A stretch of 64,000 bases of DNA, taken from Actinacidiphila yeochonensis CN732. Its GTDB lineage: Bacteria > Actinomycetota > Actinomycetes > Streptomycetales > Streptomycetaceae. The notes under the pieces were generated by a model. It was not told where the DNA came from and did no database searches. It worked only from the letters and a program-made list of their open reading frames with translations. The stretch lies in the NCBI RefSeq assembly GCF_000745345.1, contig NZ_JQNR01000005.1, positions 4,402,001 through 4,466,000 on the forward strand. Reading direction: 5' to 3'. Shown here in pieces: positions 1 through 64,000 of this stretch (positions are counted from its first letter, which is position 1; every line of letters starts with the position of its first letter). The translations under genes were made by a program, and so were the position numbers.

Positions 1-256
1 GGGCCACGCCGACCCAGGTGACGCCTGCGACCGGGAGCACGGCGCCGGGAACCGTGAGGGACCGGGGGTGGACGGCGGCGCCTCCCACAGGGGTGTCCCC
101 GTCGAACGCGCCTATTGTGCGGTCCAGCTCGATGGTGGCGCGTTCGTTTGCGAGTTCCTCATCGGAGAGGTCACCGCCGTAGGTGTCAGTGACCATGCGG
201 GCCCAGATGTTGAACTCGCTGTCGCTGACGGGGCGGAGGATATAGGGATCAGTCAC
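1..256 (-). CDS. GNAT N-acetyltransferase, Eis-like, N-terminal part (runs off window edge)
   Basis: The minus strand reads from a GTG at 256 through the window edge with no stop (about 85 codons). The peptide begins VTDPYILRPVSDSEFN and later shows FDGDTPVGGAAVHPRSLTVPG followed by VAGVTWVGVAP, the pattern of the N-terminal half of Eis-type acetyltransferases just before the acetyl-CoA loop (established family pattern). Members acetylate amines with acetyl-CoA; the substrate here is unknown. GTG is chosen because an ATG slightly upstream is out of frame and stops at once; the ribosome site is weak. It lies 46 bp downstream of the DUF6262 gene and may belong to, or flank, the mobile-element debris. 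GC is lower than in neighbouring genes. Confidence 0.72.
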   Translation of the reverse strand, partial: MTDPYILRPVSDSEFNIWARMVTDTYGGDLSDEELANERATIELDRTIGAFDGDTPVGGAAVHPRSLTVPGAVLPVAGVTWVGVA

Positions 257-302
257 CGAGCCTGTGTAGTGGACATCGGGCCGAAGCGCGATCGAATTAT
301 CC

Positions 303-920
303 TCAAGGAAGCCGGTCTTGTCGGTCTGCGTGGTCATTGCTGGGCTCTTCGGTGAGTCGAGCCTCCAGATCCGCGACCCGGCGGTCCTGGAATCTGAGGT
401 TGGATCGGGCGGCCTTGAGGCGTTCGTCGAAGGATCGGTTGTCGGTGGTGAGCTGGCGAACGCGCTGTTTGAGGGTGGTGTTCTCGGCGGTGATCCGCTG
501 GATGGCTTCCTGGGTCCATTCGGCTTCCAAGTCGCGTACCTGGCCGAGTAGTTCGCCGATTCGGGTGCGCTGGGTGAGGATCTCGGCGTGGGCGGCTTTG
601 AGGGCGTCCTCGGCGTTCAGGGCCCGCTGACGCCAGGTCGCCTCGCGTGCCTCGTCCTGGTCGGTGACCATCTGGCTCCGTCGTTCGCCGGCTTCGGCCA
701 TCGCGGTGGCGACTGCGGCTCTGGCGTCGGGGTGGTCGTAGAGGAAGGTGCGGGACACGTTGGCGCGGCGGGCGACGGCGGCGACGCTGATCTGGGTCTT
801 CTCGCGGCGGAGCCGGGTGATGGCGTCGCGGACTCGTCCGAGGGCGGCGTCGGTGCTGCGGTGGCGGGCGGCCAGGGCGGGGGCCGTGCGCGCGTCGGGG
901 ACGGTGGTCGTCACGCGCAT
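303..920 (-). CDS. DUF6262 (TnpC-like) accessory protein of an integrase cassette
   Basis: A 205-aa protein starting at ATG 920, with AGGAG directly upstream; a longer frame-open extension exists but belongs to a different gene remnant. Residues about 40-70 (QISVAAVARRANVSRTFLYDHPD) form a TetR-like helix-turn-helix, followed from about 95 to 195 by a long predicted coiled coil. This is the DUF6262 layout, a family usually encoded after two tyrosine recombinases in actinobacterial elements and resembling TnpC of Tn554-type transposons (family knowledge). Here both recombinases are missing except for a tail that overlaps this start codon. The gene looks intact but orphaned. Exact role in recombination is inferred only. 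Confidence 0.78.
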   Translation of the reverse strand: MRVTTTVPDARTAPALAARHRSTDAALGRVRDAITRLRREKTQISVAAVARRANVSRTFLYDHPDARAAVATAMAEAGERRSQMVTDQDEAREATWRQRALNAEDALKAAHAEILTQRTRIGELLGQVRDLEAEWTQEAIQRITAENTTLKQRVRQLTTDNRSFDERLKAARSNLRFQDRRVADLEARLTEEPSNDHADRQDRLP

Positions 921-1003
921 TGCTCCTGTTCGTCGGTGGTGTCGTCGGCCTGGTCCTGCTCGTCGCCGGCGGCTGCCTCGGCGAGGTCGGCGGCTCGGAG
1001 TTG
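911..1003 (-). pseudogene. C-terminal tail of a tyrosine recombinase/integrase (remnant)
   Basis: One minus frame reads LRAADLAEAAAGDEQDQA then DDTTDEQEQCA and stops at 911, with the stop overlapping the ATG of the DUF6262 gene. Such an acidic tail with a short overlap is what the second integrase of these cassettes usually has ahead of DUF6262 (inference from family organisation). Upstream of about 1003 this frame no longer looks like protein; the coding signal jumps to the TnsA-like frame. The joint therefore looks like a deletion scar that removed most of the recombinase genes. The tail is too short to prove its origin. Confidence 0.42.
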
Positions 1004-1460
1004 CACAGACCTCCGCGGTGAACGCGAAGACCTCAGCGGCCTCCTCATCGACGAGACCCTCCGGCCGGACATCGACCACCACACCGGTGCCATCGGCCAG
1101 CCGAGCGAAGTAGTCCGGAGTGTGCTGACGATCCCGATCGCCATCCCACCAGGACAGGCAGAACGGCTGCGAGGCCAAGGCCACCACCGCAGGGTCGAAG
1201 TCCAGGGCCATCGCGGCATCCCGCTCGACCCACGACTCGTAACCCACCAGGTCACGCGAGGACGCCGCCCAGTACTCACCCGTGAAGTTCTTCTGCCCCT
1301 CGAACGCGATGAACCTCCTAACCGGGGCAGCACGCTCGAAGGGCTCGTCCCAGCAGCGGGCCAGTGACCCCAGCCGTCCGACCCCGTCGACGCCGACGAA
1401 ACCCACCTGCACGTCCGACACGTACTCCCATGCGGACCCCGACCTCACCGGCTCGCTCAC
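1003..1460 (-). pseudogene. TnsA-like transposase endonuclease, truncated
   Basis: Starts at GTG 1460 after GGGGGAGG (5-base spacing). About 150 residues match TnsA-like heteromeric transposase endonucleases of actinobacteria: AAPVRRFIAFEGQKNFTGEY, ESWVERDAAM (catalytic Glu region), HTPDYFARLADG (catalytic Asp) and VVVDVRPEG (the third active-site motif, Arg where Tn7 TnsA has Lys). After EVFAFTAEVC the frame becomes low-complexity Arg-rich sequence, so the C-terminal part is missing and TnsB/TnsC/TniQ partners are absent. The fragment runs into the integrase tail. In intact elements TnsA cuts the 5-prime ends of the transposon. Likely non-functional. Confidence 0.74.
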
Positions 1461-1574
1461 GGCCACCTCCCCCGACGCTCTCGCTGTCAGCGTCGGCCAC
1501 CCGAAACGCGGCCATGCCCCGGAGCCACAAGCCATCACCCCATCGAGCGACCACCCGTTCCGTACACCGTGAGA

Positions 1575-1621
1575 ACCAGATCACTTGAGACCACAAACGA
1601 ACCGGACCAGATCACCTGAGA
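1575..1621. repeat. Two direct 16-bp repeats upstream of the tnsA remnant
   Basis: ACCAGATCACTTGAGA at 1575-1590 and ACCAGATCACCTGAGA at 1606-1621 differ at one base and are 31 bp apart, just outside the 5-prime end of the TnsA-like fragment. Tn7-like elements carry several direct TnsB-binding repeats at each end, so this may be one surviving end. No matching inverted copy was found near the other side of the debris. Confidence 0.55.
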
Positions 1622-1690
1622 CAGGGGCCAGGTCGACGAAGGCAGGACAACATCCGCGCAGGTCGGAGGCTGTTGTCAGCCGATCGGTTC

Positions 1691-1714
1691 CGATATATCG
1701 TTGAGGTATCGCGA
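1691..1714 (+). promoter_or_regulatory. Candidate PadR operator
   Basis: CGATATATCG at 1691-1700 is a perfect 10-bp palindrome, followed by GTATCGCGA at 1706-1714. AT-rich palindromes of the ATATATCG type are typical autoregulatory targets of PadR-family repressors, and this one lies about 40 bp upstream of the padR start. Sequence plus position only. Confidence 0.5.
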
Positions 1715-1741
1715 AAGATCTACGAAAGAAGGAGCGACATC

Positions 1742-2389
1742 ATGCACTCCCACGGAAACGGACATGGACACGGCCCGGCGGACGCACACCCGCACGGGCA
1801 CCACGGACCCTGCGGCGGCGGCCCGCACGGGTGGGGCGAGCGGGACGGGCGCCGCGCGGCGTTCGGGCCGTTCGGGCCGCCCTTCGGCGGCGGCGGGCCG
1901 TTCGGCCCCGGCGGCGGACGGGGGCGCGGCGGGCCGCGCGGACGGGCCAGGCGCGGAGACGTGCGGGCCTCGATCCTGGCGCTGCTCAAGGACCGCCCGA
2001 TGCACGGCTACGAGATGATCCAGGAGATCGCCGAACGCAGCGGCGGCGCGTGGAAGCCCAGCCCCGGCTCGGTCTACCCGACGCTGCAGCTGCTGGAGGA
2101 CGAGAGCCTGATCGCCAGCGAGAGCGAGGGCGGCAAGAAGCTCTTCGCCCTCACCGACACCGGCCGCGCCGAGGCCGACGCCGGGCCCGAGGCGCCCTGG
2201 GAGGACGCCGGGCGCGGCGTCGACTGGGACGCGCTCAACGAGGTCAGGAAGGCCGGCGGGGGGCTGATCGAGGCGTTCCGCCAGGTGTGGGCCACCGGTA
2301 CGCCCGAGCAGCGCGAGCGTGCCCTCAAGGTGGTCAACGAGGCCCGCAAGCGGCTCTACCTGATCCTCGCCGACGAGGACGAGGGCTGA
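1742..2389 (+). CDS. PadR-family transcriptional regulator with His/Gly-rich N-terminus
   Basis: A 215-aa protein starting at ATG 1742 behind AAGGAG; an earlier in-frame ATG at 1673 would include the operator and is disfavoured. Residues about 75-150 hold the PadR winged helix: RASILALLKDRPMHGYEMIQEI, then SPGSVYPTLQLLEDE and KLFALTDTGR, followed by a C-terminal helical region that mediates dimerisation. The first 70 residues are unusual: repeated His-Gly (MHSHGNGHGHG, HPHGHHG) and Phe-Gly-Pro runs, suggesting metal sensing or disorder. It faces a LacI gene tail-to-tail across a strong terminator. Probably autoregulated through the palindrome upstream; no obvious local target. Confidence 0.85.
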   Translation: MHSHGNGHGHGPADAHPHGHHGPCGGGPHGWGERDGRRAAFGPFGPPFGGGGPFGPGGGRGRGGPRGRARRGDVRASILALLKDRPMHGYEMIQEIAERSGGAWKPSPGSVYPTLQLLEDESLIASESEGGKKLFALTDTGRAEADAGPEAPWEDAGRGVDWDALNEVRKAGGGLIEAFRQVWATGTPEQRERALKVVNEARKRLYLILADEDEG

Positions 2390-2439
2390 AGCAGCCCGCC
2401 GGGGCTGCCGGGACCGCCCGGCTGTCCCCGACCCGCCAC

Positions 2440-2479
2440 GGCCCCGCTGTACGCCGCACCGAGCGCGTACGGCGGGGCC
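2440..2479. terminator. Bidirectional hairpin terminator
   Basis: Arms 2440-2454 and 2465-2479 pair over 15 bp with one G-U, enclosing a 10-nt loop. It lies between the convergent padR and lacI genes, as expected of a shared rho-independent-type terminator lacking a U-tract. Confidence 0.75.
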
Positions 2480-2551
2480 GCGTCACGCCCGCGTCATGCC
2501 CGCGCGGACATCGGCCCGCGCACCCGGGACCCGGTCCCGGTGCCGCCCGCC

Positions 2552-3595
2552 CTACCTGCGCGGCCCGCTGGAGCCGCGCACCAGCAGCCGCGTCGGCACG
2601 ATCCGCGGCGGCTCCGGCGCGGGCTCCGGCTCCCGCCGCCCCGCCGAGGGCCCCGCGTCGAGCAGATCCCGCAGCGCCGCCACCGCGGCCTCGCCGAGCG
2701 CGCGCTGGTCCTGCGCCACCGTGGACAGCGCCGGCCGGACCAGCGAGGCCGCGTCGATGTCGTCGAAGCCCACCACCGACAGGTCGCCGGGGACGGTGAG
2801 CCCCGCGTCCGCGGCGGCGTGCATCGCCCCGATCGCCATCTGGTCGCCCGCGGCGAAGATGGCCGTCGGCGGTTCGGGCAGCGCCAGCAGCCGCCGACCG
2901 GCGGCCTCCCCGCTGGCCAGGAAGAAGTCCCCCTCCACCACGTACTCCTCCGGCACGCCGAGCCCCAGGGCCGCGCACGCCCGCCGGTAGCCGGCCAGCC
3001 GCTCCGCGGCCGGCGGCAGGTGCAGCGGCCCGGTCACCGTGGCGATCCGGCGGTGCCCCAGGTCGTACAGGTGCCGTACGGCCGCCTCCGCGCCGGCGGC
3101 GTTGTCGGAGCTGACGCGGACGGTGAGCGGACCGGTGTAGGAGGTGTCGATGCCGGCGCACGGCACCGTCGAGGCGGCCAGCGTGCGCAGGCAGTGGTCG
3201 TCCGGGGGAGTGGTCAGCATGATCACGCCCTCCAGGTTGTGCCGCCGCACCGCCTGCACGTAGGCGGTGTCGGGCTCGTGCGGGGCCGCCGTGGTGAGCA
3301 GCATCAGGTGGTAGTCGGCCTCGGACAGGGCCGCGCGCACCGCGGTCAGCAGCCCCAGCAGGAACGGGTTGTGCAGCCCGCGCGCCTCCTGCCCGCTGTC
3401 CCAGATCAGTCCGATGGTGTCCGAGCGCCTGCGGACCAGCGTGCGGGCCGGCTCGTTGGGGGCGTAGCCGAGTTCGCTCGCCAGCCGGCGTATCCGCGCG
3501 CGGGTGGCCTCGCTGACCTCGGCCCGGTCGTTGAGCGCCCGGGAGACCGTCGCGGTCGACACCCCGCTGCGGCGGGCGAGTTCGCGGATGTTCAC
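2552..3595 (-). CDS. LacI-family transcriptional regulator
   Basis: A 347-aa protein from GTG 3595 (VNIRELARRSGVSTATVSRALNDR), chosen because the LacI helix-turn-helix begins there; the open frame upstream is not family-like. Residues 1-55 are the DNA-binding and hinge region. The rest is a periplasmic-binding-protein-like effector domain ending GDLSVVGFDDIDAASLVRPALSTVAQDQ, the standard LacI C-terminal signature. It should bind a sugar and repress transport or catabolic genes, but no sugar genes adjoin it, so the target is unknown. A 23-bp inverted repeat lies 65 bp upstream and could be its own operator. Confidence 0.88.
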   Translation of the reverse strand: MNIRELARRSGVSTATVSRALNDRAEVSEATRARIRRLASELGYAPNEPARTLVRRRSDTIGLIWDSGQEARGLHNPFLLGLLTAVRAALSEADYHLMLLTTAAPHEPDTAYVQAVRRHNLEGVIMLTTPPDDHCLRTLAASTVPCAGIDTSYTGPLTVRVSSDNAAGAEAAVRHLYDLGHRRIATVTGPLHLPPAAERLAGYRRACAALGLGVPEEYVVEGDFFLASGEAAGRRLLALPEPPTAIFAAGDQMAIGAMHAAADAGLTVPGDLSVVGFDDIDAASLVRPALSTVAQDQRALGEAAVAALRDLLDAGPSAGRREPEPAPEPPRIVPTRLLVRGSSGPRR

Positions 3596-4202
3596 ACAAG
3601 ACCCGTTCTGCGTGATCGGACACGGACGGCGGCACCCGGCGCGTGACGCTCTGGGGCAAGCGTGCGCCAAAACGGCGCACGCGTACAGCCTTGACGGTCG
3701 CAGAGATCCCGAGCGGGGATTCCGGCCGGTCGGGACGTTCACGGCATCCGCCGGTCGCCCGCACGGGGAACCGCCCCGTGAGGGAACGGAGTTCCTCGCG
3801 GTTCTCGGCAGTCTCGGCCGCCGAGCGCACCCGTGAGCACGGCGCAGCCCGGCGCGGGACGTCGCCGACTCCGGTGCCGGAGCCGGTGGCCTGGTGTGCC
3901 GGTGTACGTCGTCGAAGCGGTCCGGCGACGTACTCGCGCACGGTCACGCGGGGCGTGCCGCCGATCGCCCCTGCACCCCACCACAGGGCCCGGCATCACC
4001 GGCGGCACCGGCGGCAACCGCGGTTCCGGGCCGGGTCCGGGCGGGCTCCGGGCGGGTCGTACCGCCCGGGACCGGCCGTTGTGCGGTGGGATGGGAGCGC
4101 GAGGCCCGCCCCGCCGCCCCGCCGCCCGGAACAGGGACGGTGGGCTGGATCGGGGGGACCGGGCCGGAAGTGATCGGGCGAGCGGAACGGAAGGCGGGAC
4201 AC
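3596..4202. other. 607-bp intergenic region
   Basis: Spacer between the divergent lacI and PdxH-like genes. Open frames here lack protein-like composition. It contains a 9-bp-arm inverted repeat at 3660-3682 and a weaker 8-bp one (GTACGTCG 3904-3911 with CGACGTAC 3926-3933). Nothing else recognised. Confidence 0.5.
3660..3682. promoter_or_regulatory. Inverted repeat, possible LacI operator
   Basis: GCGTGCGCC at 3660-3668 and GGCGCACGC at 3674-3682 are perfect inverted arms around AAAAC. It sits 65 bp upstream of the lacI GTG, suitable for autoregulation; it could also be only a hairpin. Confidence 0.4.
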
Positions 4203-5006
4203 GTGGCCGGCAGGCACGACGGCGGAGCACCGGACGACGCGCGGCGGCGGAGGGCGGCCGGGCCGGCGGCAGGCGTAACGGCCCGGGCCGCCGCCTCCGG
4301 GGGCGGAGCCGGCGTACGGCCGGCCGGCGACCGGGCGCCGGACGAGGCACTGCTCGCCAAGGCGCGGGCCGCGCCCGTCCTGGCCGGCCCGCTGCCGTCC
4401 TTCGACCCGCGCACCGCGCCCGCCTCCCCCGGTGACCTGTTCGCCGCCTGGCTGGAGCAGGCCCTGGACGACGGGGTGCCCGAGCCGCACGTCATGACGC
4501 TCAGCACCGCCTCGGCCGACGCCGTCCCGGATGCCCGGGTGCTGGTGCTGCGCGGCATCGACACCGCGGCCTGCGCCTACGCCTTCGCCACCGACACGCG
4601 CAGCCCGAAGGCGGCCGACCTCGCCGCCAACCCGAGAGCGGCGCTCAGCTGGTACTGGCCCGCGCACGGACGCCAGATCCGGATGGCCGGGCGGGTCGAG
4701 GTCCGCGGCCCCGAGGCGACCCGGCGCGACTTCCTCGGGCGCGGCCCGCACGCTCGCGCCGCCGCCTTCGCCGGACCGATGAGCGCGCCGCTGGCCGGGC
4801 CCGAGGAGTACGAACGCGCCATGGCGGAGGCGCGCGGCACCGTAGCCGCCGAGCCGGAGCGGGTGCCGGCCACCCACGTGCTGTACCAACTGCGCGCCGA
4901 ACGGGCGGAGTTCTGGCAGGCCGACCCGCCCCGGTTCCACCTGCGCCTGCGCTATACCAGGGACGCCGCCACGGACGCGTGGGACCGCGACCTGCTCTGG
5001 CCCTGA
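4203..5006 (+). CDS. Pyridoxamine 5'-phosphate oxidase (PdxH-like)
   Basis: A 267-aa protein starting at GTG 4203 behind GGAAGG. After about 50 Arg/Ala-rich residues it follows the PNP oxidase pattern: VLVLRGIDTAACAYAFATDTRSPKAADLAANPRAALSWYW, then GRQIRMAGRVEVRG, and a C-terminal dimerisation segment AEFWQADPPRFHLRLRY with WDRDLLWP at the end. These regions bind FMN and PLP in the family, which oxidises pyridoxine or pyridoxamine 5'-phosphate to PLP. The extended N-terminus is longer than in classical PdxH (about 215-230 aa). It stands alone; a MocR/PdxR-type regulator and two other split-barrel proteins lie within 4 kb, hinting at a vitamin B6 theme. Confidence 0.8.
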   Translation: MAGRHDGGAPDDARRRRAAGPAAGVTARAAASGGGAGVRPAGDRAPDEALLAKARAAPVLAGPLPSFDPRTAPASPGDLFAAWLEQALDDGVPEPHVMTLSTASADAVPDARVLVLRGIDTAACAYAFATDTRSPKAADLAANPRAALSWYWPAHGRQIRMAGRVEVRGPEATRRDFLGRGPHARAAAFAGPMSAPLAGPEEYERAMAEARGTVAAEPERVPATHVLYQLRAERAEFWQADPPRFHLRLRYTRDAATDAWDRDLLWP

Positions 5007-5373
5007 ACCGCCGCCGCGCGGCGGGCCGGCGTCGGCGGTGCGGCGGCTCCGAGCACCGTCCGCCGACCCGTGAGCCCGGCTGCCGGCCCCGCGAGCCCCG
5101 CCCGCAGCCGCCCGCCCCGCCTGCCCGCCTGCCTGCCCGCCCGCCCCGCCTCGGCGGAGGCGCCAAGGGAGCTGACCGCACGCGGGGTTGACGGGAGCCG
5201 CTACGGTGGGGGCGTGCACGCGACGGTCCTTTCGCCTCCCGCCGCCTGACAGGCGGGCGGCGCGCAGCTGATCGGTGCCGGAGGTGAGGCCGAGGCCCGG
5301 CCACCCCCGGCGGTGCGGCGCTGCCCGCAGACGGTGACGTCCGACTCCGACTCACCCTTCGCGGGAGACCCCC
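5007..5373. other. 367-bp intergenic leader region of the EamA gene
   Basis: Holds a perfect inverted repeat CCGCCTG-A-CAGGCGG at 5242-5256 and an 11-codon GTG mini-frame at 5214-5249 whose stop falls in that repeat. The composition suggests an untranslated leader, but no recognised riboswitch fold was identified. Confidence 0.35.
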
Positions 5374-6477
5374 TTGTCGCACCAGCACGTTCAGCCTGCC
5401 CAGGCACCCCGTCCCGTCGCACCGGCCGCGCCCGACCCTGGTGCCGCCGAGCGGACACCGCCGAACCGGGCCACGACGGTCCGGGCACTGCTCTACGTCC
5501 TCGCCGCCGCCACGTCCTGGGGCACCGCCGGCGCCGCGGCGTCGCTCCTGTACCGGAGCAGCGGCCTCAGCCCGCTCGCCCTGACCTTCTGGCGTGCCGC
5601 CGGCGGATTCGTCCTGCTGCTGGCCGTTCGCGCGCTGCGGCCCGCCGCCCGCCGTAGCGGCCCTGCCGGCCCAACCTGCCCAACCTGCCCATCCGGTCCT
5701 TCCGGCTGCTCCGGCCCGGACGCGCCGGGGCGGCGGCGCCGAGCCGTCCTGCACACCGCGGCGACCGGCGCGGGGCTGACGCTCTTCCAGGCCGCCTACT
5801 TCTGCGCCGTCCAGGCCACCGGCCTCGCGGTGGCCACCGTGGTGACGCTGGGCTCTGCGCCGATGATGATCGCCCTGGCCGCGCGGCCGGCCATGGGCGA
5901 GCGGCTGGGCCGCGGCGGCGCGGCCGCGGTGGCCGGTGCGGCGGCCGGACTGGCCGTCCTGGTCCTCGGTGGCGGGGGCGCCGGAGTACGGCCGGCGGGT
6001 GTGGGGCTGGCCCTGCTGTCGGCCGCCGGCTACGCGGGCGTCACCCTGCTCACCCGCTGGCACGGGCGGGCGGGCACCGCCGGCGACCCGCTGGAGACCT
6101 CGCTGCGCGCCTTCGGCGTGTGCGCGCTGGTGCTGCTGCCGGTCGCCTGCGCCCAGGGGCCGCTGCCGCACGCGGCGCACCTGGGCCGCACCCTGCTGCT
6201 CCTCGGCTACCTGGCGTCGGTGCCGACCGCGGTGGGGTACGCCCTGTACTTCGCCGGAGCCGCCGTGCTGCGGGCCGCGACGGTCTCCGTGGTGGCGCTG
6301 GCCGAGCCGGTCTCGGCGGCCGGGATCGCCGTCGCGCTGCTCGGGGAGCGGCTCACCCCGGCCACCGTCGCCGGGACGTCGATGCTGCTGGCCGCCGTGG
6401 CCTGCCTGGCCTGGCAGGAACTGCGCCAGGGCGGGCAGGACCAGGCAGGACCGGGGGCGGCCGCGTCAGTCGCGTGA
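5374..6477 (+). CDS. EamA/DMT-family transporter
   Basis: A 367-aa integral membrane protein starting at TTG 5374 (GGGAG upstream). About ten hydrophobic segments fall into two EamA halves: one from about 38 to 195 ([23 protein letters not shown] at its start) and one from about 208 to 350, ending [29 protein letters not shown], the EamA signature. A cytoplasmic-loop insertion at about 90-125 is rich in Pro, Gly, Ser and Cys, encoded by CTG/TCC repeats. Such transporters export metabolites such as amino acids or nucleosides; the substrate is unknown. Its stop overlaps the convergent PaiB gene by 12 bp. Confidence 0.85.
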
Positions 6478-7110
6478 CAGTTGCCGCAACTGGTTGCGCA
6501 GGGCGCCCTGGTCGCCGGGGGCGCCCCGCTCGGCGAGCAGGCCGGAGACCCGGTGGCGTACCGGCTCCGGCTTGTTCGCGCCGAACTTGAACTTAGCCCG
6601 CACCTCGGTGACCTCGATCCGCACCCCTCGCAGGCCCGGCAGCATCCGGCCGAACGGCTCGGTGCCGGGCGCCACGGGGGCGGTGCCGCCCTCCGGCTGG
6701 AAGTGCGCGGTCTGCCGGCGCAGCAGCTCCGCCTTCTCCTCCGGGTCGTCCACCACCGCGGCCGTGCCGAGGAGTTGGACGGCGGCGTAGAAGCTCGTCG
6801 GCGTGCCGTGCTCTGGCGGGGCGTCCACCGGGGCGTGCCAGGGACCGGGGACGAACGCGTAGTCGTCGACGACGCTCAGCGTCACCCGGGGCGCGGCCGC
6901 CAACGCGGCCCACAGCGGGTTGGGCCGCGCCAGGTGGAGCAGCACCTCGCCGAGCCGTCCGGGTTCCGGATCGTAGAGGAAGTGCGCCGGCTGGACGAAC
7001 GGGGGCTCGCCGTCGAGGCCGTTGACGGCGAGCTGCCCGAAGTCGTGGGCGGCCAGCCAGGCGCGCCACTCGGCGTCGTCGGCCGCCGCGTCCCAGGGGT
7101 GGATCAGCAC
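6466..7110 (-). CDS. PaiB-type FMN-binding negative transcriptional regulator
   Basis: A 214-aa protein from GTG 7110 ([15 protein letters not shown]). It shows the PaiB layout: [52 protein letters not shown] and a C-terminal [24 protein letters not shown], equivalent to the conserved KLSQN-type motif that ends the family. The fold is the split-barrel FMN-binding type. In Bacillus PaiB affects protease and sporulation gene expression; the role in actinobacteria is unclear. The start overlaps the stop of the upstream flavin-type gene (GTGCTGA), so the two are translationally coupled. Confidence 0.8.
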
Positions 7111-7859
7111 GCCGCACCCGCCGTCCGCCGGGCCCGGGAATGCGCACCGGACGGCAGGTAGGCGGGGGCCTCGACGCGCGGGCCGCGGTCGGAGGGTACG
7201 ACGGCACCGTAGAACGGTGTGACGGGCACGACGCCCGCCCAGTGCGGGAGTCCGACGTCCTCGGGGTCGTCGTTGGGGCCGCCGGTACGGACCTTCGCCG
7301 AGACCTCCCGCAGGTCCAGCCGGACCACCGCGGTGGCCGCCAGCTCCCTGCGGTTGCCCGGACGGGAGTCGGCGGCGCGGCCCGGCACCACCTGGTCCAC
7401 GATCGCGTCCAGCGCCGTCGCCCGCTCGGCGGGGTCGGTGACCTCGTGGGCGAGGCCGTGCACCATCACGCAGCGGTAGTTGACCGAGTGGTGGAAGGCG
7501 CTCTTGGCGAGCACCAGCCCGTCGACGTGGGTCACGGTCAGGCACACCGGCCGGCCCTCGCCGCCGGCGCCGCCCGCGTCCCGTACGGCCCGGGAGCCGG
7601 TCGAGCCGTGCACGTAGAGCCGCTCGCCGACGCGGGCGTACAGCGTGGGCACCACGACCGGCGCGCCGTCGCGGACGAACCCGAGGTGGCACAGGTAGCC
7701 GTCGTCCAGGACGGCGTGCACCAGAGCCCGGTCGTAGGAGACGCGCTGCCGGGCGCGGGTGGGGTCGGTCCGGCCGCTGGGCGGGTAGCCAGGGGGGTCG
7801 TCACCCGCGCTCCCGGGGGCAGGTGCGGGAGCGGTCGGCGTGGTGGGGGACGAGTCCAT
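7104..7859 (-). CDS. Pyridoxamine 5'-phosphate oxidase family protein (nitroreductase NimA-like)
   Basis: A 251-aa protein from ATG 7859. After about 40 Pro-rich residues it matches the Nim/PNPOx-like family: RQRVSYDRALVHAVLDDGYLCHLGFV, VVVPTLYARVGERLYVHGS, LVLAKSAFHHSVNYRCVMVHG and a C-terminal HWAGVVPVTPFYGAVVPSDR. The split barrel binds a flavin; members are linked to nitro-compound reduction, but physiological substrates are mostly unknown. It begins 26 bp from the divergent MocR regulator and overlaps the downstream PaiB gene by 7 bp, so the two likely form an operon controlled by that regulator. Confidence 0.82.
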   Translation of the reverse strand: MDSSPTTPTAPAPAPGSAGDDPPGYPPSGRTDPTRARQRVSYDRALVHAVLDDGYLCHLGFVRDGAPVVVPTLYARVGERLYVHGSTGSRAVRDAGGAGGEGRPVCLTVTHVDGLVLAKSAFHHSVNYRCVMVHGLAHEVTDPAERATALDAIVDQVVPGRAADSRPGNRRELAATAVVRLDLREVSAKVRTGGPNDDPEDVGLPHWAGVVPVTPFYGAVVPSDRGPRVEAPAYLPSGAHSRARRTAGAAC

Positions 7860-7871
7860 TGCGCCATCCTT

Positions 7872-7883
7872 TGCACTAGTGCA
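7872..7883. promoter_or_regulatory. Palindromic operator between divergent flavin-protein and MocR genes
   Basis: TGCACTAGTGCA is a perfect 12-bp palindrome in the 26-bp gap between starts 7859 and 7886; CATAAT at its right edge could serve as a -10 element. A dimeric MocR/PdxR regulator bound here would control both promoters. Confidence 0.68.
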
Positions 7884-7885
7884 TA

Positions 7886-9226
7886 ATGCTGTTTGTGCTA
7901 GGAGAATATCGGATCGCTGGGCGCGGCGCATCGGCTATTGCCGCCGACATCGAGGCGGCGGTCGCGGCGGGCGCCCTGGAGCCCGGCCATGTGCTGCCCC
8001 CGCTGCGGGAGTTGGCCCAGGAGCTGGGCGTCAACCCGAACACCGTGGCCGCCGCCTACCGGCTGCTGCGCGACCGGGGCGTGATCGAGACCAACGGCCG
8101 GCGCGGCAGCCGGGTGCGGCCCCGGCCGGCCACCACCGGCCGGGAGGCCATCCCCATCGCGCTCCCGCCCGGGGTGCGCGACCTGTCCGACGGCAACCCC
8201 GATCCGGCCCTGCTGCCCCCGCTGGCCGACGCCCTCGCCGCCGCCGCGGCCCGCAACGCGGCCGCCCCCGCCCTCTACGGCGGCTCGCCGGTCGACGCCG
8301 ACCTCGCCCGCCTGGCCCGCGCGGACCTGGACGCCGACGGTGTCCCCGCCGGCCCGGTGAGCCTGACCTCCGGCTCGCTCGACGCGATCGAACGGGCGCT
8401 GCTGGCCCATCTGCGGCCCGGCGACGCCGTCGCCGTGGAGGACCCCGGCTGGCGCAGCATGCTCGACCTGGTGCCGGCGCTCGGCCTGCGCCCGGTGCCG
8501 GTCGGCCTGGACGACGAGGGGCCGCTGCCGGCCGACGTGGAGCGGGCACTGGCCGCCGGCGTCCGCGCCGTCGTCGTCACCGACCGCGGCCAGAACCCGA
8601 CCGGCGCCGCCCTCTCCGCGGCCCGGGCCGGACAGCTGCGCGCCCTGCTCGCCGGCCACCCCGACGTCCTCGTCATCGACGACGACCACCTGCACGGCCT
8701 GGCCGGCCTCCCGCTGCACAGCCTGGCGGGCGCCACCCGCCACTGGTGGCTGGTCCGCTCGACGGCGAAGACCTACGGCCCCGACCTGCGGCTGGCTGTC
8801 TGCACGGGCGACGCGGTCACCAGCGAGCGGGTGCGGGGCCGGCACCGGCTCGGCGCCGGCTGGGTCAGCCATCTGCTCCAGCGGGCCGTCGTCCACCTGT
8901 GGGAGACCGGGGCCGTGGACACCACCGCCACGGCGGCCGCCTACTCCGCCCGCCGCCAGGCGCTGCTGGACGCCCTCGACCGGCGCGGGGTCCCCGCGCG
9001 CGGGCGCTGCGGGCTCAACGTGTGGGTGCCCGTACCCGACGAGACCGGCGCGGTGGCCGGGCTGCTCCAGCGCGGTTGGGCCGTCGCCCCCGGCTCCCGT
9101 TTCCGGCTCGCCTCGCCTCCCGGTCTGCGGCTGACGGTCTCGCCGCTGACCGCGCGGGACGTCGAGCCGCTGGCCGACGCGGTGGCGCGGGTCCTGGCCG
9201 GGGCGGGCGCGGACCGGCTGGGGTGA
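7886..9226 (+). CDS. MocR/PdxR-type GntR regulator with aminotransferase-like domain
   Basis: A 446-aa protein. Residues about 15-80 form a GntR winged helix (AVAAGALEPGHVLPPLRELAQELGVNPNTVAAAYRLLRDRGVI). From about 90 it is a fold-type I aminotransferase domain: SLTSGSLDAIERALL, VEDPGWRSM, TDRGQNPTGAAL, VIDDDHLHGL and STAKTYGPDLRLAV, where the Lys of TAKTYGPD is the expected PLP-binding residue. MocR proteins sense PLP or its precursors. The ATG at 7886 almost touches the operator, leaving no ribosome site, so translation may be leaderless; GTG 7895 is an alternative. Control of the divergent flavin-type operon is inferred from context. Confidence 0.87.
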   Translation: MLFVLGEYRIAGRGASAIAADIEAAVAAGALEPGHVLPPLRELAQELGVNPNTVAAAYRLLRDRGVIETNGRRGSRVRPRPATTGREAIPIALPPGVRDLSDGNPDPALLPPLADALAAAAARNAAAPALYGGSPVDADLARLARADLDADGVPAGPVSLTSGSLDAIERALLAHLRPGDAVAVEDPGWRSMLDLVPALGLRPVPVGLDDEGPLPADVERALAAGVRAVVVTDRGQNPTGAALSAARAGQLRALLAGHPDVLVIDDDHLHGLAGLPLHSLAGATRHWWLVRSTAKTYGPDLRLAVCTGDAVTSERVRGRHRLGAGWVSHLLQRAVVHLWETGAVDTTATAAAYSARRQALLDALDRRGVPARGRCGLNVWVPVPDETGAVAGLLQRGWAVAPGSRFRLASPPGLRLTVSPLTARDVEPLADAVARVLAGAGADRLG

Positions 9227-9304
9227 GAGCAGCGCGGCTCCCGGCGGGGCTCGGACCGTCCGGACCCTTCGGACTGCTCGGGCCGTCCGGGCCGTCCGGG
9301 CCGT

Positions 9305-10327
9305 TCAGACCGTGACGCGGGCCCGGAAGGCGGTGAACGGGACCGCCGGCGAGCGCTCGTCGAGCAGCAGCCACGGCATCTCGGTCACCCGGTCGCCCAG
9401 CATCCGGAACAGCCGGCGGGCGCAGACGTGGTCCCCCGCCAGCGCGCAGGCCAGCGCGAAGGTGTTGGCGGTCAGCGCCCAGTCCCGGCGCCGGACGAAG
9501 TCCGGGTGGAGCACCGAGCGTTCGGCGGCGTGCCGCAGCTCCGCCACCGCCTCGGGCCGGCGCAGGGACGGCCCTTCGGGGTCGCGGCCGAGCCCGGCCC
9601 ACTCCGCCAGCCGGGCCAGGGCGACGAGTTCGCCCAGCGGGCCGCCCGCGGGTTCGGCGCCCGCCGCCCGCCGGGCGAAGGCGAGCACCCGCTCCGCCGA
9701 ACCCTCCGGCGCTCCGGCCAGCTGCCGCAGGTACGTGCGGTGTGCCGCGAGGTGGCCGGGCGCGCTGCCGACGACCGCCTCGAAACGCTCCCGCGCCGTC
9801 CCAGCGTCCACCCCCAGGCCCTGCCCGCACACCTGGACGAGGTGGTGGGCCGTCGTGAGCACCGCCCCCGACGGCCGCAGCCGCGCCACCTCGCGCAGCT
9901 CCGCCTCGGCCGCCTCCAGCTCCGCCACCGCCGGCCCGGACAGGCCGTCCGGGGCCGCGACCCCCGTCCCCCAGCGGCCGCGACCGGCCCGCTCGACCCG
10001 GCGGGCCGCGCAGAGCAGCCGCGGCAGCGGGTCCGCGCCGTCCGCCTCGGCCACGCCGCCGATCCACCGCTCCAGGCCCGGGACGCCCGCCAGCCCCTCG
10101 ACGAGGAAGCCCAGGTCGTCGGCGTCCTGCGCGGCGGCCAGCGGCCCGCGCACCTCCGGCCAGCCGTCCGCGCCGCGTTCGGCCGCCGCCCGCGCCGCCA
10201 CCAGCCGCGGGTCGCCGTGGGACCGGTCGATCCCGAGACGGCGCCCGCGCCGCAGCAGGAGCTCCTCGCCCTCCGGACGGCGCGCGGTCAGCAGGGACTT
10301 CCAGAACATGCGGCCGGGCTCCGGCAT
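9305..10327 (-). CDS. Conserved hypothetical protein
   Basis: A 340-aa protein from ATG 10327, chosen for a GAAGGAGG site 8 bp upstream. It is largely alpha-helical and Ala/Leu/Arg-rich with no membrane segment or signal peptide. Recognisable pieces (FLVEGLAGVPGLERW, LTTAHHLVQVCGQG, GHLAAHRTYLRQLAG and a C-terminal WALTANTFALACALAGDHVCARRLFRMLGDRVTEMPW) recall helical-repeat proteins of actinobacteria of unknown function. No catalytic motif is visible. It is convergent with the MocR gene and co-oriented with the EamA gene upstream, 99 bp away. Function not assigned. Confidence 0.68.
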   Translation of the reverse strand: MPEPGRMFWKSLLTARRPEGEELLLRRGRRLGIDRSHGDPRLVAARAAAERGADGWPEVRGPLAAAQDADDLGFLVEGLAGVPGLERWIGGVAEADGADPLPRLLCAARRVERAGRGRWGTGVAAPDGLSGPAVAELEAAEAELREVARLRPSGAVLTTAHHLVQVCGQGLGVDAGTARERFEAVVGSAPGHLAAHRTYLRQLAGAPEGSAERVLAFARRAAGAEPAGGPLGELVALARLAEWAGLGRDPEGPSLRRPEAVAELRHAAERSVLHPDFVRRRDWALTANTFALACALAGDHVCARRLFRMLGDRVTEMPWLLLDERSPAVPFTAFRARVTV

Positions 10328-10426
10328 GCGGCCGGCCTCCTTCGGGGATCGGGACGTGAACACGGACGTGGGGCGCGTGCGTGGGGGTGGGCGGGCCCAC
10401 CGCACTGGATACCACGTCCCGCCGTG

Positions 10427-11482
10427 TCACCTCCGCCCGGAGCCCCCGCCGCCGGCCCGCCGCGCGCCGCGGCCAAGGGGCAGGGAGCCCGGCCGCAGCT
10501 GGGTGAGGGCGGCGCCGGCCAGGATCACCACCGCGCCCACCGGCTCGTTCCAGCTCAGCGACTCCCCGAGCAGCAGCACGCCGGCCGTGGTGGCCACGAT
10601 CGGGACCAGGTACGTCACCATGACGCCGATGGTCGGGCCCTTCTCGGCCACCAGGCCGTACTGGACCAGGAAGGCCAGGCCGGTGCCCAGCGCGCCCAGC
10701 GCCACCACCGACAGCACGGACCGGAGGGGGAAGGACGAGGGCATCGAGGTGAAGAACGGCGTGACCAGGAGCATTTCCACCGTGCCGACCAGCAGTTGGC
10801 CGGTGGACGACGCCAGGTGGGAGTCCCCGCCGCCGGCGACGGTGCGCCGCACGTACGCCCAGCCCACGGCGTAGCTGCACGCGGCCGCGAGCGCCATGAG
10901 CGTGCCCTTGGGGTCCTCCCCGGAGAATCCCTGCCACGCGCCGAGCACCACCAGCACCCCGACGAAGCCGATGCCGACGCCTGCCAGCCGCTGGCGGCTC
11001 GGACGGTCCTCCGAGAGCGCCACCAGGGAGACCAGGATCGAGAAGAGCGGGGACGCCGCGTTGCACATCCCCGCCAGCACGGAGGAGATGGTCTGCTCGG
11101 AGACGGCGAAGAGGCTGAACGGCAGCGCGTTGAGGAAGAACGCGCTCACCGCCAGGTGCGCCCAGGTGCGCGGCGAGCGCGGCAGCCGCTCCCGCCGCAC
11201 CACGACCGCGGCGGCCAGCACGGCGGTGCCGAACACCAGGCGCCCCAAGGTGACCTGGAGCGGCGCGAACGCCTCGTTGCCGACCTTCATGAACAGGAAG
11301 CTGAAGCCCCACACGACACCGAGCGAGACGAAGCGCAGCCGCCAGTCCAGCAGCCGTCGCGCCCGCCCTCCCGAGGCGGCGGGAAAGGCGGGGGAGGAGG
11401 ACGGCGCGGCGGGCGCGGGGGCCGCTGGGGGTGCGGCGACAGGCGGGCGGCTCTCGGCGGATGCGCTCATGCCGTCCACCAT
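10427..11482 (-). CDS. EamA/DMT-family transporter
   Basis: A 351-aa membrane protein from ATG 11482 (AAGGAG upstream; a second ATG at 11470 is possible). After a 40-residue Pro/Ala-rich cytoplasmic N-terminus, ten membrane helices form two EamA repeats, from SLGVVWGFSFLFMKVGNEAFAPLQ and from MALAAACSYAVGWAYVRR, ending YLVPIVATTAGVLLLGESLSWNEPVGAVVILAGAALTQ. Probably an exporter of a small metabolite. It is transcribed divergently from a LysR regulator 61 bp away, the usual arrangement in which the LysR protein activates its exporter neighbour. Confidence 0.86.
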   Translation of the reverse strand: MVDGMSASAESRPPVAAPPAAPAPAAPSSSPAFPAASGGRARRLLDWRLRFVSLGVVWGFSFLFMKVGNEAFAPLQVTLGRLVFGTAVLAAAVVVRRERLPRSPRTWAHLAVSAFFLNALPFSLFAVSEQTISSVLAGMCNAASPLFSILVSLVALSEDRPSRQRLAGVGIGFVGVLVVLGAWQGFSGEDPKGTLMALAAACSYAVGWAYVRRTVAGGGDSHLASSTGQLLVGTVEMLLVTPFFTSMPSSFPLRSVLSVVALGALGTGLAFLVQYGLVAEKGPTIGVMVTYLVPIVATTAGVLLLGESLSWNEPVGAVVILAGAALTQLRPGSLPLGRGARRAGGGGSGRR

Positions 11483-11543
11483 GACGGCGGCGACTCCTTA
11501 GTACAAGAGAGTTCTCCTTTGCCGACGACGTAGAATTCCTAAC
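11483..11543. promoter_or_regulatory. Divergent promoter region of EamA and LysR genes
   Basis: The 61-bp gap is AT-richer than its surroundings and contains AGTACAAGAGAGTTCTCCTTTG (11500s), with GAGA..TCTC inverted arms suited to a LysR box. Both promoters must lie in or overlap this gap. Confidence 0.5.
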
Positions 11544-12488
11544 ATGTTGAGCCTGGATCGCCTCCGCGTCCTGCACGCCATCGACGTCTACGGATCGGTG
11601 AGCGCCGCCGCCGACGTCCTGGGCGTGACCACGTCCGCGGTGTCGCAGCAGATGGCCAAGCTGGAACGGGAGACCGGACAGGCGCTGCTGGGCCGCAGCG
11701 GGCGCGGGGTCCGGCTCACCGACGCCGGGCGGCTGCTGTCCGGGCACGCCGGGCGCATCCTGTCGCAGGTCGAACTGGCCCACGCCGACCTGGAGGCGCA
11801 CCGCGGCGCGGCCGTCGGCGAGCTGCTGGCCGGCGCCTTCCCGACCGCCGTGCGCGGCCTGTTCCCGCACGCCCTGGCCGCCCTGCGCGCCGACCACCCC
11901 CAACTGCGGACCTCCGTCCACGAGCTGGAGCCGCACGAGTCGCTGGCCCGGCTGGCCCGCGGCGACATCGACCTGGCGGTGGTGCTCGACTGGTACAACA
12001 AGCCGCTCTCGCTGCCCGGCGGGCTGGCCAAGGCGCCGCTCTACGACGACATCGCCGACGCCGCCGTGCCCGCCGGCCACCCGCTCGCCGGCCGTTCCGC
12101 GCTCGACCTGGAGGAGCTGGCCGGGGACGACTGGATCGCCTGGCCGGACGGCGGCTTCTGCAACGAGTGGCTGCTGTTCACACTGCGCGGCAAGGGCATC
12201 GAACCGCGCGTCGCGCACCACGCCGAGGAGCACGCCACCGTCCTGGCCCTGGTCGCGGCCCGGCTGGGCGTCGCGGTGATGCCGCGCCTCGGCCGCGGCC
12301 CGGTCCCGGAGGGGGTGGCGATCGTCCCCGTGCGCCACACGATGCGGCGCCACGTCTACGCGGTGTGGCGCGCGGACGCCGACCGCCGCCCGGCGATCCG
12401 CGCCGCCGTCGACGCGCTCGGCGCGGCGGCGCGGACCCTCCCGTCCACCGCGCGCCCCGGGACGCCGCAGGCGCCTGAGGCCGCCTGA
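11544..12488 (+). CDS. LysR-family transcriptional regulator
   Basis: A 314-aa protein from ATG 11544. Residues 1-62 are the LysR helix-turn-helix (LSLDRLRVLHAIDVYGSVSAAADVLGVTTSAVSQQMAKLERETGQ), and residues 90-295 the effector-binding domain (GELLAGAFPTAVRGLFP through GVAVMPRLGRG). It is expected to act as a tetramer and to control the divergent EamA exporter in response to an unknown ligand. The C-terminal tail of about 20 residues is Ala/Pro-rich. A hairpin overlapping its stop separates it from the convergent Rieske gene. Confidence 0.9.
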   Translation: MLSLDRLRVLHAIDVYGSVSAAADVLGVTTSAVSQQMAKLERETGQALLGRSGRGVRLTDAGRLLSGHAGRILSQVELAHADLEAHRGAAVGELLAGAFPTAVRGLFPHALAALRADHPQLRTSVHELEPHESLARLARGDIDLAVVLDWYNKPLSLPGGLAKAPLYDDIADAAVPAGHPLAGRSALDLEELAGDDWIAWPDGGFCNEWLLFTLRGKGIEPRVAHHAEEHATVLALVAARLGVAVMPRLGRGPVPEGVAIVPVRHTMRRHVYAVWRADADRRPAIRAAVDALGAAARTLPSTARPGTPQAPEAA

Positions 12489-12543
12489 GGCCGCCTGGAA
12501 CGGGCACGGGCGCCGGCGGTGGCGGGCTGCCCCAGGCGGCCTC
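12487..12543. terminator. Long-loop hairpin between convergent genes
   Basis: GAGGCCGCCTGG at 12487-12498 pairs perfectly with CCAGGCGGCCTC at 12532-12543. The left arm overlaps the lysR stop and belongs to three tandem GAGGCCGCCT copies. It probably terminates both lysR and the Rieske gene. Confidence 0.5.
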
Positions 12544-12549
12544 CGCCGC

Positions 12550-13041
12550 TCAGGCCAGGGAGATCTCGCCGCCGGAGACGGTGATCTGCTTCGCCGGCAG
12601 CGGCGCCACGGCGGGACCGGTGGCGACGCTGCCGTCGGCGATGTGGAAGGCGCTGCCGTGGCACGGGCACTGGATCAGCCCGTCGGAGACCTTCGCCACC
12701 GTGCAGCCCTGGTGGGTGCAGACCGCCGAGAAGCACGTGAACCGGCCGGCGGTCGGCTGCGTCACCACGACCTTCTGGTCGGCGTAGACGGTGCCGCCGC
12801 CCACCGGCACGTCCGACGACTTCCCCAGCACGGTGCCGCCCCCGGAGCCCGATCCCGCCGTCCCGGCCGCCGAACCCGACGGTGAGGCGGCCGACGACCG
12901 GTCGTCCTGCGGGGCGGCCTTGCCGGAGGAGTCCGAGCCGCCGCAGGCGGTGAGCGCGGCGGCGAGACCGGCGCCGCCGGCCGCCGCGACGACGCCGCGG
13001 CGGGTGGGGGAGTGCGGGAACCGGGGAGTGGTGTCGGCCAT
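12550..13041 (-). CDS. Rieske [2Fe-2S] lipoprotein, Tat-exported
   Basis: A 163-aa protein from ATG 13041. Residues 1-33 are a Tat-type lipoprotein signal (SPTRRGVVAAAGGAG then LAAALTAC with lipid-attachment Cys33), followed by a 35-residue Ser/Gly linker. The Rieske domain spans about 75-163, with CTHQGC (108-113) and CPCHGS (125-130) giving two Cys and two His ligands plus the disulfide cysteines; CHGSAFHIADGSVATGPA is typical. It likely carries electrons outside the membrane; partner unknown. It follows the S9 peptidase gene after a strong hairpin, so may be partly independent. Confidence 0.9.
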   Translation of the reverse strand: MADTTPRFPHSPTRRGVVAAAGGAGLAAALTACGGSDSSGKAAPQDDRSSAASPSGSAAGTAGSGSGGGTVLGKSSDVPVGGGTVYADQKVVVTQPTAGRFTCFSAVCTHQGCTVAKVSDGLIQCPCHGSAFHIADGSVATGPAVAPLPAKQITVSGGEISLA

Positions 13042-13066
13042 GGGGTGCGTCCTGTCCGCTGGCGGG

Positions 13067-13090
13067 GCCGGCCGGGGTGCCCCGGCCGGC
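13067..13090. terminator. Strong GC hairpin
   Basis: GCCGGCCGGGG at 13067-13077 and CCCCGGCCGGC at 13080-13090 are perfect 11-bp arms around TG. It lies between the stop of the S9 peptidase gene and the start of the Rieske gene and probably attenuates readthrough. Confidence 0.65.
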
Positions 13091-13112
13091 GGCGTGCTGT
13101 CACGCGCTACGG

Positions 13113-15269
13113 TCATACGGCAGCGGGCGGCGTGATGTTCAACGCCTGGCGCAGGAATTCCACCTGATGGCGCAGCAGGCCCTCCACCACCGCGGGGTCG
13201 CTCGGCGCGTGCGTGGCGTTCGACAGCGGCAGCACCTGGTGGAAGCGGCCCGCCGCCAGCAGGGCCGCCGACAGCCGCAGCGTGTGCGCGGCCACCACGT
13301 TGTCGTCCGCCATCCCGTGCACCAGCAGCAGGGGACGCGACAGCGCGGCGGCCTCGCTGATCGGCGAGGAGCGGTCGTAGGCGGCCGGGTCCTCGTCCGG
13401 GTGGCCGAGGAAGCGCTCGCGCCAGTGCGTGTCGTACAGCCGCTGGTCGCTCGGGCCGGCGCCGGAGACGGCGGCGTGGAAGACGTCCGGGCGGCGCAGC
13501 ACCGCCGCCACCGCCAGCGTGCCGCCGTAGCTCCAGCCGCGGACGGCGACCCGTCCCAGGTCCAGGTCGGGGCAGTGCGCGGCGGCCGCCCACAGGGCGG
13601 TCACCTGGTCCTCCACCGGCGCGCTGAGGCTGTCCTTGTGGACGGTCCGCTCCCACCGCGGGCCGCGCCCCGGGGTGCCCCGGCCGTCCGCCACCACCAC
13701 GGCGAAGCCCTCCTCGGCGAACCACTGCGCCTCCGCCAGCCGATCGGTCAGGGCCCGCACCACCAGCTGCCCGGCGGGGCCGCCGTACGGGGCCATCAGC
13801 ACCGGCAGGGCGCCGGAGCCGGGCCGGTGCCAGGAGGGGAGCAGCAGCAGGGTGCGGATGCCGAGGCCGCCGGCCTCCAGCAGTACCGGGGCGGGCACCA
13901 GCAGCGGCCGTGCCTGCCGGCTCTCCACGGCCAGCTCGGTGCCGCCCGCCAGCAGCCGGAAGGTGTGCCCGGCCGGGGTGTGGGAGTGCAGCAGCAGGCC
14001 GTCGCCGGCGCGCCGGCCGGTGTGCAGGCCGGGCCCGTCGCTGAGCCGCACCAGCCGGCCTGGCCCCTCGGGCGCACCGGGCTCGTAGGACCACAGGTGC
14101 TCCTCGGTCGGCTCCTCGCTGGCCACGAAGAGTACCGACTCGCCGTCCACGGAGACCACCTCGCGCACCTGGAGCCCGTCCGGGGTCACCGCGGCGCCGT
14201 CCACGGCGAGGTGGCGGGTGTCGCCGGCGTCGGCGGTGTGCACCAGCCGCCCGGAAGCCGTACGCGCGGGCGTGCCGTACACCAGCTGGACCCAGGCGGG
14301 GTCGCGCCGCTCGTCCAGCACCCGGGTGGCGCCGGTGCCGGGGTCGACGGCCAGCACCCGCAGGGTCTTCTGGTCGCGGCTCTGCACCGAGGCGAAGGGG
14401 CCGTGCGCGTCCCAGCCGGCGGCGGCCACGTACTCGAAGGCCGCCCGGTCCCAGCCGACGTCGGTCCGGCCGCCGTCCACGTCCAGCACGTGCAGGGTGA
14501 CGACGGCGTTGGCGGTGCCGGCCGCCGGGTAGGCGACCCGGCGCGGCGGGCGCCCGGGGTCGGCCGGGTCGGCGATCCACCAGCGCTGGACCGGTGACTC
14601 GTCCACCCGGCACACCAGCAGCCGCCGCCCGTCCGGCGCCCACCAGTAGCCCCGGTAGCGGTGCATGGACTCCGACGCCACGTGCTCGGGCAGGCCGTAG
14701 CCGACCTCCGGGCCCTCCGGCTCGGCCAGCGCCCGGTCGGCGGGGCCGTCCTCGTCGAGCCCGACGACGTGCAGGGCGCCGCCCGTCACGTACGCGGCGA
14801 GGTGCCCGCCCGGCTCCAGCCGCGGATCGACCACGGGCCCGGCGGCGGGCACCCGGCGGGGCGCGCCGCCGGGCAGGTCCAGCACCCACAGCGCGCCGTC
14901 GAGGGCGAACACCGCGCGGCGCAGGGCGGCGTCGGCGGCGTACCCGGTGATGCCGGTGCCGCGCACCCGGGCCCGCTCCCGCCGTGTCCGCTCGGCCTCC
15001 GGGACCTCCCCGCCGGGGCCGGCGAGCAGGGCCGGGTCGGCCAGCAGATGCTCGCCGCGCGCGTCGCGCAGCCACAGGCAGCCGGCGCGGTCCTCCGGGC
15101 CCCGGCTGCGCAGGAAGAGCACCGAACGCCCGTCGGGGGCCAGGGTGAACGAGTGCGGCAGGCCGAGGGTGAGGCGCTGGGTGCGGGCGTACTGGCCGGG
15201 GAAGGCGTCGCGGCGCGGGTCCCGCCCGGGGCGGGCGGCGGCGGGCGAGTCGGGCGCGGTGGTGTCCAT
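13113..15269 (-). CDS. S9 family prolyl oligopeptidase / DPP4-like peptidase
   Basis: A 718-aa protein from ATG 15269 (MDTTAPDSP). The N-terminal 430 residues form a beta-propeller (DPP4 N-terminal type: SFTLAPDGRSVLFLRSRG, MHRYRGYWWAPDGRRLLVCRVDE, YVAAAGWDAHG). The C-terminal 250 residues are the alpha/beta-hydrolase: PVLMAPYGGPAGQ, DGRGTPGRGPRWER, catalytic Ser580 in GWSYGG, Asp in HGMADDNV and His in NATHAPS. It cleaves short peptides, often after Pro or Ala. No signal peptide, so cytosolic. Its 5-prime end is 53 bp from the divergent HipA-like gene. Confidence 0.92.
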   Translation of the reverse strand: MDTTAPDSPAAARPGRDPRRDAFPGQYARTQRLTLGLPHSFTLAPDGRSVLFLRSRGPEDRAGCLWLRDARGEHLLADPALLAGPGGEVPEAERTRRERARVRGTGITGYAADAALRRAVFALDGALWVLDLPGGAPRRVPAAGPVVDPRLEPGGHLAAYVTGGALHVVGLDEDGPADRALAEPEGPEVGYGLPEHVASESMHRYRGYWWAPDGRRLLVCRVDESPVQRWWIADPADPGRPPRRVAYPAAGTANAVVTLHVLDVDGGRTDVGWDRAAFEYVAAAGWDAHGPFASVQSRDQKTLRVLAVDPGTGATRVLDERRDPAWVQLVYGTPARTASGRLVHTADAGDTRHLAVDGAAVTPDGLQVREVVSVDGESVLFVASEEPTEEHLWSYEPGAPEGPGRLVRLSDGPGLHTGRRAGDGLLLHSHTPAGHTFRLLAGGTELAVESRQARPLLVPAPVLLEAGGLGIRTLLLLPSWHRPGSGALPVLMAPYGGPAGQLVVRALTDRLAEAQWFAEEGFAVVVADGRGTPGRGPRWERTVHKDSLSAPVEDQVTALWAAAAHCPDLDLGRVAVRGWSYGGTLAVAAVLRRPDVFHAAVSGAGPSDQRLYDTHWRERFLGHPDEDPAAYDRSSPISEAAALSRPLLLVHGMADDNVVAAHTLRLSAALLAAGRFHQVLPLSNATHAPSDPAVVEGLLRHQVEFLRQALNITPPAAV

Positions 15270-15322
15270 GCGGGCAGTCTCCAGCGGGCCGGGCACGGAA
15301 CTCCACCGCATAACCTGGGGGG

Positions 15323-16141
15323 ATGTTGAGAGAAGTGACCGGCATCCGCTACGTGACGCCGCTGCGCGAGGGCGGCTCGGTGCCCGGCCTGGTCGAGGCC
15401 GACGACCTCGGCACCTATGTGGTGAAGTTCAGCGGCGCCGCCCAGGGCCGCAAGGCGCTGGTGGCCGAGGTGATAACGGGGGAGCTGGGGCGGCGGCTCG
15501 GCCTGCGCGTACCGGAGCTGGTCCGGTTCGGCTTCGACCCGGTGATCGCGCTCGGCGAGCCCGACCAGGAGGTCCAGGACCTGCTGAAGGCCAGCGGCGG
15601 CCTCAACCTGGGGATGGACTTCCTGCCCGGGTCCCTCGGCTTCGACCCGCTGGTGTTCACCGTGGACCCGGAGGAGGCGAGCCGGATCGTCTGGTTCGAC
15701 GCCCTCACCGCCAACGTGGACCGGTCCTGGCGCAACCCCAACATGCTGGTGTGGCACCGCGACACCTGGCTGATCGACCACGGCGCCTCCCTCATCTGGC
15801 ACCACAACTGGGCCTCCGCGCCCGCCGCCGCGGCCCGCCCGTACGACGCCACCGACCACGCCCTGGCCCGCTTCTCGCCCGACCCGGCCGCGGTCGCGCC
15901 GGCCATGGCCGCGCTGGTGACCCCGGGGCTGCTGGCCGAGGTCACCGCGCTGGTGCCCGACGAGTGGCTCGTGGACGAGCCCGGGTTCGACGGGCCGGAC
16001 GCCGTGCGCGCCGCCTACGTCGACGTGCTCGGCGCCCGAGCCGCCGACATCCACACCCGGATCACCACCGGGAAGGGCCACGAGAAGCAACCGCCGCCGG
16101 CCTGGCTGCGCACCTGGGTGGAAGGGAAGAACGCGAAGTGA
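15323..16141 (+). CDS. HipA-like kinase family protein
   Basis: A 272-aa protein from ATG 15323; GGGGGG lies directly before it, so GTG 15338 is an alternative. It shows a HipA-type kinase fold without the N-terminal HipA domain: TYVVKFSGAAQGRKALVAEVITGELGRRLGL (nucleotide-binding strand and helix), RIVWFDALTANVDRSWRNPNMLVW (catalytic loop D-x-x-x-x-N-x-D followed by Asn) and TWLIDHGASLIWHHNW (metal-binding Asp). Such proteins phosphorylate targets in toxin-antitoxin settings, but stand-alone actinobacterial forms are uncharacterised. It overlaps the next gene by 4 bp (GTGA), implying co-translation. No HipB-like DNA-binding antitoxin is adjacent. Confidence 0.83.
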   Translation: MLREVTGIRYVTPLREGGSVPGLVEADDLGTYVVKFSGAAQGRKALVAEVITGELGRRLGLRVPELVRFGFDPVIALGEPDQEVQDLLKASGGLNLGMDFLPGSLGFDPLVFTVDPEEASRIVWFDALTANVDRSWRNPNMLVWHRDTWLIDHGASLIWHHNWASAPAAAARPYDATDHALARFSPDPAAVAPAMAALVTPGLLAEVTALVPDEWLVDEPGFDGPDAVRAAYVDVLGARAADIHTRITTGKGHEKQPPPAWLRTWVEGKNAK

Positions 16142-16542
16142 GCGGGGGAAGCGGCGGGGCGGTGCGGCGCGACGTGTTCGAGTACGCGCTGCTGCGGGTG
16201 GTGCCGAGGGTCGAACGCGGCGAGATGATCAACGCGGGGGTGCTCGTCTACTGCCGGGCGCAGGGGTTCGTCGGCGGCCGGGTGCACCTGGACGAGGCGC
16301 GGCTGCGCTGCCTGGACGCCGGCGTCGACGTGGCGGGGGTGCGGGCGGCCCTGGGGGGCTACCTGGGCGTCTGCGAGGGTGGCGCGGCGGCCGGCCAGGC
16401 CGGCGGCGACGAGCCGGGGCGCCGGTTCCGGTGGCTGACCGCCCCGCGCAGCACCGTCGTCCAGCCCGGGCCCATCCACACCGGGCTCACCGCCGACGCG
16501 CGGGCGGAGGTCGAACGGCTGCTGGACCTGCTGGTGCGGTGA
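16138..16542 (+). CDS. DUF3037 family protein
   Basis: A 134-aa protein from GTG 16138, overlapping the kinase stop. It begins RRDVFEYALLRVVPRVERGEMINAGVLVYCRAQGFVGGRV, the conserved DUF3037 opening, and ends FRWLTAPRSTVVQPGPIHTGLTADARAEVERLLDLLV. Function is unknown. The tight pairing with a HipA-like kinase recurs in actinobacteria as far as I recall and suggests a functional partner, perhaps a substrate or modulator of the kinase. Soluble, no signal peptide. Confidence 0.86.
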   Translation: MSGGSGGAVRRDVFEYALLRVVPRVERGEMINAGVLVYCRAQGFVGGRVHLDEARLRCLDAGVDVAGVRAALGGYLGVCEGGAAAGQAGGDEPGRRFRWLTAPRSTVVQPGPIHTGLTADARAEVERLLDLLVR

Positions 16543-16605
16543 GCCGTGCCCGGTGGCGGGGCGGGCGCGGGTCGGCGGATGCCGGGCCGCGGGGGCGCGG
16601 TGGCG

Positions 16606-16663
16606 TTGACAGTGGGTCACGGCGATCCTACGGTTCGAGGTACCTACTAAGCGGTCGCTCACG
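16606..16663 (+). promoter_or_regulatory. Sigma-70-type promoter and TetR-like operator upstream of fabG-like gene
   Basis: TTGACA (16606-16611) and TACGGT (16629-16634) are spaced by exactly 17 bp. Just downstream, ACTAAGCGGTCGCTCACG (16646-16663) contains AGCG-GT-CGCT inverted arms, like operators of TetR-type regulators of fatty-acid genes. A repressor bound there would block initiation. Confidence 0.72.
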
Positions 16664-16714
16664 CGGTCCCACGGGCGGCAGGGCGGCCACCGCACCCGGG
16701 CTGAGGAGTCACAC

Positions 16715-17476
16715 ATGTCCACCACCGAGCAGCGCGTCGCGATCGTCACCGGGGCCGCCCGCGGTATCGGCGCCGCCACCGCGGTGCGGCTGGCCGCCGA
16801 GGGCCGGGCCGTAGCCGTGCTCGACCTCGACGAGAGCGCCTGCAAGGACACCGTCTCGGCGATCACGGCGGCCGGCGGCCGGGCCGTCGCGGTCGGCGCG
16901 GACGTCTCCGACGAGGAGCAGGTGACCGCCGCCGTGGACCGGGTGGCTCGCGAGCTGGGGGCCCCGACCGTCCTGGTCAACAACGCCGGGGTGCTCCGCG
17001 ACAACCTGCTCTTCAAGATGTCGGTGGCGGACTGGGACACCGTGCTCGGGGTCCACCTGCGCGGCGCGTTCCTGATGACCCGCGCGGCGCAGGGGCACAT
17101 GGTCGACGCGAGGTTCGGGCGGGTGGTCAACCTCTCCTCGTCCTCCGCGCTGGGCAACCGGGGCCAGGCCAACTACTCCGCGGCCAAGGCCGGTATGCAG
17201 GGCTTCACCAAGACCCTCGCGATCGAGCTGGGCAAGTTCGGCATCACCGCCAACGCGGTCGCCCCCGGCTTCATCGCCACCGACATGACCGCCGCCACCG
17301 CCGCGCGCGTCGGCATGGGCTTCGAGGAGTTCCAGGCGGCCGCCGCCAGCCAGATCCCGGTCCAGCGCGTCGGCCGCCCCGAGGACGTGGCCAACGCCGT
17401 CGCCTTCTTCACCGGCGAGGACGCCGGGTTCGTCTCCGGCCAGGTGCTGTACATCGCCGGCGGCCCGCTCGACTGA
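16715..17476 (+). CDS. 3-oxoacyl-ACP reductase-like SDR (FabG family)
   Basis: A 253-aa classical short-chain dehydrogenase from ATG 16715 (GAGGAG upstream). NADP-binding TGAARGIG at 12-19, NNAG at 89-92, and the catalytic Ser143-Tyr154-Lys158 set in VVNLSSSSALGNRGQANYSAAKAG. DMTAATAARVGMG and the C-terminal FVSGQVLYIAGGPLD are typical of FabG-like reductases acting on 3-oxoacyl-CoA or -ACP. The promoter carries a TetR-type operator, which in actinobacteria commonly accompanies lipid-metabolism genes, supporting an acyl substrate. Exact substrate unproven. Confidence 0.9.
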   Translation: MSTTEQRVAIVTGAARGIGAATAVRLAAEGRAVAVLDLDESACKDTVSAITAAGGRAVAVGADVSDEEQVTAAVDRVARELGAPTVLVNNAGVLRDNLLFKMSVADWDTVLGVHLRGAFLMTRAAQGHMVDARFGRVVNLSSSSALGNRGQANYSAAKAGMQGFTKTLAIELGKFGITANAVAPGFIATDMTAATAARVGMGFEEFQAAAASQIPVQRVGRPEDVANAVAFFTGEDAGFVSGQVLYIAGGPLD

Positions 17477-17664
17477 CGCCGGCTCCGTCCTCCCCACCCG
17501 GCGGGCCGGGGCCGGGCCACCACCCCCGGCCCCCGGCTCCGGCCGCCCGGCACCCGCGCCCCCGAGACCGCCGTCCGGACGACACCAGCCCCCGAGCGGC
17601 TCCCGGGGACCGGCCCCTGAACGGCCCCCGACCAGCCCACGAACAGCGAAGGCACCGCACCGCC

Positions 17665-18480
17665 ATGACCGAGAACCCCCAGGACCCCCAGGCCGGCCAC
17701 CTCCCCGAGGACACCGGGGACCCCAGGCCCGCCGCGGACACCGGACGGGTGGCCCTGATCACCGGAGCCAGCCGCGGTATCGGCTTCGGTATCGCCCAGG
17801 CCCTGGTGGCCCGCGGCGACCGCGTCTGCGTCACCGGCCGCAACGAGGACGCGCTCAGGGAGGCCGTCGAACGGCTCGGCCCCGGACGCGCCATAGGCGT
17901 CGCCGGCAAGGCGCACGACGAGGCGCACCAGGCCGCCGCCGTGGAACGGACGATGGAGGCGTTCGGCCGCGTCGACCACCTGGTCAACAACGCGGGCACC
18001 AACCCCGTCTACAGCCTGCTCGCCGAGGTCGACCTGGCCGTGGTCCGCAAGGTCTACGAGACCAACGTCGTCTCCGCGCTCGGCTTCGCGCAGCAGACCT
18101 GGAAGGCCTGGCAGAAGGAGAACGGCGGCGCCATCGTCAACATCACCTCCGTCGCCGGCCTGACGCCCTCCCCCTTCATAGCCGCCTACGGGATGAGCAA
18201 GGCCGCCATGGTCAACCTCACCGTCCAGCTCGCCGCGGAGATGGCGCCGGCGGTGCGGGTGAACGCGATCTCCCCGGCCGTGGTCAAGACCCGGTTCGCC
18301 GCCGCGCTGTACGAGGGGCGGGAGGCGGAGGCGGCCGAGGGCTACCCGATGAAGCGGTTGGGCGTCCCGGAGGACGTCGCCGGGGCCGCGGCGTTCCTGC
18401 TGTCCGACCAGGCCGGGTGGATCACCGGCCAGAACCTCGTGGTGGACGGCGGCCTCTTCCTGCGCGCCGGCAACGTCTGA
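17665..18480 (+). CDS. SDR family oxidoreductase
   Basis: A 271-aa protein from ATG 17665. After a 25-residue acidic/Pro-rich lead it has TGASRGIG (33-40), NNAG (108-111) and catalytic Ser162-Tyr175-Lys179 (NITSVAGLTPSPFIAAYGMSK). AISPAVVKTRFAAALYEGRE and GWITGQNLVVDGG complete the classical fold. It follows the FabG-like gene by 188 bp in the same direction and may act on a related substrate or be a paralogue. Cofactor preference is likely NADP, judging from TGRN after strand 2. Confidence 0.87.
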   Translation: MTENPQDPQAGHLPEDTGDPRPAADTGRVALITGASRGIGFGIAQALVARGDRVCVTGRNEDALREAVERLGPGRAIGVAGKAHDEAHQAAAVERTMEAFGRVDHLVNNAGTNPVYSLLAEVDLAVVRKVYETNVVSALGFAQQTWKAWQKENGGAIVNITSVAGLTPSPFIAAYGMSKAAMVNLTVQLAAEMAPAVRVNAISPAVVKTRFAAALYEGREAEAAEGYPMKRLGVPEDVAGAAAFLLSDQAGWITGQNLVVDGGLFLRAGNV

Positions 18481-18593
18481 ACGGGACGCCGGCCGAGGGG
18501 AGGGCGGGGGAGTGTCGGTGGTCGGCGGTACGTTCTCCTGGAGAGAGGTCCGCGACCCGCGCCACCCGATCATCCGCACCGGAGGTTCCCGAC

Positions 18594-19274
18594 GTGCCCA
18601 GCATGCTGCCCGACTCCTGGCAGGCCGTTGTCGGCGGGGAGTTGGACAAGCCCTACTTCCAGCAGCTCACCGAGTTCGTCGAGGCCGAGCGGGGGACGCA
18701 CCAGGTCTTCCCGCCCCGCGACGAGGTGTTCGCGGCGCTGGAGGCCACCCCGTTCGAGGAGGTGAAGGTCCTCGTCCTGGGCCAGGACCCGTACCACGGG
18801 GAGGGCCAGGGGCACGGGCTGTGCTTCTCCGTGCGGCCGGGCGTGCGCACGCCGCCCTCGCTGCGGAACATCTTCAAGGAGCTCAAGGACGAGTTCGGCT
18901 ACCCGGTCCCCGACAACGGCTACCTCATGCCGTGGGCCCGCCAGGGGGTGCTGCTGCTCAACGCGGTGCTCACCGTCCGCCAGGCGGAGGCCAACTCACA
19001 CAAGGGCAAGGGCTGGGAGAAGTTCACCGACGCCGTGATCCGGGCGGTCTCGGAGCGCGAGCAGCCCGCCGTCTTCGTCCTGTGGGGCAACTACGCCCGC
19101 AAGAAGCTCCCGCTGATCGACACCTCCCGGCACACGGTCATCGAGGGCGCGCACCCCTCGCCGCTGTCGGCCAAGCTCTTCCTCGGCAGCAAGCCGTTCG
19201 GGCGGATCGACGAGGCGCTGAAGGCCCAGGGGCACGAGCCGATCGACTGGCGCGTCCCGGACCTCTCCCGGTGA
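18594..19274 (+). CDS. ung: Uracil-DNA glycosylase, family 1
   Basis: A 226-aa protein from GTG 18594, preceded by GGAGG at 8-bp spacing; a longer frame has no family similarity upstream. It removes uracil from DNA in base excision repair. Motif A GQDPYHGEGQGHGLCFSVRPG (catalytic Asp65, Tyr67), LLNAVLTVRQ, the uracil-recognition VLWGNYARK and motif B HPSPLS (His187) are all present, ending DWRVPDL. Length matches bacterial Ung. A hairpin terminator follows the stop. Confidence 0.95.
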   Translation: MPSMLPDSWQAVVGGELDKPYFQQLTEFVEAERGTHQVFPPRDEVFAALEATPFEEVKVLVLGQDPYHGEGQGHGLCFSVRPGVRTPPSLRNIFKELKDEFGYPVPDNGYLMPWARQGVLLLNAVLTVRQAEANSHKGKGWEKFTDAVIRAVSEREQPAVFVLWGNYARKKLPLIDTSRHTVIEGAHPSPLSAKLFLGSKPFGRIDEALKAQGHEPIDWRVPDLSR

Positions 19275-19280
19275 CCTCCT

Positions 19281-19319
19281 GACCCCCGGCGGCGCACCCC
19301 GCGCGCGCCGCCCGGGGTC
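19281..19319. terminator. Hairpin terminator between ung and the convergent lipoprotein gene
   Basis: Arms 19281-19295 and 19305-19319 pair over 15 bp with a single mismatch and a 9-nt loop. The right arm overlaps the stop codon of the opposite gene. Confidence 0.65.
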
Positions 19320-19953
19320 AACGACCGTACGCCCGCCGGCAGATGGTGGCAGCCTGGCTGCCGGGCGCCCAGCCGCCGTAGGACTGGCCGAGCCGGCAGA
19401 TGTCGGGGGTGGAGCGGCTCCTGCCCCGCAGCGCGGGGCCGTGCCCGACGGACTCCAGAGCCTCCGCCCCCTGCCGTGCGGCCGCACCGCCGCCGGAAGG
19501 TGCCGCTCCGGCCGCGGTGCCCGGTGCCTTCCGGCTCCCGGAGGACGGTGCGGGCGGTTCGGCGGTGGCCAGTACCCGGTGTTCGGGGGCGGGCGCCGTC
19601 CACTCCTCGTCCGGCCGGGCCGCCGCCGCGCCGTGCGAAGCCGCAGGACGGGCCGCGGCGCCCGGCGCCAGGGGCCGCCCCGACACCTCCGTGCACCCCG
19701 CGAGCCCGGCGCACACCGCGATCGACGCCGCCGCCAGAGGCAGAGCGGACCGCCGCCATCGGGAGACCGGGTGAGCGGGGGCGGTCCTGGGTGGACGCGC
19801 CCATGGCGGACGGCCTCCCCCGGATCGACCTTCGGCCGCTCCCGCTCCCGAGCCGGACGCCGTCAGAGGAACGGCGGGTGGAGCAGGGCGTGAGGGCGCA
19901 ACAGGCGTACAGAGCTGGGCAAGCAGCGTGAAAAGGCTGGTACGGCAACGCAC
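19318..19953 (-). CDS. Putative lipoprotein, C-terminal domain conserved
   Basis: The open frame from GTG 19953 encodes 211 aa. RRSALPLAAASIAVCAGLAGC followed by TEVSG is a lipoprotein signal with a LAGC lipobox, but it starts about 60 residues in, so either the true start is downstream with an unusual codon or the N-terminus is extended; no good internal ATG/GTG/TTG was found. The middle is low-complexity Ala/Pro/Gly. The C-terminal DICRLGQSYGGWAPGSQAATICRRAYGR, with paired Cys, looks conserved and compact. Probably an exported cell-envelope protein of unknown function. Confidence 0.6.
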   Translation of the reverse strand: MRCRTSLFTLLAQLCTPVAPSRPAPPAVPLTASGSGAGAAEGRSGGGRPPWARPPRTAPAHPVSRWRRSALPLAAASIAVCAGLAGCTEVSGRPLAPGAAARPAASHGAAAARPDEEWTAPAPEHRVLATAEPPAPSSGSRKAPGTAAGAAPSGGGAAARQGAEALESVGHGPALRGRSRSTPDICRLGQSYGGWAPGSQAATICRRAYGR

Positions 19954-20174
19954 CTGGACAACTCAACCGCAACCGGAAGCCCGGCGCCATTCCCCGCACG
20001 GGTGAACCCTGAGGCATCCCGTAGGCTGCGTGATCAAGGAACCCGTCGGCGGCGGGCGACCGGGCCGGCAACGGACGGGCTCCGGACCGGCTCCGGACCG
20101 GCGGCGGAGCGGCACCGGGCCGGCGGCGGCCCCTGGCAGTCCCGGCACAACCCGCAGCAGACAGGAGCACCCCC

Positions 20175-21104
20175 ATGGCACGCGGCAGGGCACCGTTGAG
20201 GATCGGCGTCATCGGGCTCGGCGACATCGCGCGGAAGGCCTACCTGCCCGTGCTGGCCGCCCAACCCGGCCTGGAGCTCCACCTGCACACCCGCACGCCG
20301 GCCACCCTGCACGCGGTGGGCGACGCCCACCGGCTGCCGCACCGGCACACCACCCTGGACGACCTCCTCGCCGCGGACCTGGACGCCGCCTTCGTCCACG
20401 CCCCGACCGGCGACCACGTCGCCATCGGCACCCGGCTGGTCGAGGCCGGCGTGCCGCTCTACGTCGACAAGCCGCTGGCCTACGACGCCGACGGCGCCCG
20501 CGCGCTGGTGGACCTCGCCGAGCGGCGCCGGGTGCCCCTCATGGTGGGCTTCAACCGCCGCTACGCGCCCGGCTACACGCAGTGCCTGGACCACCCCCGC
20601 GACCTGGTCCTGATGCAGAAGAACCGGGTGGGCCTGCCCGAGGACGTCCGCACGGTGGTCTTCGACGACTTCGTGCACGTGGTCGACACCCTCCGCTTCC
20701 TGGCCCCCGGCCCGGTCGAGCAGGTGCTGGTATCCGCCCGGGTGCGGGACGGCCTGCTGCACCACGTGGTGCTCCACCTGTCCGGCGACGGCTTCACCGC
20801 GATCGGCTCGATGAACCGGATGAGCGGCTCCACCGAGGAGAGCCTGGACGTCAGCGGCGCCGACGCCCGCCGCCAGGTGCTCAACCTCGCCGAGGTGGTG
20901 GACCACCGCGGCCAGCCGACCCTCCGGCGGCGCGGCGACTGGGTGCCCGTGGCCCGCCAGCGCGGCATCGAGCAGATCACCCTCGCCTTCCTCGACGCCG
21001 TCCGCGAGGGCACCGTGCTGGACGGCCGCGACGCGCTGCGCACCCACGAGCTGTGCGAGCGGATCGTCGCCGAGATCACCGGAGAGCCGGTCACCCGCGC
21101 CTGA
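20175..21104 (+). CDS. Gfo/Idh/MocA family oxidoreductase
   Basis: A 309-aa protein from ATG 20175 (CAGGAG upstream). Residues 8-25 are the Rossmann start RIGVIGLGDIARKAYLP; VDKPLAYDADGA (97-108) carries the conserved Lys-Pro of the family active site (EKP in most members, DKP here); GFNRRYAP and DDFVHVVDTLRFL follow in the substrate domain. Members reduce or oxidise sugars or cyclitols with NAD(P). No sugar genes adjoin it, so the substrate is unknown. It is monocistronic as judged by its surroundings. Confidence 0.88.
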   Translation: MARGRAPLRIGVIGLGDIARKAYLPVLAAQPGLELHLHTRTPATLHAVGDAHRLPHRHTTLDDLLAADLDAAFVHAPTGDHVAIGTRLVEAGVPLYVDKPLAYDADGARALVDLAERRRVPLMVGFNRRYAPGYTQCLDHPRDLVLMQKNRVGLPEDVRTVVFDDFVHVVDTLRFLAPGPVEQVLVSARVRDGLLHHVVLHLSGDGFTAIGSMNRMSGSTEESLDVSGADARRQVLNLAEVVDHRGQPTLRRRGDWVPVARQRGIEQITLAFLDAVREGTVLDGRDALRTHELCERIVAEITGEPVTRA

Positions 21105-21348
21105 TCCACCGCCGGCGCCGTGACCGCGAGGGCTCACCGGGTTCCGGTGCCCCGAGGGACCACCGCGGCCGCCAAGCCGCCGGGCTCGCGCACGGGTCCG
21201 CGGAGCCGACACCGAAGTGGCGCCGGGCCCCTCCCGGAAACCCCGCTCGTGGACGTCCAGGCTGCCCTCGTCGCGGGCGGCGGCTCCACCCCGCCGAAGA
21301 TCCGGGGGGCGACGCCCGCCCGGCTCGCGCCGGGTCCTGGACGGTCGG

Positions 21349-21770
21349 TCAGCCGCAGCTTCGGCGTGCCCACCATCCGTCGTCGGCTGGAGCGAAGGGG
21401 TCGGGCCGGCTTCGCGGGAGGGAGAGGTCGTCAAGGGGTTCGACCGCGCGCCGTAGTTCACGGGCGGGTCGCGGCGGGAGCGCGTGCAGAGCGGTTTCGA
21501 GGACCGAGTGTTCCTCGCTGGAGTGGACGGGGTGGCACAGCGGGCACCCGCAGCCGCCCGAGAGGGCGAGCGCCGGCCGGCGGGCTGTCCGGGACCACTC
21601 CCGCAGGGCCTGCGCGACCGCGCCGGGCCACAGCCGCTGGTGTTCCAGGAGGACGACCGCCGCGGCGAGAGTGCCGGCGGCGCGGGCAGCCCCGGCGCGC
21701 GGCGGGCTGGTGGTCGGTTGCTCCGCCGGGTGCCGGCGGCGCGGAGCTCGGACGGCCGTCTACGCGGCAT
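21349..21770 (-). pseudogene. Small CxxCH protein, coding frame broken by one missing base
   Basis: From ATG 21770 (GGAAAGGA upstream) the frame reads MPRRRPSELRAAGTRRSNR, then loses protein character near 21660. One frame over, the sequence continues AAAVVLLEHQRLWPGAVAQAL, SGGCGCPLCHPVHSSEEHSVLETALHALP and PDPFAPADDGWWARR to a stop at 21349. Total length is 422 nt, one short of a multiple of three, so a single base is missing around GGCACTCTCGCC. The repaired product is about 140 aa with a CGCPLCH cluster. Family recognised only as a Streptomyces hypothetical. Sequencing error and true frameshift cannot be told apart here. Confidence 0.6.
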
Positions 21771-21895
21771 CGTCCTTTCCGTGTCGGCTGTTGACCGGCC
21801 CAGTGTGCCAACCGCTTCCCGCCGGTCGTCCTCGGGCTGGTCGTTCGAGGCCGCTGGTGAGCGCGCGGCAGCCGAGTGCTGACGGCGGGAGGGCC

Positions 21896-22455
21896 CTACA
21901 CGTCCTCCTCGCCGAACCCGCCGCCCAGCGCCGCCGCCCGGGCGTCCTGCGCCACGGCCCGCTGGCGGACCGTCACCACCGCGGCCGTGGCGGCCGCGGC
22001 CGCGGCGAACGCGGAGACGATCACCCACGGGCGGTCCATGCAGTGCCCCGTCACCGAGTCCAGGGAGTACTGCCCCGGGCCGGCCAGGCCGAGGGCGGCG
22101 GCCGTCCAGCCCAGGAACGCCGGGTACTCGAAGCCGCCCGACATCGCGAAGAAGCCGGCCGGGACGTGCACGGTGACCGCGCCCGCCATCGCGCCGGCCG
22201 CCGCCGCACCGGCCGCGGGGGTGGCCAGCCCGAGGGCGAGCAGCGCGCCGCCCCCGCCTCGCCCAGGCCCGCGGCCAGCGCGGCGGGCTTGCCCGGCCGG
22301 AAGCCCATGTGCTCCATCGCCCCGGAGGTCGCCTCCAGACCGCCCCCGCCGAACCAGCCGAACAGCTTCTGCGCCCCGTGGGCGAACAGCACCGACCCCG
22401 CGCCCAGCCGCAGCGCGAGCAGTCCCAGGTCCTTGCGGCAGTCGGACGACGCCAT
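21896..22455 (-). pseudogene. DoxX family membrane protein, frameshifted
   Basis: Starts at ATG 22455 (MASSDCRKDLGLLALRLGAG) and shows the DoxX opening SVLFAHGAQKLFGWFGGGGLEATSGAMEHMGFRPGKPAALAAGLGEAG. At about 22250 the reading frame slips: the next frame gives GALLALGLATPAAG, then AGAVTVHVPAGFFAMSGGFEYPAFLGWTAAALGL and a stop at 21896. A G-run at the junction lacks one G (560 nt total, one short). The repaired protein is 186 aa with four membrane helices. DoxX proteins take part in redox or thiosulfate-related membrane functions; role here unknown. Likely a consensus error rather than decay. Confidence 0.72.
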
Positions 22456-22676
22456 GACCGCACCTCTCCGTCCCGGGCCCGGCCCGGCGCGCGGACCCCG
22501 TCCTGCCCAGTGTGTGCGGGTGCGGCCGGTCCGTCCGGCCGGGTGGGTCCGTTCGGGGGACCCGCGGCCCGCCGTGACCGGCCGGCGGGGCGGCCCGCGG
22601 CGATCGGCGCGCGGCTCGGTGAGGCGGGCGGGGGGCGATCGGCGCGCGGCTCGGAGAGGGGGCCGGGCCGGTACGG

Positions 22677-23273
22677 TCAGGCCTGCCGGTTCCAGGCGGT
22701 CAGCACGTGCCGGCCGTGCTCGACGCCCAGCCGGCTGACGGTGCCGGTGGCGAGCTGGAAGAGGGCGCCGTCGGCCGGCGGCAGCCCCAGGCGGCGCGCC
22801 GTGAGCACCCGCAGGAAGTGCGCGTGCGACACCAGGACGACGTCGCCGCCGTCGCCGTTGATGAACGCCGCCTCCACCCGGGCCAGCACCCGGTCGGCCC
22901 GCTCGCCGACCTGCTCCGGGGTCTCCCCCGGGTGGCCCTCCGGCCCCGGCGCGACCCCGTCGGCCCAGATGTCCCAGCCCGGACGGCCGCGGTGGATGTC
23001 GTGCGTGGTGACGCCCTCGTAGCCGCCGTAGTCCCACTCGTGCAGGTCGGGGTCGACCCGCACCCGGTCCAGACCGGCCAGCTTCGCGGTCTGCTGGGCG
23101 CGCTGGAGGGGGCTGGCGATGACGCAGGAGACGTGACGGGAGGCCAGCAGCGGGGCGAGGGAACGGGCCTGCTCCTCGCCGTCCGGTGTCAGCGGCAGGT
23201 CCGTGTAGCTCGTGTGCTGTCCCGACAGCGTCCACTCGGTCTCGCCGTGCCGGATCAGGACCAGCTCACCCAT
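22677..23273 (-). CDS. Histidine phosphatase family protein (phosphoglycerate mutase-like)
   Basis: A 198-aa protein from ATG 23273 behind CAGGAGGTG. The catalytic RHGE motif is at 8-11 (LVLIRHGETEW); a second conserved arginine is in ASPLQRAQQTA; an acidic catalytic residue follows in HEWDYGGYEG, and the second His in VVLVSHAHFLRVL. These define the two-histidine phosphatase core. The absence of mutase-specific insertions favours a phosphatase acting on a small phospho-compound. Monocistronic. Confidence 0.9.
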   Translation of the reverse strand: MGELVLIRHGETEWTLSGQHTSYTDLPLTPDGEEQARSLAPLLASRHVSCVIASPLQRAQQTAKLAGLDRVRVDPDLHEWDYGGYEGVTTHDIHRGRPGWDIWADGVAPGPEGHPGETPEQVGERADRVLARVEAAFINGDGGDVVLVSHAHFLRVLTARRLGLPPADGALFQLATGTVSRLGVEHGRHVLTAWNRQA

Positions 23274-23512
23274 AGGACACCTCCTGTTGCGCCGTGCGCG
23301 TTCCCCCCGGCGATCATAAACGGCACGTCCGCCGGGGTTCGGTGCGTGCCGCCGTTCGGTGAACAGCCAGCGGTGCGAAAGGCTTCCCCTCACGCACCGT
23401 CAGTACGATGAGGTGCGGGCGCCCCCGCCGGCCGGCACGCCCGCGGCCCGGCGCCGCTCCCGTGGCGGCCGGTCCGCGCCGGACCGGCCAAGCGACCAGT
23501 ACAGGAGCCGGA

Positions 23513-24943
23513 ATGAACGACGCACCCCGCCCTTACGACGTAGTCGTCATCGGAGCGGGACCGGTCGGGGAGAACCTGGCGGACCGCACCCGCGCGGCCG
23601 GGCTGAGCACCGTGATCGTGGAGAGCGAACTGGCCGGCGGCGAGTGCTCCTACTGGGCGTGCATGCCCAGCAAGGCGCTGCTGCGGCCGGTGATCGCCCG
23701 GGCCGACGCGCGGCGGCTGCCGGGCCTGGCCGGGGCGGTGGCCGGGCCGCTGGACTCCGAGCAGGTCCTCGCCCGGCGCGACGAGTTCACCTCGCACTGG
23801 AAGGACGACGGCCAGGTCGCCTGGCTGGAGTCGGCCGGCATCGACCTGGTGCGCGGCCGGGGCCGGCTGGACGGCCCGCGCCAGGTCGTGGTGGACACGC
23901 CGGACGGCGGCACGGTGCGGCTGACCGCCCGGCACGCGGTCGCCGTGTGCACCGGCACCACCGCGGCGCTGCCGGACCTCCCCGGGCTGGCCGACGTCGA
24001 GCCCTGGACCAGCAGGGAGGCCACCAGCGCCAAGAAGGTGCCGGAGAGCCTGGTGGTGGTCGGCGGGGGCGTGGTGGCCGTGGAGATGGCCACCGCATGG
24101 CAGGCGCTGGGCGCGCGCGTCACCGTACTGGTGCGCGGCGGCGGCCTGCTGGCCCGGATGGAGCCGTTCGCCGGGGAGCTGGCGGCCGACGCGCTGCGGG
24201 AGGCCGGGGCCGAGGTGCGGTTCGGTGTGTCGGTCACCTCCGCCGTGCGGGAGGGCCGCCAGGTGCGGGTGGGCCTGGACGACGGCGGTGAACTGAGCGC
24301 GGACGAGATCCTCTTCGCCGTCGGGCGGGATCCGCACACCGGCGGGATCGGCCTGGACACGGTGGGGCTCACCCCGGGCGGCTGGCTGGAGGTCGACGAC
24401 ACCTGCCGGGTGACGGCCGTCGCGGACGGCTGGCTCTACGCGGCCGGCGACGTCAACCACCGGGCGCTGCTGACCCACCAGGGCAAGTACCAGGGGCGGA
24501 TGGCGGGTGCGGCCATCGCCGCCCGGGCCAAGGGCGAGCCGGTGGACGACGCGCCCTGGGGCTCCTGCGTGGCCACCGCCGACCACGCGGCGGTGCCGCA
24601 GGTCGTCTTCACCGACCCGGAGATCGCCTCGGTGGGGCTCACCGCGGCGGAGGCGGAGCGGTCCGGGGCGCGGGTGCGGGTGGTCGACTACGACCTCGCC
24701 CAGGTGTCCGGCGCGAGCCTCTACGGCGACTCCTACCGGGGGCGGGCGCGGATGGTGGTGGACCTCGACCGGCAGGTGCTGCTCGGCGTCACCTTCGTCG
24801 GACCGGGCGTCGGGGAGCTGCTGCACTCCGCGACGGTCGCGGTGGCCGGCGAGGTCCCGGTGGCGCGGCTGTGGCACGCGGTCCCGGCCTACCCGACGAT
24901 CAGCGAGGTGTGGCTGCGGCTGCTGGAGACGCTGCGCGGCTGA
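23513..24943 (+). CDS. FAD-dependent pyridine nucleotide-disulfide oxidoreductase
   Basis: A 476-aa protein from ATG 23513 (CAGGAG). FAD-binding GAGPVGE at 14-20; redox-active disulfide C45-SYWA-C50 followed by MPSKALLRP; a second dinucleotide fold VVVGGGVVAVEMATAW; AAGDV near the FAD tail; and a C-terminal dimerisation domain (VFTDPEIASVGLTAAEAE, PAYPTISEVW). The layout is that of dihydrolipoamide dehydrogenase or mercuric-reductase-like enzymes, but the C-terminal His-x4-Glu of lipoamide dehydrogenase is replaced by PAYPTISE and no HMA domain is present. The substrate disulfide is unknown. Monocistronic. Confidence 0.92.
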   Translation: MNDAPRPYDVVVIGAGPVGENLADRTRAAGLSTVIVESELAGGECSYWACMPSKALLRPVIARADARRLPGLAGAVAGPLDSEQVLARRDEFTSHWKDDGQVAWLESAGIDLVRGRGRLDGPRQVVVDTPDGGTVRLTARHAVAVCTGTTAALPDLPGLADVEPWTSREATSAKKVPESLVVVGGGVVAVEMATAWQALGARVTVLVRGGGLLARMEPFAGELAADALREAGAEVRFGVSVTSAVREGRQVRVGLDDGGELSADEILFAVGRDPHTGGIGLDTVGLTPGGWLEVDDTCRVTAVADGWLYAAGDVNHRALLTHQGKYQGRMAGAAIAARAKGEPVDDAPWGSCVATADHAAVPQVVFTDPEIASVGLTAAEAERSGARVRVVDYDLAQVSGASLYGDSYRGRARMVVDLDRQVLLGVTFVGPGVGELLHSATVAVAGEVPVARLWHAVPAYPTISEVWLRLLETLRG

Positions 24944-25013
24944 GCCGGCGGTACGGCGCGCCCCGCGGCTTCCACCGCTGAGCGCGCCCTGCGCGCGGCT
25001 CCGGGTACCCCGT

Positions 25014-25038
25014 GCGCCGCGGGCTCAGCCCGCGGCGC
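25014..25038. terminator. Palindromic terminator overlapping a stop codon
   Basis: GCGCCGCGGGCT (25014-25025) and AGCCCGCGGCGC (25027-25038) are perfect arms around one base. The stop codon of the minus-strand GNAT gene lies in the centre, and it also follows the plus-strand oxidoreductase. Confidence 0.55.
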
Positions 25039-25801
25039 CGGGGGCCGTCACCAGGTGGAAGACGGTGGCGCGGCGCCGGGTGAAGCCCAGCGCCTCGTAC
25101 AGCCGGATCGCGCCGGGGTTCTCGGCGGCCGAGTGCAGGAACGGCGTGTCGCCCCGGGCCCCGATCCCGGCCGCCACGTGCCGCACCAGCCGGCCGGCCA
25201 GGCCCTGCCCGCGGTGGCCGGCGTCGGTGCACACCGCGCTGATCTCGGTCCAGCCCGGCAGGCTCAGCCGCTCGCCGGCCATCGCCACCAGCTCGCCGCC
25301 GCGGCGGATCCCGACGTAGGAGCCGGTCTCCACGGTCCGCGGCCGGAAGGGGCCGGGCCGGGTGCGGGCCACCAGGTCCAGCATCTCCGGGACGTCGGCC
25401 GCGCCGAGCGCCACGGCCTCGGCGTCGCGCTCGCCCCGCACGGTGGTGGCGACCAGCTGCACGCCCTGGATGGGCTCGCCGCTCCAGCCCTCCGGCAGCT
25501 GCTCCACCCCGACGAGCGTGACCGTGCCGCCGGGGCCGACCAGCTCGGCCAGATCGGTCCAGGCGCGCGGATCGGCGGCGTCGGAGAGCGCCGCGAACGG
25601 CGCGACCTCGTCCCTGTAGCGCCGGGCCAGGCCCAGCTCCACGCCCAGGTGGCGGTGGGCGCCGCCGAGGGCCGTCCAGACCGGGCTGTCCAGGACGTGG
25701 CCGCCGCGCGCCGCGGCCTCCCGAACGGCGGGTGCCATCGCCTGGGGGAAGGCCGGTACGGGCGGCAGCGGGTCGTACGGGGGCTGGAGGCTGGTCGACA
25801 T
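25025..25801 (-). CDS. GNAT family N-acetyltransferase
   Basis: A 258-aa protein from ATG 25801. The N-terminal 120 residues are a divergent domain; the GNAT core is C-terminal: GSYVGIRRGGELVAMAGERLSLPGWTEISAVCTDAGHRGQGLAGRLVRHVAAGI, where H-R-G-Q-G-L-A binds acetyl-CoA, then FLHSAAENPGAIRLYEALGFTRRR. This matches FR47-like acetyltransferases. The substrate is unknown. It is followed by a palindromic terminator and preceded by 187 bp without coding signal before the Ku gene. Confidence 0.87.
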   Translation of the reverse strand: MSTSLQPPYDPLPPVPAFPQAMAPAVREAAARGGHVLDSPVWTALGGAHRHLGVELGLARRYRDEVAPFAALSDAADPRAWTDLAELVGPGGTVTLVGVEQLPEGWSGEPIQGVQLVATTVRGERDAEAVALGAADVPEMLDLVARTRPGPFRPRTVETGSYVGIRRGGELVAMAGERLSLPGWTEISAVCTDAGHRGQGLAGRLVRHVAAGIGARGDTPFLHSAAENPGAIRLYEALGFTRRRATVFHLVTAPGAAG

Positions 25802-25988
25802 CGGCGGCGTTTCACTCCGTTTCGTTCGCGCGGCCCTCGCGCGGCTCATGGGGACAACGTCCGACCCGGCCCCGGAAAATCCCGCTGCCCGGCATCGGCC
25901 GCCACGGATCGCCCGGGCGGCCCATCCCGCCGGCCCGTCGCGAGGTGCCCGCCCCGCCCCACGCAGCCCTGCCCGGCCCTCTCGGGTC

Positions 25989-26933
25989 TCAGCCCGCCTT
26001 GCGCCGCGGCGCCGCCTTCCTGGCCGGCTCCTTCGCCGGCTTCTTCCTGGCCGCAGCCTTCTTCGCGGTCGTCTTCCGCGGCTTCCCGGGCGCGGCCCTG
26101 CCGGCCGTCCTCCCGGCGCCACCGCGCCCCCCGGCGGCCGGGCCGCCGCGACGGGACCCGTCCTCGGCCGGCCGGGCCTTCTCCACCGAGGCCCGCAGCG
26201 CCGACATCAGGTCCACCACCTGGCCGCCGGGCTCCTCCGCGGCGGCGGGCGGCTCCGCGCCCTCCAGCTTCGCGGCGACCAGCGCCTCCACCGCCTGCGC
26301 GTACTCGTCGTGGTAGGAGGCCAGGTCGGCCTCGCCGAGGGTGTCGATGAGCGTGTCGGCGAGCTTCAGCTCCGAGTCGCTGATCGCCACCCGGCCCTTG
26401 GGCGCGGAGTCGGCGGGCGCGTTCAGCTCGTCCGGCCAGCGCAGCGTGTGCAGCAGCAGCACGTCGCCGCGGGCCCGGACCAGGGCCAGGTGCTCGGCGT
26501 TGCGCATGGCGAACTTGCCGACCGCCGCCTTGCCCGACTCCGCCAGCGCCTGGCGCATCAGCACGTACGGCTTGTGCGCCGTTGGGGAGGCGGGGGCGAG
26601 GAAGTACGGCGTGGCCAGCTGCATCGCGTCCACCGAGCCCACGTCCACGAAGCCGGTCACCTCGATCGTCTTCGCGGTCGGCAGCGGCAGCGCCTTGAGG
26701 TCGGCGTCGCTCACCTCCACCAGGCGTTCGTCCGGCGTCTCGTAGGCGCGTCCGATCTCGGCGGTCTCCAGTACCTCGCCGTCCAGCTCGCAGGTCTTCT
26801 GGTAGCGGACGCGCCCCTGGTCCTCCCGGTGGATCTGGCGGAAGCCGATCCGGTGGCTGCTGACGGCCGAGCCGAGCTTGACCGGTATCGAGACGAGCCC
26901 GAAGGCCAGGTTCCCGGTCCAGACACTGCGCAT
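25989..26933 (-). CDS. ku: Ku DNA end-binding protein for non-homologous end joining
   Basis: A 314-aa protein from ATG 26933 (AAGGA at 6 bp). The Ku core spans 1-250: MRSVWTGNLAFGLVSIPVKLGSAV, VRYQKTCELDGEVLE, YFLAPASPTAHKPYVLMRQAL and a helical arm, forming the ring that threads onto broken DNA ends. The last 60 residues are Lys/Arg/Ala-rich (KTTAKKAAARKKPAKEPARK), typical of actinobacterial Ku and thought to aid DNA binding. It is divergent from a LigD polymerase gene 39 bp away, so the promoters are intertwined and the pair likely co-regulated. Confidence 0.94.
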   Translation of the reverse strand: MRSVWTGNLAFGLVSIPVKLGSAVSSHRIGFRQIHREDQGRVRYQKTCELDGEVLETAEIGRAYETPDERLVEVSDADLKALPLPTAKTIEVTGFVDVGSVDAMQLATPYFLAPASPTAHKPYVLMRQALAESGKAAVGKFAMRNAEHLALVRARGDVLLLHTLRWPDELNAPADSAPKGRVAISDSELKLADTLIDTLGEADLASYHDEYAQAVEALVAAKLEGAEPPAAAEEPGGQVVDLMSALRASVEKARPAEDGSRRGGPAAGGRGGAGRTAGRAAPGKPRKTTAKKAAARKKPAKEPARKAAPRRKAG

Positions 26934-26972
26934 AGGAATGTCCTTTTTGTCAGCCTATGGGATCTTAATCGT

Positions 26973-27872
26973 ATGCCGATCACCGAGGTCGAGGGGCGCC
27001 GGATCACCCTCAGCCACCTCGACCGGGTGCTGTGGCCGGCCACCGGCACCACCAAGGGGGAGCTGCTGCACTACTACGTGACGGCCGCCGACGTCCTCCT
27101 GCCGCACGTGCGCGGACGGCTGGCGAGCTTCGTCCGCACCCCGGACGGCGTGGACGGCCAGCGGTTCTTCCAGAAACGCCCGCCCGCCGGCACACCCGAC
27201 TGGGTGCGGACCACCGAGCGGGTGCGCAGCGGCGGCGAGCTGATGTCCCAGGTCGACGTGGCGGACCTGGCCACGCTGGTGTGGGCGGGGAACCTGTCGT
27301 GCGTCGAGATCCACACCCCGCAGTGGAAGACGGCCGATCCGGACAGCGCCGACCGGCTGGTCCTCGACCTCGACCCCGGTCCCGGCGCCGGCATCGCCGA
27401 CTGCGCCCGCGTCGCCCTGGAACTGCGCGAGCGGCTGGCCGCCGACGGCATCACCGCCTGGGCCAAGACCACCGGCTCGAAGGGCCTCCACCTGCTGGCC
27501 GGGCTGCGCGGCGCCACCTCGCGCGCCGCCAGCGGGTACGCGCGGCGGATCGCCACGGAGCTGGAGCGGGCCGAGCCCTCGCGGGTGGTGGCGCGGATGG
27601 CCAAGGCGGACCGGCGCGGCCGGGTCTTCATCGACTGGTCCCAGAACTCCGCCAGCAAGACCACCGCCGCCCCCTACACCGTACGGGCCCGGCCCCGTCC
27701 CACCGTCTCGGCGCCGCTGGCGTGGGAGGAGGTCGAGGAGCTGCGGAAACCGGGCGGCGCGGAGTTCGCGGCCGGGCTCACCCTCGACCGGATGCCGGAC
27801 CGGCTGGAGCGCGCCGGCGACCTGCTCGCCGGGCTGCTCGACCCCGCGGCCGAGGCGGCGCTGCCGGGCTGA
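26973..27872 (+). CDS. ligD: LigD-type NHEJ polymerase domain protein
   Basis: A 299-aa protein from ATG 26973, the first Met matching the family start (MPITEVEGRRITLSHLDRVLWPATGTTKGELLHYY). It has the LigD primase-polymerase signature: RFFQKRPPAGTPDWV, LVLDLDPGPGAG (metal-binding Asp pair), AWAKTTGSKGLHLLAG (nucleotide and phosphate binding), VFIDWSQNSASKTTAAPYTVRARPRPTVSAPL (third Asp). No ligase or phosphoesterase domains are fused, so it is a stand-alone polymerase that fills gaps during end joining. It faces ku across a 39-bp gap. Confidence 0.93.
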   Translation: MPITEVEGRRITLSHLDRVLWPATGTTKGELLHYYVTAADVLLPHVRGRLASFVRTPDGVDGQRFFQKRPPAGTPDWVRTTERVRSGGELMSQVDVADLATLVWAGNLSCVEIHTPQWKTADPDSADRLVLDLDPGPGAGIADCARVALELRERLAADGITAWAKTTGSKGLHLLAGLRGATSRAASGYARRIATELERAEPSRVVARMAKADRRGRVFIDWSQNSASKTTAAPYTVRARPRPTVSAPLAWEEVEELRKPGGAEFAAGLTLDRMPDRLERAGDLLAGLLDPAAEAALPG

Positions 27873-27893
27873 GACGGGCCGCGGAGCGGGGGT

Positions 27894-27945
27894 GGGCCGG
27901 ATACGCGGGGTGCGCCGGATACGCGGGATGCGCGGGGTGCTCCGG
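27894..27945. repeat. Short GC-rich imperfect tandem repeats
   Basis: Copies of a roughly 15-bp unit GCCGGATACGCGGGGT/GCGCCGGATACGCGGGAT lie just after the LigD gene, inside a 284-bp stretch (27873-28156) with otherwise no coding signal. Related GTGCCGG-type motifs continue to about 28020. Meaning unknown. Confidence 0.4.
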
Positions 27946-28156
27946 GCGGGCCGGGGTGCCGATGCGCCCGGATGTGCCCGGGTGCGCTGAGCGTGCCGGG
28001 TGTGCCGGATGTGGGGAGTGCGCCCGGGGGCGTCGCCGGGGGAGCGAGGTGTTCCGCCGGTGCTGTCCGCGCCCGGACGCGGCGCCGGGCGGGCCGTCCG
28101 CCTCGGCGGGGCGAGGACCGGGCCGCCCGCCCCGGCGCGCCGGGGCGTCCCCCCTC

Positions 28157-28651
28157 CTACTGCTGTCCGCGGGCGCCCAGGTGTGCCGCCAGCTCCTTCT
28201 CGTCCTCGTCGTTGAGCGAGGTCTTGAGGATGGTGCCGCCGTAGGGCTGCATGGCGTCGGCGAACTTGTCCTCGGTGATCTTCGAGGCCATGATCACCAC
28301 GGCCGCGCCGCCCGGGTGCAGCATCTCCTGCACCTGGTCGCGGAAGGAGTCGTCGATGCCGGACTTGCCCAGCTTGCCGAAGAGGCCGCCCATGGCGGCG
28401 CCGGCCAGCAGGCCGAGCCCGGGGACGAGGAAGAGGAAGCCGAAGATCATGCCCCACAGGGCGCCGGACGCCGCCGAGACGCCGACGATCCGGCTCGGGG
28501 TGTCCACGTGGGTCTTGCCCTCGGCGTCCACGGTGACCACGGCGAGCCCGTTGAGGTTCACCACGTAGTCCTTCTGGAGGTTCTGCACCGCGGTGTAGGC
28601 GTCGTCGGCGGTCTTGTGGTCGTCGTAGCCGATCACGATGAGCTCGGACAT
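28157..28651 (-). CDS. DUF1269 membrane protein
   Basis: A 164-aa protein from ATG 28651 behind CAGGAGGACC. It begins SELIVIGYDDHKTADDAYTAVQNLQKDY (ferredoxin-like strand-helix) and has one glycine-zipper hydrophobic segment ALWGMIFGFLFLVPGLGLLAGAAMGGLFGKLG at about 64-95, then IDDSFRDQVQEMLHPGGAAVVIMAS, all hallmarks of DUF1269. Function is unknown; the glycine zipper suggests membrane association or oligomerisation, and the family is often stress-linked. It is monocistronic. Confidence 0.88.
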   Translation of the reverse strand: MSELIVIGYDDHKTADDAYTAVQNLQKDYVVNLNGLAVVTVDAEGKTHVDTPSRIVGVSAASGALWGMIFGFLFLVPGLGLLAGAAMGGLFGKLGKSGIDDSFRDQVQEMLHPGGAAVVIMASKITEDKFADAMQPYGGTILKTSLNDEDEKELAAHLGARGQQ

Positions 28652-28826
28652 CAGGTCCTCCTGGAAGCCGGTGGGCGACAGGTTGCACCCTATGTCTGAA
28701 TTGTCCCTCCGGCACGCGGTGCGGTGCCCCGCCGCACGGCGCCCTCCCGCCGCCGCGTGCCCGGCTCTCGGCCACCCGGACCCAACCGCCGTGCCAGGCC
28801 TGGCGGGTGGGTTCCGCCGCCGGTGC

Positions 28827-29981
28827 CTACCGGGCCGGGGCGAAGAGCCGCCGAGCGGCCAGCGCCGCGCCGCCGCGCGCCCACTCCTCGAACGGCAGCG
28901 GCCGGACGACCAGGTCGCACGCGGCGGCGGCGCCGAAGGCGCGGGCGGCGAAGGCGGCGCGGATCTCGTCCTCGTACAGGTCGTACGAGGCCACGCCCTC
29001 ACCCGAGATGATGATCCGCTCGGGGCCGATCAGGTTGGCCACCGAGGCCAGGGCCAGCCCGAGCGCCCGGCCGGCGCGGGCGAAGACCTCGCGTACCGCC
29101 GGGTGCCCGGCGTGGGCCAGGCGCACCGCCTGGGCCATGGTCAGCGCCGGGTCGCCGGCCGCCTGCCGGGCCTGCTCGGTGACGGCGTGCGTGGAGGCGA
29201 CCGCCTCCACGCAGCCGGCGTTGCCGCAGGTGCACACCCGGTCGGTGCCGCCGACCGGGAGGTGGCCGAGCTCGCCGGCCACCCCGTGGGCGCCGGAGAC
29301 CACCTGTCCGCCCACGAAGATCCCGCAGCCGATGCCCGCGCCGACGGTGACCAGCGCGAAGGAGGAGAGGCCGACCCCCGCGCCGAACCACTGCTCGGCG
29401 ACGGCCAGCGCGCGCACGTCGTTGTCCACGACCGCGGGCACCCCGGTGGCCTCCTCCACGAGCCGGGCCAGCGGCACCCGCCGCCAGTCCAGGAACGGCG
29501 AGTACCGCACGGTGCCGGCCCGGCCGTCCACGTCGCCGGAGACGGTCACCCCGACACCGTGCGGCGGCTCGGCCGCCGAGCCGCCGGCCTGCTCGTGCAG
29601 CCGTTCCACCAACCGGGCCACGGCCTGGACGACGGTGCCGACGTCGCGCGAGCGCAAGGGCGCGCGGGCGGTGGCCAGCGAGCGGGCGGTGAGGTCGGCC
29701 AGCACGCCGATCAGCTCGTCGCCGGTGATCTTGACGCCCGCCACGCGGGCCCGCTCGGGCCGGACCGCGACGAGGGTGGCCGGACGCCCGCTGGCCTGCC
29801 CGGCGGCCGGCCGGCCCAGGTCGGTGATCCAGCCGTCGGCCAGCAGCGGGGTCGCCGCCTTGGTGACCGCGCCAGGCGACAGGCCGGTGCGCCGCCCCAC
29901 CTCGGCCCGGGTGAGCGGGCCGTGGACGAGGAGGGTCTGGAAGACCAGCGCGGCGGCCGGCGGCTGGTCGGCGAGGCTCAT
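28827..29981 (-). CDS. ROK family transcriptional regulator
   Basis: A 384-aa protein from ATG 29981. A winged helix (LLVHGPLTRAEVGRRTGLSPGAVTKAATPLL, about 17-47) precedes the ROK sugar-kinase-like domain, with GELGH at 236-240 and the zinc motif CTCGNAGC (Cys250, 252, 257). The set matches NagC/XylR-type repressors. It is divergent from two alpha-galactosidase genes and should sense galactose, galactosides or a phosphorylated product. TTTCC-TCC-GGAAA, 15 bp upstream of its start, is a candidate operator. Confidence 0.9.
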   Translation of the reverse strand: MSLADQPPAAALVFQTLLVHGPLTRAEVGRRTGLSPGAVTKAATPLLADGWITDLGRPAAGQASGRPATLVAVRPERARVAGVKITGDELIGVLADLTARSLATARAPLRSRDVGTVVQAVARLVERLHEQAGGSAAEPPHGVGVTVSGDVDGRAGTVRYSPFLDWRRVPLARLVEEATGVPAVVDNDVRALAVAEQWFGAGVGLSSFALVTVGAGIGCGIFVGGQVVSGAHGVAGELGHLPVGGTDRVCTCGNAGCVEAVASTHAVTEQARQAAGDPALTMAQAVRLAHAGHPAVREVFARAGRALGLALASVANLIGPERIIISGEGVASYDLYEDEIRAAFAARAFGAAAACDLVVRPLPFEEWARGGAALAARRLFAPAR

Positions 29982-29995
29982 GGACCGACACTACA

Positions 29996-30008
29996 TTTCC
30001 TCCGGAAA
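29996..30008. promoter_or_regulatory. Candidate ROK operator
   Basis: TTTCC (29996-30000) and GGAAA (30004-30008) are inverted arms around TCC, 15 bp before the ROK start. ROK repressors often use TTTCC-type arms. A GGAAGGAAA motif near the GH27 promoter could be a second half site. Confidence 0.4.
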
Positions 30009-30172
30009 GGAAGGAAGCCGCCCGCCCGACCCGGAGCTTCTGGCCTCAACTCCGTGCGGGCCGTGCTGATTCCGCCGTCCGAGCAGCTCGGACGATGTCG
30101 GCGCCGTCGTGTCACACCGCTTGAAAGGCAGCCGGACGACGGTCGGTTGGCCGTCGACCTGCGAAGAATATA

Positions 30173-30202
30173 TTGACGACGGAAGGAAACTCTGGCTACA
30201 TT
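30173..30202 (+). promoter_or_regulatory. Sigma-70-type promoter of the GH27 gene
   Basis: TTGACG (30173-30178), an 18-bp spacer and TACATT (30197-30202), about 125 bp upstream of the GH27 start. The rest of the 347-bp intergenic region 29982-30328 contains no gene. Confidence 0.6.
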
Positions 30203-30328
30203 CGCCGCGCTCCGCGACGTGGTGGCCGGCGCCGACCGCCACGCACGCATCCCACACGCATCCCACTCAAGGCGGCCGACCCCGCCGGGCCCGAACGGCC
30301 GTGCCGCCGCGCCGAGATGGAGTGACCG

Positions 30329-32467
30329 ATGATCCGTCCCGCAGGACCCCTACGACCTCCGCTCCAGCCGCTCGGCCGCGCCGGCGGCACGCTGCGCACC
30401 CTCGCGCTCCCCGTCGCCGCGGCCGCCGCCCTCGCGGCGGCCCTCCTCGTGCCCACCTCCGCCACCGCGGCGCCGCCGCAGAGCCACCCCGCGACGGCCG
30501 CCGGCACCGCTGCCGGCGCCTCCGCCTCCGCCTCCGCCTCCGCGGCCAAGCCGTACATGGGCTGGAGCAGCTGGAGCCTGGAGTCCACCAACTTCCCCGG
30601 CTTCGGCGGCGAGAACTGGCTCACCGAGGACCACGTCCTCCAGCAGGCGGACGTCCTCTCCGCCAAGCTCAAGCAGCACGGCTACGACTACGTCAACGTG
30701 GACGCGGGCTGGAACGTCGACAACGGCACCACCGTCTCCGACGCCTACGCCCGGCCCACCGCCGACACCAAGAAGTTCCCGCACGGCATGAAGTACCTCG
30801 GCGACCAACTCCACAAGAAGGGGCTGAAGTTCGGCGTCTACCTGGCCGTCGGCCTCTACCAGGACGCCTACAACGACGGGCGGACGCCGATCTACGGCGC
30901 CCCCGGCTGCACCACCAAGGACATCGTCTACCCCGACCTGCGCAAGACCAGCGGCTGGGACGACGTCTCCTACCAGCTGGACTTCTCCAGCCCGTGCACA
31001 GTCAAGTACATCGACTCGGAGGCCGACGAACTCGCCTCCTGGGGAGTGGACTTCCTCAAGATCGACGGGGTCGGACCCGGCTCCGGCCAGGGCGACGCCG
31101 CCCACGACAACGTCCCCGACATCAACGCCTGGCACGCGGCCCTGCAGGCCACCGGGCGCCCGATCCAGCTCACCCTGTCCTGGTCGCTCAGCCACACCCA
31201 GGCCGCCACGTGGCAGGCCGACGCCGACGGCTGGCGCGTCGACACCGACGTCGAGTGCTACTGCGACACCCTCGTCACCTGGGACAACTCGGTCAAGGGC
31301 CGCTGGGACGACGTCGTGCCCTGGATCGACGACGCCGGACCCGGGAACTGGAACAACCTCGACTCCCTCGACGTCGGCGTCGGGCCGATGGACGGCCTGA
31401 CCGACGTCGAACGGCAGAGCTACGAGACGCTGTGGGCCATCGAGTCCGCGCCGCTCTACACCGGCGACGACCTCACCAAGCTCGACTCCTACGGCCTGAA
31501 GCTGCTCACCGACGACGAGGTCATCGCCGTCGACCAGGCCGGCCGCCCGGCCCGCCCGGTCAGCCAGGCCACCGACCAGCAGACCTGGTACACCCGCAAC
31601 CCCGACGGCAGCTACACCGTCGCCCTGTTCAACCTCGGCGCCGGCTACAGCGACGTCACCGCCGACTTCTCCGACCTCGGCATCACCGGCCGGGCGGCCG
31701 TCCGCGACCTGTGGAGCCGCAAGGACCTCGGCACCGTGTCCGGCCACCTGACGGAGCAGCTGCCGCCGCACGGCTCCCGGCTGTTCACCTTCACCCCGGC
31801 CGCGCACGGCGACGCCCCCGGCACCCCGCTGGGCGTCCACGGCACCGCCTCCACGCCCGGCAGCGTCTCCCTGGCCTGGCAGCCCGTCAACACCGGCAGT
31901 GCCACGACCGGGTACACCGTCTACTCCGGCGGCCGGGCCGTCGCCACCACCAGCGGCACCACCGCCACCGTCGGCGGGCTCGCCCCCGCCACCGGCCACA
32001 CGTTCACCGTCGTCGCCCATGACGCCAAGGGGCGCGCCTCCCAGCCGAGCGCGGCCGTCCCCGTCACCACCCCGGCCGCCGGCGGGCCCACCGCCTACGA
32101 GGCCGAGGCACCCGGCAACACCCTCGCCGGCTCCGCCGGTGTCGCGGGCTGCTCCGGCTGCTCCGGCGGCAAGAAGGTCGGCAACCTCGGCGGCAGCGGC
32201 GACTCCGTGACGATCAGCGACGTCACCGCCCCGGCCGACGGCACCTACCTGCTGCGGCTGGACTACGTCGACGGCGACTCCAGCCGCGTCGCCGTGCTCA
32301 CCGTCGACGGCACCGCGGTCCAGGTCCCGGTGGCCGGCAGCAACGACAACGACTGGAGCACCGCCCAGTCCATGACCGTGGCCGTCCACCTCGACGCGGG
32401 CGTCAACACCGTTTCGGTCGGCAACCCGGGCGGCAACGCCCCCGATCTCGACCGAATCACCGTCTGA
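30329..32467 (+). CDS. Secreted GH27 alpha-galactosidase with C-terminal carbohydrate-binding modules
   Basis: A 712-aa protein from ATG 30329 (GGAG upstream). Sec signal peptide 1-47, a Ser/Ala linker, then the GH27 barrel from about 75 (KPYMGWSSWSLES): nucleophile Asp246 in FLKIDGVG and acid/base Asp307 in WRVDTDVE, plus YVNVDAGWN. A beta-sandwich (WYTRNPDGSYTVALFNLG) follows, then a fibronectin-III-like domain (about 495-580: GTPLGVHGTASTPGSVSLAWQPV) and a CBM35-like module (YEAEAPGNTLAGSAGVAGCSGCSGG). It should release alpha-galactose from extracellular polysaccharides such as galactomannan. Divergent ROK repressor. Confidence 0.92.
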   Translation: MIRPAGPLRPPLQPLGRAGGTLRTLALPVAAAAALAAALLVPTSATAAPPQSHPATAAGTAAGASASASASAAKPYMGWSSWSLESTNFPGFGGENWLTEDHVLQQADVLSAKLKQHGYDYVNVDAGWNVDNGTTVSDAYARPTADTKKFPHGMKYLGDQLHKKGLKFGVYLAVGLYQDAYNDGRTPIYGAPGCTTKDIVYPDLRKTSGWDDVSYQLDFSSPCTVKYIDSEADELASWGVDFLKIDGVGPGSGQGDAAHDNVPDINAWHAALQATGRPIQLTLSWSLSHTQAATWQADADGWRVDTDVECYCDTLVTWDNSVKGRWDDVVPWIDDAGPGNWNNLDSLDVGVGPMDGLTDVERQSYETLWAIESAPLYTGDDLTKLDSYGLKLLTDDEVIAVDQAGRPARPVSQATDQQTWYTRNPDGSYTVALFNLGAGYSDVTADFSDLGITGRAAVRDLWSRKDLGTVSGHLTEQLPPHGSRLFTFTPAAHGDAPGTPLGVHGTASTPGSVSLAWQPVNTGSATTGYTVYSGGRAVATTSGTTATVGGLAPATGHTFTVVAHDAKGRASQPSAAVPVTTPAAGGPTAYEAEAPGNTLAGSAGVAGCSGCSGGKKVGNLGGSGDSVTISDVTAPADGTYLLRLDYVDGDSSRVAVLTVDGTAVQVPVAGSNDNDWSTAQSMTVAVHLDAGVNTVSVGNPGGNAPDLDRITV

Positions 32468-32530
32468 CCTGGTACGGCCGGCCCGGCCGCCGGTCCGATC
32501 GCTGACGGGGTCGGCAAAGTTACTCGAATC

Positions 32531-32565
32531 CGCCGCCCTCGGAACGGTACGTTCCGAGGGCGGCG
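32531..32565. terminator. Strong hairpin terminator after GH27
   Basis: Perfect 15-bp arms 32531-32545 and 32551-32565 with a GGTAC loop. It separates the GH27 gene from the GH36 gene, so GH36 likely has its own promoter or relies on readthrough. Confidence 0.8.
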
Positions 32566-32674
32566 AACCCGCGAGCCGGCGCCGTCGCAGTTGCTTCCGC
32601 CTGGGCACCCCCGCCCGGGCCGCACCACGCTCCGGTCCGCTCGACGCGACCGTTGTGAAAGGGAGGACTCCCTC

Positions 32675-34872
32675 ATGCCCACCACCTCCGCCCGAACCGT
32701 CAGCCTGCGGGCGGGCGGTACCTGCTTCGCCGTCGAACTGGCCGAGCCGGTGCCCCGAGTCCTGCACTGGGGAGCCGACCTCGGCGACCTCACCGACGCC
32801 GACCTCGCCGCGCTCGCCCGCACCGCCGACCCGGCCGTGCTCAACAACGCCCCCGACATGGCCCGCCGGTTCACCGTCTGGCCCACCGAGTCCGACGGCT
32901 GGTCCGGCACCCCCGGCCACCACGGCCACCTCGACGGCACCGCCGCCGCCCCCGCCCGGTGCTCACCCGCGCCGGCCACGAGACCGCCCCCGAGGGCGGC
33001 GGCCGGATCACCATCGAGCTGGCCGAGGACGGCGCCGGCCTGGACATCACCCTCACCTACACCCTCGACCCGCACGGGGTGCTCACCGCCGAGGCCGTCC
33101 TCACCCGCCGGCCGGACGCCGACCCGGGCCCCTACGACCTGGCCGGGGCGGCCCTGCTGCTGCCGCTGCCCCGCCGCGCCACCGAACTGCTGGACTTCAC
33201 CGGCAAGTGGAGCCGAGAGCGCAGCCCGCAGCGCACCACCCTGTTCCACGGCACCCACGCCCGCGAGGTGCGCCGCGGCAAGCCCGGCGCCGGCTCGCCC
33301 TACCTGCTCGCCGCCGGCCGGCCCGGATTCGGCTTCCGCGACGGCGAGGTGTGGGCCGTCCACGTGGCCTGGAGCGGCGACCAGCGCTACCTCGCCGAGC
33401 AACTGCCCGAGGGCGCCGGGGTGCACGCCGCCGTCCTCGGCGGCGGGGAGCTGCTGCGGGCCGGCGAGATCCGGCTCGCGCCGGGGGAGTCGTACCGCAC
33501 CCCGCGGGTCCACTTCGTGTGGTCCGCCGACGGCCTGGACGGTGCCGCCGACCGCTTCCACCAGCACCTGCGCGCCCGTCCCGGCCACCCGGCCGGCCCC
33601 CGCCCGCTGATCCTCAACAGCTGGGAGGCGGTCTACTTCGACCACGACCTCGACCGGCTGCTGGAGCTGGCCGAACGCGCGGCCCGGGTGGGCGTCGAGC
33701 GGTTCGTCCTGGACGACGGCTGGTTCTCCGGCCGCCGCGACGACACCAAGGGCCTGGGCGACTGGACCGTCGACCCGAAGGTGTGGCCCCGGGGCCTGGG
33801 CCCGCTCGCCGACCGGGTCCGGGACCTCGGCATGGACTTCGGCCTGTGGGTGGAGCCGGAGATGGTCAACCTCGACTCCGAGCTGGCCCGCGCGCACCCC
33901 GACTGGGTGCTGGCCCCGGCCGCCGGCCCCGGCTTCCCCTCCCGCCACCAGCACGTGCTGGACCTGGCCAACCCCGAGGTGTCCGGCTACCTGCTGGGCG
34001 CCCTGGACGACCTGCTCACCGCCTACCCGATCGCGTACCTGAAGTGGGACCACAACCGGGAGCTGCACGAGGCCGTGCACGGCCCGGCCGACCGGCCCGC
34101 CTCGCACGCCCAGGTCGAGGCCCTCTACCGGCTGCTGGACGCCCTCAAGGAGCGGCACCCGGCGCTGGAGATCGAGAGCTGCGCGAGCGGCGGCGGCCGG
34201 GTCGACCTCGGCATCCTCGCGCGGACCGACCGGGTGTGGGCCTCGGACTGCAACGACCCCGTCGAGCGCCAGGCGATCCAGCGCTGGACCGGCCAGCTGC
34301 TGCCGCCCGAACTCTCCGGCAGCCACGTCGGCGGCGCCCGCAGCCACACCACCGCCCGCGTCACCGTCGACACCTTCCGGCTGGCCACGGCGCTGTTCGG
34401 GCACGCCGGCGTCGAGCAGGACCTCACCGCCTGCTCCGAGGAGGAGCTGGAGCGGCTGACCGCCTGGGGCGCGCTCTACCGCGAGCTGCGGCCGCTGCTG
34501 CACACCGGCCGGACCGTGCGCGCCGACCTGGAGGACGAGGCGCGGCTGCTGCACGGGGTCGTCGCCCAGGACGGTTCGGCGGCGCTGTACTGCTGGGCCA
34601 GGACGGTCACCTCGGCCGAGGCGCAGTCCGGCCGGGTGACGCTGCCCGGACTGGACCCGGACGCCCGCTACCGGTTGCGGGTGCGCCGCGACTTCGGCCT
34701 GCCCTCGTTCCACCAGGCCGCGCACCCGAGCTGGCTGCCGTCGGCCCTGGAGGGCTGGACCGAGCTGCCCGGCGCGGTGCTGGCGACGGCCGGGCTGCCG
34801 ATGCCCTCCCTCAACCCGCAGCAGGCGATCCTGGTCGAGGTGGAGCGGGTCGCGGCGGTCCACGCGGGCTGA
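32675..34872 (+). pseudogene. GH36 alpha-galactosidase, intact except for one missing base
   Basis: Starts at ATG 32675 (GGGAGG). The first 95 residues (SLRAGGTCFAVELAEPVPRVLHWGADLGD) are the GH36 N-terminal sandwich. At about 32957 the frame must slip: CGGTGCTC lacks one G, and the next frame gives VLTRAGHETAPEGGGRITI. Thereafter everything is conserved: FVLDDGWFSGRRDDTKGLGDW, YLKWDHNREL (nucleophile Asp), ESCASGGGRVDLG, WASDCNDPVERQ (acid/base Asp) and GSHVGGARSHTT. The repaired length is 732 aa, normal for GH36. No signal peptide, so it would act on imported oligosaccharides such as raffinose or melibiose. Probably functional with a consensus error. Confidence 0.85.
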
Positions 34873-34890
34873 ACCGGGTGAACCGGCGGC

Positions 34891-34915
34891 CGGGCGGGCG
34901 TCCACTGCCCGCCCG
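34891..34915. terminator. Hairpin terminator after GH36
   Basis: CGGGCGGGC (34891-34899) and GCCCGCCCG (34907-34915) are perfect arms with a 7-nt loop, 18 bp after the stop. Confidence 0.7.
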
Positions 34916-35489
34916 ACCGCCTTGCGCCGCCGGGACACGGCGGCCGGCCGGTGATCCAGCCCCCTGAGCCGGACCACCGGCCGTCCCGTCTGCGGCGGCC
35001 GGGCCGCCTGCCACCGGTCCCGATCGGCCGGCGCCCACAGGAACCGCGAACGCCCCTCTCCCGCAGCGCCGTTGGCCGGAAGTGGGACCAACGCCCCTGC
35101 GCGCGAGCGCCGTCGGCGGCAGGCGGACGGTGCAATTGCCGGCGGGCGACCGGGTGCTCGGGACACCGCTGGTCCGGCCGAAGCCGGGAGCGCCGCCCTT
35201 CTGCCGGTGCGCCCCGAGGGCCTCCGGCCGAACGCTTCCGGCCGAGGCCCGCGGGGGAACCCGCCCTTCGGGTACCCGGCCGCCGTGCGTCACACGTGCG
35301 GTGACGCCCCGTCCGACCAGGGCTTCTCCTGCCTGACGGTGGGGCGGTCAGCCAGGTGGTTCCCTCGTACGACGGGTGCCGACGCGTGGTGTCCGGACCC
35401 GGCACCTGAGGGAGCGCCAGGCCCGACGGGACCCGTGGTGCCCGTCAGGTCACGTCGCCACGACAGTACCGCCTCCGGAGTCTGCGCGT
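34916..35489. other. Non-coding stretch between GH36 and DUF397 genes
   Basis: Several open frames exist but none has protein-like composition or a ribosome site. GTGCAATTGCC near 35130 resembles the AATTGCA motif that recurs just before the DUF397 gene. Nothing else recognised. Confidence 0.4.
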
Positions 35490-35511
35490 TGCAATTGCAT
35501 GGGAAATTGCA
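35490..35511. promoter_or_regulatory. AATTGCA palindrome cluster upstream of DUF397 gene
   Basis: TGCAATTGCA (35490-35499) is a perfect palindrome and AATTGCA recurs at 35505-35511. Their position about 100 bp before the DUF397 start and near an XRE gene suggests an operator for the XRE-family protein. Confidence 0.5.
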
Positions 35512-35609
35512 GCAGCAAGTGCGCGGAGGGCGGCTGTGTCTCTATCGTGAATGGTGCGACGCAAGCGGAAGCTGGCGTTCAAGAGACACCCAATGAGGAG
35601 TGATCCCCC

Positions 35610-35846
35610 ATGCAGCAGTTCGACAACGGCGTGCAGGCCAGTGCTATCCAGGGCGTCCGGTGGACCAAGAGCGGTCGCAGCAACCAGAGCGGCAACTGCG
35701 TCGAGGTCGCGCAACTGCCCAACGGAGACGTCGCGGTGCGCAACTCCCGTTTTCCGGACGGTCCGGCGCTCGTCTACACCAAGGCCGAGATCACCGCGTT
35801 CGTCGGAGGCGCCAAGGACGGGGACTTCGACCCGTTCACCGGCTGA
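35610..35846 (+). CDS. DUF397 protein
   Basis: A 78-aa protein from ATG 35610 (GAGGAG about 10 bp upstream). The DUF397 core is WTKSGRSNQSGNCVEVAQLPNGDVAVRNSRFPDGPALVYTKAEITAFVGGAKDGDFD. In Streptomyces DUF397 proteins pair with XRE/DUF5753 regulators, like the BldB/WhiJ-type developmental systems, and probably counteract or modulate the partner. Here it precedes its partner by 111 bp, opposite to the commoner order. Third-position GC is somewhat lower than in neighbours. Confidence 0.93.
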   Translation: MQQFDNGVQASAIQGVRWTKSGRSNQSGNCVEVAQLPNGDVAVRNSRFPDGPALVYTKAEITAFVGGAKDGDFDPFTG

Positions 35847-35906
35847 CGGCCCTGGGGTCTACGGAACGTGAAGTAGGCCCATAAACAACGTCGTTGGGCA
35901 GCCAAT

Positions 35907-35957
35907 GCGGGCTCTCGGGTGCAATACTGACCCGTCCAGATTTTTTCGGGAGCCCGC
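35907..35957. promoter_or_regulatory. Inverted repeat covering the XRE ribosome-binding site
   Basis: GCGGGCTCTCG (35907-35917) pairs with CGGGAGCCCGC (35947-35957) with one G-U. The right arm contains the GGGAG ribosome site directly before ATG 35958; CAATACT in the loop could be a -10 element. It could be an operator or an RNA fold that hides the start. Confidence 0.45.
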
Positions 35958-36860
35958 ATGTCCGCGTCGCCGCAGCTCATCTCACCCATACAGCTACTCG
36001 AACGCCGCCCGGACATGGGTGCGAAGGCCATGTCCAGGGTGCTCGGCAACTATCTGCGGGCGCTGCGCGAGAACCGCGGCCTGGTGCCCGTGGAAGCCGG
36101 CCGCCACATCAGGGCGCACGCGTCAAAGATCAGCCGCATGGAGACCGCGAACGTCACGCTCAAACCGCGTGACGTGGCGGACCTGCTGGAGCTCTACAAG
36201 GTCGACCCGCGTGAGCGCGAGGAGATCGTCGGCATGGCCGAGCGGTCGGCCCGGCCGGACTGGTGGCATCCCTACGGCGAGGTGGTGCCGGACTGGCTGC
36301 AGAACCTGATCGGCCTGGAGCGCGACGCCCATGTGGTCCGCACCTACGAGACCCAGTTCGTGCCCGGTCTGCTCCAGACCGAGGCGTACGCGCGCGCGGT
36401 GGTCCAGAGCGGCCACCGGCTGGCACCGCCCGCGGAGATCGAACAGCGCGTCGCCCTGCGCCAGGAGCGGCAGAGCCGGATGAGCGGGCCGGGAGCCCCG
36501 GTGCTCTGGGCGCTCATCGACGAGGGCGTGCTGCACCGCCCGGTCGGCGGCCGCGAGGTGATGCACGATCAGCTCGTCTACCTGATCGACGTCCTCCGCC
36601 GGCCCGGCGTGCGGCTGCAGATCGCCTCCTACACGGCCAGTGCCGCCGCCACCCCGGGCACGGCCGTCAGCTACCTGCGGTTCGCCCAGGGCTTCCTGCC
36701 CGACGTGGTCTACCTGGAGCACATGACCAGCGCCGTCTACCTCGACCGGCTGGACGACGTGGACCGCTACCGTGCCGCGCTGGACGAGCTCAGCGCGCTG
36801 GCCGCCACCCCGGCCGAGAGCCGCGCGATGCTGGAGGAGACGCTCAAGCGGTACACGTGA
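35958..36860 (+). CDS. XRE-family regulator with DUF5753 domain
   Basis: A 300-aa protein from ATG 35958. Residues about 28-90 form the XRE helix-turn-helix (LGNYLRALRENRGLVPVEAGRHIRAHASKISRMETANVTLKPRDVADLLELY). Residues 105-295 are DUF5753: GLERDAHVVRTYETQFVPGLLQTEAYARAVV, RQSRMSGPGAPVLWALIDEGVLHRPVGG and VVYLEHMTSAVYLDR. This class, often partnered with DUF397, controls development or secondary metabolism in Streptomyces. The target here is probably its own operon via AATTGCA sites. Confidence 0.93.
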   Translation: MSASPQLISPIQLLERRPDMGAKAMSRVLGNYLRALRENRGLVPVEAGRHIRAHASKISRMETANVTLKPRDVADLLELYKVDPREREEIVGMAERSARPDWWHPYGEVVPDWLQNLIGLERDAHVVRTYETQFVPGLLQTEAYARAVVQSGHRLAPPAEIEQRVALRQERQSRMSGPGAPVLWALIDEGVLHRPVGGREVMHDQLVYLIDVLRRPGVRLQIASYTASAAATPGTAVSYLRFAQGFLPDVVYLEHMTSAVYLDRLDDVDRYRAALDELSALAATPAESRAMLEETLKRYT

Positions 36861-36950
36861 CCGGTACGCCGCGCGGCGCGGCCCCGCCCGTGCCGGCGGT
36901 ACGGCGCCGTGCGGCTGCCCCGCCGGTGACGCCGCCCCAGCCGCGCGTGC

Positions 36951-38324
36951 TCAGGCGAGCAGCCCGGAACCGAGGAAGTCCGCCCCCGGCCCGAACCCCG
37001 GCAGGGCGAAGAAGTAGCCGCCGCCGACCGGCGAGACGTAGTCCACCAGCGGCTCCCCGGCCAGCCGCTCCTGCGCGGCCTGGAACTGCCGCCGCACGTT
37101 GCGCTGGTAGCAGCAGAACAGCAGCCCGACGTCGAGGTTGCCGTCGGTGTCGAGCCCCCGGTCGTACGTGTAGCTGCGGCGCAGCAGGCGCTGGGCCTCG
37201 GTGGCGGCGGTGCGCGGGTTGGCCAGCCGGATGTGCGCGTCGAGCGAGGTGATCCGCCCCTCGGGGTCCTTGCCGTACGCCGGCTGGTCGGTCTCGCGGC
37301 GGCCGTCGAGCGGGGCGCCCGAGTCGCGGCGGCGCCCGATCATCACCTCCTGCTCGTGCAGCGAGACCCGGTCCCAGAACTCGACCAGGGTGCGGATGAT
37401 CCGCACCACCTGGTAGGAGCCGCCGCTGGTCCAGCCGGGCTCGCCGCCGGTGCCGCCGGCGGTCCAGACCAGCTCGTCCGCCACCCGCTGGTCGGCCACG
37501 TCCGGGTTGGCGGTGCCGTCCTTGAAGCCCAGTGTGTTGCGGGGAGAGCCGGCCGGGCGGGCCTCCGGCCGGAAGCCGTCCGCCTTCCACAGCGGCACCA
37601 TGCCGTCCCGGGTGTGCTTTGCGATGTCCCGCAGCGCGTGCATCACGGTGTCCCGGGAGTCCGCGCAGATCTGCAGGCCGAGGTCGCCGTGGAGCTCGGT
37701 GGAGCCGGCCACGTCGTCGTCGGGGAAGACCGGCATGGCCGTGAGCCGGGCGGGGCGGCGGGCGGCCAGCCCGTAGCGCGCGTCGAAGAGGGACGCGCCG
37801 ACCGAGACGGTGACGGTCAGACCGTCGGAGGGCGCCGACGGGCCGAGGGTGGAGCTGTCGGCCGGGGGCGAGGCCAGGTCGGTGGCGGGCACCGGCCCGC
37901 CGGCGGTCAGTGCCCTGATCCGGCCGGTCAGGGTGCGCAGCAGCGCCTCCAGCGCGGCCCGGTCCGCAGCGGTGCAGGTCAGGGCGACGAAGGTGGCCGC
38001 GCTCTGCTGGGGGGTGGTGATCCCGGCCTGGTGCGGCCCCTCGCACGGGATGCGCCGGTCACGGCGGGCGCCGCCGGGCGACGCGGCCACGGCGGTGGCT
38101 GGAACGGCCAGCGCGGCGGCGCCGCCCGCGCCGGCCGCCGCGCCGCGCAGGAAGGAGCGGCGGCCGACGGGCCGCGCTCCGGCGGGTGCCGTCCTGCTGG
38201 GCGCGCCCGCGTCGGGCGAGCCTTCGACGGGGGCGTTCGCGTCGGACGGGCCCTCGGCGGAGGGGCTTCCGGGAGAGGGGTTCCCGGCAGGCGGGGTGGC
38301 GGCTGGCTCGGAGCCGGTCGTCAT
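36951..38324 (-). CDS. efeB: Dyp-type heme peroxidase, deferrochelatase EfeB
   Basis: A 457-aa protein from ATG 38324, overlapping the efeO stop by 4 bp. Residues 50-85 hold a Tat signal (GRRSFLRGAAAGAGGAAAL) after a long acidic Pro/Ser-rich N-region. The peroxidase body includes QAGITTPQQSAATFVALTC, GFKDGTANPDVAD (the GxxDG catalytic Asp), PGWTSGGSYQVVRIIRTLVEFWD and a distal Arg region, and LDVGLLFCCYQRNVRRQF with the proximal ligand upstream. EfeB extracts or oxidises iron from heme or Fe(II) outside the cell, folding with heme before Tat export. The operon partner is efeO. Confidence 0.93.
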   Translation of the reverse strand: MTTGSEPAATPPAGNPSPGSPSAEGPSDANAPVEGSPDAGAPSRTAPAGARPVGRRSFLRGAAAGAGGAAALAVPATAVAASPGGARRDRRIPCEGPHQAGITTPQQSAATFVALTCTAADRAALEALLRTLTGRIRALTAGGPVPATDLASPPADSSTLGPSAPSDGLTVTVSVGASLFDARYGLAARRPARLTAMPVFPDDDVAGSTELHGDLGLQICADSRDTVMHALRDIAKHTRDGMVPLWKADGFRPEARPAGSPRNTLGFKDGTANPDVADQRVADELVWTAGGTGGEPGWTSGGSYQVVRIIRTLVEFWDRVSLHEQEVMIGRRRDSGAPLDGRRETDQPAYGKDPEGRITSLDAHIRLANPRTAATEAQRLLRRSYTYDRGLDTDGNLDVGLLFCCYQRNVRRQFQAAQERLAGEPLVDYVSPVGGGYFFALPGFGPGADFLGSGLLA

Positions 38325-39520
38325 GCGGAGCTCCTGGAGGCGAGGAGGTCGGGGACTCTGGCGAGTTGTTCGAGGAGCCCGTCCAGCCGCGCTTCGAGCC
38401 CCGCGCGCTCGGCGGTGGGCAGCGCGGCGGGTGCGGGCCAGCCGCCGGCGCGGGCGCGGTCGGCGGCCAGCGCGGACCGCAGGGCGGTCAGCCCGGAGCG
38501 GGACCGTGCCAGCAGGCCCGGATCGCGCGGGGTGATGAGCGGGGCGAGGACGGCGAGCACCTCGCCGGTGCCCTGGGCGTTGGCGTCGAGGGTGGCCAGC
38601 ACCGTGTGGCTGCCGAAGTCGCGGCGGCCGCTGAGCTGGAACTCCAGGGCGTTCTCCAGGATCTCGTGGGTGCGCAGCGGCAGGTTCCCCGGGTCGATGT
38701 CCTCGCTGGGGAAGTCCTTGGCCAGGGCTTCGGCGTCGCTGACCAGGCGCCGGCCGAGCGGCCGCAGCCCGGCGGCGGACTGGCCGTGCCACAGTCCGTA
38801 CTCGATGCGCAGGAACCCGGTCCAGGACGGGTCGGCGGTGCCCTTCGGCAGCCCGCCCGGCGCCCCGTCCAGCGCGCCGTCGAAGTCGCCGAAGGAGCCG
38901 TAGGCGGCGCCGAGCCGCTCGTAGTCGAGGTGGGCCGGGAGCCAGTCGGCGCGGGCGGCCCGGAGGTCGCCGCGGTCCAGGTCGGCCGAGAGCGTCCGGG
39001 CCGCCCGCACCAGGCCGGGCAGCGCCGCGTCGACCCAGGCGCGGTACCGCTGCACCGCGGGCGTCAACTGGAGGTCCGGCAGGGGCCGGTAGCCGCGCAG
39101 CGCGCCCGTGGTGCGGCCGGTGACCTGGAAGGGCCGCGAGGTGCGGACGGTCCCGTCGCTGAGCACGCACCGCACCGCGTAGCGGCCGGCGCCGAGGGTG
39201 CCGGTCAGCGGCAGCGTGTGCGCCGACGCCAGCCACGGGATCTCGGCGTAGGCCAGCGCGCCGTCCTGGCTGACCAGGTAGACCTGCGCGAACCCGGGCG
39301 CCCGGTCGGTGACCTCGAACGCCACCGGACCCGCCGCCAGGTGCCGGGCCGGACTGCCGCAGGCCGAAGCGGTGACGGTCAGCGGGCCGCCGTGGCTGCC
39401 GCCGCCCTGGCCGAGGACGGTGGAGCCGGTGACCGACAGCAGTCCGGCCAGGACGGCGGCGAGGCCGCCCAGCAGCAGCCGGACGCGCCGGGTGGCGGGG
39501 CGGCGCGGGAAGGGGCGCAT
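38321..39520 (-). CDS. efeO: Iron uptake protein EfeO
   Basis: A 399-aa protein from ATG 39520 (GGAGTC at 5 bp), the first Met before a hydrophobic export segment RVRLLLGGLAAVLAGLLSVTGSTVLG. A cupredoxin-like domain covers about 40-140 (LTVTASACGSPARHLAAGPVAFEVTDRA). The C-terminal M75-type domain (about 150-390) includes RADWLPAHLDYERLGAAYGSFGDFDGALDG with the HxxE metal motif, and FLRIEYGLWHGQS. EfeO binds ferrous or ferric iron for delivery to the EfeU permease. No efeU is adjacent, which is unusual. A 7-bp tandem repeat lies about 110 bp upstream. Confidence 0.93.
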   Translation of the reverse strand: MRPFPRRPATRRVRLLLGGLAAVLAGLLSVTGSTVLGQGGGSHGGPLTVTASACGSPARHLAAGPVAFEVTDRAPGFAQVYLVSQDGALAYAEIPWLASAHTLPLTGTLGAGRYAVRCVLSDGTVRTSRPFQVTGRTTGALRGYRPLPDLQLTPAVQRYRAWVDAALPGLVRAARTLSADLDRGDLRAARADWLPAHLDYERLGAAYGSFGDFDGALDGAPGGLPKGTADPSWTGFLRIEYGLWHGQSAAGLRPLGRRLVSDAEALAKDFPSEDIDPGNLPLRTHEILENALEFQLSGRRDFGSHTVLATLDANAQGTGEVLAVLAPLITPRDPGLLARSRSGLTALRSALAADRARAGGWPAPAALPTAERAGLEARLDGLLEQLARVPDLLASRSSA

Positions 39521-39632
39521 GGCGACTCCGGTGCGGGCGGGCGGGCGCGGACGGTCGGACGGGGCGGCGGTCGGACGGGGCCGCCGGGGGTCGGACGGGC
39601 GGCGGGCGGCGGGTGATCGTTCGGAGCCGGGC

Positions 39633-39666
39633 GGGGTGCGGGGTGCGGGGTGCGGGGTGCGGGGTG
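39633..39666. repeat. Heptanucleotide tandem repeat upstream of efeO
   Basis: Unit GGGGTGC occurs four complete times and a fifth minus one base from 39633 to 39666. It lies 113-146 bp before the efeO start. Such repeats can slip during replication. Confidence 0.85.
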
Positions 39667-39718
39667 TCAGCCGCACGGTGCGGGTTCAGAACCGCCAGGC
39701 GATGGCGTGTCCATGACT

Positions 39719-39740
39719 CGCCGGTGAACAGGATGTGAGC
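39719..39740 (-). promoter_or_regulatory. Candidate PHO box
   Basis: On the minus strand GCTCACATCCT and GTTCACCGGCG lie in direct 11-nt phase (first bases 39740 and 39729). GTTCACCnnnn repeats are the PhoP-binding unit of Streptomyces. It lies between efeO and a divergent secreted phosphoesterase. Confidence 0.42.
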
Positions 39741-39951
39741 CTTGCCGAATGCCGCTCCAACCCCGCTCACCAGGACGTTATTTGACCATCCCTTGACTGG
39801 CTGGCCCTTCCCGCGACCCCTTGGGCCGCCACACTTTGACCGCTCCACGCGGCACCCAGCACCACCTCCAACGGCCTTCCCGGCGAAGGCCGGCGAGTCC
39901 CCCGGGGGCCCGCCTTCCGGGCGCCCCCCTTCCCCCGAAGGACGAGGAACC

Positions 39952-40836
39952 ATGGCAGTACGCAAACGCTGGTCCCTGCCCGCCGCGGCCGCCGCACTGG
40001 CGCTGACCGGCGCCGCGGTGGCGGCTGGTGTCGGGTTCGGCGGGTCCGAATCCGCGCAGGCGGCGACGACCGTGCCGACCCCCTCGCACGTCGTGGTGGT
40101 GATGGAGGAGAACCACTCCTACGCCGACATCATCGGCAACACCTCCAGCGCCCCCTACTTCAACAGCCTGGCAAGCCAGGGTGCCCTGCTCACCGGCTCG
40201 TTCGGCGTCACGCACCCCAGCGAGCCCAACTACATGGCCCTGTTCGGCGGCAGCACCGAGGGGCTCAGCGCCGACACCTGCCCGGTCAGCGAGGGCAACG
40301 CGGCCAACCTCGGCTCCGAACTCATCGCCGCGGGCAAGACGTTCACCGGCTACTCGGAGGGCCTGCCCTCGGCCGGCTCCACCACCTGCACCTCGGGCAA
40401 GTACGCGCGCAAGCACTCCCCGTGGGTCAACTTCAGCAACATCCCGGCCGCCGACCAGCAGCCGATGACCGCCTTCCCGACGGACTACTCCAAGCTGCCG
40501 ACGCTGTCGTTCGTCATCCCCAACCTCAACGACGACATGCACGACGGCACCATCCCGGCGGCCGACACCTGGCTCAACTCGCACCTGTCCGCCTACGCCA
40601 CCTGGGCCAAGGCCAACAACAGCCTGCTGGTGGTCACCTGGGACGAGGACGACTACACCGAGAACAACCAGATCCCCACCATCATCGTCGGCCAGGGCGT
40701 GAAGACCGGCCACTACAGCGAGACCGTCAACCACTACAACCTGCTCGCCACCCTTGAGTCCATGTACGGCCTCCAGGCCGTCGGCAAGAGCGCCGGCCTC
40801 GCCCCGATCAGCGACATCTGGAGCACCACCTCCTGA
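39952..40836 (+). CDS. Secreted phosphoesterase (acid phosphatase/phospholipase C family)
   Basis: A 294-aa protein from ATG 39952 (AAGGACGAGG). Sec signal 1-39 (SLPAAAAALALTGAAVAAGVG ending AQA-AT). The mature part follows the PF04185 phosphoesterase family: HVVVVMEENHSYADIIGN (metal-binding), GSFGVTHPSEPNYMALFGGS (nucleophile region), FVIPNLNDDMHDGTI and LLVVTWDEDDYTENNQIPTIIVG, HYNLLATLESMYGL. It should hydrolyse phosphomonoesters or phospholipids outside the cell. A candidate PHO box about 210 bp upstream would fit phosphate-starvation control. Confidence 0.9.
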   Translation: MAVRKRWSLPAAAAALALTGAAVAAGVGFGGSESAQAATTVPTPSHVVVVMEENHSYADIIGNTSSAPYFNSLASQGALLTGSFGVTHPSEPNYMALFGGSTEGLSADTCPVSEGNAANLGSELIAAGKTFTGYSEGLPSAGSTTCTSGKYARKHSPWVNFSNIPAADQQPMTAFPTDYSKLPTLSFVIPNLNDDMHDGTIPAADTWLNSHLSAYATWAKANNSLLVVTWDEDDYTENNQIPTIIVGQGVKTGHYSETVNHYNLLATLESMYGLQAVGKSAGLAPISDIWSTTS

Positions 40837-40844
40837 ACGCGTCC

Positions 40845-40875
40845 GCCGGGCGGGTGGTACGCCCACCCGCCCGGC
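40845..40875. terminator. Terminator after phosphoesterase gene
   Basis: Perfect 13-bp arms 40845-40857 and 40863-40875 with a 5-nt loop, 8 bp after the stop. Confidence 0.8.
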
Positions 40876-40891
40876 CGCGTCCGCCGGGGCG

Positions 40892-40922
40892 AACGGCCCG
40901 CCAGGACCCCTGGCGGGCCGTT
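40892..40922. terminator. Second terminator, serving the convergent methyltransferase gene
   Basis: Perfect 14-bp arms 40892-40905 and 40909-40922 around ACC, 42 bp from the stop of the minus-strand gene. Confidence 0.75.
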
Positions 40923-40964
40923 GGCCCCGGCCCGTGCGGTGACGCCGTATCGCCGCCGCCGGTG

Positions 40965-41780
40965 TCAGACGATGCGGCCGACGCCGCCGAACTCGATCCA
41001 CTCGTAACTGGGCTGCTCCAGCGCCAGATCGCTGTTCTGCTGCCAGGTGGAGACCTCCACCAGACCCGGTTCGAGCAGTTCGGTGCCCCGCAGGTAGTGG
41101 GCGACGTCGCTCTCCCGCCGCACCTGGCCCCAGTGGTCCCCGGTCTCCTGCGCCATGAACTCGGTGACCTGCCGGCGGACGTCGGGGTCCTCGCTGACGA
41201 GCTGGCAGACCACCAGGAAGCTCCCGGGCCGCAGCCGGTCGCGCACCCGCTGGATGACGGCGTCCGGGGCGTCGGCGTCCTTGATGCAGTGCAGCACCGA
41301 CACGAACAGCGCCGCCACCGGCTCGTCGGGGTTGATGAGCCGCTTGACCTCGGGGCTCTCCCATATGCTCTTGGTGTCGCGGAAGTCGGCCTGCAGTACG
41401 GCGGTGTTCTCGTTCTGCTCCAGCAGGGCGCGGCCGTGCGCCAGCACGATCGGGTCGATGTCGGTGTAGACGACACGGGCGTCCGGGTGGACGCGCTGCG
41501 CGATCTCGTGCACGTTGTCCTGCGTGGGCAGGCCGGAGCCGTGGTCCACGAACTGCTTGATGCCGTACTCCTCGGCGAGCACCCTTACCACACGGCGCAG
41601 GAATTGGCGGTTGTTGAGCGCCAGCACCTTCATGCTCGGTACTGTCAGGAGCAGTTCCTCGGTCGCGGAGCGGTCGGCCGGGTAGTTGTCCTTCCCGTCC
41701 AGAAGGTAGTCGTACATGCGGGCCACGCTGGGCACCGTCACGTCGATCTTGTCGGTCAGCGATGCGTCCCCGTTCGGCAT
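40965..41780 (-). CDS. SAM-dependent methyltransferase, DUF574 / PF04672 family
   Basis: A 271-aa protein from ATG 41780 (AGAGGGG). The family signature IDVTVPSVARMYDYLLDGKDNYPADRSA opens the protein, then QFVDHGSGLPTQDNVHEIAQ (SAM loop), RVVYTDIDPIVLAHGRALL and AALFVSVLHCIKDADAPDAVI. The family is large in actinomycetes; targets are unknown. The upstream frame to 41852 lacks family similarity. TCGACC-17-TAGGAT upstream is a plausible promoter. Confidence 0.9.
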   Translation of the reverse strand: MPNGDASLTDKIDVTVPSVARMYDYLLDGKDNYPADRSATEELLLTVPSMKVLALNNRQFLRRVVRVLAEEYGIKQFVDHGSGLPTQDNVHEIAQRVHPDARVVYTDIDPIVLAHGRALLEQNENTAVLQADFRDTKSIWESPEVKRLINPDEPVAALFVSVLHCIKDADAPDAVIQRVRDRLRPGSFLVVCQLVSEDPDVRRQVTEFMAQETGDHWGQVRRESDVAHYLRGTELLEPGLVEVSTWQQNSDLALEQPSYEWIEFGGVGRIV

Positions 41781-41835
41781 GGGCCCCTCTGGATATCTCG
41801 ACTGCGCTTGATTCTGCGACTGTTGGACGCCCTTC

Positions 41836-41864
41836 ATCCTAGGCAGCGGCAATCCCCTGGTCGA
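41836..41864 (-). promoter_or_regulatory. Possible promoter of the methyltransferase gene
   Basis: Minus strand: TCGACC (41864-41859), 17-bp spacer, TAGGAT (41841-41836), 56 bp upstream of the chosen start in an AT-richer intergenic region. Confidence 0.4.
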
Positions 41865-41920
41865 GACGGCTGTTCGATGTCGTTATGCAGGGGAGATCAG
41901 CTGACGGGTTGTCATGATCG

Positions 41921-42856
41921 TTATGCTGGGCACCCGTTGCTGCCGGAGTGAGCCGTGGTCCGGGCCATCGTCAGCGTCAGGTCGAGTCCGTCGGCCCCCG
42001 CCCGCGCGCCGGTGAGCGTCACACCGGAGGGCAGCGGCGGCACCTGGACGGTACGGGGGGCCAGCCGGCCGGCCAGCCCCTTGGTCAGCTCGTGCGAGGC
42101 CAGGGCCGCGACGGGGAAGTCCGAGCCGAACACGCTCACGTCGACGGGGGTCACGGTGACCGTGCCGGCGGCGGTGGTGATCCTCGTGCGCACCGTGACC
42201 GGCAGCGGCACCCCGGCGGCGGTACCGGTCAGGACCAGGTTGCCCTGGCCGTCCCCCGAGGGGCGCAGCCCGGCCGCCGCCGCGCCCATCCGGGAACGCA
42301 GGTCCGCGTAGGGCACGGTGGCCGTTGCGGTGCCGCCGCTCACGGCGCCCTTGGTGGTGACGCCGCGCAGGTCGACCGCCACCGCGATGTCCATGCCCTG
42401 ACGGCGTACGTCGGCGGCCTCGATGTGCACCGACCCGACCCGCCCGGTCAGCAGCCGCAGCCCGGCAAGGTCACCCGACAGGCTCGCCCGCACCGGCCCG
42501 GACGGCCGCAGCCGGCAGGCCGCGGCCTGCGCGATCCGGTGCCGGGCGGTGTGCTCCAGCGCCACGTCGGCGACCAGCGCGAGCACGGTGGCCGCGGCGA
42601 CCGCGCCGACCGCGACCACCAGGGGCCGGCGCCGGCACGGGAACGGCCGGCGCGCCGACCTGTCCGGGCCGCCTCCGCAGGCCCCGTCGACCGGGGTTTC
42701 GGCGAGGGCGTCGGCGGTGTCGGCGGGGGTGTCGACGGGGGTTTCGGCGGTGTCGGCGGTGTCGCCCGGGACGTCCACGGGGGCCCGCGCGGAACCGTCC
42801 TCGGGCGCGGGCCCGTGCGGAGGTATGGAGCGCGGGCGGTCGGGGCGCCGGTTCAC
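41921..42856 (-). CDS. DUF2993 (LmeA-like) membrane-anchored protein
   Basis: A 311-aa protein from GTG 42856 (VNRRPDRPRSIPPHG); the start is uncertain since no strong ribosome site is visible. A low-complexity acidic Thr/Asp/Ala region (TADTAETPVDTPADTADA) precedes a single membrane anchor RRRPLVVAVGAVAAATVLALVADVAL at about 85-110. The rest is the DUF2993 domain: DLAGLRLLTGRVGSVHIEAADVRRQGMDIAVAVDLRGV and FPVAALASHELTKGLAGRLAPRTVQVPPLPSGVTLTGARAGADGLDLTL. DUF2993 proteins resemble tubular lipid-binding folds; LmeA in mycobacteria acts in mannan/lipomannan synthesis. Role here unknown. Confidence 0.8.
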   Translation of the reverse strand: MNRRPDRPRSIPPHGPAPEDGSARAPVDVPGDTADTAETPVDTPADTADALAETPVDGACGGGPDRSARRPFPCRRRPLVVAVGAVAAATVLALVADVALEHTARHRIAQAAACRLRPSGPVRASLSGDLAGLRLLTGRVGSVHIEAADVRRQGMDIAVAVDLRGVTTKGAVSGGTATATVPYADLRSRMGAAAAGLRPSGDGQGNLVLTGTAAGVPLPVTVRTRITTAAGTVTVTPVDVSVFGSDFPVAALASHELTKGLAGRLAPRTVQVPPLPSGVTLTGARAGADGLDLTLTMARTTAHSGSNGCPA

Positions 42857-43180
42857 CGAGCCGGTACCGGGGTGCGCGGGACGTCGGACATGCGCACAGC
42901 CTAGGCGCCCGAGGCCGCGGGGCCGCGCCCGCCCGCGCACGGCCCTGGTCGTGGCGGCTTCCCCGCGGCGGTGTGCGGGCGCCGGGAGCCGCCGACGCGG
43001 GGTCAGGCTGCCGTTTGCCCCCGCCTCCGTATGGCCGTCCGCGCCCGCCCACGCCCGCCCACGCCCGCCCACGCCCGCCCACGCCCGTCCGCGGCCGGTA
43101 CCGGCGCCGGTGGCCGAAGCTGCCGCAGCGCGGGACGGGGCCGGCCCGCGCGGTGCCCCCTCGCATCCTTGGGCCACGGG
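42857..43180. other. 324-bp intergenic region with a decanucleotide repeat
   Basis: No gene recognised. Includes five copies of a 10-bp unit (consensus ACGCCCGCCC) at 43041-43090, whose translation only looks protein-like because of the repeat. Confidence 0.55.
43041..43090. repeat. 10-bp tandem repeat, five copies
   Basis: Units start at 43041, 43051, 43061, 43071 and 43081; the first has G for A at position 1 and the last T for C at position 8. Confidence 0.85.
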
Positions 43181-45045
43181 TCAACCGGATGCATTCCGCG
43201 CCACGTTCGCCGGCACGGTGCCGGCGCCCGGGACGAGCCTGCCGTGGTCGTCGACCACGTGGTCGATCACGCTGTCCCCGTCGAGGGAGACGGCCAGCAG
43301 GTCGTGGAAGACCCCCCGGGCCGTTCCGGCGCCTCGAAGGAACGGGCGGTGCGGATCGGGGGATCGGTGCCGGAGCGGCAGAACGAGCCGAGGCCCTACG
43401 CCTCGTGGTGCCGCGCGTCCGCGCCCAGCGCGCCCACCGTCCACCCGGCCGTGCCGTCGGGGCGCCGGTACGCGGCCCGGTCCGGCGGATCGCAGGGCGG
43501 CTCGTTCCGGAACACCACGGTGCGGCCGCTCTCTCCGTTCCCCACCACGTCGTGCTGCTGGAAGTGCTCCGCGGACAGTCCGGTGGCCAGCACGCCGGCG
43601 CCGTGGACCACCACGCCGTCGGCCGCCGTGCCGACTGCCCGGCCCGCTCGGGCGCCGCGGTCGGCCCGCCACGCCCGGACGTGGTCGAGCAGGACGTTGT
43701 CGCTGTTGACCACCAGCGCCGCCGCCGTCAGGCCGGCGTCCGCGCCGCCCATCCGGAAGAACACGTCCTGCACCGAGGCCGGTTCGCGCGGATCGACGCG
43801 CCCGCCGCACCGGTCGCCGACCTCCAGCAGCGCCCGCGACCCGCACGGCCCGGCGTCGAAGAGCAGCCCCGCGATCCGCACCCCGCGCGCGTCGGCGACC
43901 GTCATCGCCACCACCCCGTCCTGCGGGACCAGCGTCGCGTAGCCGAGCCCCAGCACCACCGTGCCCGCCCACTTGACCCGGATGGTGTCGGCCAGCCGGT
44001 ACACGCCCGGGGTGAGCAGCAGGTGCCTGCCCTGCGCCAGCGCCCGGTTGACGGCGCGTGCCGAGTCCTCCGGCCGCGCCACGAAGAACCGCTCCAGCGG
44101 CACCGACGTCCCCTCGGGCGGGCCGGCCGCCCACGTCGGCCCCACCCCGTCGCGGTGCGGCGCCGGCAGGAACACCCGGTAGGCGCCCGCGCCGTCCACG
44201 TACAGGAACGGCTTCTCGCGGCTGAGCGGGCTGGTGGGCAGCGTGCCGCACGGCGGGGCCGGGAGAGACCGCGCCGGCGCCTCCTCGACACCGGCGAAGA
44301 CCTGGCCGACCGTCGCGTCGGGTTGGCCCGCCGCCGTGGTCGACCAATTCGCCACCGAGCTGTCCCGGAACAGCCACCGCTGCCCTGCCGCGTCGACGAC
44401 CGGACCGTCCACCACCGAGTCCGCGACGAACCCGGCGCCGTCGCGGCCGCCCTCGCCGGGGGAGAGGCAAAGCCGCCCGCGGACGTGCACCCGGCGCAGC
44501 GGCGCCCCTTGCGAGGCCGCCCACAGGTGGTCGCCGCCGGCGGGCACCACCGCCAGGTTCTCGGCCGACCGCCAGGGGTTCGCCGGCGCTTCGTCCCCGT
44601 CGCCGGGCCGGTCCCGCCCCGCCGCCCGCACGGCGCCGTTGACGGTCACGTCGTCCGGGTGCGTGCCGAGCCCCGCCACCGAGGTGTAACAGCCGAGCCG
44701 GACGTCCACGTCGTAGCTGCCGGGCTTGAAGAGGAACGCGTACCGGCCGGTGCCGAACTCGGCGCCCGCCTGTTCGGCCGCGGCGTCCAGGGCCGCCTGG
44801 ATCTCCTCGGCCGGGGTCCGAGGGTCGAACACCCTGACGTTCGGGCCGAGGTCCGGCTGCGCGGCCCGCCGGGCCCGGACGGGGGCGTCCGCATCCGCGG
44901 GGGCGGCCGCCCCGGCCGCGGGCACCGTGGTGGCCAGCGCGGCGGCGGTCATGGACCTCCGCCGGCAGAGCGCGCTCTGCGACCGGGCCGCGGGCGCGCC
45001 GCCCGGCTCCCGTGCTGCGGTGCCTGCGGCCCTGCTTGAAGACAT
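43181..45045 (-). pseudogene. Secreted beta-helix protein (pectate-lyase-like fold), interrupted near the C-terminus
   Basis: From ATG 45045 the frame encodes 549 residues to a TAG at 43396. A Tat/Sec-like start (CRRRSMTAAALATTVPAAGAAAPADA) leads into PDLGPNVRVFDPRTPAEEIQAALDAAAEQ, FLFKPGSYDVDVRLGCYTSVAGLG, LLTPGVYRLADTIRVKWAGTVVLGLGYATL and NSDNVLLDHVRAWRAD, a right-handed beta-helix family annotated in Streptomyces under misleading names. After the TAG the same frame continues GLGSFCRSGTDPPIRTARSF, then a GGGGGG run shifts the frame and VFHDLLAVSLDGDSVIDHVVDDHG follows to a stop at 43181. Either a decayed gene, or sequence errors combined with a genuine early stop. Confidence 0.72.
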
Positions 45046-45161
45046 GGCGGATGACCAACCTCTGTACGGACGGCACGGGCGTGCCACGGTGCGGGCGGGC
45101 GCTCGCGGGTGCGGCCGGGCGGTGCGTTCCCACTGCGCCGGAAGGCCGGTGGGGACCCGCT

Positions 45162-45241
45162 GAGAGCGCTCTCTGCGACGTACCCTGGGCTGCTCGGGGC
45201 TGCGTGTCAAGGCCCGGAGGGCAGCTGGTGAGAGCGCTCTC
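45162..45241 (-). promoter_or_regulatory. Promoter flanked by two identical LacI-type operators
   Basis: GAGAGCGCTCTC, a perfect palindrome, occurs at 45162-45173 and 45230-45241 (68 bp apart). Between them on the minus strand are TTGACA (45210-45205), 17 bp, and CAGGGT (45187-45182). This is a repression loop or block arrangement for the beta-helix gene starting at 45045. Confidence 0.72.
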
Positions 45242-45597
45242 TTCCGGTTGGCGCGGCAGCGCTGGGCGGGGCTGGCGTGGCGGATGAGGTCACGGCGGGG
45301 TGACGCCCCGGTCAAGGCGAGGACGCGGCGGCGGGACCGGAGCCGCCGCTCCGCGCGCCGTACCGGTCCTGGCCGGAGCGGCGCCCAACGGGTTCTGGCC
45401 GGACAGGCGTTGTACCGGTCCTGGCCGAACGGCGCCCGGCCCGGTCGTCGGAGAAGGCCGGTCCCGGCGCTCGGACGGTGCGGGCGCCCGGTGCCGCACC
45501 GGTGCGGTCGCGGGAGGGACCGGCGAAGGGCTCCGGCCTGCTTGAGCGGTTGATCCCGGTGCGGCAGGCGTGTGCGGGTCCCATGGGACGCGGACGC
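45242..45597. other. Non-coding region between operator and terminator
   Basis: No gene recognised. A diverged direct repeat with core GTACCGGTCCTGGCCG occurs near 45361 and 45413. Confidence 0.45.
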
Positions 45598-45633
45598 GGG
45601 GGCCCGCGCGGAACGCGTTCCGCGCGGGCCCCC
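45598..45633. terminator. 36-bp perfect palindrome, terminator of the ALF-repeat gene
   Basis: Two 18-bp arms, 45598-45615 and 45616-45633, are exact complements with no spacer. It ends 35 bp from the stop of the large minus-strand gene. Confidence 0.7.
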
Positions 45634-45667
45634 GGCTACAGCGGGGACGACCGGTCCCCGCGGCGTG

Positions 45668-48600
45668 TCACCAGTGCCAGCCGCCCGACAGCAGGTGGAC
45701 GCTCGTGGACGCGAGGGTGTGCAGGCCGGACACGACCTTCGTGCCCACCGGAGCGACGTCCTTGAAGGCGTTTTCCACCGCCCGGCCCTGGCCGAAGGTG
45801 ATCAGCGACAGGGCGGTCAACCCGGCGGAGTGGGCGAACTCGCTGCTGGTCACCCCGTACCCGATCCCGGTGAATATGGTGCTGGTGATGTCGCCCGCCA
45901 CGGACGCCTCGTCCAGCACCTCCGCCGCTCCCACCAGCAGGAGGGCCCCTGGTTCGTCGCCGGTGAGGGCGGAGTAGCCGGCCATGCCGTAGCAGCCGAG
46001 GGCGCTGAGCGAGCCCGCCAGCGCGAGCGACTCCGACACGTCGGCGAACTCCCGTGAGTCCTCCTGCCACCAGGGCAGCTCGTCGGCGCTGGTCCCGTTC
46101 TCGTTGACCTGGTCGTTGACGGCGTTGTCGGCGGGGTTGGTGCCGTCCTGCCGGGCCTTCTGCGCCGCCGCCGCTGCCGCCCGCGCGGCCGCGGCCGCCT
46201 CGGCCTTCCGCTTGTCGGCGGCGGTGCGGCGGGCTGCGGTGGCCGCCGCCGCGGCGGTCTGCGCGTCCTGCCCCGCGGTGAGCGCGGACTGGCGTGCGCT
46301 GGACGCCGACGCCTGGGCGCCGGCGGCGGAGCTCTGGGCGCTGCGGGCCGAGTCGACCGCCTTGTTGGCCGAGTAGTTCGCCGAGCGGGCGGCGCCCTGC
46401 GCGGTGGCCGCCGCGGCCAGGGCCAGGTCCGCCGAAGCCTGCGAGGCCGCGGCGGACGTGTCCGCGTCATCCGCGTTCTGCCTCGCCTGCGTGGCGTACT
46501 GGGCCGCCTGGTTCGCCGACGCCTGCGCCTTGCTGGCCCAGTCGGCGGCCTCGGCCGCGTCGTCGCGGGCCTCCGCGGCCGCCTGCGACGCCAGCGCCGC
46601 GTCCTGCTGCGCGAGTTGGGCGACCTTCGCGGCGCCGGTGGTCGCGGCGGTGATCGCCGCGTTGTGGGCCGCGAAGTCGTGGTCGAGCTGTGCGGACTTG
46701 TGCTGGACCTGCTGGACGAAGTTCCGCCGCATCCACGTCGGGCCCTCCATCGCCACCGTGGCGAAGGCCTTGGTGTAGGGCCCGCCGGTGTTCAGGAGCT
46801 GAGCGGTGGCGACGCCGTCGTCGCCGCGGACGGCCACGGCGTAGTCGGTCGCGAAGAAGTCGTGCAGCGCCTGCGCGGTGGCCGCGTCGAGGGCGGACCG
46901 TGCCGCCGCCGTGACGGCCGTTCCGGGGCCGGCGGAGAGGACCTGCGCGATGCCGACGCGGTTGTCGTCCGCGGCGGCCTCGATCACTCCGGTGGTGAGG
47001 AAGGCCCCCACCGCCGCCGGATCGTCGCTCGACAGCGCGACCTGTGCGGCCTGGGCGACGTCGGGGGTCGAGACCTGTGCGAGGTAGAGCGCGGACTCCG
47101 CGTCGTCCTGGCCCTGGGCGATGGCCCGGTCGGCGCCTATCCAGGCGTGGAGGTCGCTGTCCGAGCCGGACAGGGCGAACTGGGCGGCCTGCCGCGTCCA
47201 GGAGCCCGGCGCCTCCAGGAGGCCGACGGCGGCCTTGCGGCCCAGCGCCGTCGCCGAATCCGGGTCGTTGCCCGCCAGCGCCTGTTCGGCCTGGGCGATC
47301 AGGTCCAGCAGAGCCTGCGAGGTCTGCTGTGCCTGGGTGCGGTTGGTCTCGTACGCCGCCTGCTGGTCCGCCTCGATCCTGGCCAGTTCCGCGGCCTCGC
47401 TCAGACCCTGCTGCTTGTCCGCCTCCACCCGCGCCAGCTCCGCGTCCAGCGCCGCCTGGGCCACCGTCATCGCGTTCTCGACGGCCTGGGTGGCGGTGTC
47501 GGCGGCCGCCAGGGCCGCGGTGGCGTGGGCGGTGGACTGGTTCGCGTAGTCGCGTGCCTGGCCGGCGTACTCCGCCGCCTCCTCGGCGGCGTCCGCCGCG
47601 GCGTCCGCGTGGTCCGCCGCGTCGTTGGCGGCGTCGCGCGCGGTGCGCGCGGCCGTCGCCGCCGTGTCGGCCTGGGACTGCGCGGCGGCCGCGGCGGTCG
47701 TGGCCTGGCTGGCGGCGGCGTCGGCGGTGGCGGCCTCGCGCCTGGCCACGGCCGCGTCCTCCTGGGCCGCGCCCGAGGCCGCGGCTGCCTGGGCGGAGGC
47801 GTCGGCGGCCGCGGCGGCGTCGCGGGCCGCGGCGGCGGCGGCCGAGCCGGCACCGGCGGCCTGCGCGGAGGCGGTCGCGGCGTAGTCGGCGGCCTGCGCG
47901 GCCGACCGGGCCTTCGCGGCGGCGTCGCGGGCGGCGACCGCGGCGTCCTTCGCGTCGTCGGCCTTGGAGGCGTCCTTGGACGCGGCGATGGCCGAGTTGT
48001 ACGCCTTCGCGGCGGCGCCGCCGGCGGCCGCGGCCGCGTGCGAGGCGGAGTTGGCGGCGGTGGCGGCACGGCGGGAGGCGGCCACGGCGGAGGTGGAGGC
48101 CTTGATGGCGTTCCGGGCGGCGTTCGCCGCGCCCTTCGCGGCGGCGGCCGCCTTGCGGGCGGCCGCCCCGGACTTCTCGACGTCCTGCTCCGCCTCCTGT
48201 GCCTCAGCGGCCGCCGCCTCGGCGGCGGCCCTGGCCTCCGTCGCGGCGGTCGCGGCCCGGTCGGACGCCTCGACGGCGAGGACGGTCTGCGCCTGGGCGT
48301 ACTTGCCCTCCCGGTCCACGACCTCGATCAGCTCGTCGATCGTCGCCAACTCCTGGTCACGGGCGCGGGCGATGTGCTGGCCGGTGTCGAGGAACCACTC
48401 GAACTCCTCCACGGTGTCGGCGGTGAGGGCCCGGCCCGCGTACTTCCTCACCTCGGGTCCGGCGCTGACCAGCAACTGGCTGATCTGCACCCGCATGTCG
48501 GACTGGCGGGCGGAGTACTGGCTGGTCAGGAGGAAGCCCTCGAAGGCCTCCTGGGTGTCGGTGCTGAGAGCGGCCGTGGCCGCCTTGGTGACGGACGTGC

Positions 48601-49057
48601 CCCCGGTGCTGGCGACGTTGACGGTGGCCACCCGCAGGTCCTCCACCACGGCGGACCGGTACCCGCCGGCGAGGAAGGCGGCCACGTCACCGTCGCTTCC
48701 GCCCAGGGCGTCGGTCGACGCCCGGCGCAGTCCCGTGCCCGCGACGGCGAGGTAGGCGAGAACGGCGCTGCGGTTGTCCTGCGCGGTCGCCTGCGGAAGG
48801 CCGGCGGCGAGGAAGGACCGGACGTCGGCGTCGGTGCCGTAGAGGGCGTCGGCCGCGGCGGCTCTGACGCCCTGTCCGCCCGCGGTCCAGGCCCGGACCG
48901 CCCGGGCCCGGTCGGTGTCCGGCAGCGGATCGGCCGTCCCGGCGTCCGTACCGTCCGCGCGGGCCACGGGCGCCAGCGCCAGAGGGGAGGCCGCGGCGGC
49001 CGTGACCGCCGCCATGGCGCCGAGGAACCGGCGCCGGCTCCAGAAGGTGGTCTGCAT
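45668..49057 (-). CDS. Large Tat-exported ALF-repeat protein with alternating coiled coils
   Basis: A 1129-aa protein from ATG 49057. Tat signal SRRRFLGAMAAVTAAAAS (7-24) with a cleavage site near ARA-DG. Residues about 60-235 contain four ALF-type repeats (AAADALYGTDADVRSFLAAG, RASTDALGGSDGDVAAFLAGG and two more, about 43 aa each). About 240-620 is an extremely Ala-rich coiled coil; a second ALF set covers about 620-775 (RQAAQFALSGSDSDLHAWIG and others); a second coil runs to about 970; and a 150-residue C-terminal domain holds SLALAGSLSALGCYGMAGYSALTG and LTALSLITFGQGRAVENAFKDVAP. ALF proteins often carry C-terminal toxin domains; none is recognised here. Probably secreted or surface-displayed. 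Function unknown. Confidence 0.82.
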   Translation of the reverse strand: MQTTFWSRRRFLGAMAAVTAAAASPLALAPVARADGTDAGTADPLPDTDRARAVRAWTAGGQGVRAAAADALYGTDADVRSFLAAGLPQATAQDNRSAVLAYLAVAGTGLRRASTDALGGSDGDVAAFLAGGYRSAVVEDLRVATVNVASTGGTSVTKAATAALSTDTQEAFEGFLLTSQYSARQSDMRVQISQLLVSAGPEVRKYAGRALTADTVEEFEWFLDTGQHIARARDQELATIDELIEVVDREGKYAQAQTVLAVEASDRAATAATEARAAAEAAAAEAQEAEQDVEKSGAAARKAAAAAKGAANAARNAIKASTSAVAASRRAATAANSASHAAAAAGGAAAKAYNSAIAASKDASKADDAKDAAVAARDAAAKARSAAQAADYAATASAQAAGAGSAAAAAARDAAAAADASAQAAAASGAAQEDAAVARREAATADAAASQATTAAAAAQSQADTAATAARTARDAANDAADHADAAADAAEEAAEYAGQARDYANQSTAHATAALAAADTATQAVENAMTVAQAALDAELARVEADKQQGLSEAAELARIEADQQAAYETNRTQAQQTSQALLDLIAQAEQALAGNDPDSATALGRKAAVGLLEAPGSWTRQAAQFALSGSDSDLHAWIGADRAIAQGQDDAESALYLAQVSTPDVAQAAQVALSSDDPAAVGAFLTTGVIEAAADDNRVGIAQVLSAGPGTAVTAAARSALDAATAQALHDFFATDYAVAVRGDDGVATAQLLNTGGPYTKAFATVAMEGPTWMRRNFVQQVQHKSAQLDHDFAAHNAAITAATTGAAKVAQLAQQDAALASQAAAEARDDAAEAADWASKAQASANQAAQYATQARQNADDADTSAAASQASADLALAAAATAQGAARSANYSANKAVDSARSAQSSAAGAQASASSARQSALTAGQDAQTAAAAATAARRTAADKRKAEAAAAARAAAAAAQKARQDGTNPADNAVNDQVNENGTSADELPWWQEDSREFADVSESLALAGSLSALGCYGMAGYSALTGDEPGALLLVGAAEVLDEASVAGDITSTIFTGIGYGVTSSEFAHSAGLTALSLITFGQGRAVENAFKDVAPVGTKVVSGLHTLASTSVHLLSGGWHW

Positions 49058-49658
49058 AAGCGTGTTGTCCCTGTCCTCGTCATGAAGGCCGGCGGGCGAG
49101 TCGGCGACCGGTGGCACAACTGTCGCCGGCACAACCGCCTGTTGGCGGACGGTTGAATTCCGCATTGCCGTTTGTTGAATCGGCTGTTCGAAGTGGCAGG
49201 GGATGCTCGCAGGGCCGATTCGGCAAGGTCAACGGGGTCGTTCGCTTTCCGCGTTTCCTGTTGTCGGTTCGAGCCAATTTCCTCCGGCCGGCTGATCCAC
49301 CAGTTGGGATTTCCGCCCCCGGATGTGACATCCCGTGACGGCGGGACAGGAGATGGGGCGACTATGCCGATCCTTGGGAAAAAGTTGACGTTGTTCCGGT
49401 ATCGCATGTGCCGGCGGCGGATTGGTGGTGCCTGTGTGGCAGGTGTGGCATGTGGTGCGGTCCGCGCCACCCGGACGGTCGACCGGCAGGCTGCCTCCGC
49501 CGGATTCCGGTGGCGCGGGTGGAGTGCTTCCGTGCGAGGGGGATCTGGCGGGTTTCCGATCTCCGGTGGTTGCCCGGCCGGGGGGCGTGTGCGAATTTCG
49601 CGTCTTTGAGAGGCCGGTGAGCCGTTCGCCCACCGGTGAGGCGAAGAACAGGACACTC
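49058..49658. other. 601-bp divergent intergenic region, lower GC
   Basis: Promoters for the ALF gene and the opposite secreted-protein gene must lie here. GC is visibly lower between 49150 and 49420. GGATGT-G-ACATCC (49321-49333) is a perfect inverted repeat; TTGACG at about 49384 (plus) and TTGACC near 49230 (minus) are possible -35 boxes without convincing -10 partners. Confidence 0.45.
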
Positions 49659-50165
49659 ATGAGATTTCTGACTCGTGCGCTGCTCACGGGCCTGGCCGCC
49701 GGCGCTGTCGCGCTCGGGACCGTGTTCGGCGCGGCGCATCGCCCGGGGGACGGTCCGGCCGTCGCACCGGCGGCGGCGGACGCTCCGGCGTACGCGGTGG
49801 AGGACTACGCGTATCCGCACGCGGACCAGGTCCTCGCGGAGCAGGGGATCGTGCTCAAGCGGGGCAACGGGCGCATCCTGCTGGCGGACTGCGGCAGCGA
49901 GACCGGACTGATGGAGGTCTGGTCCCGCGACCTGGCCCAGGAGGAGGTGTGTTTCCGGGTGACGCCCGGGCCGGGCTACCTGAGCCTGGAGGTCCCCTCG
50001 GTCTACCTCGTCAAGGGCGCGGGCGACACCTCCGGCACGGTCACGATGACCTATGACGGGGAGCAGAGCGCGTACGACGTTCCGCAGGACACCTATACGG
50101 CGGTCGGTGAGGGCGCCGACCCGGGGCACGAGTACGAGCTGCTGGAGATCGTCACCAGTGGCTGA
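49659..50165 (+). CDS. Small secreted protein with one cysteine pair
   Basis: A 168-aa protein from ATG 49659 (the longer open frame upstream lacks a ribosome site and signal). Signal peptide 1-26 (FLTRALLTGLAAGAVALGTVFG), then YAYPHADQVLAEQGIVLKRGNGRILLADCGSETGLMEVWSRDLAQEEVCFRVTPGPGYLSLEVPSVYLVKG. Two cysteines likely form one disulfide in a compact beta-rich domain. No known domain name comes to mind, but I recall similar proteins encoded just before FG-GAP pseudoprotease genes in streptomycetes. It is 55 bp upstream of such a gene, in one likely operon. Confidence 0.75.
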   Translation: MRFLTRALLTGLAAGAVALGTVFGAAHRPGDGPAVAPAAADAPAYAVEDYAYPHADQVLAEQGIVLKRGNGRILLADCGSETGLMEVWSRDLAQEEVCFRVTPGPGYLSLEVPSVYLVKGAGDTSGTVTMTYDGEQSAYDVPQDTYTAVGEGADPGHEYELLEIVTSG

Positions 50166-50220
50166 CCGGCCACCACGTCACCGACCCTCACCCCGTTCAC
50201 TCACCGATAAGGAACCGGTT

Positions 50221-52122
50221 TTGAGAGCCGTACGCAAGGCCCGATCCGCCGCCGTGGCCGTCCTGACCGCGGTACTGGTGGCGGCGCCATCGACCTTCTT
50301 CGCCCTGCCCGCCCAGGCCGTCACGGGCACCGCGCAGCCGGACGACTCCTACGCGTTCACCGCGCAGCTGGCCGTCGGCCACTACCAGCACGGCTGCTCG
50401 GCCGTCCTGGTGGACCGGGACTGGCTGCTCACCGCGGCCGGCTGCTTCGCCGACGATCCGGCGGCGAGCCTGGCGGTGCCCGCGGGCAAGCCCGCGCAGC
50501 CGACCGTGGCCACCATCGGCCGCACCGACCTCACCGGCACCGGCGGCGAGGTGCGCGACGTGGTCGAACTCGTGCCGTACTCCGGCCGGGACGTCGTGCT
50601 GGCCAAGCTGTCCGCCCCGGTCCTGGACATCGCCCCCGCGGTACTCGGCGGCACGGCCCCCGTCGCGGGTGAGCAGCTGGTGACCGCCGGGTACGGCCGT
50701 ACCGCGGACGAGTTGTCCCCGACGAAGCTGCACAGCGGCGTCTTCACCGTCGACGCGGTGAACGGGAGCGACGTGCGGGTCAGCGGCCAGGACGGCGCCA
50801 CCGTGTGCACCGGTGACGCCGGCGGTCCGGTCCTGCGGACCACCGGCGGCAGGACCGAGCTGGTCGCCCTGGACAGCCGCTCCTACCAGGTGGGCTGCTA
50901 CGGGGTGGATACCGCCGACGGCACTCCGGACAGCGCCGTCGACACCCGCGTGGACGACCTGGCCTCCTGGATCACCGGACAGACCGGGACCCCTCGCGCC
51001 AACGACTTCAACGGCGACGGCAGGTCCGACGTCTCCTACCTGTACGACTACGGCGCGCTCAGCGACGGTTCGCTGCACTCCGCGCTGTGGGTGCACTCCT
51101 CGAACGGCGCCGGCTTCGACGCTCCCGTCAAGGTGTGGGACACGGGTACCACGAGTTGGAACTGGGACCGTACCAAGATGGTCTCCGGTGACTTCAACGG
51201 TGATGGCAGGTCGGATGTCGGGGCCTTGTACAACTACGGTGCCAATGCGGATGGTTCGTTGCATTCGGCGTTGTGGACGTTCACTTCGACCGGTTCTGGT
51301 TTCAATGCTCCGGTGAAGGTGTGGGATACGGGTACCACGAGTTGGAACTGGGATCGCACCATGCTGGTTGCCGGTGACTTCAACGGTGATGGCAGGTCGG
51401 ATGTCGGGGCCTTGTACAACTACGGTGCCAATGCGGATGGTTCGTTGCATTCGGCGTTGTGGACGTTCACTTCGACCGGTTCTGGTTTCAATGCTCCGGT
51501 GAAGGTGTGGGATACGGGTACCACGAGTTGGAACTGGGATCGCACCATGCTGGTTGCCGGTGACTTCAACGGCGACGGCAGGTCCGACGTCGGGGCCTTG
51601 TACAACTACGGTGCCAACGCGGACGGTTCGCTGCACTCCGCGTTGTGGACCTTCACCTCGACGGGGTCCGGCTTCAACCCGCCCGTCAGGCTGTGGGATA
51701 CGGGTACCACCAGTTGGAACTGGGACCGTACCAAGCTGGTCGCCGGTGACTTCAACGGCGACGGCAGGTCGGATGTCGGGGCCTTGTACAACTACGGTGC
51801 CAACGCGGACGGTTCGCTGCACTCCGCGTTGTGGACCTTCACCTCGACGGGGTCTGGCTTCAACCCGCCCGTCAGGCTGTGGGACACGGGTACCACCAGT
51901 TGGAACTGGGACCGTACCAAGCTGGTCGCCGGTGACTTCAACGGCGACGGCAAGTCCGACGTCGGCGCGATGTACGACTACGGCGTCAAGGCGGACGGCA
52001 CCACCAGCCGTTCCGGGCTGTGGACCTTCACCTCGACCGGTGCCGGATTCAACGCTCCCGTCCAGGTCTGGGACTCCGGCGCGGCGAGCTTCGCGTGGAG
52101 CGGGATGGCCATGGTGGTCTGA
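50221..52122 (+). CDS. Secreted trypsin-fold pseudoprotease with FG-GAP/VCBS repeats
   Basis: A 633-aa protein from TTG 50221 (AAGGA at 8 bp). Signal peptide 1-33 (LPAQA-V). Residues 38-255 have the S1 protease fold: CSAVLVDRDWLLTAAGCF, GRDVVLAKL, VTAGYGR and VCTGDAGGPVL. The catalytic His is Gly74 (TAAGC for TAAHC) and the catalytic Ser is Ala200 (GDAGGP for GDSGGP), while Asp124 remains, so it should not cleave peptides. Residues 262-633 are six 62-aa repeats with calcium-binding DFNGDGRSD loops and LHSALWTFTS, probably a small beta-propeller. Likely a binding or scaffold protein outside the cell. Confidence 0.86.
   Translation: MRAVRKARSAAVAVLTAVLVAAPSTFFALPAQAVTGTAQPDDSYAFTAQLAVGHYQHGCSAVLVDRDWLLTAAGCFADDPAASLAVPAGKPAQPTVATIGRTDLTGTGGEVRDVVELVPYSGRDVVLAKLSAPVLDIAPAVLGGTAPVAGEQLVTAGYGRTADELSPTKLHSGVFTVDAVNGSDVRVSGQDGATVCTGDAGGPVLRTTGGRTELVALDSRSYQVGCYGVDTADGTPDSAVDTRVDDLASWITGQTGTPRANDFNGDGRSDVSYLYDYGALSDGSLHSALWVHSSNGAGFDAPVKVWDTGTTSWNWDRTKMVSGDFNGDGRSDVGALYNYGANADGSLHSALWTFTSTGSGFNAPVKVWDTGTTSWNWDRTMLVAGDFNGDGRSDVGALYNYGANADGSLHSALWTFTSTGSGFNAPVKVWDTGTTSWNWDRTMLVAGDFNGDGRSDVGALYNYGANADGSLHSALWTFTSTGSGFNPPVRLWDTGTTSWNWDRTKLVAGDFNGDGRSDVGALYNYGANADGSLHSALWTFTSTGSGFNPPVRLWDTGTTSWNWDRTKLVAGDFNGDGKSDVGAMYDYGVKADGTTSRSGLWTFTSTGAGFNAPVQVWDSGAASFAWSGMAMVV
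51004..52119 (+). repeat. Six 186-bp tandem repeats inside the pseudoprotease gene
   Basis: Units start at 51004, 51190, 51376, 51562, 51748 and 51934. Units 2 and 3 appear identical over all 186 bp; units 4 and 5 differ at only a few silent sites. Units 2-3 use many A/T-ending codons unlike the rest of the gene. Confidence 0.92.
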
Positions 52123-52133
52123 CCTGAGCGCAC

Positions 52134-52167
52134 GGGCGGCGGAGGCAGCCGGCGGCCTCCGCCGCCC
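52134..52167. terminator. Terminator after pseudoprotease gene
   Basis: Perfect 13-bp arms 52134-52146 and 52155-52167 with an 8-nt loop, 12 bp after the stop. Confidence 0.75.
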
Positions 52168-52253
52168 GCCCGCCCCGGTCCGCGGGCGTCATCGGTGCCG
52201 GGCGGGCCGGGCGGGCCGGGTGGGCCGGGCGGACTGGGGTCGGGACGGTCCGG

Positions 52254-52484
52254 TCAGCCGCCGTCGGTCCAGGTGAGCTCCTTGAGCGCCATCCGGGCGG
52301 CGGGGGAGCTGTCCGGGAGCGTGGACCAGTAGGGGTGGGCGCTGATCCGGACGGACAGCCGCACCAGCCGGCGGCGCAGCGCGGTCGTACGGGAACCCGG
52401 GCCGCCGCCCGCGGCCAGCTCGCGGTAGGTGGTGTACCAGTCGCGCTGGGCCTGGACCAGGTCGTGGGGGAAGGAGTGGGGCAT
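52254..52484 (-). CDS. Conserved small hypothetical protein
   Basis: A 76-aa protein from ATG 52484 (AGAATCCAGCC upstream, weak ribosome site). The sequence MPHSFPHDLVQAQRDWYTTYRELA, ALRRRLVRLSVRISAHPYWSTLP and ALKELTWTD is compact, helical and resembles small proteins common in Streptomyces. No function is known. The enclosing longer frame (to 52670) is not protein-like. It sits between the pseudoprotease terminator and the rhamnose operon, in the orientation of the latter. Confidence 0.7.
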   Translation of the reverse strand: MPHSFPHDLVQAQRDWYTTYRELAAGGGPGSRTTALRRRLVRLSVRISAHPYWSTLPDSSPAARMALKELTWTDGG

Positions 52485-52691
52485 GGCTGGATTCTGGCAT
52501 AGACTCGAACGTGTGTGCGATGAGGGTTCGCCGGGCGGGCGGCGACGGGGTTCGGGGCGCGCGGTGCCAGGGCCCTGACCGCACCCCTGCCGACCGGGCC
52601 CTGACCGGGGCCCGACCGGTCTTGACCGGCCCCGACCCGTTCGCGGGCCTGGCCGGGTACCCGCTGGCACGCGGCTGCGCGGCGGTCGGCG

Positions 52692-54179
52692 TCAGCTCGC
52701 GGTGAGGCGGGACTCGGCCGCGTCCCACGCGCGCGGGTCGCCCTGGGGGGTGAAGTGCCGCAGCGGCTGGGTGTCGGCGACCAGCCGCCGCATGCCCGCC
52801 AGGTCGCCGACCAGCCCGTGCGCCCGGGCCTGGACGAGGATGTTGCCGAGCGCGGTCGCCTCGGCCGGGCCGGCCGCGACCGGCAGCCCGGTGGCGTCCG
52901 CGGTGAGCTGGCACAGCAGGTCGTTGCGGCTGCCGCCGCCGACCAGGTGGACGCGCGTGATGTCGCGCCCGGCGAGCTCGGCGGCCTGCCGCAGCACCCG
53001 CCGATGGGCCAGCGCCAGGCTCTCCAGGACCGCGCGCACCAGCGCCGCCTGGCCGTCGGGCGGTCGCTGCCCGGTGCGGGCGCAGGCGGCGGCGATGGCG
53101 GCCGGCATGTCGTCGGGGGCGAGCAGGCCGGGCGTGTCGGGGTCGAAGACGGCGGCGAACGGCCGGGCGCGGGCCGCCTCGTCGAGCAGCCGCGGCAGCT
53201 CGGCCGGCAGCCCGCGCCCGGCCCACACCCGGCGGCACTCCTCCAGCAGCCACATGCCCATGATGTTGCGCAGGTAGCGGACGGTGCCGTCGATGCCGCG
53301 CTCGTTGGTGAAGTTGGCCGCCCGGGACGCCTCGGTGAGGACCGGCGCGTCCAGTTCGAGCCCGGCCAGCGACCAGGTGCCGCAGGAGATGTACGCGAAT
53401 CCCGGCCCGGTCGCGGGCACGGCGGCCACCGCGGAGGCGGTGTCGTGCGAGGCGACGGTGGTGACCGGCGTGGACGCGGGCAGCCCGGTCGCGGCGGCCA
53501 CGTGCGGCAGCAGGGTGCCCGCCGGGGAGCCGGGTTCGCGCAGCGGCGGCAGCAGGGCCGGGTCCACGCCGAACCGCTCGGCCAGGCCGGTGGCCCAGGT
53601 GCCGGTGCGGGCGTCGAGCAGGCCGGTGGTGGAGGCGTTGGTGGTCTCGGCGCCGAGGGTGCCGGTCAGCCAGTAGGCGAGCAGGTCGGGCACCAGCAGC
53701 AGGGCGCGGGCCGCGCCGAGCGCCGCCGAACCGCGGGCGGCGGCCAGCTGGAAGACGGTGTTGAACGGCAGGTGCTGCACCCCGTTGACCTGGTACAGCT
53801 CCCGTGCCCCGACGGCGTCCCGCTCCCGCTCGGCGATGCCCGCCGTCCGCGGGTCGCGGTAGTGGTGCGGCAGGCCGAGCAGGTGGCCGTCGGCGTCGAG
53901 CAGGCCGTAGTCCACGGCCCAGCTGTCGATGCCGACCGAGGCCGCGCCGCCGGCCCGCGCCGCCCTCCGCAGGCCGGCGAGGACCTCGCCGTACAGCCCG
54001 AGCAGGTCCCAGTGCAGGCCGCCGGGGAGCCGGACCGGGCGGTTGGCGAAGCGGTGCAGCTCGGCCAGGTCGAGCCGGCCGGGCCCGAGGTGGCCGAGGA
54101 TCACCCGGCCACTGGTCGCGCCGAGGTCCGCGGCGGCGAACGCGGCGGTGGCGGCGGGCTGCGGGGCGGTGCTGGTCAC
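52692..54179 (-). CDS. rhaB: Rhamnulokinase
   Basis: A 495-aa FGGY kinase from GTG 54179. It phosphorylates L-rhamnulose to L-rhamnulose 1-phosphate. Signature regions: AADLGATSGRVILG (phosphate loop), LPGGLHWDLLGLYGEVL, SVGIDSWAVDYGLLDADG, PFNTVFQL, VASHDTASAVAAVPATG, YISCGTWSLAGLEL and HLVGGGSRNDLLCQLTADATG. Last gene of the minus-strand rhamnose catabolic series, 182 bp after rhaEW in a spacer with GGTCGGGAC repeats. Expression is likely driven from the operator-controlled promoter at 57.9 kb. Confidence 0.93.
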   Translation of the reverse strand: MTSTAPQPAATAAFAAADLGATSGRVILGHLGPGRLDLAELHRFANRPVRLPGGLHWDLLGLYGEVLAGLRRAARAGGAASVGIDSWAVDYGLLDADGHLLGLPHHYRDPRTAGIAERERDAVGARELYQVNGVQHLPFNTVFQLAAARGSAALGAARALLLVPDLLAYWLTGTLGAETTNASTTGLLDARTGTWATGLAERFGVDPALLPPLREPGSPAGTLLPHVAAATGLPASTPVTTVASHDTASAVAAVPATGPGFAYISCGTWSLAGLELDAPVLTEASRAANFTNERGIDGTVRYLRNIMGMWLLEECRRVWAGRGLPAELPRLLDEAARARPFAAVFDPDTPGLLAPDDMPAAIAAACARTGQRPPDGQAALVRAVLESLALAHRRVLRQAAELAGRDITRVHLVGGGSRNDLLCQLTADATGLPVAAGPAEATALGNILVQARAHGLVGDLAGMRRLVADTQPLRHFTPQGDPRAWDAAESRLTAS

Positions 54180-54361
54180 GGTGGGGCGTCCTCGGCGGGG
54201 GAGGGGCGGCGCGCCGGGCGCCGCCGGGTACGGGCTCGTCCCGCCCGCCGGTCCGGCCCGGGGCACGGACCGGCGGGCGGGACGGCGGGGTGGGACACGG
54301 CGGTCGGGACCGCGGTCGGGACACGGCGGTCGGGACGGGTTGGGCGGGGCCGCCGCGGGCG

Positions 54362-56434
54362 TCAGCGCAGGAAGGCGGCGGCCACGCCCGCGTCCACCGG
54401 CACGTGCAGGCCGGTGGTGTGGGTGAGGTCGCCGCCGGTCAGCGCGAAGACGGCGTTGGCGACGTGCTCGGGCAGCACCTCCCGCTTGAGCAGGGTGCGC
54501 TGGGCGTAGAACTCGCCGAGCTTCTCCTCCGGCACCCCGTAGACCGCGGCGCGCTTGGCGCCCCAGCCGCCGGCGAAGATGCCCGAGCCGCGCACCACCC
54601 CGTCGGGGTTGACGCCGTTGACGCGGATGCCGTGCTCGCCCAGTTCGGCGGCCAGCAGCCGCACCTGGTGGGCCTGGTCGGCCTTGGTGGCGGAGTACGC
54701 GATGTTGTTGGGGCCGGCGAAGACCGCGTTCTTCGAGGCGATGTACACGATGTCCCCGCCCATGCCCTGCTCGGCCATCACCCGCGCTGCCTCCCGGGAG
54801 ACCAGGAAGGAGCCGCGGGCCATGATCGAGTGCTGGAGGTCCCAGTCGCGGGCGGTGGTCTCCAGCAGCGGCTTGGAGATCGAGATGCCCGCGTTGTTGA
54901 CGACCAGGTCGACGCCGCCGAAGGCGAGTGCCGCGTCCCTGAACGCCTCGGCGATCTGCTCCTCGCTGGTGACGTCGACGGAGACCGCGACGGCCCGGTC
55001 CGGCCCGCCGATCTCCTCCGCGACGGTCCGCGCTCCCTCGGCGTTCAGGTCGGCGACGACCACGCAGGCGCCCTCGGCGGCGAGCCGATGCGCGATGGCC
55101 CGGCCGATGCCGGACCCGGCCCCGGTGACCAGCGCGATCCTGGTGGCCAGCGGCTTGGGCGCGGGCATCCGGCGCAGCTTGGCCTCCTCCAGCTCCCAGT
55201 ACTCGATGCGGAACTTCTCCGCCTCCTCGATCGGCTGGTACCGGGAGACCGCCTCCGCGCCGCGCATCACGTTGACGGCGTTGACGTAGAACTCGCCGGC
55301 CACCCGGGCGGTCTGCTTGTCCTTGCCGTAGGTGAACATGCCGACGCCCGGGATCAGGAAGACCGCCGGGTCGGCGCCGCGCATCGCGGGGGAGCCGGGC
55401 TCGGCGTGCCGCCGGTAGTAGGCCGCGTACTCCTCGCGGTACTCGGCGTGCAGCTCGCGCAGCCGCGCCGCGGCCTCCTCCAGCGGCGCGGTGGCCGGCA
55501 GGTCCAGGACCAGCGGGCGGACCTTGGTGCGCAGGAAGTGGTCGGGGCAGGAGGTGCCCAGGGCTGCCAGCCGCGGGTGCTCGGCGCGGCAGAGGAAGTC
55601 CAGTACCTCGTCGCCGTCGGCGAAGTGTCCCACCTGCGGGCGGTCGGTGGAGGCCAGGCCGCGCAGCAGCGGGGCCAGCGCGGCCGCCCGCTCGCGCCGT
55701 TCCGCCTCGGGCAGCGGCTCGTAGCCGGGCAGCACCGGGCCGAACGGCTCGGCCCTGCCGCGTTCGCGCAGGAACGCCTCGGCGGTGCGGATGACGTACA
55801 GCGAGTTGGCTTCGCACTCCTCGCTGGTGGCGCCCCACGCCGTGATGCCGTGCCCGCCCAGGACGCACCCGACGGCCTGCGGGTTGGCGGCCTTGACCGC
55901 GGCGATGTCCAGGCCGAGCTGGAAGCCGGGCCGGCGCCAGTCCACCCAGACCACGCGGTCGCCGAAGCACTCCTTCGTCAGCGCCGCGCCGTCGGCCGCG
56001 CAGGCCAGTGCGATGCCGGAGTCGGGATGCAGGTGGTCGACGTGGGCGGCGTCGACCAGGCCGTGCATCGCGGTGTCGATGGACGGCGCCGCGCCGCCCC
56101 GGCCGTGCAGGCAGTAGTCGAAGGCGGCCACCATCTCGTCCTCGCGGTCCACCCCCGGGTAGACGTCCGCCAGCGCGCGCAGCCGGTCCAGCCGCAGTAC
56201 GGCCAGGCCCGGCCCGGTGAGGGTGCCGAGGTCCCCGCCCGAGCCCTTGACCCACATCAGCTCGGTGTCCGCGCCGGTGACGGGGTCGGGCGCCAGGCCC
56301 TTGGCGGAGGTGTTGCCGCCGGCGTAGTTGGTGTTGCGGGGGTCGGCGCCCAGCCGGTGCGAGCGCTCCAGCAGCGCTGCGACGGCCGGGTGCTGCTGGT
56401 CCTGGTGCTGGTCCTGGTGCGGGGTGGAGGCCAT
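54362..56434 (-). CDS. rhaEW: Bifunctional rhamnulose-1-phosphate aldolase / short-chain dehydrogenase
   Basis: A 690-aa fusion from ATG 56434 (GAAGGACA). The N-terminal class II aldolase domain (about 1-400) shows NTNYAGGNTSAKG, ELMWVKGSGGDL, DHLHPDSGIALA (zinc-binding His pair), CVLGGHGITAWG and VFLIPGVGMFTYGKDKQTARVAGEFYVNA. The C-terminal SDR domain (about 430-690) has LVTGAGSGIGRAIA, NNAGIS and YSATKAD. The aldolase splits rhamnulose 1-phosphate into DHAP and L-lactaldehyde, and the SDR is expected to oxidise lactaldehyde to lactate, as in TIGR02632-type enzymes. It lies between rhaI and rhaB. Confidence 0.94.
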   Translation of the reverse strand: MASTPHQDQHQDQQHPAVAALLERSHRLGADPRNTNYAGGNTSAKGLAPDPVTGADTELMWVKGSGGDLGTLTGPGLAVLRLDRLRALADVYPGVDREDEMVAAFDYCLHGRGGAAPSIDTAMHGLVDAAHVDHLHPDSGIALACAADGAALTKECFGDRVVWVDWRRPGFQLGLDIAAVKAANPQAVGCVLGGHGITAWGATSEECEANSLYVIRTAEAFLRERGRAEPFGPVLPGYEPLPEAERRERAAALAPLLRGLASTDRPQVGHFADGDEVLDFLCRAEHPRLAALGTSCPDHFLRTKVRPLVLDLPATAPLEEAAARLRELHAEYREEYAAYYRRHAEPGSPAMRGADPAVFLIPGVGMFTYGKDKQTARVAGEFYVNAVNVMRGAEAVSRYQPIEEAEKFRIEYWELEEAKLRRMPAPKPLATRIALVTGAGSGIGRAIAHRLAAEGACVVVADLNAEGARTVAEEIGGPDRAVAVSVDVTSEEQIAEAFRDAALAFGGVDLVVNNAGISISKPLLETTARDWDLQHSIMARGSFLVSREAARVMAEQGMGGDIVYIASKNAVFAGPNNIAYSATKADQAHQVRLLAAELGEHGIRVNGVNPDGVVRGSGIFAGGWGAKRAAVYGVPEEKLGEFYAQRTLLKREVLPEHVANAVFALTGGDLTHTTGLHVPVDAGVAAAFLR

Positions 56435-56658
56435 CGAGGTGTCCTTCGCGGGAGCGGTTCTACGGCGGCGGGTGCGGCGTGGGCGGCGGGATCGGGAGCG
56501 GGTGGCGGCGGGGAGCGGGTACGGGTGAGCGGTACGCGGAGACCCCCTCCGCGCAACGGGCGTGACCGACCTGGCGGCGGGCGCCCGGCCGGGGCGGGGC
56601 GGCCGGGCGGGAGAGCACGGGGGCGGGGCCCGAGCGGGGGCGGGGCCGGCCGGGTGGC

Positions 56659-57825
56659 TCAGGCGCCCCAGCCGGCCTGCTGCCCGCCGACCCGCTCCGC
56701 CCTGATCCGCTCGCCGTAGCCGGTGGCCCGGTAGGCCGCGACCGGATCGGCGGCGAGCCCCTGCTCCTCGCGGACCTCGGCCAGCAGCGGGCGGACGTCG
56801 GTGTTGTAGGCGTCCATCAGCACCGCGTTGGCGCCGAGCACGTCGCCGGAGGTCTGCGCGGCGCGCAGCGCGTCCTGGTCGACCAGCAGCGCCTTGGCGG
56901 TGGCCTCCTGGACGTTCATCACCGAGCGGACCACCGCCGGGATCTTCTCCTCGATGTTGTGGCACTGGTCCAGCAGGAAGGCCACTTCGGTCTCCTCCCG
57001 CAGGCCGCCGTTCTTGGCCACCTCGTGCATGATCCGGAAGAGCTGGAACGGGTCGGCGGCCCCGGCCATCAGGTCGTCGTCGGCGTAGAAGCGGGAGTTG
57101 AAGTCGAACCCGCCGAGCTTGCCCTCGCGCAGCAGCAGCGCGACGATGAACTCGATGTTGGTGCCCGGCGCGTGGTGCCCGGTGTCCACCACCACCTGCG
57201 CCTTCGGGCCCAGCCGGGCGCAGTGCAGGTAGGCGGTGCCCCAGTCCGGCACGTCCATGGTGTAGAAGGACGGCTCGAAGAGCTTGTACTCCAGCAGCAT
57301 CCGCTGGCCTTCGCCCAGCCGCTCGTACACCGCGGACAGCGCCTCGGTCAGCCGTCCCTGACGTGCCGTCACGTCGTCCTGGCCGGGGTAGTTGGTGCCG
57401 TCGGAGAACCACAGCTTGAGGTCGCGCGAGCCGGTGGCGTCCATGATGTCGACGCACTCCAGCAGGTGCGCCAGGGCCTTGGCGCGCACCGCCGGGTCGG
57501 GGTGGGTGACGGAGCCGAGCTTGAAGTCGTCGTCCTGGAAGACGTTGGAGTTGATCGCGCCGACCGCCACGCCCTGCTCCTTGGCGTACGCCGCCAGGGC
57601 CGCGTAGTCGTCGACCCGGTCCCACGGGATGTGCAGCGACACCAGGGGCGCCGCGCCGGTGGTCGCGTGCACCTGCGCCGCGTCGGCCAGCTTCTCGTAC
57701 GGGTCGCGCGGCACCCCGGCCTGCGCGAACACCTTGAACCGGGTGCCCGAGTTGCCGTAGCCCCAGGACGGGGTCTCGATCCGCTGGGCCTTCAGCGCCG
57801 CCTTCACGGCCGACAGGTCTGTCAT
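56659..57825 (-). CDS. rhaI: L-rhamnose isomerase (RhaI type)
   Basis: A 388-aa protein from ATG 57825 (GAGG upstream); an earlier ATG at 57849 lies inside the operator and is unlikely. It converts L-rhamnose to L-rhamnulose. Family regions: ETPSWGYGNSGTRFKVF, VSLHIPWDRVDDYAALAAYA, GAINSNVFQDDDFKLGS, LKLWFSDGTNYPGQDD, LLEYKLFEPSFYTMDVPDWGTAYLHC, VVVDTGHHAPGTNIEFIVALLL and GGFDFNSRFYADDDLMAG, including the Glu/Asp/His metal ligands of the TIM barrel. First gene of the catabolic operon; promoter TTGACA-17-TAGGGT lies upstream. Confidence 0.95.
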   Translation of the reverse strand: MTDLSAVKAALKAQRIETPSWGYGNSGTRFKVFAQAGVPRDPYEKLADAAQVHATTGAAPLVSLHIPWDRVDDYAALAAYAKEQGVAVGAINSNVFQDDDFKLGSVTHPDPAVRAKALAHLLECVDIMDATGSRDLKLWFSDGTNYPGQDDVTARQGRLTEALSAVYERLGEGQRMLLEYKLFEPSFYTMDVPDWGTAYLHCARLGPKAQVVVDTGHHAPGTNIEFIVALLLREGKLGGFDFNSRFYADDDLMAGAADPFQLFRIMHEVAKNGGLREETEVAFLLDQCHNIEEKIPAVVRSVMNVQEATAKALLVDQDALRAAQTSGDVLGANAVLMDAYNTDVRPLLAEVREEQGLAADPVAAYRATGYGERIRAERVGGQQAGWGA

Positions 57826-57836
57826 GGCAACCTCTG

Positions 57837-57887
57837 TGAATCGTTTCATTTAGCGCGAACCCTATGGCGGGGGTTGTGCGCTGTCAA
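57837..57887 (-). promoter_or_regulatory. rhaI promoter with downstream LacI-type operator
   Basis: Minus strand: TTGACA (57887-57882), 17 bp, TAGGGT (57864-57859), then operator TGAATCGTTTCA (57837-57848 in plus coordinates) over the early transcribed region. Binding there would block rhaI transcription. Confidence 0.8.
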
Positions 57888-57930
57888 TGTCCCCGGCGCG
57901 CGAGTGCGGCCGGGGCGCGGGGGCTGTTAT

Positions 57931-57942
57931 TGAATCGTGTCA
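57931..57942. promoter_or_regulatory. Second rha operator
   Basis: TGAATCGTGTCA, close to the TGAATCGATTCA consensus, 44 bp upstream of the rhaI -35 box. It could act with the other sites in looping. Confidence 0.6.
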
Positions 57943-58054
57943 TCGCCGCTCCAGGCAACCCTCAAGCACCTTTGAGTGAAGGGAAAATCCTCGGGTTGAC
58001 GGGTTCGAGGCCAGTTCGGAGCGGTGCCGGGCCGGACCGGGCGTGCCGGAAGTC

Positions 58055-58109
58055 TTGACGGGCCGACGGGGCAGGGCTAACGTCCCGGCAAATCAATTGA
58101 AACATTTCA
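58055..58109 (+). promoter_or_regulatory. Promoter of the rhamnose ABC operon with operator
   Basis: TTGACG (58055-58060), 17 bp, TAACGT (58078-58083), then TGAAACATTTCA (58098-58109) just downstream of the expected start. Same operator family as the rhaI promoter. Confidence 0.78.
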
Positions 58110-58143
58110 CGGCTGATGCACACCGGGAGACCCAGGAGTGGCC

Positions 58144-59664
58144 ATGACCGACCCCGCACCGGAACGGACTCCGGTCCTCGCGCTGGAGGGGGTGAGCAAG
58201 TCCTTCGGCGCGGTACGAGCCCTGCGCGACGTCTCCCTGCGGCTGTACGCGGGCGAGGCGCACGCCCTGGCGGGCGAGAACGGCGCCGGCAAGTCGACGC
58301 TGATCAAGACGCTGGCCGGGGTGCACCGGCCGGACAGCGGCAGCGTCCTGATCGACGGTCACCCCGTGGTCCTCCACGGGCCGGCCGACGCCCGCGACGC
58401 GGGAGTCGCGGTGATCTACCAGGAACCCACGCTCTTCCCCGACCTGTCGGTCGCCGAGAACATCTTCGTCGGCCGCCAGCCCCGCCGCTCCCTCGGCCGG
58501 GTGGACCACCGGGCCGTCCGCGAGGCCGCCGCCGCGCTGTTCGCCCGCCTCGGCGTCGACCTCGACCCCGAACAGCCCGCCCGCGGCCTGTCCATCGCCG
58601 ACCAGCAGCTGGTCGAGATCGCCAAGGCGCTCTCCTTCGACGCCCGGGTGCTCATCATGGACGAGCCCACCGCCGCCCTCACCGGCAGCGAGGTCTCCCG
58701 GCTCTTCGGCGTGGTGCGGGCGCTGCGCGAGGCCGGCGCCGCGGTGCTGTTCATCTCGCACCGCCTGGAGGAGGTCTTCGCGCTGTGCCAGCGCGTCACC
58801 ACCCTGCGGGACGGCGCCTGGATAGCCACCGAGCCCGTCGACGGCCTCACCGAGGACGACCTGGTGCGCCGCATGGTCGGCCGCGACCTCGACGAGCTGT
58901 ACCCCAAGCAGGAGGCGCGCATCGGGGACGTCGCCCTCGGGGTGCGCAGGCTCACCCGCGAGGGCGTCTTCACCGACGTCTCCTTCGAGGTCCGGCACGG
59001 CGAGATCGTCGCGCTGGCCGGACTGGTCGGCGCCGGCCGCAGCGAGGTCGCCCGCGCGGTGTTCGGCGTGGACCGCTGGGACGCCGGCGAGGTGGAGGTC
59101 GACGGCCGCCGCCTGAAGCCCGGCGCGCCCAGTCTCGCCATGGCCGCCGGGCTGGCCCTGGTGCCCGAGGACCGCCGCGCCCAGGGCCTGGTGATGGAGA
59201 TGTCCATCGCCCGGAACATCAACCTCACCGGTCTGCGCGCCACCAGCCGGGCCGGCGTCATGGACCGCGGCGCCGAACGCAGCCGCGCGGTGGACTGGGC
59301 GCTGCGCCTCCAGGTCAAGTACGCCCGGCTGGCCGACCTGGTGGGCACCCTCTCCGGCGGCAACCAGCAGAAGGTGGTGCTGGCCAAGTGGCTGGCCACC
59401 AGCCCCCGGGTGCTCATCGTCGACGAGCCCACCCGCGGCATCGACGTCGGCACCAAGGCCGAGGTGCACCGGCTGCTGTCCCAACTGGCCGCCGACGGAC
59501 TGGCCGTCCTGATGATCTCCTCCGACCTGCCGGAGGTCCTGGGCATGGCCGACCGGGTGCTGGTGATGCACGAGGGCCGGCTCACCGCGGAGATCGCGCG
59601 CGCCGACGCCACCGAGGAGACGGTCATGGCCGCGGCCACCGGCCGGGCGAGGAGCGCAGCATGA
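58144..59664 (+). CDS. rhaT: Rhamnose ABC transporter, double ATP-binding subunit
   Basis: A 506-aa protein from ATG 58144 (AGGAG at 5 bp; a GTG at 58138 lies inside that site). Two ABC domains: the first has Walker [10 protein letters not shown] (44-52), signature [18 protein letters not shown], Walker B VLIMDEPT; the second has a degenerate Walker [10 protein letters not shown] and signature [17 protein letters not shown] followed by [12 protein letters not shown], as in RbsA/MglA-type sugar importers. It overlaps the next gene by 4 bp (ATGA). The rhamnose assignment follows from the divergent rhaI-EW-B operon and shared operators. Confidence 0.92.
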
Positions 59665-60713
59665 CCATGACCGCCAAGCCGGCCGCGGCGCCGGCCGGCC
59701 CCGCCACCGCCGGCCGCGGCCTCCTCGACCGGGTGCTCAAGGTCCGCGAACTGGCCATCCTCGTCGTCCTGGTGCTGATGCTGCTGGCCACCCAGCTGGA
59801 CAACAGCGCCTTCCTGTCCGAGCAGGGCATCAAGGACCTGCTGCTCAACGCCACCATCCTGGTCCTGGTCGGCGTCGGCCAGTCGATGGTGGTGATCACC
59901 CGCAACGTCGACCTGTCGGTGGGCTCCACCCTCGGCGTCACCGCCTTCGCCGCGGGCGAGTTCCTGCGCGGCGGCGGCAACCCGGTGCTCGCGATCGTCA
60001 TCGCCGTCGCCATCGGCGCCGGCTTCGGCCTCGTCAACGGCCTGCTGGTGAGCCTGGGCCAGGTGCCCGCCCTCGTCGTCACCCTCGGCACCCTCTACAT
60101 CATCCGCGGCCTGGACTCCGTCTGGTTCGGCTCCCGCCAGATCACCGCCGCCGACCTGCCCTCGGGCTTCGTCGGGTTCGGCCACGACGGCCTCGGCGCC
60201 GTCCCCTACCTCGCCCTGCTCACCGCGGCCGTGCTCGTCGTCGCGGCCTCCTACCTGCGCGGCTACCGCAGCGGGCGCGACCTGTACGCGCTCGGCTCCA
60301 GCCCCGAGGCCGCGCGGCTGGCCGGCGTGGCCGTCCGCAAGCGGCTGCTGACCGCCTACGTCGCCTGCGGCGCCCTGGCCGGACTGGCCGGCGCCCTGTA
60401 CCTCGCCCGGTTCGGCAACGTCGACTCCGGCACCGGCAACGGCTACGAACTGACCGTCGTCAGCGCGGTCGTGGTCGGCGGCGTCGCCTTCACCGGCGGT
60501 TCCGGCAGCGTCTACGGGGCCGCCCTCGGCGCCCTGCTGCTCACCTCGATCAACAGCGTGCTGCCCTCCATCGGCGTCAGCTCGGTGTGGGTGCAGGCCA
60601 TCGACGGCGTCCTGCTGCTGCTGGCCATCGCCGTGGACCGGGTGGTCGCGCTGCGGGTCGCCGCACTGCTCCGCAAGAGGGCCGCACAGACAAGGAGTGC
60701 CCACCATGGCTGA
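59661..60713 (+). CDS. rhaP: Rhamnose ABC transporter permease 1
   Basis: A 350-aa membrane protein from ATG 59661, overlapping the ATPase gene. Eight to ten hydrophobic segments with the BPD-transporter-2 motif: [68 protein letters not shown] (ATPase contact region GLVNG) and [24 protein letters not shown]. It forms half of the membrane channel together with the next gene product. Translational coupling is likely at both ends. Confidence 0.92.
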
Positions 60714-61761
60714 CCCGACCCCCGCGCCGGACGCCGGCCGGCACGGCTTCCACCTGCGGGACGCCGTCCGCTGGGACACCGCCGTCGGCGTGCTGCTCGT
60801 CGTCCTGCTGCTGTGCTCCTTCACCTTCGTGGACAACTTCGGCAACGCGCTCAACCTGTCGTTCCTCATCGGCAACACGCTGCCCATCGCACTGATCGCG
60901 CTGCCCATGACGATGCTGGTCGTCTCCGGCGAGATCGACCTGTCGGTCGGCTCCACCGTGGGGCTGTCCGGCGCGGTGATGGGCAAGCTGTGGAACGAGG
61001 GGATGTCGATCGAGACGATCATCCCGCTGTGCGTGCTGCTCGGCGTGGTCTGCGGCCTGGTCAACGGCCTGCTGGTGACCCGTCTCGGGCTGCCCTCGCT
61101 GGCCGTCACCATCGGCACCCTGGCCGCCTACCGCGGCATCGCGCAGATCGTGCTCGGCTCCAACTCCGTCACCGACTTCCCGCAGCAGTACCTCACCTTC
61201 TCCTCCGACCGGATCGGCGGCACCTTCGTCCCGCAGGCCGCGGTGCCGTGGGCGGTGCTGCTGGCCGTCGCCGTCCTGGTGCTGCACGCCACCCCGGTGG
61301 GACGCTCGCTGTTCGCGGTCGGCGCCTCCGAGGAGGCCGCGCGGTTCGCCGGGGTGCGGGTGAAGCGGCTGAAGCTGTCGATGTTCGTCGCCACCGGCAC
61401 CGTCTCCGCCCTCACCGGCGTCTTCTGGGCCCTGCACTACGCCAGCGCCCGATACGACAACGCCACCGGACTCGAACTGTCCGTCATCGCCGCGGTGCTG
61501 CTGGGCGGCATCGACTTCGACGGCGGCCGGGGCACCCTCGGCGGCGCCGTCGCCGGGGTGTTCCTGCTCGGCGCGCTCCAGAACGTGATGAGCCTGGTCA
61601 ACGTCTCCGCCCAGTCCCAGACCGTGGTCACCGGCGTGCTGCTGGTCGTCTCCGTCCTCGCGCCGCGGGTCGCCCGCCGGATCGGCGCCGCCCGCGCCCG
61701 CCGCACCACCGCCGCCTCCACTGCCCCGCCCGGCGCGACCCCGGTGCCCGCCGCCGGCTGA
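60706..61761 (+). CDS. rhaQ: Rhamnose ABC transporter permease 2
   Basis: A 351-aa membrane protein from ATG 60706 (AAGGAG at 8 bp), overlapping the previous gene by 8 bp. Motifs parallel the first permease: [67 protein letters not shown], and GRSLFAVGASEEAARFAGVRVKRLK. About nine to ten membrane helices. It pairs with the first permease. A 197-bp spacer without a clear promoter separates it from the binding-protein gene. Confidence 0.92.
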   Translation: MADPTPAPDAGRHGFHLRDAVRWDTAVGVLLVVLLLCSFTFVDNFGNALNLSFLIGNTLPIALIALPMTMLVVSGEIDLSVGSTVGLSGAVMGKLWNEGMSIETIIPLCVLLGVVCGLVNGLLVTRLGLPSLAVTIGTLAAYRGIAQIVLGSNSVTDFPQQYLTFSSDRIGGTFVPQAAVPWAVLLAVAVLVLHATPVGRSLFAVGASEEAARFAGVRVKRLKLSMFVATGTVSALTGVFWALHYASARYDNATGLELSVIAAVLLGGIDFDGGRGTLGGAVAGVFLLGALQNVMSLVNVSAQSQTVVTGVLLVVSVLAPRVARRIGAARARRTTAASTAPPGATPVPAAG

Positions 61762-61958
61762 CACCGCACCCGCTCCGCCCGCCCCGCCCCGCCCTGTTCT
61801 GTTCCGCTCCACGCTCCTCAGCTCCATCCCTTCACCGCCCGGGCCGGCCTCCCGGCCCCGGCGGCCTCCTCGCCCGGGCCGACCCGCCCGCCCGCGACCC
61901 TCCGAACCTCCACCGGCCCGACGGCCACCCTGCCGTGCGGCAGCGAAAGGAACCCCGC

Positions 61959-63067
61959 ATGTCCGTCACACCCACGACCGCCCGCCGTACCCGCGCCCTC
62001 GCCGCGGTCGCCGTCGTCTCCCTGGTGGCGCTGGGCGCCACCGCGTGCGGCGGGACGACCAAGAAGTCCACCGACGCGGACAACGCGGCGGGCGGCGGCA
62101 CCTCGGCGGCCGCTTCGGCGACCGCCGACCCGGGCGCCGCGCTGAAGAAGGGCCTGACCATCGCCTACCTGCCCAAGCAGGTCAACAACCCGTACTTCAC
62201 CAGCTCCGACAGCGGCGGCAAGACGGCCGTGGAGGCGCTGGGCGAGAAGTACAAGGAGGTCGGCACCAGCAGCGGCACCGACACCGCCGGCCAGGTCTCG
62301 TACGTCAACACCCTCACCCAGCAGCAGGTCAGCGCCATCGCGGTGTCCGCGCAGGACCCGGGGGCGCTGTGCACCGCGCTCAACCAGGCGCGCAAGAACG
62401 GCGTCAAGGTCGTCACCTACGACTCCGACACCAACACCAACTGCCGCGACCTGTTCGTCTCCCAGGCCAGCGCCGAGGACCTCGGCCGCACCGAGGTGCA
62501 GCTGATGGCCAAGCAGATCGGGAACAAGGGCCAGATCGCGATCCTGTCGGCCGCCCAGACGGCCACCAACCAGAACACCTGGATCGGCTACATGAAGGAC
62601 GAGCTGAAGAAGCCCGAGTACAAGGACATCAAGCTCGTCAAGATCGCCTACGGCAACGACGACCCGCAGGCGTCCTTCCAGCAGACGCAGGGGCTGCTCC
62701 AGCAGTACCCGGACCTGAAGGGGATCATCTCCCCGACCACCGTCGGCATCAAGGCCGCCGCGCAGTACCTGGCCGGCTCGAAGTACAAGGGCAAGGTCCA
62801 GCTCACCGGCCTCGGCACGCCCAACGACATGCGCGCGTACGTGACCAACGGCACCGTCCAGTCCTTCGAACTGTGGGACCCGGCCAAGCTCGGCGCGCTC
62901 GCCGGGTACGCCGCCGTCGCGCTCGCCTCCGGGCAGATCACCGGGCGCCCGGGCAGACCTTCACGGCCGGCGACATGGGCTCGTTCACCATCGGCCAGGA
63001 CAGCGTCGTCAACCTCGGCAAGCCGACCGTCTTCGACAAGTCCGACATCGGCCAGTACCACTTCTGA
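61959..63067 (+). pseudogene. rhaS: Rhamnose-binding lipoprotein RhaS, frame broken by one missing base
   Basis: Starts at ATG 61959 (AAAGGAA). Lipoprotein signal with lipobox LGATAC (Cys30). The type-1 sugar-binding fold follows: LTIAYLPKQVNNPYFTSSDSGGKTAVEALG, AIAVSAQDPGALCTALNQARKNGVKVVTYDSD and GIISPTTVGIKAAAQYLA. Near 62942 (ACCGGGCGCCC) one base is missing: the frame before reads GQITG, the frame after APGQTFTAGDMGSFTIGQDSVVNLGKP to QYHF and a stop at 63067. Repaired length 369 aa, normal. Everything else is intact, so a sequencing error is likely and the transporter probably works. Confidence 0.85.
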
Positions 63068-63151
63068 ACCCCCCCCGCGGAGCCGTCCCCGGCCCCTCCG
63101 GCTGGTGCGCGGCCCGCGCCCGGCCGGCCCGTGCTCCGGCCTGCGTCGATG

Positions 63152-63163
63152 TGAATCGATTCA
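63152..63163. promoter_or_regulatory. Perfect rha operator upstream of the lacI gene
   Basis: TGAATCGATTCA, extended to a 14-bp palindrome GTGAATCGATTCAC (63151-63164). Best match of the set. Confidence 0.8.
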
Positions 63164-63194
63164 CGCCGGAGTGCGGAGATCATCGGGCACTGTG

Positions 63195-63210
63195 ATTGAA
63201 TACGTTCAAT
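63195..63210. promoter_or_regulatory. Second operator-like site upstream of the lacI gene
   Basis: ATTGAA-TACG-TTCAAT, inverted 6-bp arms, 39 bp before the lacI start. Consistent with autoregulation. Confidence 0.6.
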
Positions 63211-63248
63211 AAGCCCCGCTTCGGGCGGGTGGGACGAAAGTGGAGTCC

Positions 63249-64000
63249 ATGGTCGGCATCAAGGACGTCGCCCAGCAGGCCGGCGTGTCGGTGGGCACCG
63301 TGTCCAACGTGATCAACCGCCCGGACCTGGTGTCGGAGGAGACCCGCACCCGGGTGCAGTCCGTCATCAACAAGCTCGGCTACATCCGCAGCGAGTCCGC
63401 GCGCCAACTGCGGGCCGGCGCCAGCCGGATCGTCGGGCTGCTGGTGCTCGACATGGGCAACCCGTTCTTCGTCGACGTGGCCAAGGGCGCCGAGCGGGCC
63501 GCCCGCCAGGCCGGCCTGGGCGTCATGGTCTGCAACAGCGCGCAGAGCACCGGCGAGGAGGCGGAGTACCTGTCGCTCTTCGCCGAGCAGCGGGTGCGCG
63601 GGGCGCTGGTCACCCCTGTCGACGCCAGCGGGCGCAGCCTGGACGCGCTGCGCCGCCAGAAGATCCCCTTCGTCCTGGTCGACCGCGTCTCGCAGGACGC
63701 CGCCGGCTGCTCGGTGTCGGTGGACGACGTGGTCGGCGGCCGGCTCGCCGTCCAGCACCTGCTCTCCGTCGGCCACCGCTCGATCGTGTACGTCGGCGGC
63801 CCCGGCGAACTCCAGCAGGTCCGCGACCGCCGGGCCGGTGCGCTGACCGCGCTGGCCGAGGCCGGCCTGCCCGCCGAGGCGCTCACCGAGGTGTCCGCCG
63901 AACGCCTCGACGTGGCGGCCGGCCGGGACGCCGGGGCCCGGCTGCTGGGCCTGTCCCCGCGCCCCACCGCCGTCTTCTGCGCCAACGACCTGCTCGCCCT
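63249..64000 (+). CDS. LacI-family regulator of rhamnose genes (partial, runs off window)
   Basis: From ATG 63249 (GGAG upstream) the frame is open to the window end, 250 codons. Helix-turn-helix at 4-23 (IKDVAQQAGVSVGTVSNVIN), hinge LRAGASRIVGLLVLDMGNPFFVDVAKGAERAARQ, then the sugar-binding core (VRGALVTPVDASGRSLDALRRQKIPFVLVDRV, VSVDDVVGGRLAVQHLLSVGHRSIVYVGG, PTAVFCANDLLA). It follows the rhamnose transporter and has two operator copies ahead of it, so it most likely represses rhaI-EW-B and rhaTPQS and is released by rhamnose or a metabolite. Confidence 0.92.
   Translation, partial: MVGIKDVAQQAGVSVGTVSNVINRPDLVSEETRTRVQSVINKLGYIRSESARQLRAGASRIVGLLVLDMGNPFFVDVAKGAERAARQAGLGVMVCNSAQSTGEEAEYLSLFAEQRVRGALVTPVDASGRSLDALRRQKIPFVLVDRVSQDAAGCSVSVDDVVGGRLAVQHLLSVGHRSIVYVGGPGELQQVRDRRAGALTALAEAGLPAEALTEVSAERLDVAAGRDAGARLLGLSPRPTAVFCANDLLA

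What the first reader, a model, noticed from the sequence alone, without database searches (positions are those of the whole stretch)
49659..52122. Secreted partner plus trypsin-fold pseudoprotease with propeller repeats: candidate undescribed system
The large protein keeps the S1 fold and Asp124 but has Gly for catalytic His and Ala for catalytic Ser, so the fold is retained for binding. It is fused to six calcium-loop FG-GAP repeats and preceded by a small disulfide-containing secreted protein. Such a pair could act as a ligand-binding surface complex, perhaps with the divergent ALF protein.
Basis: partly seen in the sequence, partly recalled or inferred. Interest (0 to 1): 0.62.

Follow-up and report, generated by a model that had tools for sequence, protein, structure and literature searches.

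The report
An umbrella toxin gene cluster
The inactive trypsin-like protein, its small secreted neighbour and the divergent repeat protein are the three parts (UmbA, UmbB, UmbC) of an umbrella toxin particle, a secreted weapon that Streptomyces-type bacteria use against related bacteria, described in 2024; this is an ordinary new member of that family.

Summary
Window 45668-52122 holds a complete umbA-umbB-umbC umbrella toxin locus. Each of the three proteins matches a different chain of PDB 8W20/8W22, the cryo-EM structure of the S. coelicolor Umb1 particle: pseudoprotease to chain C (UmbA1, 1e-71), small protein to chain B (UmbB1, 5e-25), ALF protein to chain A (UmbC1, 1e-92). UmbA's trypsin fold is known to be inactive and to bind UmbB through its cleft. 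Here the UmbB Ala-Val-Glu-Asp motif and the UmbA arginine that pairs with its glutamate are kept. Among 35 UmbA trypsin domains, none keeps the histidine, all keep the aspartate, and three keep the serine. In 35 genomes of the genus, UmbA, UmbB and eight-ALF UmbC occur together in the same five, always adjacent. The six 62-residue FG-GAP repeats form the lectin end; alone they match only 9OEE, probably UmbA4. Particulars here: one particle with one lectin in this genome, unusually uniform lectin blades (blades 2 and 3 identical in DNA over 180 bases compared), a short hydrophobic UmbC C-terminus probably related to '4TM tox', and no recognisable linked immunity gene. New member of a known kind; low interest.

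The parts
50221..52122 (+). umbA: signal peptide, inactive trypsin-like domain (about residues 35-252), six-bladed FG-GAP propeller lectin (about residues 262-633)
   Evidence: PDB 8w20_C (UmbA1) 1.2e-71 and 9oee_A 4.3e-83
50341..50976 (+). Trypsin-like pseudoprotease domain: Gly74 for His, Asp124 kept, Ala200 for Ser, Arg160 equivalent to UmbA1 Arg156 that contacts UmbB
   Evidence: Arg156 role from PMC11062931
51004..52119 (+). Six FG-GAP units of 62 aa (one propeller blade each); units 2 and 3 (from 51190 and 51376) identical in DNA over the 180 bases compared
   Evidence: lectin alone hits only 9oee_A, 5e-39
49659..50165 (+). umbB: small secreted adaptor with the Ala-Val-Glu-Asp motif (Glu48) and two cysteines
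   Evidence: PDB 8w20_B (UmbB1) 4.6e-25; motif in 8 of 8 proteins aligned
45668..49165 (-). umbC: twin-arginine signal (SRRRFLG; an ATG at residue 37 is a possible start), 2 x 4 ALF repeats, two Ala-rich coiled-coil stalk segments, short variable C-terminal domain
   Evidence: Pfam ALF, 8 stretches, 5.5e-46; PDB 8w20_A (UmbC1) 1.1e-92
45671..46075 (-). Variable C-terminal (toxin) domain of UmbC, about 135 aa, hydrophobic and predicted helical; probably related to '4TM tox'
   Evidence: Found in 15 of 249 family genomes, as a rule inside frames of 1124-1232 aa; alignment and hydropathy
49166..49658 (.). Divergent intergenic region between umbC and umbB; no sigma-70 consensus site found

Best explanation
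This is a complete umbrella toxin (Umb) locus. The three proteins are exported, UmbC by the twin-arginine route. The eight ALF repeats of UmbC close into a ring, and its two coiled coils form a stalk that carries a toxin domain at the tip. UmbB binds a subset of the ALF repeats and inserts its N-terminal Ala-Val-Glu-Asp strand into the former substrate cleft of the UmbA trypsin fold. That is why UmbA keeps the fold but not the catalytic residues. The six-bladed FG-GAP propeller of UmbA sits at the end of each spoke and binds a cell-wall glycan of a competing actinobacterium, so the particle attaches and the UmbC C-terminal domain, probably membrane-acting, intoxicates it. Shown here by sequence: the three families, their linkage, the degenerate triad and the kept interface residues. 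Shown by others for S. coelicolor: assembly, spoke structure, glycan recognition and killing. Inferred: that this copy assembles the same way, what its lectin binds, and what its toxin does.
For: Each protein matches its own chain of the Umb1 structure; 8W20/8W22 are the deposited Umb1 structures (PMC11062931). UmbB Glu48 and UmbA Arg160 align with UmbB1 Glu48 and UmbA1 Arg156, positions whose substitution abolished binding in UmbB1 and UmbA5. His is lost in 35/35, Asp kept in 35/35, Ser is Thr 24, Ala 8, Ser 3, and the Arg is kept in 35/35. The AVED motif is kept in 8/8 UmbB. UmbA, UmbB and multi-ALF UmbC occur in the same five of 35 genus genomes (G000, G007, G015, G019, G021) and are adjacent in each; one has UmbB and UmbA fused, as reported for the family. 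Three named Streptomyces loci have the same trio. The ALF residue at the position reported to block ALF6 is charged in ALF6 here (Glu) and Val in ALF3, 4, 7 and 8.
Against: No gene recognisable as an immunity gene (UmbD) lies next to umbC. The C-terminal domain matches no known toxin model. ALF2 has Ser at the contact position, so the number of spokes is uncertain. The structure predictions were too weak to use (pLDDT 35 and 39).
Confidence: 0.96

Rival explanations
1. A degraded or toxin-less umbrella locus: the structural parts are intact but the UmbC C-terminus is a truncated remnant, so the particle binds without killing.
For: UmbC is shorter (1165 aa) than the Hint-type UmbC of other genus members (frames of 1346-1402 aa) and has no linked immunity gene.
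Against: The same ~135 aa C-terminus recurs in 15 of 249 family genomes in UmbC-like frames of similar size, so it is a conserved domain rather than a remnant. S. coelicolor UmbC2 also has no identified immunity protein yet is the active toxin against S. griseus.
Confidence: 0.08
2. An active secreted S1 protease with a carbohydrate-binding propeller that degrades polymers, with the small protein as its inhibitor or chaperone.
For: The S1 fold is fused to a propeller and follows a small secreted protein.
Against: His and Ser are both replaced in this protein; His is lost in all 35 domains aligned; purified UmbA1 and UmbA5 trypsin domains were inactive in published assays.
Confidence: 0.01
3. 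A producer-side surface ligand-binding complex, not used against other cells.
For: A secreted binding fold with a lectin-like propeller.
Against: Homologous particles are released into the supernatant and inhibit other Streptomyces in an UmbA- and UmbC-dependent way (PMC11062931, PMC13274773); UmbC carries a variable C-terminal domain as polymorphic toxins do.
Confidence: 0.03

Closest known systems
Umb1 particle of Streptomyces coelicolor (UmbA1, UmbB1, UmbC1; PDB 8W20, 8W22; PMC11062931)
   Same: All three families, eight ALF repeats in two sets of four, Tat signal, two coiled-coil stalk segments, degenerate trypsin fold, AVED motif and its arginine partner.
   Different: UmbC1 ends in a Hint region and a deaminase toxin with a linked Imm1 immunity gene; here the C-terminus is a short hydrophobic domain with no linked immunity gene seen. 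The lectin also differs.
UmbA4 of S. coelicolor (probably PDB 9OEE; teichuronic-acid-binding six-bladed propeller, PMC13274773)
   Same: Closest solved relative of the lectin part (5e-39); six FG-GAP blades.
   Different: UmbA4 has an extra bulb lectin, and its blades diverge at the sugar pockets; here there is no bulb lectin and the blades are nearly uniform.
Umb2 particle of S. coelicolor (UmbC2 with '4TM tox')
   Same: A hydrophobic helical UmbC C-terminus and no identified immunity gene.

Membership tests
[quoted passage not shown]
   Eight ALF stretches, SRRRFLG motif and two Ala-rich segments, one between and one after the ALF sets, 1e-92 to UmbC1
Umbrella toxin (Umb) locus | UmbB encoded within ten genes of UmbC | tested here: met
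   Adjacent and divergent; 5e-25 to UmbB1; linkage kept in relatives
Umbrella toxin (Umb) locus | UmbA: trypsin-like domain without a complete catalytic triad, plus lectin domain | tested here: met
   Gly74, Asp124, Ala200; six-bladed FG-GAP propeller matching 9oee_A
Umbrella toxin (Umb) locus | UmbB AVED motif and the UmbA arginine that pairs with it | tested here: met
   UmbB Glu48 and UmbA Arg160; kept in 8/8 and 35/35
Umbrella toxin (Umb) locus | Five-spoked particle secreted and toxic to competing actinobacteria | not testable with these tools
   Needs purification, electron microscopy and growth assays
Umbrella toxin (Umb) locus | Immunity gene (UmbD) next to umbC (common but not required: none is identified for S. 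coelicolor umbC2) | tested here: inconclusive
   None recognised, but the flanking genes without Pfam matches cannot be excluded
4TM tox (UmbC C-terminal family) | Four-transmembrane-helix toxin domain at the UmbC C-terminus | tested here: inconclusive
   Averaged hydropathy shows a strong double peak and weaker third and fourth segments; the model has four longer helices but pLDDT 39; no reference sequence to compare
Active S1 protease | His-Asp-Ser triad | tested here: not met
   His and Ser positions replaced

The most novel reading that the evidence does not exclude
A single-particle, single-lectin umbrella system whose lectin has been made uniform by recent blade duplication, giving several near-identical sugar sites for avid binding of one repeating glycan, and whose membrane-acting toxin works without a linked immunity protein. 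This would be a different targeting strategy from the diversified blades of UmbA4.
Probability: 0.25. Interest if true: 0.35.

Novelty: new member of a known kind. Interest (0 to 1): 0.15.

Why it matters
It extends a known antibacterial weapon to another member of its family and explains a puzzling dead protease: the cleft is a socket for the UmbB adaptor. The nearly uniform lectin blades and the missing linked immunity gene are modest, testable points on how umbrella toxins choose targets and how producers avoid harm.

Tried and rejected
AlphaFold models of UmbA (4 sequences, pLDDT 35) and of the UmbC C-terminus (single sequence, pLDDT 39) were too weak to use and were not searched against fold libraries. 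NCBIfam gives FusH (fusidic acid esterase) at 2.8e-55 over the trypsin part, but far below its curated cut-off (188 versus 999 bits); I took it as shared S1-like sequence, not function, and the PDB name 'Secreted esterase' likewise as a transferred annotation. A search of the genus with the whole UmbC failed for technical reasons and was replaced by the ALF family search. A first tally of catalytic residues mixed strands and was discarded; one search replaces it. Candidate immunity genes: the flanking genes 43396-45315 (-) and 52254-52670 (-) have no Pfam match, and a small membrane protein found beside two related umbC genes has no clear homologue in this genome (E = 0.11). The genome-collection scan with UmbB used only six exact peptide patterns, so its three hits are not a measure of distribution.

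Full report
What was checked. The two genes of the finding are present as described. The small gene 49659-50165 (+) encodes 168 aa with a signal-like N-terminus and two cysteines (C78, C98). The large gene is best started at the TTG at 50221 and ends at 52122. Its product has an S1 domain (Pfam Trypsin 2.3e-15) followed by FG-GAP repeats (FG-GAP_3 6.7e-17). At the catalytic positions it has Gly74 (His), Asp124 (Asp) and Ala200 (Ser), and it has six units of 62 aa beginning DFNGDG.

What it is. The pseudoprotease matches PDB 8w20_C (1.2e-71) and 9oee_A (4.3e-83), both named 'Secreted esterase'. The small protein matches only 8w20_B (4.6e-25). The divergent ALF protein at 45668-49165 (-) matches only 8w20_A (1.1e-92). 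PDB 8W20 and 8W22 are the cryo-EM structures of the Umb1 umbrella toxin particle of Streptomyces coelicolor (PMC11062931). The three genes are therefore umbA, umbB and umbC. 9OEE is probably the UmbA4 structure of PMC13274773; the text held did not give the accession, so that assignment is inferred from its name, length and domain match.

How it works, from the published system. [quoted passage not shown] the repeats form a ring and the coils a stalk with a toxin at the tip (PMC11062931). UmbB binds ALF repeats 2, 3, 4, 7 and 8 and inserts an Ala-Val-Glu-Asp strand into the cleft of the UmbA trypsin fold; the glutamate pairs with Arg156 of UmbA1, and substitutions at these positions in UmbB1 and UmbA5 stopped binding. 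No S. coelicolor UmbA has a full triad, and purified trypsin domains were inactive. The UmbA lectins select targets; UmbA4 binds a teichuronic-acid-like glycan through its propeller (PMC13274773).

Tests on this locus. UmbB Glu48 in AVED and UmbA Arg160 align with the interface pair. Across 35 UmbA trypsin domains the histidine is lost in all (Ser 33, Gly 2), the aspartate kept in all, the serine is Thr 24, Ala 8, Ser 3, and the arginine is kept in all. AVED is kept in 8 of 8 UmbB proteins. UmbC carries the eight ALF repeats, the SRRRFLG signal and two alanine-rich segments. At the ALF position where Gln in ALF6 blocks UmbB binding in UmbC1, the window has Val in ALF3, 4, 7 and 8, Ser in ALF2 and Glu in ALF6; the register was set by eye, so this is suggestive only.

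Linkage. In 35 genomes of the genus, UmbB matches occur in five (G000, G007, G015, G019, G021). The strong UmbA trypsin-domain matches fall in the same five, as do adjacent eight-ALF proteins. Reading the loci confirmed that the genes are adjacent in each; in G021 UmbB and UmbA are fused, as reported for the family. Three Streptomyces loci (L036-L038) have the same trio. Strong UmbA matches are common in the wider family.

Particulars of this member. The genome has one UmbA, one clear UmbB and one eight-ALF UmbC, like the single-particle S. griseus strain studied in PMC13274773. Its lectin alone matches only 9oee_A (5e-39), but its blades are more alike (mean pairwise identity 0.78) than those of more distant related propellers (0.36-0.41), with closer relatives between (0.62-0.73). 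Blades 2 and 3 are identical in DNA over the 180 bases compared and have third-position G+C of 0.68 against about 0.9 in blades 1, 4 and 5, which suggests a recent duplication. The UmbC C-terminus (about 135 aa) has no Pfam match and no significant PDB match but recurs in 15 of 249 family genomes, nearly always in UmbC-sized frames (L085 was probably misread). It is hydrophobic and probably related to '4TM tox', the type that the papers' figure legends indicate for S. coelicolor UmbC2, but this could not be tested directly. No immunity gene was recognised beside it.

Verdict.

Noticed in passing
window 51190-51561: Lectin blades 2 and 3 are identical in DNA over the 180 bases compared, with much lower third-position G+C (0.68) than blades 1, 4 and 5 (about 0.9), which suggests a recent tandem duplication of a unit with different base composition.
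   Followed up: partly
L086 (ORF 25-469 bases after the umbC stop) and L088 (ORF 22-499 after the stop): A small hydrophobic membrane protein lies directly after two umbC genes with the same kind of C-terminus (before umbB in L086); a candidate immunity protein with no Pfam match and no clear homologue in the window's genome.
   Followed up: partly
L078, L080, L082, L083, L087: downstream of umbC: A conserved secreted cysteine-rich protein with a weak NucA/NucB DNase match (PF14040, 1.2e-05, tested on L078) follows umbC in five relatives; it was not seen downstream of umbC in the window.
   Followed up: partly
L071 6692-9127 (-): UmbB and UmbA are fused into one 812-aa open frame in a genus member, as reported for some umbrella loci.
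   Followed up: yes
L069 4754-6943 (-) and 11397-13067 (+): A genus member carries two umbA genes, one on each side of its umbC-umbB pair, with different lectin parts.
   Followed up: partly
window 52692-60700: To the right lies a sugar catabolism cluster (FGGY kinase, aldolase/short-chain dehydrogenase fusion, isomerase-like protein, sugar ABC transporter), probably for L-rhamnose; unrelated to the toxin locus.
   Followed up: no
window 43396-45315 (-): A secreted-looking protein of up to about 640 aa after umbC has no Pfam match.
   Followed up: no
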